In this document: positions 1-64,000 of the stretch, one piece after another
How the letters are laid out: each line of letters begins with the position of its first letter
How positions within the stretch are numbered: position 1 is the stretch's first letter
Source: Atherinomorus stipes
Lineage: Eukaryota > Chordata > Actinopteri > Atheriniformes > Atherinidae
Reading direction: 5' to 3'
DNA length: 64,000 bases
Assembly (NCBI GenBank): GCA_023101725.1
Contig: JALJCO010003983.1
Coordinates: 1 to 64,000 of the forward strand
Translations under genes and position numbers: made by a program
The notes under the pieces: generated by a model
Told to the model about the DNA's origin: nothing
What the model saw: the letters and a program-made list of their open reading frames with translations, nothing else
Database searches by the model: none

Positions 1-185
1 GAAGACTATCATCAATAAGTACAGTTTATGACTACATCTTTAAATACATATTAAAACTCACCATGCAACAAAATTTAAAATTCAAGTTTCTTTTTAAAAA
101 CGTATCTTCTGGGACTAAAAAGGTGGAACCATTTGGCTTATTATTTGCGTTCAGTGCAAATCTCAGCATCACTGATCGTTTCAGG

Positions 186-408
186 CAGGGATAGACAAAG
201 TCAGGCCTCAATCACCATAGTTGTGGAGGGTTTGGATGTTTCCTGCTGCAGCACACCTGAATCAGTATAATGGGTCAGCATGCTTGGGCAGAACTTGACA
301 ACAAGCTGTTTAAGTGAGCATTTTAAGTTGAATCAGGTGTGTTGGAGCAGGAAAATATCTAAAACCTGCAGGACTGCAGTCCCCAAGAACCATAGTAGCC
401 CATCCTTG
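186..408. mobile_element. hAT-like palindromic MITE
   Basis: A non-coding element of about 223 bp with inverted ends CAGGGATAG and CATCCTTG. Its interior (AATCAGGTGTGTTGGAGCAGG) is shared with 5296-5499 and, in part, with 10157-10375. Flanking 8-mers agree at only 5 of 8 positions, consistent with an old insertion. Confidence 0.55.
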
Positions 409-3021
409 GTATAGGGTTTTAGAACAGCATTTTTCTATAACATTTTTTTCTTAGGGAAGGGTTTTTTGCTTATTTCAGAATAAATAAAAGCCAAACTGTT
501 CTGCATGTATAAAATCATGGCTTGGTTGTTAAAGTGTAGAGGCGCTAAACTGACCTGTTTTGGTGTATTGTCAACAAAAGCAGGTCTGGAGTTGGTAAAA
601 TGATGCTCTATAAATGTTGCATGATGATCAAGGAGATGGCAGTGATGATGTAGAACATCATATAAAACGACATATGATAATACATTACATATTGTATGTA
701 TTGTATTGTATTGTACTTGGGCAGCTATGGTCAGGAAAAACAGTAACAAAGTAAAAGATTGCTCTCAGATTTAAAGAAAGTAGTCTGTTGATTGCACACA
801 CCTAACCAACCTAGCCTCCAGCCTCTGGGCTAGAAACATGAGCATTGGAATTAGACATATATTTTGAGGTTGAGAAGACTACAAAATACGTAAAATTGTA
901 GAAACACTGGGATAATAATGCGCATGTGTTAACCTCTTTACGGGAATCATCCTCACTTCAAATTACCGCCATGTTTTTGGTTTGTCCTGCTTTCCAGGAA
1001 GCTGGTAGTTTCAGCTGAGTCAAGCACAATGGAAAAACTTTGGATGAAGATGAAAAAACAACTGAAACAGACCAGACTACTAAATTAAATTCCCTCCAAA
1101 TCCAAAACAGGCTTCAAGTGCCAGAAACTTTGTTTCATAGAGCAATTGGGTCTCATTCTCAGCCACCTGTGTATATCCCCTCCCTTTTAGATTGCTTCAC
1201 CTTGCAGTACATGGATAATAATTCAGAAATAAAGATTCAATAATGGCCTCTGTTTTCATATATGAGTTCTGAAAGACAAAGAAAATCTCTATCTAGTTCT
1301 CATGGTTTCCTTCATCACTTATTTACACCTTGATGTCACATTACCTAAACAGCATGCAAAAAAATCTTTTTGTGATGAGATTTTTTTTTTCTTGGTTACC
1401 GCAAAAGAAATGAATGATTCAGGTGGGTGGACACCAATGTTGTTAAATGGCTTAAACAGCCCAAACTGCAAAGATTAAACACAATGATTCAAATAGTGTT
1501 TGAGGATGAAAGTGGGAGCAGCAACTATATCACAGCAGCAGCATCAGTGAACTATCTTTGCACATTAACTATCGTTATTTACTCCATTTCACTCTGTTCT
1601 CTCCTCTTCTCTACCCTTTTTTGGTCTCAGTCTTCATACTTTTCTCCATTTGGCTTTATGTGAGTCTAACTGCAGCCCTGCTCTGGCCAACTGCTGCAAT
1701 GCTATTTTCTTTGGGAAATAGCCCAAAATTTTATTGGCTATGCCAGAAACAGCCAAACACGTCATGTTTTTAACATGACTGTGATTCTTAACCATTTCCT
1801 GGGGTAAATTGCTGTAAGAAAAGAAATATTAATTATTTCCAGGGCTCTTTTGGCTATGGTTATAACAATAATAATAGTTCTGGTTGGCTATGACTCATAT
1901 GTATGGAAATGCAGGAGGACAAAATCATAACCAAGCTCTGAGGGGAATGACTCACACTGACAGAACATGTTGCATTATTTCCCAGCAGCATATGTCTCTG
2001 CATGGAGAAAGCATTAAGAACCTCCTGGAAGGAGTTTCCCAGAGTTTTCTCTGTTGGAATTACAAGCCCATTAAAACCCCTTACAACTGAGGAAAGAAAA
2101 CTGGTTTGTAATAAGGCAAAACAAGTTTGGTTTTTCTTCCACTTGATCTCTAAGTTTTGCCTAAAATATCACTGTGCTGACTAGAAAATGTCCCTGACAA
2201 AAAGAAAATGAAGTTTTAAAGTCCATAATTCAGTGAGACATTTGTAAAACCATTTGAACCTTTCCTTACATCTATTTTTGCTGACTTTGTAACTTTTCCT
2301 AAGACACAATGCAAACTCTCAACTAAGAATGTGTCTTGTCCTGCAGCTTTGAACAGATGATTAAAGAAGTTCCAAGTAAACAAGTGTGATCTCATCGCTG
2401 TGCATGTGCATGCACTTGTGTATTTGATGTCTTCCTCCATTTCTAACCTCCTATAATTACACAGATCATTCTTCCCTCAGGGAATCCAGCAGATGACATC
2501 AGACAGACCATCAGTGGGTTACACATTTAAAAGTAAGGAGCTGGAACATCTTCACGTATTCACATGTCATAAAGGTCTATTTGATCCACTCTTTATCTGA
2601 CTCACTGGAAACTTTGATGCAATGGATTTGAAGTGAACATACAGGTAAAGAAAATTACATAAAGGCTGGCAGCTACCTTTTAATGCCTGCTTGGGTGTCA
2701 AGCAAACTTCTTCCTTAGAACTATGTATACATAGTATATCAGGCTGAACTATAGTTGAACTAAACATTGGTGAAACGAATACAGTGCAATCTACATACGA
2801 AGTCTGTGGTTGCTGATTCGACAATGTTATGGTGAGGGGTTGTGAAAGTTTTAGTTTGTTGTGGAGATGCTTTGGTCAGTGCTGGGTGTCTCACAGACAA
2901 AGAGGAAGTCTAGAGGTTTCTGACGAAAGGTCAATGCAGAGAAGTACATTTTATTAGAAAAGTCTGGCTGAAGTGGAAAATAGGAAGCTGAACTTTGTCC
3001 TTTTTTATTTCTCAAAAGACG
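409..3021. other. intergenic, no gene recognised
   Basis: AT-rich sequence with only short open frames and no recognisable protein, RNA gene or long repeat. Confidence 0.6.
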
Positions 3022-3390
3022 TCAAAGAAAGTATGATTCATTTACAGCCATCCATCCATTATCTACCACTTTTCCAAGGTCAGGTTGAGGCAGCTTTAAC
3101 AGAGAACCCCAGACTTTCTTTTCCTCAGCCACTTCTTCCAGCCCATCCAGGGGAAGCCCAAGGCATTCCCATGCCAGCCGAAAGACATAGTCCCTCCGAC
3201 ATGTCCTGGGTCTTCCCCAGGACCTCTTTCGGATGGGATGTGTCTGAAACGCATCAGCACGCAGGCATCCAGCAGCATCCCAACCAGATGCCCGAGACAC
3301 CTCATCTGGCTCATCTTGATGCAGAAGAGCTCTACTCTGAGCCTCTCCCAGATGCCCAGATTCGAGAATAAGGACTGCAATTGCCAATTC
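3022..3390 (-). mobile_element. non-LTR retrotransposon C-terminal fragment
   Basis: The minus-strand reading contains GRPRTCRRDYVFRLAWECLG, a Trp/Arg-rich block that recurs at the C terminus of fish LINE ORF2 proteins. It is followed by the usual VVDNGWMA end and a short TGGA-type tail (about 3047-3062). The copy is 5' truncated. I am not sure of the LINE clade. Confidence 0.6.
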
Positions 3391-3982
3391 ATGTCATTTC
3401 AAGTCATATGTCCTTGTTGTTTGGTTTGTGCATGCTTTTTTTGTTTTTCACTGCTAATTGCACAACATGCTTTGTGATTAATTTTGGTTGAGATTTGGAG
3501 AAAGCTGCATTAGAAGTCTGCATAATTTCTAACCATAATTACAGACATATTTAGCAACAGCATATCTACAGCAGTGCTGAACTCCTGCCTACCAGCTCAT
3601 AAAAGTGTAATCTGTAAGTATCCAGACAGATTTATACTGAATAAAAATACATCAACAAAAATACAATCTGCAACATTTAAAGGGAAAGAGCAAGCTAGAG
3701 CTGTGTGTGACCAGTATTTCACTTCATGTAGATAAAGAGAAACTTTCTGTTTGGCCTTCACTGTTGTGGCTGTATTATTAATGGTAAGAAGAAAATTACA
3801 CTGCAAGCCATTTTGATGATTCATCTTCTACAGATAAAAACACATTTTGCACAGTTGGGGTGTAGAGCCCATTATGCTGTGTTTCAGGGTTTTTAGTTCA
3901 AACCTCAACTCCTTCATGTTTCTAAAGCAGCTTTCAGACTTGTATTGCGGAACATGTGCAGCGAAGTCCATCCGCTCTTTAA

Positions 3983-4408
3983 CCAGACTCGTGTTTTCTA
4001 ACATGTTGCTTCCTTGCGGACTTATTGCGCCCCGGCCATGTTCAGACATCAGGAAATGTTGCAGATAAGTCAACACAGCCACACTTTCCCTTCAACTCTG
4101 TCCAGGACATTTTCTTGTGTTCAGCCAAAACGACATGCCACAACATTTTCACTCTTGTGACTTGGGGTCCCAAGAGTGACATGTCGGTACATGTCCGCTA
4201 CATCTCCGAAGTAAAAGAGCAGTACGCATGTCTGAATGTAAGCAGTATAAAGGACAAAGCCCGCCGTATTGCCGCTTTCCAGTGCAAGTCTGAAAGGGGC
4301 TCAGTGTGCTTGGGCAAGAAAGTAAAACTCCACGTTGTTTCCTTTGACAAGCAAGTATCTTCCAGGAGCTCTTTCTCCATTGATATGGATGTGATTTACT
4401 ACAAATGA
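3983..4408 (+). CDS. unidentified open frame, possible terminal exon
   Basis: An uninterrupted frame of 142 codons (including the stop), well above the surrounding background and richer in CpG. A possible acceptor (CATGTTCAG ending at 4045, with CTAAC upstream) would make 4046-4408 a last coding exon starting in phase 0. It ends DVIYYK, and AATAAA follows about 10 bases after the stop. The predicted peptide is basic, with several cysteines (for example ACLNVSS, FQCKSERGSVCLGKK) and no obvious domain, signal peptide or membrane segment. I do not recognise it and see no upstream exon. It could also be an old transposon remnant or chance. Confidence 0.3.
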   Translation, partial: PDSCFLTCCFLADLLRPGHVQTSGNVADKSTQPHFPFNSVQDIFLCSAKTTCHNIFTLVTWGPKSDMSVHVRYISEVKEQYACLNVSSIKDKARRIAAFQCKSERGSVCLGKKVKLHVVSFDKQVSSRSSFSIDMDVIYYK

Positions 4409-5295
4409 GAGAAAATAGAAAATAAAACTCGACTGCCACATAAAGGTAGAGTCCGGAGTTTCACCCCTGAAAATAAACGCTAGACTTGTGTGAGTGAAAT
4501 CCAGCTTAATCTGTACCTTTGAGCCTCTACTTTCGTGTGTGGCAAGTTTTGTTTGCAACTCCCCTGTGTGTATTATACCTTTTTTCCTTTGTTTTGGTGT
4601 GTTTGAGACGTTTCTGGGTGGAGATTTCCGTGTTGTCTCCAGCCAATGACAGAGCTAAGGGCGTAGTGTTTTGTTGGGATAAACTCTTCGATTGGAGATA
4701 ACTTTTTTTTTTCTTTTTTTTAATGTTAATTGTAGCCAACACCAGATTCACTCGATAAAAATGGTGGATGCAGCAAATAAAAGGAAGTATTTTGTGGCGA
4801 AAAGAGCTTTAGATGTGCACGCTTGAAAACCAGGGTTTAATGTTAGTTTGATTTTCACCCACTTTCAAGCCGTGAAGGAGATGCTTGGGGCTGAGGAGCG
4901 ATGTGACCATTAGCCCAAGGGGAGGGGCTCTCAGTTTGAATGGTGTTTACAAACAGAAACGGGAAAACATTCTGTACTCTACCTTTAAATAACTCTAACT
5001 TTTTGCATTTTGCTGAATGCAGTTTTTAGGTTTTTGAAAAGCACAAATATTTTATACAATGTTTGCATTTTGCTAAGTGGTATGTCATGTACAGTACAGT
5101 ATTTTGAATAAATGCAGAATGTTAACATGATTCGCGTTCCTTCTTTTATTTTTTATTTTTTATTATTTTTTTTTTTTTTTTGCTTTTGCTTTTGGTAAAC
5201 AGGCTTGGGAGAGTTTTGGTTCTTGTCCGGTCAACAGTAACATCAACAGATAAGCTCTCATTATGAGAGAAAGCTGAGTTGGGATAGATCTAAAA

Positions 5296-5499
5296 CAGGG
5301 TTACTCAATTTGGTCCTATAATGGCCGCAGTCCAGCAGGTTTTCCATCGTCTCTGTGCTCCAGCACAAGTTAATGAGTCATTTGTGCAGAGCTTGACTGG
5401 TTATTGGATCTATTTAATTTGAGTCAGGTGTGTTAGAGCAGGGAGAGATGGAAAATCTGCTGGATTGCAGCCCTGTTATGATTGAATTAAGTAACCCTG
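5296..5499. mobile_element. hAT-like palindromic MITE
   Basis: The left end CAGGGTTACTCAATT pairs with the right end AATTAAGTAACCCTG, and both arms carry CCAGCAG/CTGCTGG. The interior GAGTCAGGTGTGTTAGAGCAG is shared with the copy at 186-408. No clear target duplication was found. Confidence 0.6.
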
Positions 5500-5841
5500 A
5501 TCACGTCCAGCTGATGGGCCCATACTTGACTCCAACAGCTGTCGCTGTTTCAGCCTGTTAATCCAATCCTGTCACTGTCATTTTCATATCTCTTCTTTCA
5601 TATTTTCTTTGTTTTTTACCGATGTCACTAAGGAACATACAAGTGACTATTTGCTTAAAGACAACAAAAACAGATAGAAATTAAGTGTTAAATCTGAACT
5701 CTGAAGCTGACATTCATTCAAAAAGATATTTGGTATCAGTAGTTACAACCCTGGGAAAATATATCTTTCTTAACTATGAACACAATTCAGAGCTTTGAGC
5801 AAACAAGGCCTATAAAAGTGCAGGCATTAGCATTTAGATTT

Positions 5842-7470
5842 ACAATGATGCTTAAAAGTTTATGAGCCATTCAAAATGTCTAATTTTCTGCATGAAAATA
5901 AACATAATCGGATTTTCACAGAAGTCCTAAAAAAGGTTAATGAGAAATTATTTATACAATTGAAACAAAAGTATGTCATTAAACGGGGAAATTAAAAAAA
6001 AAAAAAAAAAGATATATAACTGAGTGGTAAAAACACAAACCTTTAGGCTAATAAGTGGAGTCAGGTGTTTCCACTCACTGCAATGGCAAACAGCTGTGAG
6101 ATCCGTTTTATTTAAAACAAGGATCTTCATAGTCTTATCTTTACAACACATGCTTCAGGAAGTACATCAGGACAGAATGAGTTCTTTTAAAAAGATCACA
6201 AAAGAAAAAAAAATACCAACATCAAATTATCTTCTTTTTTAAAAGAAAAACTTATCTTCTTTTACTTTCTCACACAAAAGACAAAGCATCTGAAAGCAAG
6301 CAACATATTACAGACAAGCAGAAGCATGCACATACAGCATCCATACATATATTAGCGTGCAAACAACACATTTTTAAAATGACTCACAGCAAGACATACA
6401 TAAAACTAGACTCAGTTATTAATTGTAGACCTGTGAAAGCATGAATGTCCTGTGTTTGGCTTTGAATCAGAATCTGGTTACCCAATGAGCAAGTCAGAGA
6501 TATGCTGGAGGGCCGAGATGTTCAAGGCTTTATGGACTATGAGTTTTTTAAGGATGATTGGACAGTTGGCCAGTGAAGGGACGTTAGTACTGGAGCGATA
6601 TGTTCAGATTTCGGTGCTGGATTATGAATAAGTTAAAGTCATGATTATCTGGGTACTCCTGTGAATAGAGGAAAAACAGGGAAAATGCCAGTTGTTGGTT
6701 AAATGTCTTATTTGTGGTAGTTTGGGCATTGAGTCTGTTGCAATAATTTGGTTAGATGGCAAGGAGGAAATAGATGGATTACTATATGAAGCTTTTATTG
6801 TCTGACCAAGAAAAAAGTTAAAAAAGAAAAAAAAAGGGAACATTTAAGAAGACTGCAGAAACTACTAAAATTTGTTTAAGAACCATCCAATGCATTATTG
6901 AAAACTGGAAGATTGTCTACTAGGAAGAAATGTAGCTGGGAAAAAACTTTGAATGATCATCTGTGATCACTTAATTAAACATTTGGTGAAATCAAATCAA
7001 AGAGAAATAACAGTAGAACTCAGTACTAAGTTTAATAGTGAAAGAACATTTCCACACACAATGTGAAGGGAACTCAAAGGATTGGAACTGAACACCTGTG
7101 TAGCCAAACAAAAACCACTAATCAGTGAGACTAACAGGAGAAAAAGGCTTTAATTTGCTAAGAAGTATAAAGATTGGACTCTGGAGCTATGGAAGAAAGC
7201 CATGTTGTCCAAGGATCTACCCTGTTCTAGAGTGATAGGTGCATTAGAGGGGAAGCATGGGAGAATTGTCAGTCTTTTTAGCATCACTATATAGCTTTTC
7301 TTACCTAATCTGCTTGTTCTAAAAAGTTTCCATTCCTTTTTTTTTTTTTTTTTTTTTTTTTTGGCATCATCATCTGTCCTCATCATACATAAATTGTTCT
7401 GCAGCAAGCATAACACACTTCCAGCAAGTGTTAAAGAGAGGGTGTTTTTTTACGGGAAGCAGTTGTGAAA
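5842..7470 (+). mobile_element. old Tc1-like transposon remnant
   Basis: The left part (5842-5960), with AAGTTTATGAGCCATTCAAA and TTCACAGAAGTCCTAAAA, resembles Tc1 inverted-repeat ends common in fish. The right part (6840-7250) reads as a decayed transposase, with AGATTGGACTCTGGAGCTAT followed by GGAAGAAAGCCATGTTGTCC. Many stops and frame changes are present. The 6245-6830 stretch may be a separate insertion. The right end is uncertain; a 30-base T run lies at about 7337-7362. Confidence 0.55.
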
Positions 7471-8805
7471 CTGGTCACAGAGGTCATAAATCATAATAAT
7501 CTATACCTTACCTTACACAAGTGTTCTGCTATGACTTCAGCAACTCCACAAGAATGTCCCCCTTTTCTGAAATGAATTCTTACTGACAAATTATATTTCT
7601 GTCATCATCAAAATGATTCCACAGCAACTCAAATTCCACAAGATCATCATTTCTGAGAAATTTTAGGGCTTATGTATTCTCTTGTTCTGACATTAAAGCT
7701 TCCCTTGGTCTGCATTACTGGAAATATTCAGACTTCCCATCAACACTTTTTTTTTCTTGGAAGCCTTTTTATTTGGCTGTTCTTCTCATTACAAACAATA
7801 AGAGAAACGGTAAAGTCAGTGGTTGATACTGTTCATTGCATGTGTGTTCGCTTGTGCAGAACTACGTTAGAGCTTGTTATTGACTTAAATAACATAGACC
7901 CAGACAGTGAGTCCCTGCAGACTAGACCAATGAAAACAGCACCTCTTTTTTTGTGGTCCTATTTAGAATGACCCTTTTCCTTGTGCAAATGCAGGCGGTC
8001 TGACTGTACATGTAAAGCTCACACACACACACACCCACACACTCATTTCATCTCAGCAGGGCCTCTGCCTGCAGTGGAAACTCCTGAAAGTGACATCATC
8101 ACTCTTAGACATTGAATGATATAAAGAAAAGGGTAGATTTAGCCTCTTGAGACCGCTAACATCACAACACTGTAGCATGCATGAAGTTATTGTCATTATT
8201 GTACCAAAGCTAGGAAGCGAGGAAGGCCTGGAGCAGTAATCATGGATTCTTACTAAGAGACACACAAGATGACAAAAACAACAACAAATGATAGCTTAGA
8301 ATAGAGAAACAGTGATTTTATTCTGGGAAGTTATAAAACCTTGCTTAATAAAAGAAAAATAATAATTAAAAAAAAAAATATATATATCAATGGAGGAATC
8401 ATCTCTCCATGTCCCGGATGGCTCCGGATGGCCGTTGTGTACTTATTCCCTATCATATCCTTCCCTTCCATCATTTGTCCATCTCAAGAGCCACCTTTAA
8501 ACAAACATTGGTGGGGTTGAGCTATTCCTTGATATGTTTATCTGCTTTGGAAGATAAGAGTTTCTGGGGAATTCTTGTGCTTACTTGTGCTTGACCTTCT
8601 CTGGATTGGAAGCATATGGCTTCATTGCATAACATAGAAAAAGAAGGCAGGCATGGGGAGAAATAACTTCACGTAATTATGAGAAATGGTAAGCCAGAAG
8701 GTTTCCTGTGTGAATTTAAATTCTGACCACTGGCCTCCTCGGTAGAACTTGGGCTCTTTTGCACATACCTGAAAACAAATGGTGTCAGCGTGTCTTTTTC
8801 CTAGG

Positions 8806-8875
8806 AAATCAATCAATCAAATCAATCAAAACTTTATTTCTAAAGCGCTTTAACATACAGTTTAGCACAGTTTGA
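8806..8875 (-). mobile_element. LINE 3' tail fragment
   Basis: On the minus strand AAGCGCTTTAGAAATAAAG is followed by repeated TTGA units, the tail form of L2-type LINEs. No coding part is attached. Confidence 0.45.
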
Positions 8876-9648
8876 CACTGCAGAGTACTGCTGTTGTATA
8901 AACTTTGAGAAGTTACTTGATCCTTGAGTTTCTGGTTGCAAACAGAGATGTGAATAAAAATAGAAAAAGGGTTGTAGAAGAGAAAGAAAAAGGGACAGCT
9001 TTGTAAGTATAACAGAAAACGACTGAGTTTACAAATTGGCTTTATTTTGTCCGGTCTACCAACCGGAAAGTTGGTGGATCAGTTTCAGGCTTCCCCTGAC
9101 TCCATGCTTAAGTGTCCTTTGGCAAGAGATGGAACTCCAGGTTGCCACCCAATGTGTCAATCGGGGTATGAATGAGTGTGACGAACAAGAATAATGTTAT
9201 CTGTAAAATTATGAAGTCCTTGAACATTCCATCATCTACACAACATAATATTATCAAAAGCTTCTGAGAATCTTGAGAAATCTCTGTGCACAGGGTAATA
9301 CACTCAAAAAATCATACTTTCCCATTATATCCAGGTCCTCACATGGAAGTGCATTAAGGCAGGGGCACTTCCAGAAATAATAGCCCACAAACACTTTTTA
9401 TCCTCATCATTCAGAAACCACCCAGCTTGTTAGCAGCAACAAGTTCATAAACTTGAATCTCTAGGGTATGGTGTTGGATTGGGTGCAGGAGAAACAACTT
9501 GCAGTTGCAGTTGGAGAAATATATCAAAATTGAAAAGCACAGATTTCAGAGCAACTCCCATCCAGATTGTATCTCTATTTCAGTGAGACAACAGGCACAT
9601 TTGCCCTGTAGGAACCTTTAGAAGTTCGTTTTTGTTTTTTCTGTTTTT

Positions 9649-10150
9649 TTAACACTCAAATAGATAGGAACCAGAGACCACGGCTCTCAGTTCCTATAAT
9701 CATTTTAGTTCCTACTCTGAGCCAGAGTCTTTTCAGGGTTCCATAGGTACCCATATGACGTACGTAGGTGTTAAGTATTTTGTCGCCCCTAAATGCAAAC
9801 AACAGAATAACATCTTACATGTTTACAGACTCGACACAGATACAACCGGCGCAGGCTTAATATGTTAAACTTATACAGTATGTCATCTCCTTTGTCTGTA
9901 GCGCTCTGCTCTCCTTTCTTCCTCCATGAAACAAAGAAGTTTTGCCTGCTGCTTGATTCTTCTTCTCTTGTCTCTTTCAGACAAGACCCTGAGCGCTTTG
10001 CTTTACAGCTCCATAAAATCAGCTGATCAAAGTGGTCTGCAAACACGATTCCAGCACACGGATAGAGACTGCTTAATCTTTTGACAGTTGTGGCCTGTGC
10101 GAAGTTCCAGGTTTAGCACCCCTAGAAACCAAAAGTTACACAGGGTCCCT
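9649..10150. repeat. possible TTAA-type DNA transposon remnant
   Basis: The right end (10090-10150) reads, on the minus strand, TTAAAGGGACCCTGTGTAAC. This resembles the right end of the element at 42615-43365 (TTAAAGACACACAACGTAAC). The left boundary is unclear. The interior has no usable frame. Confidence 0.3.
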
Positions 10151-10156
10151 TTAAGC

Positions 10157-10375
10157 CAGGACTGCCCAAGTCCAGTCCTCGAGAGCTACTATCCTGCATA
10201 TTTTGGTTGAATCCCTTCTCAAACACGGCTAAATCAAATGAATGGCTCGTTACTAGTCTCTGAAAAGCTGAATGGCATGAGAGATTTAACCATTTGATTC
10301 AGGTGTTTGTTGGAGACGGTATGCTCTTAAAATTGCTGGATAGTAGCTCTCGAGGACCAGACTTGGGCATCCCTG
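10157..10375. mobile_element. hAT-like MITE with perfect 8-bp target duplication
   Basis: The ends CAGGACTGCCCAAG and CTTGGGCATCCCTG form inverted repeats that extend through CCTCGAGAGCTACTATCC. The 8-mer CTTTAAGC occurs exactly on both sides (10149-10156 and 10376-10383). An 8-bp duplication is the hallmark of the hAT superfamily. It has no coding capacity, so it was moved by a transposase made elsewhere. Confidence 0.85.
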
Positions 10376-11816
10376 CTTTAAGCTCATCATATGCAATATA
10401 TAAGAAAAAGTACTGTCAGACAAGAAAGGTACAACAGTCTTCTTGCAAAGCTTCAAGTGCTGGTCTCCTCAGTTCCCAAATGTTTACATGCTGTTTTTTC
10501 CAGGAAAAGGAGGGCGCTATACAGTAATCAACAAGGCCTGGTTCCAACATTTTTTAGATTTTACTATTTTCATGAAATAAAATTGCACTTTAAAGCTTTA
10601 AAATGTTTTCTATGTTCTATTGTTAATAATGTATTTATTTACGAGTTTTTCAAATCATGTCTTTCTCTGTAGAGACATGGCAGAAAATTAGCAATGGCTG
10701 ATTTACACAGTATCTCATCTTTTTGGATCATGGATTGTAAATAGAACCATTGCATCACTATGTTTATTTCCTGCAAACATAGTCTTTTATACTGTACTTG
10801 TAAGTCTACTGTTACATCACCCCACTAAACTTAACAGCAGAAGCTCCTCTAGTTGCTCTACTAGGAAAAGCGTCCTGGATGCAATTTTTTTTTTTGTTTT
10901 TGTTTGTTAATCTTATGCTTTCAGTTTACTTTTCATTTCCACCACTACCACACCCTTTATTTCCTACTCATTTAGTTGCTCATTTCCTCTCTAATTTGCT
11001 CAATAAAATATTCTGCCCTGTAGCACAGCAGCATTTTATTCCTTCAGTCTGAGGAACAAATTCAGTCATAACACAAATATTTCTGGAAGCATCCAAACTA
11101 CTTCACCATCTCTGCAATCCATGCTCCCTAAACTAACTACTTCTGGAACCGATTTTTATCCAAACCATAAAGCACAATCGGTCCACAATCCTCTTGTCAT
11201 GCATGCCATACCTCTTTACTATTTCTTTTTATTTAACAGTAGCAGGCACCATTTATCACATAATGTACGCAATATTATTTGCCAGAAAATGCCATACTGC
11301 GAGAGCTGAATTTAGCTGAGTAGTTGGAGAGTGCAGATCTGTTTATTTCTTGGTTGAAGTGCTGAGAAAATTAAGATCTTTGCAGGTTAAGGGCGCTGTG
11401 ACTGATGGTGCAGTCTGGAAAGAACAGAGTCCGACTTTAAGCTGATATAACGCAGCTGTCTGACAGATTGCATTACACTGAAATGCCCAGACGGCTCACA
11501 TCAACTTTGGTTGGCCACATTTAATCAGTTGTGAAGAAAGGTGAAACACAGTTGGGATAAAGAAAAAGCTCTTTAGAAAAACAGGTCTGGGTTGATGGAT
11601 GAGTATTTATCACCCTAAAAAGAAACTCCTCCAGATGTTCAGAGTATAACACATGCCAAAATTCACATAGGTCAGCAAAAATAAACAATTATAAATACAT
11701 CTCATTTACAGTGTGGAGGCGCATTCATCCTAAAGTGTAATAGGGCAAAAAGGCAAGCTTTCACACTCACCAAAAGTGGTAGTGGTAAGCTGTTTTGGAG
11801 CTTCAATTAACCTGTA

Positions 11817-12453
11817 TTACAGTTTTTCTCTATTGGTTTGGCTCATTTCTCGAATCAGAAATTACATTCTCAAAACTCTAAGATCATTTGGCTGAACAGT
11901 CTTACAGTAAACAAAAAAAAAAAAAGAAAAAAGAAAAAAAATCACTAAAAAAAAGTGTATAGCATAATATAGCAACTGTAATATAAACACAAACAAAAAA
12001 TAAGGAAATCTTTGTGCAGCCTATAGCACTGTAAAGAAGGCTGGAGTTTCACACATTTTATTTTCTGTATTATGGTCTTCACTAGTTTTGACAGTTGAAC
12101 AGACTGAACTGCATGTGCTGACTTCTATAATGAAATGATGCTGATATGTTTTGGAGAGAACAATGATTAGACTGAGAATCAACAATCAGTTTAGATCAAT
12201 AAGATCTATTTACTTGGAAACTGTGCTAAATGTAGGATAACTGTGCTAACTGTGGGCTAACTGTTCTCAATCATTTGCAAAGATATCATGAAACTTTGAG
12301 ACATGTACTAAGATATTTGCAATTTAATGAAATAAATGAGATATGCAATTATGTTGTGAACAATTGCCAAATGGTTTGGAGATTTGTCCATGTTGTTTTG
12401 AGAAAGTAATTTCTGATTTGAGAAATGAGCCAAACCGATTGAGAAAAATGCTA
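11817..12453. mobile_element. DNA transposon derivative with about 58-bp inverted repeats
   Basis: The left end near 11818-11876 (GGTTTGGCTCATTTCTCGAA) and the inverted right end near 12395-12452 (GGTTTGGCTCATTTCTCAAA on the minus strand) match over roughly 55-60 bases. The 0.5-kb interior is A-rich with no transposase. Target duplication and family were not determined. Confidence 0.6.
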
Positions 12454-12539
12454 ACAAAAAAAATCTGCATGCAGGACATAATGAGTATACTGAAGCCGGT
12501 GTATTTTAGTTTGAGTAATGGTTTCTTACTGCCTGCAGT

Positions 12540-12700
12540 ATGAATAAATCACTAAAAGGCCGGGGATAGAGGACCTCAGGGTCTGGGAGGGCTCCTAATT
12601 TTAAAAGCAGGTCAGCTAAATAAGAAGGCTCAAGACCATTAAGACATTTACAAACTACAAAAATAGCCTTAAAATCAAGATGTAAACTCACCAAAAGATT
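12540..12700 (-). mobile_element. L2-type LINE 3' fragment
   Basis: The minus-strand reading VCKCLNGLEPSYLADLL near 12655-12605 resembles the C-terminal block of the L2 element at 14445-16795 (YKALNGLGPKYISDLL). It is short, with no other parts nearby. Confidence 0.5.
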
Positions 12701-14126
12701 GAAAAAAGAGACATTTTTACATAGTGAGAGATGCTAAAAGAGGGTCTGTTTCAAAGTTTCAGCACAAAATATGTAATTGATATGGAATACGGACAGAAAA
12801 AGCAATATCACATGTCTAGGTTGTATTTTGCAACGGCAGAAAAATAACTCCAGCCTTTTGGTTGCCAGGCTCGCTGCCAATACGGCAAGGGACCAGCAGC
12901 CTGCAACATGTCCAAGTAATGCAGAGGAGTTCCATAACTGACAGCAAATGTTAGCCACCGTAGAGAGCGAGTTAGCTTACTGATCCAGGAAACAAGTCGC
13001 CGTTTCAGCATTTTGATCCCGTGGAAAATGTTTATGTGTGTCCACTTGATATAGACTTCACCTAAATTTACTCCAGTTTTTGCTCTTTTCAGGTCACTCC
13101 TCTTCAGAGATGAATAACAATATCTCCGGGCTCTGAAGCTGCTGTTTGACTTGCCGACTCCACCAGTTTTCCCAGTACCAGCCTATCTGTGCCCAACAAA
13201 GGCTACTGTTGCCACAGAGAGACTGTATTTGGCAACACGCAATGGCATCCTTTATTGGCTTGTAGATGTAAACATAATGCTGTTGTCGAACCCGTTAAAA
13301 TTGATTTTATATTCATTTCAGGCTGAATGTAATTTTTAAAGGAAATGCTGTACTTTCATTCTGCACCCTTCCAAATGCCTCGCCTATGAGTAAGCATAAC
13401 AAAAATAAACACTTACGGAAAAAGTGAATCTTAAAATTAGATTCAACATAAAATTTATCAGATTGGACACCAGCCTTTTGTGCCATCTAAAACTGGCAAT
13501 CTGTTAGTGACATATAACTGTACATGTCTATGTGCAAAAGAAAATGGAAGATGTTGGAAACACAAATCACTGCAATAGACGTTACTTCAGACGAATTGAA
13601 AAAGAAGGAAAAAATTGGCCCATTCTTGTCTTCTTGTTGTGATTTTCATAGAATTCCTTACACCTGAGGGGAAGCCATTAAAGAGCCATCAGAAGTGGCT
13701 GATGGCTGAAAGCAACATTTGGCTTGAAAGAGGCAGGATAAAAAGTCAGGGCTCACCAAAATTGAAGGATTCAACATCTGCAGGTGATCTGTGACAACTT
13801 CATGGCACATAATGCAGTCCGAACTAAAGTGGTGGACCATCTGATCCAACACTGTTGAAGATATGCTACTTATATGGTAAAAATATAGACGATGGTACAT
13901 GTATGATACAGTACGATTGAAAAAAAAAAAAAAAAAAAAAAACAAACATGATCAAACTAAGGTTAAGGCGAGATTGAAACGGGATGTGAGAAGGCTTTAG
14001 GGATCATTCTGGACTTGAAACCCTCTCTCTTTGATTTCACTTTACTCTGACTCAGTGACAAGAATTGATTCTTTTCTTTCTTATTTCATTCTCTTATTCT
14101 TTTTAAGAACAAATGTGCTCCAATTG
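12700..14126. other. intergenic, probable unclassified repeats
   Basis: A relatively GC-rich block (12830-13270) with CpG and no convincing frame looks like decayed mobile DNA. A 23-base A run lies at 13920-13942. No gene is recognised. Confidence 0.4.
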
Positions 14127-14219
14127 GTGGATGGATGGATGGATGGATGGATGGATGGATGGATGGATGGATGGATGGATGGATGGATGGATGGATGGAT
14201 GGATGGATGGATGGATGGA
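14127..14219. repeat. (TGGA)n microsatellite
   Basis: About 23 uninterrupted copies of GGAT/TGGA. Near-perfect repetition implies high mutability. Any open frame across it is only a repeat peptide. Confidence 0.97.
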
Positions 14220-14344
14220 ACACATACATGTGTAAATACATGTGATATTGTTAGCATGTTCAATTTTTCTGAAACAGACCATGTAGGTCAATATATTTTT
14301 CTTTCTTTTTTTATTGTATTTGCAAAATTGTAATAGCTTTGGCA

Positions 14345-14402
14345 ATATTGTAAATCTACATTTACACCAATAAAGCTTATTGAATTGAAATTGAATTCTG
14401 AG
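14345..14402 (+). mobile_element. LINE 3'-tail-like fragment
   Basis: CAATAAAGCTTATTGAATTG with degenerate TTGAA repeats is typical of the 3' tails of L2-type elements in fish. It sits between a microsatellite and the L2 copy on the other strand. Only the tail is present. Confidence 0.35.
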
Positions 14403-14444
14403 TGGGTCAAAATCACAAAAAAATGCCTTTTCCTCTTATTAGGA

Positions 14445-16795
14445 GAAAAGGCAAGGCAAGTTTATTTGTATAGCACATTTCATGTACAGAACAATTTAAA
14501 GTGCTTTACTTTAAACATTGTAAGCATTACAGTGGGGTGCAAAAGGGAAGAAAAAAATTAAGAATAAAAAATTAGAAGTATGGTTCAAAATTAAAAACAT
14601 TAAAGACATTTAAGATTAAAAAGAGAATATAGAGACGTGCGGATTTTAACTTTTAAATAAAATATATGTAAATGCAGCTGAGAACAGGTGGGTCTTCAAC
14701 CTGGATTTAGATAAACTAAGTGTTTTAGCTGATCTGAGACTCTCTGGGAGTTTTTTCCAGACATGTTGAGCATAGAAGCTGAACACAGCTTCTCCATGCC
14801 TGGTTCTGACTCTGGGAACTGATAAAAGGCCAGATCCAGATGACCTGAGGGGTCTAGTAGGTTCATACTGGGTCAAGAGGTCACTGATGTATTTTGGGCC
14901 TAAACCATTCAGAGCTTTATAGACCAACAGCAGAACTAAAGTCTATACTCTGATGGACTGGCAGCCAGTGTAAAGACCTCAGAACTGGGCTGATGTGGTC
15001 CACTTTTCTGGTCTTAGTAAGAACTCGGGCAGCAGAATTCTGAATGAGCTGCAGCTGTTTAACTGATTTTTTAGGTAAAGACGCTGCTACAGTAATCAAG
15101 CCGACTGAAGATGAATGCATGGACTAGTTTTTCCAGATTTTCCTGAGACATCAGATCTTTTATCCTTGAGATGTTCTTCAGGTGATAGTAGGCTGATTTT
15201 GTAATTGTTTTGATGTGTTTTTCGAAGTTTAGGTCTGAGTCCATTACTACACCCAGATTTCTGGCGTGATTGGTGGTTTTTAGGTGTATGGACTGAAGTT
15301 CTGTGACAACCTGCTGTCGTTTCTCCTTGGTTCCAAAAACAATCACCTCAGTTTTGTTTTTGTTCAGCTGAAGAAAGTTGAGACACATCCAGTCATTAAT
15401 CTCCTCAATACATTTACCAAGAGCCTGTACAGGGCCCTGGTCTGCTGGTGACACTGTAATATATAGCTGTGTGTCATCTGCGTAGCTATGGTAACTAATG
15501 TCGTTGTTCTTTATAACCTGGGCCAGTGGGAGCATGTAGATGTTAAACAGAAGAGGCCTCATGATAGAGCCCTGTGGAACTCCACAGGTCATTTTTGTCC
15601 GCTCAGATGTAAAATTACCTACTGACAAAAAGTACTTCCTCTTCTCCAAGTACCTTTTGAATCAGTTTAGTACAGAACTAGAGAGACCCACCCACTTCTC
15701 CAATCGTTGGAGTAATATAATGTGGTCAACTGTATCAAATGCAGCACTGAGATCCAGTATAACCAACACTGACATTTTTCCAGCATCAGTGTTCAGACAT
15801 GCATCATTCATGACTTTGGTCAGACCAGTCTCAGTGCTGTGGTGCTGTCTAGAACCTGACTGGAAGACATCATAACAGTTGTTATCTCTTAAAAAGTCAT
15901 TTAGCTGGTGAAAAACTGCTTTTTCGATGATCTTACTTAAAAATGGAAGATTGGAGATTGGCCTGTAGCTGCTCATCTATGACTTATCTAGATTATCCTT
16001 TTTTAGCAGAGGTTTGATCACAGCTATTTTCAGTGACTCTGGGAAAACACCTGACGTTAAAGAGGAGTTCACAATTTGAAGCAGATCTGACTCCAAAGTC
16101 TTTGAGATCTTTTTTAAAAAACCAGTGGGCAGGATGTCCAAACAGCAAGAGGAGGAGTTCAGTTGATGCAAGATGTCCTCCAGTTCTTTGTTAGAAATGG
16201 GATAAAACTGTGTCATGGTGTTTAGACTTGTGTGACAGTGTGGTCCTGTCACTATGCCTCCGACTGATCATGTGCCCTGGCTACTTGGCCACAGGGATGT
16301 CCCTTTGGCTGAATGGTCAGCGCTCATGGCTTTCACCCGGGAGTCTGGGGTTCAAAGCCCGCCCGGGCCCTCTGTTGCGTACCTTGCCACATTCTGGCGT
16401 TGTCGGCAGGATCCATGTGCAATGCTGGTAAACGGTCCATGGATTCATAATTGGTGGCAGCCTGCGTGGAGCACGAGGGCGTGCTTGCGAAAAGAGGGGG
16501 AGAGATGTGACAGTGTGGTCCTGTCACTATGCCTCCGACTGATCATGTGCCCTGGCTACTTGGCCACAGGGATGTCCCTTTGGCTGAATGGTCAGCGCTC
16601 ATGGCTTTCACCCGGGAGTCTGGGGTTCAAAGCCCGCCCGGGCCCTCTGTTGCGTACCTTGCCACACTTGGTAGACACAGTACAAGACCTAAACCTGCTG
16701 TTATTGAACCAACGGCTTGTCTAATTATTTGGTTTTTGTTTGTGAAGAATTTGGCAAAGTCATCATTAAAGTAATTGCTCAGCAGCAACACAGTT
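14445..16795 (-). mobile_element. L2-type LINE, broken, interrupted by the TRIM at 16231-16666
   Basis: Minus-strand reading shows a reverse-transcriptase region. It includes YRPISNLPFLSKIIEK (near 15965-15915), FQSGSRQHHSTETGL, LDLSAAFDTVDH, GVPQGS and the catalytic YADDTQLYI (near 15490-15465). A C-terminal block VYKALNGLGPKYISDLL follows near 14925-14870. The RT part is one frame but has an in-frame TAG (15977-15979) and TGA (15662-15664). Frame changes follow near 15110 and 14925, so no full protein can be made. The 3' end near 14445-14520 has the usual AAATAAACTTG tail. Sequence right of the TRIM (16667 to about 16795) continues the L2 frame (for example DDFAKFFTNK), so the LINE was split by the later insertion. 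The endonuclease part is missing. Confidence 0.85.
16231..16666. mobile_element. complete miniature LTR retrotransposon (TRIM) with tRNA-like LTRs
   Basis: Two identical 161-bp direct repeats, 16231-16391 and 16506-16666, begin TGTGACA and end TGCCACA. Between them lie 114 bases with no coding capacity. Three bases inside the left repeat is TGGCGTTGTCGGCAGGAT (16395-16412), a primer-binding-site-like stretch. It matches, with one mismatch, the complement of the 3' end of a vertebrate tRNA-Ser as I recall it. A 17-base purine run (16489-16505) abuts the right repeat. CTTG flanks both ends (16227-16230 and 16667-16670) as target duplication. Each repeat holds an A-box-like TGGCTGAATGGTCAG (16306-16320) and a B box GGTTCAAAGCC (16349-16359), as in a tRNA. 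Identical repeats mean a recent insertion. The LTR order runs left to right on the plus strand. It sits inside an L2 element. Confidence 0.85.
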
Positions 16796-19700
16796 GTTCA
16801 CGTTTTATAACCTTCAAGTGCTCATATGAGAGCACGCACTTAAAAAGGCTTAACTCTCATCCTCTGGTCTCTATCCACTGAGGCGGGGCAGAGTGTTGTG
16901 TACTTGGCCTTAGCCTCATGGGAGTGATCTGTCCTCTTGAACCACACCAAAAAAACGCCAGCGTTTATTAAAGCCTTGGTCTTGTTTACAGTTCCCCTCT
17001 TTAACTTGTCTGCTTAAAAAGTGGTTTTCCAAGAGAGGAAAGGAAGGAGACAAACTGTTCTTTGAGGGAGTGCTAGAAAAGAAATACAAGTTGTTCAACT
17101 TTGAGTTTTCATGAAATGGAGAGGATAAAATGTTGGTGCTTCTGATCAGCTGCAGGAGAGATTACCCCCACTTCAACATTAGTTAATCCCTGGTAAAAGC
17201 CCAACACAGCAGCTGACTATTTACTGTTTGCACATTCAACGTCAACAATCATTCAATTTAATGAGACGAAAGCATAGCTGGAACCCATCTTATCTTTATA
17301 AAGCAAGAGAAAGAACAAAAACTGGTTCAGACTTGTGTGACACAGAAGTTCTCAGGAGAGGGGGGCTGTCTGTTATCACAATTCCCAAAAGATAACATTG
17401 TGACGCTGTCGCAGCTCCATATGACTTCTCAGCTGGGCTGCTTTGGTCTGAGTCTGTAATCTTAGTGAGACATCTCCTGGCATTTCCAAAAGAATATGTC
17501 TAAAAATGTCTCCATTATATCGACGGGCTAGAATGAAAACTGTATGATGATTCAGCACTTTGAGTACACAGTGAGAACGACATGCTCACATAAACAGAGA
17601 CAAGTCTCAGAATATCTGACTAAGCCTTTCAGAGTTCATCCTTTGTTGAGTCACTGCTCTGTCTCTGCAGGGAAAGCAGTTAATGAGCCTTGGAAAATAA
17701 AGAATTTTAAGGAAACTGATGGGCAACAGCAAAATGTGCAGACCATACTACCAAGCCTGTTCAGAAAAGAAAGCTTTAAAACATGGGAAAAAAAATCGAT
17801 TAAAAGCATTAAACATGTTGTTTCTGAGGTTCTTAGGATTTGTCAAGTATTTCTATTTATTTCTTGAAGTAAGGTAAAAAAAAAAAATAATAATAATAAA
17901 CTAAACCAAGTTATATCAACATTTCTTGTCAGTGTTGGAATACAGTTCGTAAAAGTATAAATATGGACCTCATGGTGGCCATTAGTTCATCAACAGGGCA
18001 CCATGAATGTGTGTATTGAATATTATCTTAGACTATCTGACAAATAATAAGTGAAGATTTAACTACAGAAAAACTATATCACAAGGTCACCAAAGCATTG
18101 CCATTTAGTCGCCTCAGTGAATTCACTAAAATATCCTTGAATTTTATCCAGACATTTCACTTCCATCAGTGTGCATTACTCAATAGTGTGTAGTGAAGCT
18201 TACCGTATAAAATTCTGCAGATAATTTAAACTGTAGCATCTGCATCATTATTTGGAAAAGTAAACAATTATTGATGATCCTTTAATGCTTTCACAGAGTC
18301 TAAGGACCATACTACAGCCTTTTCACATGTAACTGGATAGTTTTACTTATACTGAGACAAAGTGTCTGCAAAGTCAATGCAAGTTGAGAATTGTTGCAAA
18401 CTGCTGATGTACGATTCAGGATAACTATTTTATAGTAATTTTTTCGATGCATTTATTAGTTTACATATGCATTTCAAAAGAAGCATCTAAACAGTGCTGC
18501 AAAATCCGCTTTTTAATGCATTGCAGTGCACTGCAGTGTTAATCTCTACATAAAGCAGCTGTGTGAACATCCATCCAGTTAATACAAATCTTTATCTTCT
18601 GGGATTCTAAAACTATTCTTCGACACATGGGTTATAAATTTGCTGTATGGAATTTTGCAAGGTCTGACTCCTCTCCACATGGCCTTAGGGAAGGTGTTTT
18701 ATTTCACAGTGCTGAATTTTCTCATTTTTCAAACTGTCCTCATGGGGAAGCCAATTTCCTCCTGAGAAGGTTGCAGCAGTTCTGGTCAGGAACAGATATT
18801 ATGAAACCTGAAGCCCCCTAAGGAGGGGAATGTCTGTCCTAACTGTCTAGTTAGTATATACTGGAGAGAAGAGGAGGAACATATGCTCCATGTTCTTGTT
18901 GGAAATGAGCTGAATCTCTGGCTGAGATCCTGTGAACTCAGAGACTTTCTTTTTTTGTTCCCTACAAATGGTAATAAAGTAAGAGTGAAACTGGCTGTTA
19001 GGCTTCATTCCCAGTATGACAGCATAAATTCTCTCTGCAGCAAACTGGTGGATAAGGTGTGGTTGATAATCTGTACTCATGTTTCTTCTACTCCACATTT
19101 TAGGAGAAATTATTGTTCTGTTTACTTCCCTACATTTACCTGTCAAATTAAGAGATTTTGCAAGAACCCAAATAAAACTTTACTTGTGTTTTATTGTATT
19201 ATACTCACATTGTTTGTGCAGTTCTCTTTTTAGTTCAAATACCAGATGTAAGGATTATTACACATTTCACTGGAGATTTTTTCCATAGTCTGCAATTTGC
19301 ACACTTCCTCTCCATACTGATAACTCACACCCGGGCGTCTGTCTACTGTGCATTACATTTGCAAACTTCAGCATAATTTAAAAACAGATGTCTTACTGAA
19401 ATTTAAAAACAGAAAAGGCCATCATTACTCATATTCTTTCTTTATGCAATGTGACAAAAAAAATAAAAAGTTGACATTCATAGTCAGCAGCACAATGTCT
19501 CAATGCACTGCAGTGATTTTCAAAGGGAGAACCAACAGTTAAAAGGACCCCATGAGGATAATAAAGGTTTTCAATTTGCAAAGCAAGAGTTGTTGACCTG
19601 TAAAATGTATGTCTTTCCACTATTACAAGCTTTGCAATAAAAAAAAAAAAGAATATCCCAAATACTGTACACTGGGATTATGTGGACATTTCCATAAGGA

Positions 19701-20100
19701 CTTGGATAGAGACATTTAGCATTCATTAATCATAAATCTTAATTAAGGGGTAGATTAAGCCATTGTAAGTTTTTGAATACTTGAATTCTTTCCTGTTTGG
19801 AAATCCATGACAGAAACTGTATTTTTGTATGCGTTGGTATATATGAGTTGCAGATCTTGGAAACGACTTCATGATTCTAGTTGAAGTTTAACTATTTTTC
19901 GACCCTGTAATGAGTAACTTTTTCACCATCTAGTGGTCAGTACGAGTATTACATCAAAGAAGAAAGGCAGGGGTTCTGCTTATGTGTCATGCTGTGTACT
20001 GTTAATACATTTACATTTGCACAAAAAAACTAAATAGAGAATTCTAAAATACAGCATTAAAAAGGTTCTGAAGAAAGTAAATGTAGACACCAATAATAAA
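16796..20100. other. intergenic, no gene recognised
   Basis: AT-rich sequence with short random frames only. It runs up to the predicted 3' end of psmd14. Confidence 0.55.
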
Positions 20101-20133
20101 GCACATGATACATGCATACATTTGATACATACA

Positions 20134-20139
20134 TTTATT
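20134..20139 (-). terminator. psmd14: psmd14 polyadenylation signal AATAAA
   Basis: AATAAA on the minus strand, about 33 bases after the psmd14 stop codon. If used, the 3' UTR would be only about 50-60 bases. The next bases are A/T-rich. Longer 3' ends farther left cannot be excluded. Confidence 0.5.
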
Positions 20140-20172
20140 TTATATAAAAGAAGAGTTTTACACACAGTGCCA

Positions 20173-27123
<6,951 letters not shown>

Positions 27124-27925
27124 ATTGAGATCTATAAATGTAAATAAAAATGTAAAAGATCACCACACACATAAATACTTGTCATTAAACTTTCAGCTCT
27201 AGCAGCAGACTATAATAAACTAAGCAAACATAGATTCACAGTACGGACTTCAACATTTAGATTGCAAACAGAAAAGATTAAAGGACTGGCGCAAGCAGGG
27301 GGAAATTAGGCTTACCATATAAAATGCAAGTGTTTGCTTTCTTATATATATATATACACCATAAGGATTCATCTCTTCGTGTTAAGCATGACAGTTTATT
27401 ATTTCAGTATCTGTCAAAAAAAGATACCTACGACAAGGTTCGCAAGTATCGTGTGGATTTGCTGTGGTTCTGTCTACAGATTTCATGCAGCCTTCAATTA
27501 GGTAGGAATCAATGCAACATGCCCGAAAATACATTTTGAATATTAAGTGTATCTTTATAACCATTAAAATTGGATGCATTCGGGAACTAAAACAACAACC
27601 GACTGGATGCTAACACTATAGCTATTTTTCCCAGCGTCACGCACGTAAACATGTTATTTGAAATAAAATAAATAGGGCGAAAATTAATTCTAAATCGGAC
27701 TACCGTTTAAAAAATGTTGCCAGAAACAAATGGTAGTTTATTAATGCAAAGCATTAAAATTGATCGACTCATAGAAACATGCGTAATGTTGCCGTTAGCT
27801 AGCTCATGCTAACTTAGCCTACCTCGCCTGGAACAAGACGATGAACATTTAAGAACAATCATTTATCTTTTCTGAGGGTGTTAAACAGAACACACAGGTT
27901 ATTTTAAAGTTTTTAATCTGTTTAC

Positions 27926-28140
27926 CTGCTGTCAAATTTGTTGTGTGATTAGGTGAGAGAGCCCTCCTGCGTGAAGTCGAATCAAACCAGCAGCCTACAA
28001 TGAATCAGCCAGAATTATCTATTTTTTCTTTTCTTTTTTTTTTCTAAAATAACTACTTCCGTCGCACAGATGAGGTATGTATGACGTTGTAGGATACGCC
28101 CCTCCCCCTCCTCACTCCCGCTAGTAACTGCAGATTCTCG
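27926..28140 (-). promoter_or_regulatory. psmd14: psmd14 5' non-coding exon and promoter region (predicted)
   Basis: The ATG exon has a good acceptor just upstream (rc of 27132-27133), so an upstream non-coding exon is needed. A good minus-strand donor, GCAG followed by GTAAAC, lies with the exon ending at 27926. Upstream of it, 28040-28140 is richer in GC and CpG than its surroundings, as expected for a housekeeping promoter. The transcription start is not defined by sequence alone. A second possible donor (GCGAG followed by GTAGGC, near 27832) is an alternative. Confidence 0.45.
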
Positions 28141-28348
28141 ACACTAGGGTTCACCACAATCAATATATTTCAGACTGCAGCTGATTTTTGAGGTTCACCA
28201 TTAGTGGGGTTATATTATTAAGCACAAAAATTGGGATATTTCTAGAGTGAAACGCTGTACGTTTTGCTAAGCTACATTTATCAGGTGCATTTACTTACTT
28301 TGGCCTACTTCACATACATCTAGACAAAATGCATTGTGGGTAGGGTTA

Positions 28349-28369
28349 GTATTGGGGGGGGGGGGGGGG
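28349..28369. repeat. poly(G) run
   Basis: About 20 consecutive G bases upstream of psmd14; a possible G-quadruplex and error-prone site. Confidence 0.9.
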
Positions 28370-28767
28370 CAGCATTGCATGACATTTATCAAATAGTAAA
28401 GAAAACGGGTGCTAAAACGTGTTGACTAACAACCGATTAATTAGGAAATTTTTTTAATAATTATATGAGTTATTTGTCTTATAAAGCAAGAATAGAGCAG
28501 TTAATCTTTTTTGAGGTGCAGATGAAGAAAAAGATCAGTCAGATGCTTTTTCTTTTATATATACATATATGGATATGGTATATATTCATATACCTAGAGA
28601 TTTGTGGGACAAGTAAACACTGTAAAGGCGTTATTTTTAGCTTTTTGACAACTTTCAACAAATATGAAACTGAGAAAAAAAATGGCAGCTCCCTGTGATA
28701 TCTCTGGGGTTATCGCTGCTTTTTGCCCAGTGGCTGGGATAGGATGCAACTATAGGATGGACTGGGT

Positions 28768-28791
28768 GTGGATGGATGGATGGATGGATGT
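28768..28791. repeat. short (TGGA)n tract
   Basis: Six TGGA units in the psmd14-rbms1 interval. Confidence 0.8.
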
Positions 28792-29204
28792 TTTTACCTA
28801 CATGTATTTAAGTTGCTCTTTCATTGCTTAACGTTTTCATGGTGTCATGCTATGTTGTACTGGCCCTTGTGCAGAGCCTTTGAGTTTATCTTGTATTGCT
28901 TTATTATTACTAAAACAGCTAATAATTTTCCAGCTAATAATACTGAGCGTACTCTTTTTCAGCTGACATTCATTATTTAAGTATATTTGTGGAGGTTCAG
29001 TGACTCTACACACATCCTACAATGTTAAGATGTCTTGTAGGCCAGACAAATACAGCAAAATGACCCCAATCGTTCTTATCTTTTTAAAAAAAATACCTTT
29101 TATTTTTATTTATAGGAATTATTAGTAATGATCCATTCTAACTCATTATCAGATGTCACTGCTTTTGTGATCCCAAAATCAGTGCGGGCGCATTTATGCT
29201 ACAT

Positions 29205-29457
29205 TATGGGGACCATTTTCCATATTTTACCATCACTGTGAGGACGTTTTGCCTTCGTGGGGACATTTCCCGGTCCCCACTGGTCCAAACCCCGTTTTGA
29301 GGGTCAAAATTAGGTTTTAGAGATTAAGTTACAATTAGGTTTTGGTTAGGATTAGGGCAAGGGTTAGGTTTACGCAATCAGTTATGGCGTTTGGTTTAGG
29401 GTATGGGCTAGGGAATGCATTATGTCAATTGATGTACCCCACGGGGATAGAAAACCA

Positions 29458-29458
<1 letters not shown>
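29205..29458. repeat. fish interspersed repeat with GGGGACC ends
   Basis: A non-coding unit with ATGGGGACCATTTTCC near the left end and CCCCACGGGGATAG near the right. Between them are several TTAGG-like phrases (GGATTAGGGCAAGGGTTAGG). I recognise this as a repeat type common in fish introns but cannot name the family. A (GT)n tract follows directly. Confidence 0.5.

Positions 29459-29496
<38 letters not shown>
29459..29496. repeat. (GT)n microsatellite
   Basis: About 18 GT units next to the interspersed repeat at 29205-29458. Confidence 0.95.
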
Positions 29497-29499
<3 letters not shown>

Positions 29500-31486
29500 A
29501 ATAGATAATATATAATTGTTTTATTTTCTGGTCATGGCTTCATTTTTGCATTTTTAGCATTTCTGAATTGATGCTCAAGTTTCTAATTTAGTAAGTAGGT
29601 AATTTAATCACCATTTTCTAATCTAATTGAATGTAACAAACATTTTTTCCCTCTGGAGCACACAGCAGTGTCATCCTGATATAAAATAACAGTGATTTAC
29701 TGAACAGCATTATTATTTCAACAACTTAAAAGAAGAGAAAACCTCTTTATAATTTATGTGGTTTCTCATATGTCAAGCAAGCATTTCATTATTCCCAGAG
29801 GAGCCAGAAACTCTAGCAAACCACACAACGTTGCCGAAAATGCTCCCCTGTTCGACTTCACATATTCTTGCTAGAAAGTTGCCAGTTCTGCAGAACTTGT
29901 GGCGTCTCACCCAGCAGTGACCACACTGTGGTGCCCGGTAGGTCAGCTGGCATTCTGAGGTCACCAAAGGGAATTTCAGCTTCCCTAATTCTTTAGTTGA
30001 TGTAGACAGAGCAGATAATCATCTACATTCCTCAGTTCCCCCTCTTCAAAGCCACAGGACCCCCAACTATCTCAACACAATTCAACACACTTAGCATTCT
30101 TAGCCAGGAGATGCTGTCTTATAATGGGCTGACATAGTTTATTTGACCTTTGAGGTCCAGAGTTAATTCTTCCGTGATGTATAAAGATCAGTTATGTTGT
30201 CAAGGAAGTCATGTGCTTTTAGCCTCGTTCAAATTCTGTTGTTGTTTTTTTTAATTGTCATAGTATGAGTCTAATAATGCTTTGGCAAAAAATACTTTAG
30301 CTTTTAAAGGAGTTTGTGTAAGTAATAACTTAATTAAAATCAATAAAATACAAAACAAAGACTACCATTAATTTTCCAAAAGGTTTACTGTTTGCTGAGT
30401 CATGGTTGTTGATGGAATTCAGCTCAGAGCAGAGAAAAATAATTTATAAAGCTTTTTGATGAATTACTGTGGCAAACAATGAATACAAAGACAAATGAGC
30501 CGGAGTATGTGGATAAGCTGACCTATTGGATAATTCAAACACAGCTTCAAACACAGCTTTGATTTTTGAAAAATAGCAATTTGATATCAAATCTCTTCTA
30601 TCATCTATAATTATCCTAGTTTATGAATCAATAACTACCTAACTGGATAGCAACAAGGACAGGAAGCCATCAGCAACTGATTATTCAGATAGCAATGATT
30701 GGACTTGTCGAGCTCCACATCAGAAGTTACCAGAAACATGAAACCAGCATGAAACCTTAATCCTGCTGGCAGAGGAAATAAGGGGAGAGAAATCTGATGC
30801 TTTAAGAGCCTCCCTGTGCCCTGATGGGATTTGGATTTTAGTGTTGCTTTATAAATCTCCAGCAGGAACCTGCAGCAGGATGGCTGCTAGTGGGAAACAC
30901 TGCTTTGAACCCTTAAATGTTTCTAAGTTAATATAAAATGAGTAAAGATTACAGAGAAAGGTTAATGTGCACCACAAAGGCTAGTCAAAGCTGAAAACTT
31001 GTTTCTACATATCAATCTATATAATTTCCCTGCCACATTTCTATTAATCGTTACTCTTGATCTGTTTGAATAAACACACCATTCATAGGGGGAAAGCAAA
31101 CTATGTAGTATGATGCAAAACTTTGGTGGTTTTGTTGCTCATCTTTCCCCTTTTTGCAATCATTCTCTCTCAGCTTTGTATATATTTGCAGATATAAACC
31201 TAGAACTTTTTAATCACACCATCCTGTTTTTCCTTTCTTTTCTAAATTTAAATGTAACTGTTACATGAATAATAGCTGAAGATCACAAAGATACACTTAA
31301 TATTTGTGACATAAAGGGTAAAGAAGGACATTATGTCGCAATTCTTTTTTCTTAAACAGAATAAGATGAGAGCCATCCATCCTGTAGTCCCTGTAGTTTC
31401 ACATACATTTTTCTGTATCCTCTTGTTTCACTTCTGTGTTGAAGTGAGACTCGGGACTTGAAAATATTGTAGGTGATCTGAGCATG

Positions 31487-31645
31487 TGTGGCAAGGTACC
31501 CAACAGAGGGCTGGGGTGGAATTTGATCCCCAGACTCCCAGGTGAGTCGTGCATGCTAACCATTCAGCCAAAGGATCATCCCTGTGGTCAAGTAGCCAGG
31601 GTGCATGATCAACCGGAGGCATAGTGACAGGACCCCACTGTTACA
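31487..31645 (-). mobile_element. solo LTR of the same tRNA-like TRIM family
   Basis: On the minus strand this 159-bp unit begins TGTAACAGTGGGG and ends CCTTGCCACA. It aligns end to end with the LTRs at 16231-16666, with clear divergence. CATG flanks both sides (31483-31486 and 31646-31649) as a 4-bp target duplication. No internal region or second LTR is next to it, as expected after LTR-LTR recombination. The A-box-like part is kept; the B box is degraded to GGATCAAATTCC. Confidence 0.8.
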
Positions 31646-32593
31646 CATGGTTTTGAAAATGTTTCCCACAAAATTAATCCAATGCATGGTTTTAAATGTC
31701 TTGTCTACAAATCTATTTTTTCGAGACTGTAGAGAAAAGAAAATCTATAAAATCGATGTGAATGCTGTCGTGACCCAAAGTTGGAGAGTTGTGTGATGCT
31801 GTAATACTATACATCACAGAGTTTATCTACTGGATAGATTAAATAAGTTTGCAGATGTGCATGCAATGCAAAACCAGCCATTTAGAGAAATTGATAAACT
31901 GCAAATCTTTTTTGTGTTTTGTATATTTTATGATGACTGATTTTGTTGGTAATAGTCTGTTTTTCTTCAGGTTTAAATACAGTTTAAAATTTTTATCAGC
32001 AGAGAGTCACCGGATCAAAACATCAGAAAAAGTTGAGTTTATTTAAAGTATTTGAAAAAATGGTTTGAGATTTAAAGATTATAATCTTTAAGGCAATGGA
32101 GACCAAAGCTAAAACTGTAGTTCCTCTTTTCCTTCACTGCTGTGAGTTATTTGTGTGCCACATGTGAAATTGCTTAGTTTACACTTTAACAAACAGCACA
32201 CAAGCCAATAAATCTTGTAAATGCTCTCAAAGGTGCAGATATTAACGATTCTCTTCATCTGTAAGTTCATCACAGGAGTAAGAATTTGGCTTCTACTTCA
32301 CCATTTTAACATTTGCATCACATGATCTACATTGAGTCTCTATAAACGCTGCCTATGTTTCAGAAAATAGTACAGGAAAGAATGAAGGGGATTTTGTTTC
32401 TTTGTTTCCAAATATTTGCCCGCTTTTTTTTTTTTCTTTTTTCCTTTTTTTTTTGTTTATTAATCCAGTCCCTCCCACAGCTGGGTTTAAAGGGAGACTG
32501 TGACCTCCTGACCGGGCCAGTCGCTGCTTATTTCACTGCATCCTGATTCTCTGACATGTATGTTGGATGGGGGGAAGGGCATAAAGAGGAAGA

Positions 32594-32645
32594 GGGTGTG
32601 TGTGCGTGCGTGTGTGTATATGTGTGTGTGGTTGGAGGAGGTGGG
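32594..32645. repeat. imperfect TG-rich tract upstream of rbms1
   Basis: Interrupted GT/GC dinucleotides followed by a G-rich stretch (GGTTGGAGGAGGTGGGGGTG). It makes spurious open frames on both strands. Confidence 0.8.
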
Positions 32646-33061
32646 GGTGAGGAATGCTTGGTATGTACGGACGACAACACCGTGAGAGGCGAGTGTACAG
32701 CCCAACCAATTGTGCGCATAAAAAATCCAACCCAAAAGCACTTTGTGTCCGATTAGAAAGTGAGACGCAGACACTAGACGTCTCGACGTGCTTTTGTGGG
32801 AGAAAACAAAGGGACAGTTCGAGTTTTAATAAAGCAGCCACGCAGTTTATTTGATGTGGAACACCCTGCAGAGGCGGAGATGGTTTGGTCTGTAGTAGGT
32901 GGGACTGCCGAGCGGTCTGCAGCAGGACGTCGTAGATCAATGAACCGGACCGGAGGGTTGGTCCATCGCCTGGTGTGCATCTGACTGTATTATAGATGTG
33001 TCAGTATATCTATCAAAGACCGAGGCTTTTTTTCGCTATTAACCATCCCGTTCAGTATGCG

Positions 33062-33177
33062 GATATTATAAAGCGACCGGTTATTTTACAAGCCTCCCTC
33101 ACCGCTCGATTTCCGTCTCTTGTGGCTCATCGTTGCAAATTTTTGGGGGGAATTAAAATACATCTGTAACCTCCAGG
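33062..33177 (+). promoter_or_regulatory. rbms1: rbms1 5' flank with TATA-like box (candidate)
   Basis: A TATAAA lies at 33067-33072, about 106 bases before the rbms1 ATG at 33178. A transcription start near 33095-33100 would give a short 5' UTR. The upstream 32480-33060 is moderately GC-rich with CpG. This is a candidate only; rbms genes commonly use several promoters. Confidence 0.3.
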
Positions 33178-36100
33178 ATGATCTTTGCAAACACAGGCAA
33201 CCCGCTGAAGACAGCCAATCGTAAACAGGTAGGCCAAAATAAAACCACAGAAAACACACGTATCCTGTATTTTCTGCCTACTTTTTCTCCCCCTCACACT
33301 TGAATAAGCCGGGTGAATAATAGCCGCACATGACATTGGAAAGCCCTCTCTGGCTATCATGTACGGAACGTACCCATACATTCACACATCTTTTTTTTCC
33401 TCCTAAATCCCAAATTAATTAAATTCCTTACTAATTGGATCCTCTGATCTCAGCAGTTGTCAAGCAGATGCTCTAAATCGGCTACGTGTAGAGGTAAAAC
33501 AGCAGCTGGTTGAATCTATAGCTTTACAACCGATACTTAAATGATTATGTCCATATAACCTTGTTTGCTCAGTCACTGGCCAATTGTGGTCAATATGTAT
33601 GACGAAAGCTGTGGTCCATTTTTATAGGTTAATGCATTCTGGGTGAATCCAGAATGGTTACAAGGAGGGCTGTAATGTACTAATGGAAGGTACAGTATGT
33701 CAGTGTGCTGCTTGCATTTTTCATTTTGACCTCTCAGGTGAGCAAAGCGATAATTGGTAGGCATCACACCTTTTGATTTAGGTGGGAGATGGGAATAAAA
33801 GAAGAATGCACAAAGAGAAGAAAGGCAGCACTCATTTTAACCTTAGATCAAGCCGTCAAGTGCGATCTGTGAGATCAAGTGAATTGAGGGGTTTAGTTAA
33901 CTATATATGAAACCAGCCTGGTGTGAATCCCTGCAGAGGAAAATGAGGTTTTAGTCTTAATCAGCTGAAACATCCCCTTTAAAGAGATGCAGACCCTTTG
34001 ATTGTCCCTACAAGAAAAATTATGTCACAAAATGTATTTGCACATGACAGATGTTTCTGCTCCAGCCATCAATTCTTCATCTGAGCAAAGGAAAATAACT
34101 CTTTAACATTCAACATCACATGACCGGCGAGGAAGCTGAGTGTTTTGTTTTATTGGCGTGGATATCTTTGGCTCTTGAAGTGGATCGTCCTTTGGTTATG
34201 GACAGATGGTGTGATTCTGCCATGTTCTGCCTTTGATCTGATCTGGAGAGGGTTTGGGGTGGCTGGGAGCGATTTTAATGAATGAGTAAGGGGAAGGAAA
34301 TGCTTTGCGGGGCAGAGTGGAATGGCTTGGCTCACCAGTATGAAGAACACTGCAGGTTTTCTATAAACACCACAGCAGGATGTACAACATGAACACAGAA
34401 TTAATTATTCTTTGGTCATACAAGAATGCGCATTTGTAAATGTGATCTTTGTTATGTAGTTGGACAGGATCTTCTTTTTACAACAGTTTGGAGCTCACAG
34501 TCAAATCGACCTACCTCCGAAAATCCAGACAGAGGGAGAAAAAAAAAGTATTTTGCTTAAATAGAAGTGGGGATATTATTGAAAGAATGAGACTACATTG
34601 CCACCATCTAAATGTAATGGGGTGAAATGTGCCATATTTCCAGCTGAAGTGATGAAGTCATCTAAAAGTGTCTTTCACATGCACGTATGTCACCGATATT
34701 ATACCACTGAACCTTTATCTTGTCCAAGTGTTGTTACACAGAATATAACTGGCTTCAATGTGTATTAGCAGTATTAGATAGCAATATAGCAGTTTGATAT
34801 AGCTCAAGATAGTCTGTTTTTCCATTTCACACAGATGAGATGTTCTTGTGATTACTGTTGACTTGGGTTTAAATTAGATTATCTAGGTCCCATACACCTC
34901 CTAACAGTGGGTTTCCTGTGTGCAGTCTTACCCCATGACTCCGTCCAGTCCCAGCAGCAGCAGCAACAGCAGCAGCACAGGCCTGGAGCAGCTCAGCAAA
35001 ACTAACCTTTACATCCGTGGCCTGCCTCCTGCTACTACAGATTTGGATCTGGTTAAACTCTGTCACCAGTGAGTACCGATACACAGACAGTATGAACATC
35101 CATAGTCATATCTGTATGCATCAGCTTTGATGTTGGTTGAAACACGGGTCAAAGACATCATATTTTCAATGCCTTTCAAGTCTTTGGTGATGGTCGCTTT
35201 CTGTGAGCAGGCAAGAAGTGTGCAAACCCGCAGGTATACACTTGCTGTGAAATTTTGAAATTTGAATTAAACACAGTTATTTCTAATTAGAAATACAGAA
35301 ATGTTTCATTCATACAAGAGTCACAGGGCATATCATTATATAGAATCTAGACATGCAAATTGAAACACCATAGGACTTTCTCTTAGGCATGCAAATAATT
35401 TATGGATGATTATATAAAAAATATACACTCTTCTTTTAGAACAGTTTCTACTAGAGTTCTAGAGTTGATTTGCATTCTCACCTCCACAAATTAACCAGCA
35501 GAGGCAAAAGTAAACTGGTAGGTCCTGTGATGGATGGATGGATGGATGGATGGATGGATGGATGGATGGATGGATGGATGGATATTTTTGCGGCCAGCCT
35601 TACATTGCTAAGGTTTCAAGTTCTTCTTCCTGCTTTCTAAACTGAAAACATGCCAAACAAACATAAGCTCTTGTTGGTAATTTAGGAATGCGAGTTATTT
35701 CTTGTTAGGGCTGTCCCAATCCCACTTTTTCACTTCTGATACCAATACCAATACCACAGGTCAAGTATCATCCAATGCCCAAAATAGGTACTTACACTAG
35801 CTGTATTTTGGGCCGAAGATTATGCATATTGATCAAATAATTGATTTAAATCTTGGTTTATGTTAGGTATGTTTGTTTTGTGGAGCATCACCTCTAAAAA
35901 CTGTGGTTTAGCAGGTTAATGAAATAAGTTCATAACAATAAGTATGAGGAAACACTGACCTATTTCTTATGTACAAATAGGTTTGATGACTTTTAAACTC
36001 ACAAACATAACAAATAAAATAGTTTAAAATAAATTAAACTAGGGATGTAACGACATGAAAACTTCATATTACGGTTATTGTGACCAAAATGATCACAGTT

Positions 36101-39100
36101 ATCATTTTTATCACGGTATTATAGAAATACCCCTCAGCATCTTTGAAAATATCCAAAATGGGTCTAAATGTCTACTTTGTCCTTTTTAAAAGGGGGAAAA
36201 ATCTCAAGAGTGCCTTTGTTGCCTTCTGCCATGTTTTCATAGATTAAACACTGCAAACTGCGACTGCTGCTGCTTTTCCAGCCAATGAGCAGCATTGCTG
36301 GGAGTTTTTCAAAGTGCAGTAATCACTCACAGTTTTAACGATGATCAAATTTTGAAACGGTGTTAATAATCTTTGGTAATTTTATCACGGTTAACCATTT
36401 TACCGGTAATTGTTACATCCCTAATTAAGACCCAGTCAGGAAGAAGTGCTTGAAAGAAAAGCTGGAATGGATTTCCTGGATCGGTGCGACTCAATCGGCA
36501 TTCCGATCCGATCTGATACACTGTTTTTAACCAATATCGGCCTGATAGCCAATACTGGTATTGGATCCGGATAGCCCTAAAGGTTGCACTGTCTTTGGTT
36601 ACAAAGGTATTCCAGTGGAAGTAAATTGAAGATGAAATGGAATAACAAAGTACAAACCTATGGTAGTGGCATGCCCTGAAGCATGGTGTGTGGAAGGTTT
36701 TAGTGGCTAAACCACAGATGGAATCCCAATACAGTTTCACTTCAAAGAAACTGAGGTGATATGAAGGTGAGATAGTGGTGTCAGCAGGTCCCACAGTGCT
36801 TTGCTTCTCCATTTTATATACTAGCACCATAAAAGCAGCAGTAGATACTCAATCACTCTTGTAATCCCAACTCCAATAGCCTGTTTGCTTTGGGTCAAAA
36901 ACATCATCATAAATTTGTCATCAACTCTAAATGTGTGTGTGTGTGTCTGTGTGAAAGAATACGAAATGAGAAGATGTTGCTAGGAGATAGTTAGCTTAGC
37001 TTGTCCTAAAGGCAACATAGCTAACGTCTGTAAAACCAAAATATATTGGTTTTACATTGCAGTTTCTGCATTGCTTTTAACTGTGCTTTAAACATAGATT
37101 GTATAAAAAATAACATTATTACATTGTTTGCCCTGGGCAGACTGGCGGCCTGGCCGGGGGGGGCCCCCCCCTCCCCGGGAAAAAAGGGGGGGGGTGGTGG
37201 GAAGTGACGACTGACTGACTTTTGTTTTTTTTTTCTATTGGTATCATAGGCAGGCACCGATTCTGAAAATCAAGCTAGTACATAACTGCCTAAAATTGCA
37301 GAGCTGCATAAGCTCATTGCTAGAGAGCTATAACATCTGAATTAGTTGTCCTTTAAAAAAAAATCATCCCCCAAGTGTTTTCGATCAGTCATTCTTAAAA
37401 AAATCATGCATCAGTTCTGTTACTTTGTCCAAATGTGGTAACTTTTTGTGCAAAAAAACAGATTAAGATGGGAAAAGGCCACTTGAGACTGAAAACTAAT
37501 TCCTCAAAACGGTGGATAATTTCCCACTGCTTACATTGACTTCTTAAAGAGAATAAGAGTATATGACATGAGACTGGTTTTGTTGTCTTTGGAAAGGCTA
37601 ACAGTTTCCCCCTGTTTTGAACATTGGTGCTAACTTAAGCTAAGCTAACCAGGTGCAGGTGGTAGCTTAGATATCTCTATCTCCTGACAAGAAAACATTC
37701 AATTATTATGGGTTTCAGCAAGATTTTCTGCAAAAGAATCAAATTAGTTTCTGATTTATATTTCCCATGGATGAGAAGAGATTTTGGGAGAAAATGTACG
37801 AAATAAATAGCATTTAAAACGGGGGCTTAAATAAATCAAACTGAAACTTGACAGAGGAAAACAAAAGTAGGCTACAGACTCTCCTCTGTTTTAGTGCAGA
37901 AACATGGCTGTTGGAATTTAAGAAATGCTCTCTGGCTCAACCAAAGTGTACACTGAGACATGAAATGCTCAAACCACCATACCTCTATAAACACACACAC
38001 ATGGAAAAGCAATAGCTCAACTTCACTACATGTAGTGGGCTGTAAAAATGATTGTTTTCTGGAAAGAAGAAAGCAGTCATGCAAAGTAGTCCACTGTTTG
38101 ATATAAGTTACAAGCTTAAATCCGGGTGGTTAGTGTGGTGGATACCATAATTAGAGGAGGGTTTTTTTTTCTGCCCTTTAAATCAGAGCCATATTGGAAG
38201 ATGAGGCATTCACCCATATAACCAACAGCAGCAGGAGCTGTTTGTGTCCTGTTTGCTTGTGTTTTGTTCATGTTCCCGGTGGTGTTTGCCAGCACAAAGC
38301 AGAAATGAAAGCGCTTTTCATAGCAACAAGGTCTGAATGGTGATGTAAGCTAGGCATTCAGTCTGTATGTGCTATGTGTCCAGAGAGCAAGTCACATTTT
38401 GTGTCACATTTCAGCTTCATTGTAGTCACTGATAAAACAAAGCCTCAAGTATTAAAGTTGGATTCATATTATTTGCAAACGTATAGGGCAGAGTAGATGT
38501 GTCCCTGCAAGTACTAATATTCATGAATATAGCCAACCATGTATTGCTTTTTTTAAATTGCTTTTTGCTTTTGTGTCTGAGCTCACAGTGATGATGAACA
38601 AAGGTCCTCGCTTTACAAATTCTCCTTCAAATGGATACCCATAAATCTAATTGACCACAACCACAGCGCGTCCTGTTTTCAATTAGTTATTAATGATAGT
38701 AATCTGCATTTTGTTGTGCACTCAGGTATGGAAAGATTCAGTCTGCAAAGGCAATTCTGGATAAGACAACCAACAAGTGTAAAGGTGAGTAAAGCCATCA
38801 ACTCATTGTAGTAGTTGTCATTTTTCACAGTTATACTGAAAATAAATTAAATGTAGCTTTGAATTAAGTACAGAGAATCATCTCATTTGTGTTTTAGTTT
38901 GACACTTGAAATTTTCTGTGATGTGTAACTCCATTGATTTCCCTAAATAAAACATGTTGAATTTCAAGACCTTTCAGGCAGCTTCCATTTTTCTATTCTT
39001 TTCCACAGTGAATGGAAATCAATTTGTAGTGACGTGGCACCTGCTTGAGTTGATAATCCACCATTGTGAATGTTACTGGCAAACGTGCCCATTTCTATTT

Positions 39101-39674
39101 TTGACTAACTTTTGTTTCATGTCATTGCGACGGATTGATTTGCAAAATCTTCACTGCATTTCAGTGCCATGGTAGCAGAAGTTTGACAAAAACAAAAGCA
39201 GATTATGATGGATTACCCAAGGCAGGCAGGTTTAGAGGCTCCACAAGCAGATTTTCACTCCATATGGAAATAAATGGAAAGCAGTAACTGAGTAGATTAT
39301 AGTAAAATATAGAGACCTCATCCTCCACTGATTGCTAATGACCATTTTTCCACAATCATAAAAAAAAAAAAGATACTGTATGATGCAAAAGAAAGAAAAA
39401 AATATGTTTTCGGTTAATCTTCAGCTGTAGTAAACCACTCCACTAAACTTGAAATTTGGCATGCTAATTTCTGCGTTATCTTATCAAGCAAGGAAACAAA
39501 TAAATACCAATAATCTTATCCCTCCACCTTGTCAAAGGAATAAGAAATTATATGTTATGATTTTGGTGGAAAGTCATGTTACCTTGTAGTCATGAATTGT
39601 AATTTAGCTCTTAAAGGAAGAGTCTTGCATCTTTGTTTCCAAGACCTCAGAAAATCTTCACAAAGAGATGATTT

Positions 39675-39709
<35 letters not shown>

Positions 39710-42700
39710 ATATGATAAATGAGCCTATAGGTGCTGGTACACAAATCTTTTGAACAACTGACTCAGTCAAAGTTGACTCCAGCGCACAGGTGAGAATATA
39801 ATCTAACCCTTTGAAAGGAGGTTAAAAGGCTGATTGGGGACATATTCCCATAGATAATTAATAATTATTAAATGTTTGGCTTTTGAACAGAATAGCATAA
39901 AATGATGTAAAGATGACTTTAAATTAATATTTTGTTTGCATAAATATAAATTGATAGAAAAATATTAGATATAATTAATTCTGCAATTACAGTAGAAACA
40001 CATGTTTTAAAGGTGGTGGTTTGTTTGTTTTTTTAATTTTATTTTACCAGCTGCTGATATTAATATTGCTCTACAAACGACAGGTTATGGTTTTGTGGAC
40101 TTCGACAGCCCAGCAGCTGCTTTAAAGGCGGTACATGCTCTAAAAACCAGTGGCATACAGGCCCAGATGGCCAAGGTGAGTTTGTTACAGGCACGTGCAT
40201 ATGTCTGCGTGTCTGTGTGTGCATGTTTGCCATGCCTGTGAATATCTCTTTGGAGCCATGCTTTTTTTGTACATGCATACTTGTGTCCGGTGTGTGTTGG
40301 AGAATGACATTAGACTGGTCACATGTCCTCAGCTGACAAGCTGTTCCTCCCGTGACCTCATTTACTTTCACTGTAGAAACCAGATGTCACCTTTTTCTCT
40401 GCCAAATTTCCTGTCAATCACTATGACGCGTTACACGCGCTAACCGGTCTATTCTCTAACACACCATTCTGGTTGAGTTGCATGATTGTGCAGAAGTTGC
40501 CAGCATACAGATTATGTATATTTACATAGGGATGTCTGCACCTAAGCACGATTTGAGTAACACTACAGCAGTAGGCCTTTCAGGAGTTACATCATTTTTT
40601 ATCTTGATCTTGATCTATGAATAAATAAAGATTAAGCACTGCACAATAAAATAATATATATATATATTTAAATGACAAGCAAGATTTCTCTCTATTATGT
40701 TCTTCCCAGCTGTGTTGCTGTGCTTAAATGAGAGAGAGAGTCCACTGATGAATGGTTGCTCAGTGGAGACCTGCATGTTGCTGCTCTGTTTGGAACAAAC
40801 ATGACAGAGCACAGTTTGTGTGTAGTGGTAGCTATAGCTACGCTGCTCTCCTGCTGTTTCTAAGGGAGACCGTAAAGGCACTGAGCTGCTGCACAGTGCA
40901 AATGAAGTGTGTTTCAGTGTGTGAGGTTTTGTGCCTGTGCAAGAAATCTTATGACTGTTTATTTAACCAAATGTTAGTCTGGCTCAACTTCATGGAGGAA
41001 GACAAAGGCATCATGTCAGACTTTAATGAAGTGAAGAAATTTTGCTGGAATTCTTTCTTTTTTTTTTTTTTTTTTTTACATTCATTCACTTCCATCTCCT
41101 TTTCTGTGAGCAGCAACAGGAGCAGGACCCCACAAATCTTTACATTTCCAACTTGCCTCTCTCTGTGGATGAGAAAGAGTTGGAGAAGATGCTGCAGTCC
41201 TTCGGCCAGGTGGTCTCCACTCGAATCCTCCGAGATTACAGCGGTAACAGCCGAGGAGTGGGCTTTGCCAGGTTTGTCTCAGGAGAGAAGACAGTGCATT
41301 TGTTTCTTTTCTGCTAAATCGCCTTTAAAGTAGTTGAAGAATAAACCTTTGGCAAATCTGTTGTTGCCAGTAATTCTTCTTTTGCTTAACAAAGGCAGTG
41401 TATAGCTACACAGTTTATACTAAAAGTAATATTGGTAGCAATGGTACTGATGTGGTATATTTCTGATATTATAACACAATAAACACAGGCGCTTGACTTC
41501 TCTGCAGTTCAGACAAACAGCATCTCATTCCACTCAGACTTCATAAATTGAGTTTCATCTGCCTTGTTGTCTTTGTGGGGATTGATTCTGTTTTCACAGC
41601 ACTGGCAGAAACTTTGTAAAAACTAAATTAGATCAGCACACACAAGAAACACTGAGCCTGTGTTTATATTTATAGAAAATTCTGTGTTTATGCTAAAATC
41701 TTGAGCCACCCCTCATTCCTTCACTGTTTGCTTCTAAGAAAACAGTTTCTTGAATTTTTTTAAAGTGATCTTGTACCATAGTTCTCCAGATTTTTGAAGG
41801 TATTTTTTTTGTAGGTATTCTGTGAACATTGGCTTCTTTTTTATTCATTTTTAGTTCAGTCTTTCTACCTCTTCATTTAGAGGAATGTATTTATTGTTTA
41901 AGCCACATAACACTGATGTATGACTCATTCAAGAATTTTAAAAAATACATTGTTTAAAAACTAAACCAGTGTTGTGCAAACAAATAAGAGTCCACTTAGA
42001 AAAGGTCCAATTTCAAGTTGCATATTGAGGCACTTTGTTACTGGCAGCCTGCTGCAAAAACTTTTGTTCTCATATTCTTAGTTGCATCTGGGAACAAGGT
42101 TCAAAAGTAAAAGTAAAAAAAAGACAAGCCTGTAATGCCATTCTTGCTTCAATAAGGTGATTCCCAACAAGCTACTGGTCACAAACATGGCATATACAGT
42201 ATTCTAATACACAAAACTGGACATAGATCTCCAACCGATTCCTGATGCTCTTAAAGAATAGTGAAAACAAAAACAGTAAAGGCCTGACACAGGGCCTTGA
42301 GAAATGCACCTGGGCCTTCAGCTAATCCATAACTATTCACTATACTGTTATACCCTCACCCAAAATTCAGAAATGGTCTCCATAGACGGATGGCTATCAA
42401 GCCATTCATTAAGAAGGGAAACAGGGAGAAAAGGCTTAAGTACCAAATATTACAAGAACTGGTTAGAAAATTTGTGAACCTAAGTCTTATTGTCAACATT
42501 ATTGAAGCAGTGTAGGGTCGTCTTGATGGAGAACAGAACAAAAGACAGCCTACATCTAAAGAAAAGCTTTGGGAGGTCCTTTAAAAAACCTAGAGAAATA
42601 TTCCCCAGGACTACTTAAAGGTACAGTATGTAAGAATTACTGACATCTAGTGGTAAAGATGGGTATTTGAAAGAAAAGATGTTTTCTTTCAATTTTTATT

Positions 42701-45700
42701 TTATTCCAAGCACTGTTGTGACTGTATGGTGGGCGTTAGTGGCCAAAATTCTCCCAGACATAAATATGTTTTCATATTTATGTCTGGGAGAATTTTAAAT
42801 AATAAATAATAACCTTATTTATTTCAGTGAAAGCAAACCTGGAAACAAATTGTCAACTCTTGTTTCCCCTGGTATATGCACAGCCAAGAACATGATGCTC
42901 AAAGACACACAACAGAACTTTTAGCAGTTTACTCAGTGACGCGCCCCCTATCAGCGGCTAAACTAGCATCCATCTTGCATCGTACCTGTACTGTGAGCTC
43001 ACTCCAGCCAGTAAAAGACAGTCTTGTCTTGACTCTTGTTCTGTCCCTTCCTCTCTTTCTTCTCCTCTCTTCCTCCTGAAATGTTTCCCTGTGTTTCTTT
43101 ATCGAATCCGACCTAATGTGCGTTCAAAACACCCACTGTGTTCAGATCTGCTTAATATCCGTTTGCTAGTAGCTTGCAACCAATAGTCGGCTGCAACGTC
43201 ACAGTCACGTCCCAAATGGAAATCTTACATAGTGTTGTTTCTGAGCCCCAAGACGCCTCTGGGCAGTGACGACTCGAAAATGCGCATAATGAATGTTGGT
43301 GTGCCATCAAAACGAGTCAGAAACGCATATTTTTAAGGTCTAAAAGTTACGTTGTGTGTCTTTAATGCAACATTTGTGTTTGACTTTTTCATAAAAGAGG
43401 TCAAAATGTACCCGTTATGCTGAAAAACTTTCTGTTTAAGAAAGTTTCATCATAGATTCTCTCTGTGTTATTTACTGATGACTCATGGGTGTTGTTTTTT
43501 CTGCCCTGTCAGGATGGACACAACAGAGCAGTGTAACGCAGTCATCTCCCACTTCAACGGAAAGTTCATCAAGTTAGCTTCCGGAGCTCTGGGTATCAGA
43601 CAGTTTCACTCTTCTGTATATTTTTCTTCCAGAGACAACTGCGGAGGCGGTGATGATTAATTGTTGCTTGACTTTTGATATATTGGTCTTGTGCTTTGCC
43701 CCGTAGCCCCATCTCAGCCCTTGCTGTGTAAGTTTGCCGACAGCCAAAGGAAGAAACATGCTCACAGTGGATTTGTCCCCAACGGACAGACAGCGGATCT
43801 TAGACTAGTATGTATAAGAGGCTTTTCATCTTACAATACCAAACAGTCGTTTGCTTGCAAATTTTCATATAACTTAATAAAAAGTCAAAAACTGGAAAAT
43901 TAATTTAAAACTGCTAAATTAATTTTTTAACTATCAGCAGAATTTCCTGGTAAAATATTCACTATTTGATATTACATAAATAAGTCTAAATTATAATTTA
44001 ATAGCCTGTTCCATGTCCCCGATGTTACAAAATAATATCAGATGTAAACAACTGTTCCCATCTGTATACCAGATAATGTCTCCGTTTTATTGATTGGTTG
44101 TTACAATAGCGGGAAGACGAAAGATTTGTAATCCTTTTTTTTCCGTTCACCTTAGGGTGCAATGACCCTCACCTATGACCCCTCCTCAGCAGCCATACAG
44201 AATGGGTAAGCGACTAATATTTAAAAGTTTGTTGAAGCCCTTCAAGTTTTTTGTAATTCTCCTTTTAATATGGGCAGAAACATACTCAGATTTTTAAATA
44301 AGACCTGAAGTTAGTTGAAGAAAACACAATGTACAAAATCCACATCCTTGATTCTTTATTTATTGAGACAGGGAATCTAATGTTATCTGTGAACAATAAA
44401 AAGCAGTCAAGCCTTTGCTTTCTGTGTCTGTTTCATGAAAGGGTCACAGCAATCTAGCAATTCATGCTTTGGGGGATTTCAACTCATTTCTTCACACAGA
44501 AAAACCTCAACTCTTGGATATTGTTGAGTTTCCTCACAAAAACTCCTCCCTTCATGTCCTTTCATCTAAGTCACAGTTTTAATTCTGCTAAATTGTTTCT
44601 ATTGAGACCCAGTCAACGCAGTTTATTATTACATTTTCTTTTAGAATAATTCTGAACTTAATGGTGGCAACGCGTAATTGCCCATATGCAGTGGAACAGG
44701 CTGTACCATGATAGTACCACCACTATGTTTTACAGATGGAAAAGCTCTTAAGCTCAGATGTCTTTCTATCATAAAACTTACTTCTTCCTGTCTCCTTGCA
44801 TCCCTGCTGTGTTCACCATTGTTCTCCTGATATTTCAGGCTACCATAGCTTGCTTTGGCGTAATATTTGCTCATCAGCCACTTCAGGGAATAATAGAAAT
44901 GATCTTAAGTTGAGTGCATTTGTGATTAATTGTCTTAACTCTAGATTGGTGGACTAGAAATTCCTCAGAAATGGTTTCATAAGCTTGTCCAGCCTGTCTG
45001 TGTAGATTCTCAGTCATCCAGGTCATGGTTATCTAAAGTATCTGGATATAAGGCAATGTACGTCATTTCTTTGACTTTTGAATATGTTTTTCCTCTTATC
45101 TTAAGGGCTTTTTCATGTCTAAATAATCTGAATTCAGAACTGAAAAAGCCTTTGGATGAGAGGTGGAGTCAAGTTGCCTTCTGTTTGAACATTTTTGGAC
45201 TTTTCTCGGCTGATAATCATCAAAAAACCTCTTTGAGCCATAATAAACTTGCATAAACATTTGTTGTGAAACTCAGACTTTGATCCATCTTTGTTATTTG
45301 GGCTAAAAAAAGAAAAGAAAAGAGCATACCTGATTATTATCACGTTAATTCAGTACACCTGACTAATTTCTGCTGCTGCTTAAACACTTCTCACAGATTT
45401 GGACATTTCAGAGATAATTAATAGAACATTTTCTCATTGAGCAAATGTCTGTTTTGCCTTTTCTTTGTCAACCTTTCAAGGAAATCTGATGATGTTGTAG
45501 CTCATATTTATGGAAAATTATCGATCACATCGTTTAAAATTTTGCTGCCCTCACAGTGCTTCAGTTATTTTCCAATGCTGTCTGTTTCTTAGGTACTATC
45601 CTTCTCCGTATCCAGTGACTAACAGGATAATGACTGTGCAGCCCACAATGTCTCCCTACATGTCTCCGGTCTCTGCTTACCAGGTACTGCACATTTGAAG

Positions 45701-48588
45701 TTGAATATAAATACGTCCAACAGCCAGAGTTTAATTTAAATCATCTCTTTCTCACTGTCTCTCTCCTTTCCTCCATGTTGTATGAAAGGTATGTGTGTAT
45801 ATACCAGTTAAGGCATATTTTTAGTTGTGTGTAGGTTGGACAGGTGCTATACTTACCTGACACTCCTGTAGCTCTGTGGTACAGTGGATAATCATTTGAG
45901 GTTTTCAGTGCGGTAACTCCCCCGGTCAACCAGACAAAATGTCATCTGAGAGTAAACTTTGTAGTTTGTAAGGATGAAGTTATCATAAAAAGTCCTTGTT
46001 TCAGCAGTTGTCCTGTCTGAGTTGTCACTTATTGTTGCTTAAAATTCCTCTCATGAGTTTTGACTCTATTTTCTGTGGGGTTTTGTTTAGCTGGACTGCT
46101 ACACACAGCAGATGCTCAGCAACCTGATAAATCCACATGTTTAGGACTTCCAGGCCAGTCTGGTAGATGTTCCCTTCAAGTTTTTTGTAGTTCGTCCAAG
46201 GAGATTTTCCTCTTAACTGTTGGCACGATGCTAGAATTATGATCACCATGAAAAAGAAAATCCATTATCTTGGCTAATCGTCTTGTTTTGGGCTCACAGA
46301 TGCTCATCAAGGGAGTTTATCTCAGGTCCTCCCCTTCAGGGCACATTTGTAACCAAAATCATCTCTTGGGGTAAAGCTTTCTCAATGATCCCACACTCCA
46401 ACTACATGCATTTCTAGTAGATACAATCAAGCAACCTCCTTTCGCTGCACTTCTTTTTTAGAACATCCAATCTCATCCTTATGATCCAGCTCCTTTTCCT
46501 CATCCCAGCATCCTGTTTGTGCATCCAGAAGCCAAACGGACTTAACCTCAGGACAGAAGAGAACTCAATTCCCAAGTTCACTGGATATTTTAAAAGCTCC
46601 TTAGTGTGATAGAGGGTGAATCAGACTTGCACAAAAAAGCTGAAGGCTTTAGATATTTTTGGGCCATCATAGCTGACCAGGATCTCTGAGCTGGATTAGT
46701 GATTTTAAAACTGATGGATAGATGCATAGATGTGGGGCTCCAGCTGCTGTCTTAGACACCTTAAATCTTTGCATCTTTGTGCATTTGTGGTTGTTCATTT
46801 ATAACATGAGCCTCATCCTCTTTCTCTTTTCCCCGGTTTCCCTCTCTCTGATAGGTCCAGAGTCATTCTTGGGTGGCACATCAACCATACATCATGCAAC
46901 ACCCGGTAAGGCAACGCCGCCTCCTATTCTGTGTACAGGAAATGGGTGTGTGGTGCGGCTCCAGCCAAAGCTCTGAGCTCACTGCGGCTCACACTTTATT
47001 CAGCCTTGTTCTGCTGACACGGTCAACCTAACAACAAAACTTCCCCTAAACGTAACTGCGGGAGAAGGGCCGAGCTGAGACAAGTTCTGGGAAACAGAAA
47101 CGCGTCTGTGTGTTGGAGTGTGTGTAAAAGAGAAATGGAACAACCAAAGAGACATTCAGCCACTGCCCCCACCCCCCACCCCCTCTTCCCTCTCTGTGGA
47201 TCCAGCAGGAAATGCCTGAAGCAGAGACAGTCTTGTGACTCTTTGACTCTTCCAACAGATGGTTTCCACTGGAACAAGTGTCTCTGCTGAGCTCCCCCCC
47301 CCCCCCCCCCTTCCTCTGAAATGGTGTATTCCTAAAGGCATTCATGTTTAAAAGGAAGATACTCCATCAAAAAAATCAAAAGGAAATTCTAATTTTGTTT
47401 TATTTTTGACTGATTTTGAGAACAAATGATACATTAATATTTCAATCACAGCATATCTTAACAGTCACTGCTGTGGTTTTAAAGTTAAAACCTTCTTTTT
47501 CTTTGCGAAGCTGCAGCCATAAGTTTTAGATTCTGTTCATATCATCATTCCCCACCGCCTGCCACAGTTTGTTTTTGTTTTTTCTTTCCTCAGAATGAGC
47601 TAATTGAGTTTGTGAGACTGGTAATCATGTGACATGAGGTTAAAAACTGAACTGCTGTGCATTACAGGCTGCTGTGATGTCTCCCTCTGTGGATCCCTCA
47701 ATGTCACTGCACCCCACAGCCATGATAACTCAGCAGATGGGCCAACTGTCGCTGGGAAACACTGGAGCGGTGAGTGGGATTATGGGATATCCTCCATCAC
47801 ACAGCAGCTGTCAAATTAGATATGTGTGGAACAGATGAAAAGAACAGATTCGCACATATTAAGACTAAATGTTGAACATTTTATCTGTTGAGCTCATGAA
47901 AAAAAGGATACAGTATTTTTGGGAAGAAGTCACCATCATATGTGGCAAATGTTTCACTGCAGTAGCTGTTTGTTTGGACTTTTTATAATTTCATATGAGC
48001 CTGTTTAATCTCCACACCACACCACCAGAAACCCAATACCCTTTGATCTTAGACAACCGTAGTCGGTCAGGTTTTTTCAACATCTTCCCCTGAATATAGA
48101 TGCAGATAACATATAATCTTTTAGTCTGACTAGATCTAAATCTGCCACTCAGTAATTTTGATCTTATTTGAATTCTTATCTTGCAGTATATTGCTGCCAA
48201 CGCCAGTGCCCAGGGAGCTTACATGCCTCAGTATCCTCCCATGCCGGCAGCACCTGTAAGTTCATTGCACATCCTTCTCATGCAGTGGGTAAAAACATTC
48301 GCCTTCCAGCTGGGATCCATTTTACTGGGATGCATTTAAAAGCAGTAATTACATAAGAAAATGACAATACCCCCAGCCAGTCCAAACATCCTTCATTAAT
48401 AAAGCTTTGAGTTGTCTTTTAAGCGTTTGTCCTCTAAAACTGTCAATTATCTAAGTTTGCACACAGTGAAGACGGTTATTATCAGATTCTAAATGAAAGA
48501 TGCTGTTTTTGCTTTGCAGGAAAACGGCACGCCACAGCAAGTGGATTCTTCTAACAACTCGTCTCCTTACAGTCAGCTCAGCAAGTAA
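33178..48588 (+). CDS. rbms1: RNA-binding motif single-stranded-interacting protein 1
   Basis: Two-RRM protein of the MSSP family, which binds single-stranded DNA and AU-rich RNA. Thirteen coding exons join in frame: 33178-33231, 34926-35068, 38726-38784, 40084-40175, 41114-41271, 43513-43592, 43707-43807, 44156-44205, 45593-45683, 46855-46905, 47668-47769, 48187-48255 and 48520-48588 (stop included). The product is about 371 residues. The N terminus is [17 protein letters not shown], followed by a Ser-rich stretch (24-34). RRM1 spans about 43-116, with NLYIRGL (44-50) and RNP1 KGYGFVDF (84-91). RRM2 spans about 122-206, with NLYISNL (123-129) and RGVGFARM (162-169). The C-terminal half is rich in P, Q, S, Y and M and ends SPYSQLSK. 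rbms2 and rbms3 are close paralogs; the itgb6 and psmd14 neighbours favour rbms1. Exon 4 has a second in-frame acceptor at 40050. Alternative first exons are likely in this family and were not located. Confidence 0.93.
35529..35583. repeat. (TGGA)n microsatellite in rbms1 intron 2
   Basis: About 13 copies of TGGA, with no interruption. Confidence 0.95.
35706..36579. mobile_element. hAT-like element split by a nested hAT-like MITE
   Basis: The left end TTAGGGCTGTCCCAATCCC (near 35705) and the right end CCAATACTGGTATTGGATCC...ATAGCCCTAA (near 36550-36580) form the ends of one element. Its middle is interrupted by the separate element at 36040-36423. No clear 8-bp duplication is kept at the outer ends. 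It lies in rbms1 intron 2 and has no coding capacity. Confidence 0.5.
36040..36423. mobile_element. nested hAT-like MITE
   Basis: The ends TAGGGATGTAACG and TTGTTACATCCCTA are inverted repeats. Both arms carry the phrase TATCACGG or its complement. Flanks share AATTAA, consistent with an eroded duplication. The end sequence recurs at 25335-25421. Confidence 0.65.
37140..37202. repeat. abrupt G/C homopolymer cluster in rbms1 intron 2
   Basis: Runs of 8 G, 8 C, CCCC and 9 G lie within 60 bases, in an otherwise AT-rich intron. They could be real low-complexity DNA or an assembly or consensus artefact. Confidence 0.8.
39681..39706. repeat. (GA)n microsatellite in rbms1 intron 3
   Basis: About 13 GA units. 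Confidence 0.95.
40051..40083 (+). other. rbms1: possible 33-nt in-frame extension of rbms1 exon 4 (tandem acceptor)
   Basis: The family protein sequence requires the acceptor ending at 40083 (ACGACAG then GTTATGG), giving KCKGYGFVDF across the junction. A stronger-looking acceptor, a long T-rich tract ending in ACCAG, sits at 40050. Using it would add exactly 33 nt with no stop, inserting [11 protein letters not shown] between K84 and G85, inside RNP1 of RRM1. The stretch also contains TATTAAT, which could be a branch site for the downstream AG. Confidence 0.4.
42345..42610 (+). mobile_element. rbms1: Tc1-like transposase remnant in rbms1 intron 5
   Basis: Phrases such as AAGAAGGGAAACAGGGAGAA and CAAATATTACAAGAACTGG resemble the middle of fish Tc1 transposase genes. 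No intact frame or inverted repeats were found. Confidence 0.4.
42615..43365. mobile_element. TTAA-flanked non-autonomous DNA element in rbms1 intron 5
   Basis: The unit is bounded by TTAA at 42615-42618 and 43362-43365. Its ends AGGTACAGTATGTAAG and (inverted) AGACACACAACGTAAC agree at 10 of 16 positions. TTAA target sites are typical of piggyBac-like elements. No transposase frame is present. It contains the hairpin at 42745-42796. Confidence 0.45.
42745..42796. repeat. perfect 24-bp inverted repeat with 4-base loop
   Basis: Bases 42745-42768 pair exactly with 42773-42796 around a TTTT loop. The arm runs AAAATTCTCCCAGACATAAA then TATG. It is intronic in rbms1 and sits inside the TTAA-flanked element. 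Confidence 0.8.
47294..47311. repeat. poly(C) run in rbms1 intron 10
   Basis: About 18 C bases; length probably variable. Confidence 0.9.
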
Positions 48589-49124
48589 CACACAGGTACG
48601 CTTTAGTTTCGAGTGCAAGACTTTTGACCCAAATACCAGCTTGTTTAGTTCAGCAACTACTGACACATCTTGTGCTAAGCAAAGATTTTGATCCACCTCT
48701 CATATCTTTATATTTTCCTTCCAAGCAGCCATTGAAAGTGGTGTTGAGGCTTTCTGGTGGTTTTTCGGGGGGGTTTCCCCCCTGTTTAACCCACTTAATA
48801 CTCACCTCTGAATTGTTCCTCCAGAGTTGTTTCTACAGATAACAGACTGCATAGCAAAGAACCAGTTTTAAATTCTGTCTCGAGGCACTTTATCAGCAGC
48901 CATTTGCAAAGACACATAATTTCCTCCGATTATTAAGTTGCATTTACCAATACACCAAAGGTTGTGCCATTTGTTGAGCATAAGAAATTATTTTTGCACA
49001 TTCAAACACTCAAAAACTTGTCACATTCAACATTCTTGATGACTACTCAATGAAAATACAAGAAAATCTGTCTAAGAAAGATTAGTATTAAAGTATAGAA
49101 CCAGTTTCCAGTTTTCTCTGCAGT

Positions 49125-49948
49125 AATGGGATGCACGATATTGGAATTTTGGTCGATATTTGATATGCCGGTATTTTAAAACTCATGTGGCCGATGACCG
49201 ATATCAATACCGATATTAAGGCTGAAAAATAAATAATGTAATTTTCATTCCTTGTGCAAAATTTGAAAAATACCTTAACTTGTGTTATGTATAACAAGTC
49301 AAACTTGATAATAGTTGCTCAAAGAAAACTAAAAGGATATGTGTGTTATATAAGAACCACCTGGATTTTCTTCTCCCTGAGAAAAAAAAACAATACCCAA
49401 AAACAGGGGATACTTGGTAGGGGTGGGGAAAAATATGGATACACTGAAATATTGCAATATTTTCATATGTTGATATCATATCGACATTTAAAAATGCGGT
49501 ATTGGTCTATTTTACAAACGAAATCTCGCAAGATTTTGTCGTTCTGTTATGAAATCTCACGGGTTTTCGTGAAATCTTCCGGGATTTCGTAAGAGAACGA
49601 TGAAATGTCGCGAGATTTTGTAGGTAAAATAGATCAATATTGTGTTTTCAAATATCAATATGAAATCTGCATATGAAAATATTGCGATATTTCAGTGTAT
49701 CCATATTTTTTCCCAGCCCTAATATTTGGTTATTTACACAAATGACCGTGTATAAACTCTGTTTGCACAGAACATCCTAACAGAAACTGTCTTTAGAAGT
49801 TTTAAAGTCTAAAAAAAGAAGTTTTTGTTTTTTTTAGACTTTAGAAACAGATCGTTTAAATATCAGTGGGGTGTCCGATGTCCGATACTCAGTTTTAAGG
49901 CCGATATAGGCCGATACTGATGGGGGCCGATTATATAGTGCGTCCCTA
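49125..49948. mobile_element. outer hAT-like element split by a foldback MITE, in rbms1 3' UTR intron
   Basis: The left end GGGATGCACGATATTGG (from about 49128) and the right end GGCCGATACTGATGGGGGCC...GTGCGTCCCTA (to 49948) are inverted, with repeated CGATAT units. The element is interrupted at 49418-49721. The outer target duplication is not clear. Confidence 0.55.
49418..49721. mobile_element. full-length palindromic hAT-like MITE
   Basis: The two ends, TAGGGGTGGGGAAAAATATG and, inverted, TAGGGCTGGGAAAAAATATG, match over about 50 bases. Pairing continues inwards, as both halves carry CTATTTTAC and TCGTTCT phrases, so the whole 304 bp folds back on itself. Flanks are ATACTTGG (49410-49417) and ATATTTGG (49722-49729), an 8-bp duplication with one change. 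Confidence 0.8.
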
Positions 49949-50200
49949 GGAATAAAATGAGAGGTGGTTCAATACATGGCACAGTACAGTACAGTCAGTT
50001 CACTGCTTTATAAAAATGATTAAAACAATTCTGAAAAGTTATCAACTAAGACCAGATAATCAGATTTTTATGATAATCTTTTGTTTGAGCAAAACCATGA
50101 GAAAAACATTATTTGAGTCGGTAACACCTTGATATTGTTCACCTGAGCGTGATTAGAAAGCTACAGTCCTGTTAAATGATTCTGCTTTCTCATTCTTCAG

Positions 50201-52145
50201 GCCACATAACTGCTCTGTGAGCCAGGAGGCAGGTGGGAAGTTGCTGATGACATCACAGGGATATTTTATCCACCGCCTGCTCTGATTGGACCAGATACAT
50301 GAACTTTTTTTGCACAGCCCCGACATTTGTAGTGGAAATTGAAATGTGGAAATGGACTCAAGCAGTTGGTTAATCACAGAAAAAAAAAAAGAAAAAAATA
50401 GAAAATTAGATTTATTTTGATAAGAAACAACATGATCTTTTTTCTCTTTTTCAATGATTCTCAAACACGTCAGAGGACCCCCCACCCCACCCCACAACCC
50501 CACCATGCTCCCTTTCCTTCCAAGTATGATGTGACAGTAAAATGCATGAGACTGAGATATTTTCCCCCTTTGAGGTGTCCATAATTTTAGAGTTCCTTTA
50601 TTTGTGGTATATGAAAAACTTTGCAGACCTTGTTTGCACTGAAGTTTGAAGTTTCACTGTAACTTCATTTTGGTTTTCAAAGTTGCCACAGAAGCTCGTA
50701 AAGCTTGTCCACAGACAACCATTTCATTAGGAAATTAATGAATTTATTATTGGAAACTGTGCCTTCCTTACGTGACATCAAGCATTCTCCAACATTTATC
50801 ATAAGACTTAATCAGGTGTCATACTTTTATCCCAATTAATCAAATGTGTGTGTGAAATCATGCACATTTCCATCGAGTGTTTCGCTATCTAGTCATCTGG
50901 TAGCAATAAAGACAATGAGAGTTCCACGGCAATACTGAGAAGAAAAAAAGCAAAAAGGGTGACAAATTCAGAGCAAGGTATTTCCTTATTTTCTTATTTC
51001 CTTTTTTTAAAAAAAAGTCAAGACCTGACACGAAACAAGAGCTGTACTTTTATGAAATTACAAGTTTTACACCCAATGGGCATATTTTAGGGGGGTTTGC
51101 TTTTCTCTTGTGGTCAGTTTGACCAATAATCTACCTCATGGTTCTGCTGGAGTCAGCTGGCGTTGTGGGGGGGTTTGCAGGTAAAGCCCCCTTCTCACTA
51201 AACACGACGAAGCAGACCAGAAGCCACGCTCAGGAGCTGGCTAAACAGGACTTCTGCCGTTTGTCTCCCACATGCAGCGTTTCTCCTAAACTTCAAAAAG
51301 AAAATACTTTTTTTTTTTTTTTGCTTTTTTTTATTTACATCTTTTTTTGTCTTTTATTCTGTTCTGTTTCTTTTTCTCAACATGATTACTGTTGTTCAGC
51401 TGTGATGCTCTATTTTAGAAATTCAAAGACAGCTTTTCTGTGAAACCATTGGTTTCCTTTCAGCTTGAAACAAATGAATGCATGATACACACATTGTTCA
51501 GACTTCTGCAGATCTAACTCACCCTGGTTCTGTAAAGCTCTCCGGAAATTACCCTAAAATGACACCAAATTTTGGTCACACGGCAATTATTAAACCATGT
51601 ACATGCCAAACTATTTGGATGAGCTAAAAGAAGTACCTCAAATCTGACTTGTGCAAAATATGCAACAATCATGTATGAAGTACCTTAAAAAAGCAATACT
51701 TTGGTGGAATTTGATGGTTGCAAAAAAATGTATTTCTTGTAAATTATATATATATAGGGCCAAAACTGAAAAGCAAGTGAGTTGTATTGTTTACTTTGCT
51801 CTTTTTTTTTCCTTTAATGATTTCTGATGGAAGACCCCTACACTACCATGACACAAGTAAAATGGTAAACACGTTTGGTTGCGATGCTTCTTCCCCGATC
51901 AGTTGTATTGAAGCAGTAAATGCTGTCCTTAAAAGAAAAATACAGCCAAGCTTTTACTGAGTGTACTTTACCTTTTCTGAACATTCGTTGCTGGAAAAAA
52001 AAAAATGTAAAAATGAACAAAAAAACATGTTACCCTTGCTTCCTCTTGTCACCTTCTACTGATTCTCAAACAAACCTCTCCTTGCTCTCTCCTTGAAAAC
52101 ATTGGAATAAAAACAGTGCTGAATAAAATGCTCTTCTCTTTCTCA
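50201..52145 (+). other. rbms1: rbms1 terminal 3' UTR exon with poly(A) signals (predicted)
   Basis: The stop codon (48586-48588) is followed seven bases later by a consensus donor (ACACAG then GTACGC, exon end 48595). A strong acceptor, TTCTCATTCTTCAG, ends at 50200. From there the sequence runs about 1.9 kb without coding potential to AATAAA at 52106-52111 and again at 52122-52127, followed by T/GT-rich sequence. This fits a spliced 3' UTR. Splicing this close after the stop would not be expected to trigger nonsense-mediated decay. Confidence 0.65.
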
Positions 52146-52539
52146 ACTTTGGCTCTTGTCTTTTTTATCTGACTGTTGTGTTTGCTTCTGACATTTTCCT
52201 GCCATTGGCCATTTTTGCTTTTAGGTACTATGAAGTTTACAGGATAAATACATTTTTAATTGTCTTACCAGAACTCATGAACATATCAATGACATTCTAG
52301 AAAAAAGCATGAAATACAAATTTTAAAAAAGGAAGGAATGACTGGCTGATCATCCTTTGATCAATCAGAAAAAGCATGATGCTTATATTTTTTAATAAGT
52401 CATTTAAAAAGGTCATTAACAGACCTGAAAATTGTGCTATGATTAAAAAAAAAAAAAAGAAACCATCTCAAATTGGAAGATCGTAACTATCCCATCCATC
52501 CTGTTTAAATCATCTACATTAAGAAAATCTAGAAGCATC

Positions 52540-52770
52540 ACCCTCTTTGGACCCAAGTTCATTCTAGATGGACTGAGGGGATGTAGAAATAGTTTTGTGA
52601 TCAGATGGACCAGAATTTTTAATTCTTTTGAGAAATTATGCAGACATGCTCTCCTTGACTAAAGAGGAGAGGCACTATTCAGGTTGTTAACACCACATAG
52701 TTTAAAGACCAGCTCGTGTGATGGTATGGAGCTGAATTCGTGAACATGGTATGAACAACTTGTAAATCTA
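52540..52770 (+). mobile_element. Tc1/mariner transposase remnant
   Basis: The sequence TGTGATCAGATGGACCAGAA and the following CTAAAGAGGAGAGGCACTAT and TGTGATGGTATGG match the order of the DDE region in fish Tc1-like genes. It is heavily mutated and lies just after the rbms1 3' end. Confidence 0.45.
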
Positions 52771-55700
52771 TGAGCTGTTAATTAATGCAAAAAGGATGGC
52801 CTTGCTCATTATAAACCACATTCTGCATATATTACAACATGTTTCTGTTAATAAGAGTTGTGGTGCTTGCACGTAGATTTAAAACATTATGAACAAATTA
52901 GGGCTCAAAATTGAAAACCTAAAACAAGAAAGGAAAAATATTCTGCTTTCAAAATAGCATTGGATCTCTTCAGTTCCTCAGACACTGAAAGAATGTTAAC
53001 AGAAGAGGTGATGCAACTCAGCGGTAAACATGACCCTGTCCCAACATGCTGCAGCCACTGAATACTAACTTCAAAACTTTCACATGTTGTCTTTCTACTT
53101 TTTCCAAACATAAATTGGGTTCTAATTGCTAACAGTTTTTGTATTTAATTAACATTTTGCTTCCTTTTTTTTTTTTTTTTGTAGCTGTATGAAACAGCAA
53201 TTCTGCATTTTAGATGAACTGGTTTTTGGTGGGAAATAATACACATTTAATAACTGTGGTAGTCCTTTACATCAGAAGGAGGTATGTATAACTTAAAATA
53301 GACTGTCCAAGCATGGCAGAGTACAAAAGGAGCAGCTCAATGGGTCAAAATTCCTTAAAACTCAGATTCTGCTCATTCTGCCTATTTTATCCAAAATTCT
53401 AACATTTACAATGCATTATATTTATGCAGTTTTTACATTAAGCCCACCCAAGTCATAAAAACATTTATGAAGAATAAATTATAATGTAAACAAAACTGGG
53501 GGCTGCACTGATTGTCAGGCAGCAGAGGGCGCTGTGAGTCAAAGCAGTTTAATATCTAATACAGGATACCAGAACTAACATTCAGTCATGGATATCTTCT
53601 GGCATGACTGTGTCTGATGTTATGTATGCAGCTTATGATGGATCAGATGAGCAACATGTGCAGCATGTGTGCTCATGCCCTATCCATTTCCTGCACTATT
53701 TCAGGCACACAGCCTTTGTAGTTTCACTCTTACACCGGATCTCCTTCTTAAGCTCAGTCTTAGCACAGCTGATCCCAGAGACATGGAGGCACCATGCCCC
53801 CATCCTTTACCAGTCAAAGGGATCAAAACCTCTGGGGTGTAAGATTAGCTATCAAATCACACCCTGAAACACACACACACACACCACCCATCGCGTCCCA
53901 GCTCCGTGAACATACGTACATGCATGTCCTATGTAGCTTTTGCACACACTCATGCCAATCAAATTCCTATTGTGAAGGCATCAAACCTTTGAACATAAGA
54001 TCCAAACCAAGCAGAGTCTCTCTTTCCTGCCCTCCAATCTCTGTCTCTTTTCTAATTCTCCACAGCTGAGGGCACACATGGCAAAGATCCCCTGAGAAAG
54101 ACCAAGGTCAGAGGCGGGGCACAGACGCTAAGAGGGGAGGCTGCAGTATCCGATATCATTCATTTAGTGAGATCCACTTCAACAATTCAACACATGAGAC
54201 GCATCCAAGAGATGCAGGCTGTTGGAGACCAGGATACTACTGTGTATGATTTCCAAATGTGTGTGAAATACATTTAAAAGTTGAAAAGTACAAACCAGCC
54301 TACAGTACAGCCATTAATTATTTTCAGGCTGTGTAGTTTATCTAAAATATATTTCTTTTAAAAAGTCTTTCTTTCTTTCTTTTTATTTATTAATATATTT
54401 TTATGAAACTCCAGGATCCCAGGAATGATGTAAGCTATTAAATAACTGAATTTTACAAGATGTTGGATGTGCCACTGTTGGCTCATCATAACTGTAATGA
54501 CACTTCTTGCTATTTTTTTTTTTTACACAAAAGCAAATCCTATAATCATATTAATTAAGAAAATAAAATCAAATTTATTCATAATTAAAATAAGACATTT
54601 CATGCATTATGAGTGCTGGATTGTTTTTGCAGGGTTATGTGCATTTTGTTTCCTTAGTAAAAGGTTCAGACATTTCCCTTTATCACCGTTAAATTCAGCA
54701 ACTGCAAATAACAAGTTCCAAACTCTGCATAATGTACTGTTACAGTTTTGTGCAGGCTCATGTTTGCTCAGAGCTGCATTTCTTGTTATTGCAACAAAAT
54801 TAGCTGACCTCATGCCAGGATAAATCAGACTTTCAAAGATTACATTGCAAGAGTTTCTCCAAATGGTTTAATAGGAGCTCATATTGTGATGCTTTTGGGA
54901 TGTGAAGTACAATTACTCGTGACTTAAATGTGAATTAAAGTTATATTTACAGGTGCAACGGTAGTTTTTTCTAAGGATATGCATATGAACTAAGAGTCTG
55001 ATATTGAATGTTACACATGAAATACTTTAGGACAACACCATCCGAGATGCAGGTTTTTTTCTTTTTCTTTTTTTTTTTTTTTTTTGAGAGCTTAAAGCAA
55101 GCTAGCATGAAATTGTGCCATTTGTAATATAAGTGCACAGTTGCTATTAAGTGAAGTTCAACAAGTTCATTGTAAAGGTCAAACCGCTTCTATTTCATGA
55201 AACAAAAAAACCTGTTTGTTGTCACTTCCCACATCAAGTTCCTGATATTTTGATATCAGACACAGTTTCCTCATGCTCAGCTGCTTGGTTTGTTCCCTGC
55301 AAATGAATAAAAAACAGCTGGTTTTAAACAAGTTCGTTTTATTGATTCATTTTTTTCTTTTACGTTCTGCACCCAGATTAAGTGCGGATTATCACTATCC
55401 ATGAAATGAATGGTGTTTCTACATATGTGACAATAATTAATTTGTCTTTGGATAAGGTGAACTTTACAAGGTGGCAATTACAGAACATTTTCCTGCTGGT
55501 TGAACTGGTTATACGTATAATTTCTATTGTTAATGAATATTCCTAAAACTGGCCAACGATAGTTTGATTGCAGGCATGACGATGCTCCACTTCTATCTAG
55601 GAAAAGCTCCATGTCTGAACCGAGTTTCTAATAAAAGAAAGTTGCATCTTAAAGGTCATTATGGCCTCTGGGGCTAAAACTGTTATTTTGGGGCTGTTTG

Positions 55701-56269
55701 ATCTTTAATTCTTTTAAATTTTGGGCCTGTTTTTGTTATCTTGTTTCTCTTACATGTGCATTTGTGTACACCTGCATTCTTGCCATACCACTGCATGAAG
55801 GAGTCTGTATTACCAATGCTGGCACTCCTCACCCTCCTTCACCTCTTCATTGCAAGAAATAATTGAACTTGAACAAACATGAGCGCAGACGTGCATGATC
55901 CAGACTTATCACAAAGTCCTTAAATTTAAGTCAGGAGTGTTATGGTTCAGCCTCTAGAGAGCAACACAAGCACATCAGTGGGGTCTCTTAATAAAGGAGT
56001 TGACTCCTGTGGAGGTCTCACAGCCAGCAGTTGCTACTGTCACTCATTATCACTGCAGCCTCCCTCTACACACACATATGGGCAAGCTGGAGCTTGTACA
56101 AACACCCACACATGACCCTCGAATGCATGCACACCCACTCACCCACTTTCAGAGGCGCGCGCACACACAAACACACAAAAGCACACATGAGCCAAGGAGC
56201 ATGGGCAGCGGGGTCACCCCAGCGCCATGCTTCATAAAGGGCGCCGTTACAATAGGTTTACTGTTACTC
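52770..56269. other. rbms1-itgb6 intergenic interval
   Basis: No coding exon is recognised. It contains T runs (53166-53180, 55069-55084), a short (CA)n at 53870-53884 and CA-rich sequence at 56080-56190, which gives spurious frames. Confidence 0.55.
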
Positions 56270-56400
56270 TGAGGAGAGCTGGGATACAATAGGAGCGAAT
56301 GTGCTGGTCTGAGGCATCTCCATTTCTTTCTATTTTTCACTCGATGACAAGGAAGAAAGACTGAGACTGGACAGCATGTTATCAGAGGACGGCCCTGAAG
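56270..56400 (+). promoter_or_regulatory. itgb6: candidate upstream 5' exon of itgb6
   Basis: The ATG exon of itgb6 is preceded by a strong acceptor (TTCTTCTTAACCAG ending at 58724), so an upstream non-coding exon is expected. A good donor (CCTGAAG then GTGAGT) lies at 56400/56401. Spliced to 58725, an ATG at 56376 would open a short upstream frame overlapping the true start in another frame. A second possible non-coding exon ends at about 58561 (GGCAGCGCAG then GTAAAC). The start of the exon is not defined. Confidence 0.35.
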
Positions 56401-58370
56401 GTGAGTCTGCTTGTTGGAGGGTTAATGTACACATCCATTTTTATGGATATGAACGTGTATGGTGCTGAGAGAGACCTGACAGAATAATTCATGGAATATT
56501 TTCATTTTGATGAGCCTTATTCTTCTCAAATGTCATGTCATGACCTCCTTGATAACGTATTTTCAAGTTTATAATAGAAAACAGGCATTTCCCAAAAAAT
56601 CAGCAGAAAGCCAGCAGGTTTATATATCATTTCATTTTATTTTTATTTTTTGGGGAGGAGAGTCAGGTTTAGATGGGAGATGGTGAAGTGCAAACGTGTC
56701 ACCTTATCCCACCTTAGGCATCCAGCCCATTTGATCAAATGGGATGTTGCAAGAAAATGGTGCATGATTGCATCATACTAAGGATTTCTATAAGAAATTC
56801 AGACAGAGATGAGAAGAGTTATGGGGGGAATGGGGACGGGAAGCACATCACAGGTAGATTGACAGGCAGGCAATGAAGGGAATTAACCTAAAGGAGCTAT
56901 GAATGAAATGGCAGCTTCACACATGCACACATCAAGAGGTCTACTGGGAGAGAAGGGTCAGATTATGAGGAGCTGAGCAGGGGGAGCTGAGAGGGACTGG
57001 TATAAGAGGAGTGGAGGTGGGGTTTGGTTTGGGGGTGACAGATGGGACTCACACAGATTCAGAGTGGGCGTGGTGCTAGATTGTAAGATTCCTCTGAGTT
57101 GGGACAAGCTGTAATATTTGCACTGCAGCTGTCAATGGTTCAACACCCACTGACCCTTTGAATTCACACACAGACTCTCACGACCATATTTCATATCCTA
57201 TGACAGCCCGGCAAAGTTGTTTTGGTCATGGGTTAATCGTCAAACCGAAAAAATCTTGTGAGACAATTCCAATGATTCATGTTCTTGAGTTAAATATTAA
57301 CGTATCTTCCGTTAAGGTGTCTGGGTAATAAAGTTTAGAGACTGCTGTATTTGCTTATGGCGTGGCTTTATATTTTGCTAGCAGTCCTCAGGATGTTCAG
57401 TGTTTATCAGCGTTATTAGAATTTTCTTTTTTTAAAGCCTATTAGTGTTGTCAAGTGAAGGAGTATAAACAGTCTATTAGTAATGTGGGCACTCAAAACT
57501 CCTACTTGTACAGTGAGGTGAGTACATTTTAATTCTGCAGTACCTTTTAAATCCACAAGTCTGCCTCATGTTGTGCTGTAACACAAATCAACAAAAGAAG
57601 AACTTTAAAAAGATGACCATAGGGAGATAAATACAGTTAAAACACATTTATTACAAAAGGTTTCATCACATAGATAGTTTGGCTGGTTGACACTTTCTTT
57701 CATACATGAATTACAAATGCATGCGTGTAGGTAAACATCAGAGTTTTAAAGAAGGTTTTCGTTGTTTCAGTTTGTAGTCCTGTATCTTTTTTTTTTCAAA
57801 TAACATAATGAAATCTATCTGCTTTGTATGGGATCATCATGGTGGGGAAAAAACACTTCATCACAAGAACATGTGTATTTAAATTTGTACTAAAGTTAAG
57901 ATAATGTACAACAACAGGATGCACTTAAAGGAAAGTTCTCACTCATCAGATAAATGTTACAGATATTTTATCACTGATTGCTGATGTATTCACATATTTT
58001 GCTTTGTAAATATCGGTTAAGTCCGATGGCTGATAACCTGAAGGTTAGGCGCATTTAAAGAATCACAAAATAAAACAAAGGTGGTTATAGGAGATCATTA
58101 TGATAAAGAGGGAAAGCATGGGAATGGAGGTAGGCTGCATAGCCCCAATTCTTTCTTTTCTTTCTTTCTGAAAGCAATTTCCATTTTCACTCTTTCAAAT
58201 ATAAAAAACAATACATTTTGAGGGTAAATCAAAAAGACAAGAAGTAACAACTACTCTGTTTTTAATGGCCTGGACTAAAATGACCGTGGCCTTTGGCATA
58301 GAGCAAGTTTTGTATTTTATATCTTTCAAATCTAAAAGATTGAAATGTTTTTCCTGACTGCTTTCTATTG

Positions 58371-58432
58371 TATATATATATATATATAATAATAATAAAA
58401 TAATAATAACAATAATAATAATAATAATAATA
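58371..58432. repeat. (TA)n and (AAT)n microsatellite upstream of itgb6
   Basis: TA repeats followed by AAT/ATA repeats between the two candidate 5' exons of itgb6. Confidence 0.9.
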
Positions 58433-58739
58433 TAAAATTTGAAATAATAAAATGTATTTAAAGAATACAAACAGTAAAGCGGGTGTATAATTGGTTGTGA
58501 ACTCACTTAGCGCCCGCCTCGTCTTCTCACCTGGACGGAAGTGGTCTTAAAAGGCAGCGCAGGTAAACTTGGCTCTCACCTCCTCCTTTATACAGGTGCT
58601 GCGAGACGGCAGCGCTCTCCTGGTCTACTTTCGGTAGAGGAGGCATGAGGCTGGATATGTTTCACTCTTGTAAATAGCCCATGAGACAACTGGCAACATT
58701 CTTCTTCTGTTTCTTCTTAACCAGTAACCTCACGGACTC

Positions 58740-61700
58740 ATGGGACTTATACTGCTGAGCCTGATTCTCCGGTACTGGATCAACACCGTGGAGGGTAAGC
58801 GGGAATTTTGTCCGGTTTGAAACATTAAAGGGCAACACTTTTGTCAGGTGCAAACAAAGAGAAACAGGAGCTAAAGAATTAATCAATGTCTAAGACAACG
58901 TGTGAAGGAAATTTCCATATCTAGCTGTTTTCAGGATGGAAGCCTCCTTGGACTTTGTCTTAATGATTAGAATATTTTTTTTTACATGTTTTTAAAATTA
59001 ATCACGTCCAACGGGGTCCAGACGCTTAAACCATGTTAAAAGTAACAACGTTTGCCTGGAAAGACCTGAATTTGTAAGAAAATTGTGGTGGATTTTAACA
59101 AGTTCACTATAACTGTGTAGTACGTTTATGTGTGCTGCAGGATCATGTTCACCTGGCAGCGCTGTGACTTGTGATGAGTGTCTGCAGCTCAGTCCTTATT
59201 GTGCCTGGTGCACACAGGAGGTAAACAGGCACATTTGCATGTACAAAAACACTGTATGTAAATGAACATATTTATTCATTTATTTGATTTATCTAGTAGT
59301 CTAACAACAGCAACAACTGGCACATGATTGGATGTGGATGCAGGACTGTTTTATGGCATGCTACAAAATCCATCTCAGTTGTTACCCTGTAAACAGCACT
59401 ATGTCTGACTTTGTCCTTCATGTCTCAGAATTTTACAGACTGGTTGTCAGTCTCTGAAAGGTGTGACACACTGGATAGCTTGTTAGAAAAAGGATGTGCC
59501 AGGGGCCATGTCGAGTTCCCCGTTTCTAAAGGCCATATTATCCAGGATCGCCCACTTGGGAAGAAGACAAGCACCACAAACAGCACTCAAATCTCTCCAC
59601 AAAAAATGTCCCTCAAGCTGCGACCTGGTATGCAGTTCATGCTGTTTAGAATTGATGAGCTGACTCCAGAAGTGGTTCTTTGTTTGTGAGAGAAAAATAA
59701 AGCGTTGACTTTGTTTTTGCACAGGCAGTGAGGTGACTTTCCAGGTTAAAGTGCAACACACAGAGGATTATCCTGTGGACATCTACTACCTGATGGACTT
59801 GTCAGCATCCATGGACGATGATCTGGAGATGATCAAAGACTTGGGCTCCTCTCTGTCTAAAGAGATGGCCAACCTTACCAGTAAATTTCGCATGGGCTTT
59901 GGCTCTTTTGTGGAGAAACCTGTCCTTCCTTTCATCAAGATCACGGAGAAACATCTGAAGAACCCCTGCAGGTACACAGTATCATGACCAGAGGACTCAA
60001 CACCATCCTGAGAGAACTCTGAACAATATAACATGGCTCCTCAGGTTTCAAACCCGTCTTTAACATTTCTGATGTGTTACAGGGATGCAGACGACACTTG
60101 TCAGCCAACATTTGGCTATAAACATGTCTTGTCTTTGACAAGCAAAACCGACAGGTTCAACGAGATTATCGCAGAGCAGCGTATATCCGCAAACGTGGAT
60201 GAGTTGGAGTGTGGCTTTGATGCTGTCATGCAAGCAGCTGTTTGTGGGGTAAGATTTTACATGTAAAATTGTTCTAAAGTGGTTTAATTAGTTTGTGAAT
60301 CTGTCACATTCATTTGTTTTATTTGATTAGTCAGTGTAGTTATGTCTGTCTTATAGGACAAAATAGGATGGAGGAATGATTCAATGCGTCTCCTGGTGTT
60401 TGTCAGTGACGGTGACTCGCACTTTGGGATGGATAGTAAATTGGCAGGAATTGTGATTCCTAATGATGGGCAGTGTCACCTGGATGTCAACAATGAATAC
60501 TTCATGTCCACAGCGCTGGTAAACCCTCACACTGGTAGCGAAAGCAAGCCGACCCATCAAGGTCATTGATAAGTTGTCAATTTAAGCAAAACTTGTTTCT
60601 ATCTGCACCAAAGTTCAAATAAATCCTTTCTTTGTCAGTGCTTTAACTTGTCACTTAGTATCACAAATATCAGCTTAGTGGTTTTTGTGACACCCTTAAA
60701 TTGGCTCCAGAACGAGTCTGGGTGCTGAGACTGAGCCAGATCTTAATTACAAAATCAGCGGGCGACATAAGTGGTTCCAAGTTGGTCCAAATGTAGATAG
60801 AAGTGTCAATTCTCAGCTCAAATGAGCTCAACCCCACACCCAAACTTCAGAGCCAGAGGTGGCTCATTTTTTTGATGAGCTGCTGCCAAAACAAGCCAAG
60901 TAGGCTAAAACTTAGCCTCAACAGGCCCGATTCAGCTGTCTGTCTGAACACAGTTAGAAGCTAAGCAGTGATGTCTATCTCAGGGTATGTGTTCACCTTT
61001 ATTCTCTTTTTTCAGGAGTATCCTACTCTTGGTCAGCTAATTGACAAAGTGGTGGAGAACAACATCCTGCTTATTTTTGCTGTGACAGAAAAGCAAATAA
61101 ACAACTATAAGGTAAAATAAATCTCTCTTGTCTAGAGTCTATCTAAAGCAGAAAAATTCAAATCCTTCGTGCAGCTGACATGTTGATCTGTTGAGCTTCA
61201 TTCTCATTCAGCCTGTTAGAACTGGCCCATTTTTTCCTTTGCCTTTTCAATTCTTTTTTCTTTATCGTTATTTGCTTTTGGGACTGTGAGGCTACCCACA
61301 TTTGTAATGACAAGATAACTGTTTATCTGTTTTGTTTTTCTCCCAGAACTATGCAAACCTCATACCTGGCGCCACAGTTGGAGTCCTGGCAACAGATTCA
61401 CGGAATATCTTGGAACTGATTGTGACAGCGTACAAAGTAAATAAACACTCTTGATAATCTGGATGTGGATTGATAAAGAAATAAGCTAGAAAACATCTGC
61501 CTGTCATAAAAGCAACAAAAGCTGTTGTCTCATAGGTTATTTGTCAAACTCTGTTGAACCTGAGCCCCAGAAAAATGTTAAAAAGGAGCAGGTATTAGTT
61601 AATCTTCTGCACATCATCGTTTTTCGATGACAGCCAACAGCCTTCTCTTGCTTTTCCTCTTTCATTCCTTCCTCTATTACATTTTTGCCTCTTCCACCCA

Positions 61701-62753
61701 GTGCTTTGCATCAGCTTGTTTGACAGCAAGTTTCTGCTTGTCCTGGCTGTTTGATCTCCCACCCCTCTGACTTGCTCTTTCTTCCCCTCTCTCTCTCTCT
61801 CTCTCTCTCTCTACTGCATGCCCGCTTTGCCATTTTGTAAATCCCCCCTGGCGGCAGTGACTGGTGCTGGTGGTGGTGCACAGTCCTCTAATTACTTCGT
61901 CAGTTGCATCATTTACACCCATGTTAACCACACCAGGAGAGGAGTCCCTGTCATCACACTGGTTGTAGATTTACTGCTTTAAAAAAGAAAATAAAATACA
62001 AACGGAGGGATATTTTCAGATAGTGAACTGATAAGTATTCATACTTACCTAAAATTTCAGATCCCCCTTTGACGTCTTGTGGATAGCTACCTCAGCCACG
62101 TTTAAATACCCTACAATGCATTTACTGAATGCCAATGCAGTCTCTTGAATCTGTTTTACAGTCTTGGGTGTATCCCATAAATGTCCCAGTTTTCTCCTCC
62201 ATAGCAACACTGAAGACACAGTACAAATGCAGACCTACAGGAAATTAACCCCCTGTTAGCACCCAGACGGTCTGTCACAAAGAGCATTCGTCATTCAAAA
62301 GCTGTTCTTTCTCCAGCTGAGGTTTGCTGTCATTCTTTACTCAGGTGCTTTGAGTAACCAAGCACACCTGGGATGATGACTCATCTAAAAGGCTGAATTA
62401 GACGGGAGGTTTCAAAGAAGTTAGCATATCACAGGTCACTGTTGGGTGAAAGCATAATTACACCCCCAGTCCTGGAAATCCCACCTCATGATCACAAAAG
62501 TGTCTGTGTTACCATGGTTTAGAAGTTGGGGTATTTTATAGAGAAGAACTTTCTGCTCGGTATATATTTCTTTTCCATACATGCTGTTGTAATGTACAGT
62601 TCATGAACTGTTTTCCAGGAGCTGCGTTCAGAGATTGAGCTTGAAGCCCTTGGAGACACAGAAGAGCTGCAGATGTCCTTCACAACCATTTGTCCCAATG
62701 GGACTGTCTTTCCTGATTTAAAATTGTGCTCCAACATCAAACCAGGAGAGACG
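58740..62753 (+). CDS. itgb6: integrin beta-6-like subunit, N-terminal part (gene continues past window)
   Basis: Cell-surface beta chain that pairs with an alpha chain (alpha-V in mammals) to bind RGD ligands such as fibronectin and latent TGF-beta. Nine coding exons are seen: 58740-58794, 59141-59220, 59429-59627, 59725-59971, 60083-60248, 60357-60518, 61016-61111, 61347-61436 and 62619-62753, giving 410 residues. Residues 1-19 form a short hydrophobic signal peptide. A Cys-rich PSI domain starts near residue 20 ([14 protein letters not shown]). The beta-I domain holds the MIDAS motif DLSASMDDD (D136, S138, S140), [33 protein letters not shown] and LIPGATVG. The specificity loop between C193 and C200 is interrupted by an intron. 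The hybrid domain begins with [20 protein letters not shown], transmembrane and tail exons must lie beyond 64000. Synteny with rbms1 and the loop residues favour itgb6 over itgb3, itgb5 or itgb8. Confidence 0.92.
61785..61812. repeat. (CT)n microsatellite in itgb6 intron 8
   Basis: About 13 CT units in the intron between the exons at 61347-61436 and 62619-62753. Confidence 0.95.
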
Positions 62754-64000
62754 GTCAGTCGATTCTGCTTCAAATAGCTCCTCCCCTGCTGTTGTTTGTC
62801 GTTAATCTTTCAAACAGGCTGGTGCATTTCAACTTGCTGTAGAAACAAATTCTAAAAAACAAATGTGGATAACTAAACCAAAGCAGCTGTAGCGCAAAAT
62901 TGAAAGATGAATTATGAAAGATAGAATAAGCTGAGTTTACAGCTTTTGTATGTTTGATAAACAGGTTATTCCAAGATCTCAAACCATAAAAGCTAAAACT
63001 GCTTTACCAGATCAAGTAAAAGGTTCAGATTGCAATGCATGGGAATAAGAAGTGAAACAACAGAATGTGGAGTCAATATACACAATTATTGACTTATTTT
63101 GGATTAGAAAACCGTTTTAATGGAGTCAAACCAGAAACCTTGATCATACAACATGTGGTTATATTGCTACTCAACAAGATCTCTACCTGTCACCTGTTTT
63201 CATTTTGTCCAGGGCTGAAAAATGGAGTAAAAAGTCAGTCACTGATAAAAAATTTAAAAAAAAAACCCTGCCACCAACTTTTTTATTGGAATTAGTCTTA
63301 TTTCTGCCTTTGTCTCAGCAGCAGCACTTTAAGTCCACATCATGTTTATGGGTTGTCTAGATCAGTGGTTCTCAATCCTTTTGATCCATGACCCCAAAGA
63401 TAACATACATCGGTGTTCGCACGTATGGAGGCGGGACCCCTAGTTTGGGAAGAGACATTCCAGACCGTACTCATGGACGTAGTAGCTCATTAATGATGTG
63501 GCTAATTTGCTTTGAATGTTTTACTAACTTTCATTTTGACTTAAAGAAAATCTGATTATAATTTGTTGGTCAATCCGAAACTTTAGAGTCTGAACTATAT
63601 TTTCAATACTGTATTATTATCTTTATATTACATATTATTTGACGCTAAACACCATGTTCATTTTTCTTAATGTTTTGGATGCAAAATGAGCAATTTTCAG
63701 TCACCCTTGCTTAAGAGATTTCAGACTGGATGGATTCAGACTGGACTGAATATTTGCTTGTATAGCAACCGAAGAAATTTAGGCAAGAAAGACTTTTAAA
63801 TTTAAAAGGTGTCCACATTTGGCCTTTTATTTATTTTATTCCTTTTTTATGTAATTTATTTTATTAATTTATTTTCTTTTATTCATTCTTATCCCACACT
63901 ATTTTTCATTTGTTAGTTATCTTTATTTATTAATTATTAATCTATTTCTTATTAGTTATTTGCCTCAGCCTTTGCTTTCTTTTTTCTTAACTTTCTTTTT
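62754..64000 (+). other. itgb6: itgb6 intron, next exon not reached
   Basis: The donor GTCAGT follows the exon ending at 62753. No sequence resembling the next hybrid-domain exon appears before the window ends. The last 250 bases are T/A-rich low complexity. Confidence 0.55.
63364..63520 (+). repeat. hAT-like element end (CAGTGGTTCTCAA type)
   Basis: CAGTGGTTCTCAATCCTTTT followed by GATCCATGACCCC is the classic end of Charlie-like hAT elements. The other end was not found within the window. It lies in the itgb6 intron after the ninth coding exon. Confidence 0.45.

Follow-up and report, generated by a model that had tools for sequence, protein, structure and literature searches.

Is the 436-bp unit at 16231-16666 an LTR retrotransposon whose repeats carry a tRNA-like Pol III promoter, or is it a pair of SINEs that mimics one? 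The original prediction had favored the former, in the form of a recent miniature element, and our analysis of the window (the whole 64-kb stretch of DNA from which the unit was described) supports that reading. We address the unit's structure and mode of insertion, the promoter-like sequence in its repeats, its relation to known elements, and the way in which it might be copied.

Structure and insertion of the 436-bp unit

The unit consists of two 161-bp LTRs (16231-16391 and 16506-16666) with 114 bp between them. The LTRs are 100% identical and have TG..CA ends (TGTG...CACA), a PBS-like stretch (TGGCGTTGTCGGCAGGAT) begins 3 bases inside the 5′ LTR boundary, and the target-site duplication CTTG on both flanks matches over exactly 4 bp. 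The length and identity of the LTRs, the 114-bp inside, the PBS-like stretch, the 17-base purine tract before the right LTR, and CTTG on both flanks had been predicted and were confirmed. In terms of a TRIM, the unit is shorter than 1000 bp in total (436), has two LTRs and a 114-bp inside without protein genes, places a PBS after the 5′ LTR and a PPT before the 3′ LTR, and is a clean insertion with a target duplication of fixed length (4 bp at two of two sites, counting the second insertion described below). The probability of a chance 4-mer flank match is 0.0058 per site, or about 3.3e-5 for both sites. A protein search with a 162-aa chance frame running through the element returned 15 candidates, none at E values up to 1. 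Purine runs as long as the 17-nt PPT occur 18 times on the plus strand and 21 times on the minus strand of the 64-kb window; we thus gave little weight to the length of the tract alone. We additionally observed that each LTR opens, just within its end, with a short hairpin, GTGACAG/CTGTCAC (16232-16238/16246-16252), one left-arm base of which is different in the solo copy.

Table 1. Positions of the element, its signals, its host frame, and the second insertion in the window.
Feature	Position	Strand	Remarks
Host LINE frame left of the insertion, reverse transcriptase with in-frame stops	15071..16230	-	PF00078 in 15071-15661 and 15662-15976
Target-site duplication CTTG, left	16227..16230	.	exactly 4 bp
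5′ LTR, 161 bp, TGTG...CACA	16231..16391	+	100% identity with 3′ LTR
Box A, 5′ LTR, TGGCTGAATGG	16306..16316	+	0 mismatches to TRGYNNARNGG
Box B, 5′ LTR, GGTTCAAAGCC	16349..16359	+	0 mismatches to GGTTCRANNCC
Internal region, 114 bp	16392..16505	+	of insufficient length for a retrotransposon protein domain
Primer-binding site (PBS)	16395..16412	+	complementary to tRNA-Ser-AGA 3′ end, 17/18 bases
Polypurine tract (PPT), 17 nt, GAAAAGAGGGGGAGAGA	16489..16505	+	adjoins 3′ LTR
3′ LTR, 161 bp	16506..16666	+	identical to 5′ LTR
Box A, 3′ LTR	16581..16591	+	exact motif match
Box B, 3′ LTR	16624..16634	+	exact motif match
Target-site duplication CTTG, right	16667..16670	.	exactly 4 bp
Host LINE frame, continuation right of the insertion	16667..16765 (far end approximate)	-	same frame
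CATG duplication, 3′ side of solo LTR	31483..31486	.	4 bp
Solo LTR, same or sister family, 159 bp	31487..31645	-	84.5% identity over the full LTR
CATG duplication, 5′ side of solo LTR	31646..31649	.	4 bp

The unit interrupts a LINE, and when the 436 bp and one CTTG were omitted, the LINE frame read across the junction without a break. Using the joined frame as a protein query, we found 6531 relatives at E values up to 0.001 among 7979 scored candidates. Both the best match, P0001 (named Maylandia zebra; 88 of 117 residues identical), and P0002 (Oryzias melastigma; 77 of 117) aligned across the junction in frame. Compared with the window frame, P0001 has two additional residues exactly at the junction, and P0002 has two additional residues a few residues away. 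We set aside the two-residue shortfall against P0001 because this stretch is variable: of the best 120 of the 6531 relatives, 94 gave a match and 60 spanned the junction, and the window frame was gapped there against 37 of those 60. Because the frame is continuous without the insert and the 4-bp duplication is exact, the unit most likely entered the LINE as one piece.

The same search bears on the host. Among the best 120 of the 6531 LINE relatives, all named sequences with at least 77% identity came from Maylandia, Oryzias melastigma, Oreochromis, or Pundamilia; other percomorph relatives were much lower (down to 44–67%), and named cyprinid relatives were at 49–64%. Judging from this one LINE, the host appears to be a percomorph.

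The two LTRs differ at 0 of 161 sites, which gives an upper bound on their divergence of about 1.9% (rule of three). With an assumed substitution rate of 5e-9 to 1e-8 per site per year, this bound would place the insertion less than roughly 1–2 million years ago, barring gene conversion.

Searching the window with the LTR gave a third match (31487-31645, minus strand), the only other copy found there. Its boundaries coincide with the exact LTR ends, it contains none of the 114-bp inside, it lacks a tail, and it is flanked by its own CATG duplication, all of which make it the product expected of LTR–LTR recombination. Relative to the young LTR, this solo copy has 23 substitutions (16 transitions and 7 transversions) and one 2-base gap, and the resulting Kimura distance (K2P 0.164) suggests that the family, or sister families, inserted at well-separated times. 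The family-level evidence consists of these two insertions within one 64-kb window.

With both insertions in hand, we considered whether a SINE dimer, or a local tandem duplication of a SINE, could mimic a pair of LTRs. A single repeat does have boxes A and B arranged as in the head of a SINE, and the original prediction had itself named SINE-type copies with tails and a tandem SINE duplication as readings that would displace it. Within the window, the only other copy found proved to be a tailless solo LTR flanked by a 4-bp duplication, and the LINE is continuous once the unit is taken out. A SINE would be a single unit with a tail, duplications of variable length, and no LTR signals, and neither of the two insertions fits this description: TG..CA ends and 4-bp duplications are found at both sites, the solo copy keeps the LTR ends and has neither tail nor internal segment, and the PBS and PPT are positioned as in LTR elements. 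A tRNA-SINE-like unit in the same window (~26630-26890, minus strand), by comparison, carries an AT-rich simple tail and lacks ends of this kind. Given the solo LTR, the 4-bp duplications, and the continuity of the LINE without the unit, we rejected a dimer or tandem SINE as highly improbable, and conclude that 16231-16666 is almost certainly an LTR retrotransposon.

Boxes A and B and the tRNA-like part of the LTRs

To score the internal promoter motifs, we used consensus forms that we take to be TRGYNNARNGG for box A and GGTTCRANNCC for box B. Each LTR had been predicted to contain both boxes 28 bases apart; the boxes are present and exact, whereas the spacing between the 11-nt motifs is 32 bases, a value that depends on the motif ends chosen. 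The sequence TTTCACC, predicted to lie where a tRNA has its anticodon loop, is found at 16331-16337. Two exact boxes 30–80 bases apart were seen in 0 of 20,000 LTR shuffles that preserved dinucleotide counts (both strands read), and allowing up to one mismatch in each box gave 148 occurrences in 40,000 shuffled LTR strands. With both strands of the 64-kb window read, the combination of an exact box A with a box B of at most one mismatch at 30–80 bases is confined to the two LTRs. The decaying solo LTR retains an exact box A; two mismatches are present in its box B, which reads GGATC where the Helenus box B has GGTTC.

We then aligned the region to 22 human tRNAs, a set from which some isotypes and isoacceptors are absent. 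The LTR region scored 57.5, compared with maxima of 43 for 500 mononucleotide shuffles and 39.5 for 300 random pieces of the window. The best isotypes were Asn-GTT (57.5) and, second, Glu-TTC (50.5). For the solo LTR, Asp-GTC gave the best score, 44.5, only slightly more than the 43 reached by shuffles. The proposed likeness to tRNA-Glu was not borne out; with Asn ahead of Glu for the young LTR and Asp best for the solo LTR, the isotype cannot be named.

The margin of 57.5 over 43, obtained with this set of 22 tRNAs, argues for tRNA-derived sequence in the LTRs, as in the Helenus elements discussed below; against it stands the Rfam result, with no match in 16200-16700 even at an E value of 10 (and so neither tRNA nor 5S rRNA). 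ARAGORN found no tRNA anywhere in the 64-kb window, and the predicted fold of the tRNA-like region was no better than that of its own shuffles (z 0.63). This part of the LTR resembles a tRNA-derived promoter rather than a working tRNA gene.

Signals that would end or start a transcript were sparse. On the plus strand of the element we found no TTTT (the Pol III terminator), no AATAAA or ATTAAA, and no TATAA, and the solo LTR likewise contains none of these; the first TTTT lies 67 bases beyond the 3′ LTR. Because TTTT was also absent from 1385 of 2000 shuffles of the LTR plus inside, its absence is predicted by the composition of the element, and we rejected it as a sign of selection and do not use it as evidence. 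In the AT-richer window, 6 of 146 pieces of 436 bp were free of TTTT.

These observations bear on a second reading, in which the unit is a TRIM and its tRNA-like part is a passive relic of a captured SINE or tRNA, with Pol II transcribing from some other signal in the LTR. The lack of an internal Pol III terminator, the lack of tRNA structure by Rfam, ARAGORN, and folding, and the two mismatches in box B of the solo copy all speak for a relic. A relic does not readily account for two boxes that are exact in the young copy, for the conservation of boxes A and B that is described across Helenus families (PMC10886601), or for the lack of TATAA, AATAAA, and ATTAAA on the plus strand of the element and in the solo LTR. 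We regard the relic as doubtful, and lean toward a Pol III promoter that is actively used by the element.

Relation to Helenus and the probable primer

The original prediction had named Cassandra of plants as the only well-known parallel and had expected a vertebrate case to be unusual. Neither point is supported: Helenus is the same kind of element and is reported in zebrafish, carp, sturgeon, coelacanth, and others (PMC10886601). As described there by Kojima in 2024, Helenus (TRIMp3) comprises TRIMs of 311–1263 bp that have tRNA-like sequence in their LTRs together with a PBS and a PPT (PMC10886601). Their listed chordate hosts are coelacanth, sterlet, paddlefish, several Cypriniformes, a catfish, and milkfish; boxes A and B are conserved across families; animal Helenus make 4-bp duplications; and the primers in vertebrates are His, Leu, and Lys, with Ser given for bivalves only (PMC10886601). 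Pol III transcription of Helenus is left unproven in the same account (PMC10886601). Our search of open-licence papers found no description of this kind besides that of Helenus in PMC10886601.

The unit resembles Helenus, a group that includes LTR-11_DR of zebrafish and relatives, in the following features. At 436 bp, it falls within the size range of 311–1263, and both LTRs have tRNA-like sequence with a box A containing TRGCY and YGG (TGGCTGAATGG) and a box B containing GGTTC (GGTTCAAAGCC), in company with a PBS and a PPT. Solo LTRs occur, the tRNA-like part is unlikely to be a working tRNA, and the duplications (CTTG and CATG) are of 4 bp, as in the animal elements described (PMC10886601). 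The differences, relative to the same published description, are that the PBS fits tRNA-Ser and not the His, Leu, or Lys of vertebrate Helenus, and that the host looks percomorph and is not a coelacanth, a sturgeon or paddlefish, or a member of the Ostariophysi (PMC10886601).

Other systems are more distant. Cassandra is likewise a TRIM whose LTRs contain Pol III promoter sequence, but this sequence is derived from 5S rRNA and is not tRNA-like, the elements are 565–860 bp long, and transcription is described as terminating within the 5S part of the 3′ LTR (PMC10886601), whereas the element here has no TTTT. Ajax, of nemerteans, shares the plan of a TRIM with a captured small-RNA promoter, but it is 5S rRNA-derived, makes 5-bp duplications, and uses a tRNA-Leu primer. 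The 5S rRNA sequence that marks the LTRs of Cassandra and Ajax gave no Rfam match in 16200-16700 at E values up to 10. A tRNA-derived SINE (SINE2) has a similar tRNA-like box A/B head, but has no LTRs, PBS, PPT, or fixed 4-bp duplication, and is moved by LINE machinery. We conclude that the kind is already known (Helenus, 2024) and that this element is a further example and not a new kind. The family is possibly new, set apart from the published descriptions of Helenus by its tRNA-Ser primer and percomorph-looking host, and it may already be catalogued in Repbase.

The primer assignment comes from comparing the PBS with the 3′ ends (plus CCA) of the 22 human tRNAs: Ser-AGA matched at 17 of 18 bases and the next best at 12 of 18. 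The 3′ end in question (ATCCTGCCGACTACGCCA) appears among tabulated tRNA fragments (PMC12025293) and lies within TCGAATCCTGCCGACTACGCCA, which is given as a tRF-3 (PMC7330628), the tRNA being named at neither of these places. In a paper on rhinoceros serum, TCGAATCCTGCCGACTACGC is given under a microRNA name (PMC8716540). A 5′ fragment, GTAGTCGTGGCCGAGTGG..., the first seven bases of which pair with CGACTAC, is labelled tRNA-Ser-AGA (PMC6165373), although one table lists the same fragment under an Ala name, in conflict with that label (PMC11551137).

Proposed replication cycle and further observations in the window

Taken together, the unit is very probably a non-autonomous Helenus-type TRIM, and it would depend on Pol III, a tRNA-Ser primer, and a partner acting in trans. 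In the cycle that we propose, Pol III would be recruited by the tRNA-like boxes A and B of the 5′ LTR and would start roughly 12–18 bases upstream of box A, and the transcript would extend through the internal region and the 3′ LTR to a T-run beyond. A tRNA-Ser-AGA annealed at the PBS would prime the minus strand; the first strand would then transfer by way of the repeated sequence, which could yield complete LTRs even if the RNA extends into the flank; and the purine tract would prime the plus strand. Reverse transcriptase and integrase would be provided in trans, by analogy from a Ty3/Gypsy element, with the partner integrase making the 4-bp duplication. We propose a Ty3/Gypsy partner because of the 4-bp duplications and because of Kojima's animal Helenus. 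LTR–LTR recombination would later leave solo LTRs.

A variant of this origin is that the unit descends by internal deletion from an autonomous LTR element with a tRNA-like LTR, the parent itself having been promoted by Pol III. Some TRIMs do arise in this manner (PMC10886601, Figure 1 legend). We found no such relative within the 64-kb window, and Kojima argues that the processivity of Pol III makes sharing of an LTR with an autonomous element unlikely (PMC10886601); we therefore consider such a descent improbable. Returning to a Helenus-type TRIM supplied in trans, a more specific version would be an independent and recently active percomorph lineage, primed by tRNA-Ser, served by a Gypsy partner that also uses tRNA-Ser, and with an RNA 3′ end set by flanking host DNA and the LTR restored during strand transfer. 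That the 3′ end would be set by the flank follows from the absence of both kinds of 3′-end signal, a Pol III terminator and a poly(A) signal, from the LTR. We offer this version tentatively, as a speculation on how the pieces may fit.

If confirmed, the element would add another branch of fishes to the hosts of Pol III-promoter TRIMs, and tRNA-Ser to the primers used in vertebrates. Its young copy, with identical LTRs and no terminator, is suited to testing Pol III as the maker of the template RNA of an LTR element. For annotation, a lone LTR of such an element could be filed as the head of a SINE.

Pattern searches of public contig collections gave few matches. The LTR patterns hit 0 and 1 stretches in two scans of viral contigs and 1 among genome contigs (a Clostridiales MAG), the PBS pattern hit 8 stretches among viral contigs, and a tRNA-Ser pattern hit none. 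In the ten collection loci that we compared, the best similarity ended at 18–19 bases, and we thus read these matches as chance.

The window contains several other features. The tRNA-SINE-like unit at 26630-26890 (minus strand) has a box A with one mismatch, an exact box B, a GAGCAAGGTCCTTAACCCCC-type body, and its AT-rich simple tail. A Tc1/mariner-type transposon at 22656-24270 (minus strand) has inverted repeats of ~215 bp that are 86% alike and broken transposase frames with DDE_3 and Sleeping Beauty-type HTH domains. Two self-palindromic stretches, 49418-49721 (80% alike its own reverse complement) and 10151-10381 (70%), are possibly hairpin-type non-autonomous DNA transposons, and an 87-bp repeat pair (25330-25416 and 36040-36126) lies in opposite orientation with its copies 86% alike. 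Finally, an exon at 41030-41317 has RBMS1 as its best match, an exon at 59709-59987 has integrin beta-6 as its best match among solved structures, and visual inspection of the ORF list suggested further integrin-like exons within 59113-62777; the RBMS1-like and integrin beta-6-like exons fit a vertebrate chromosome.
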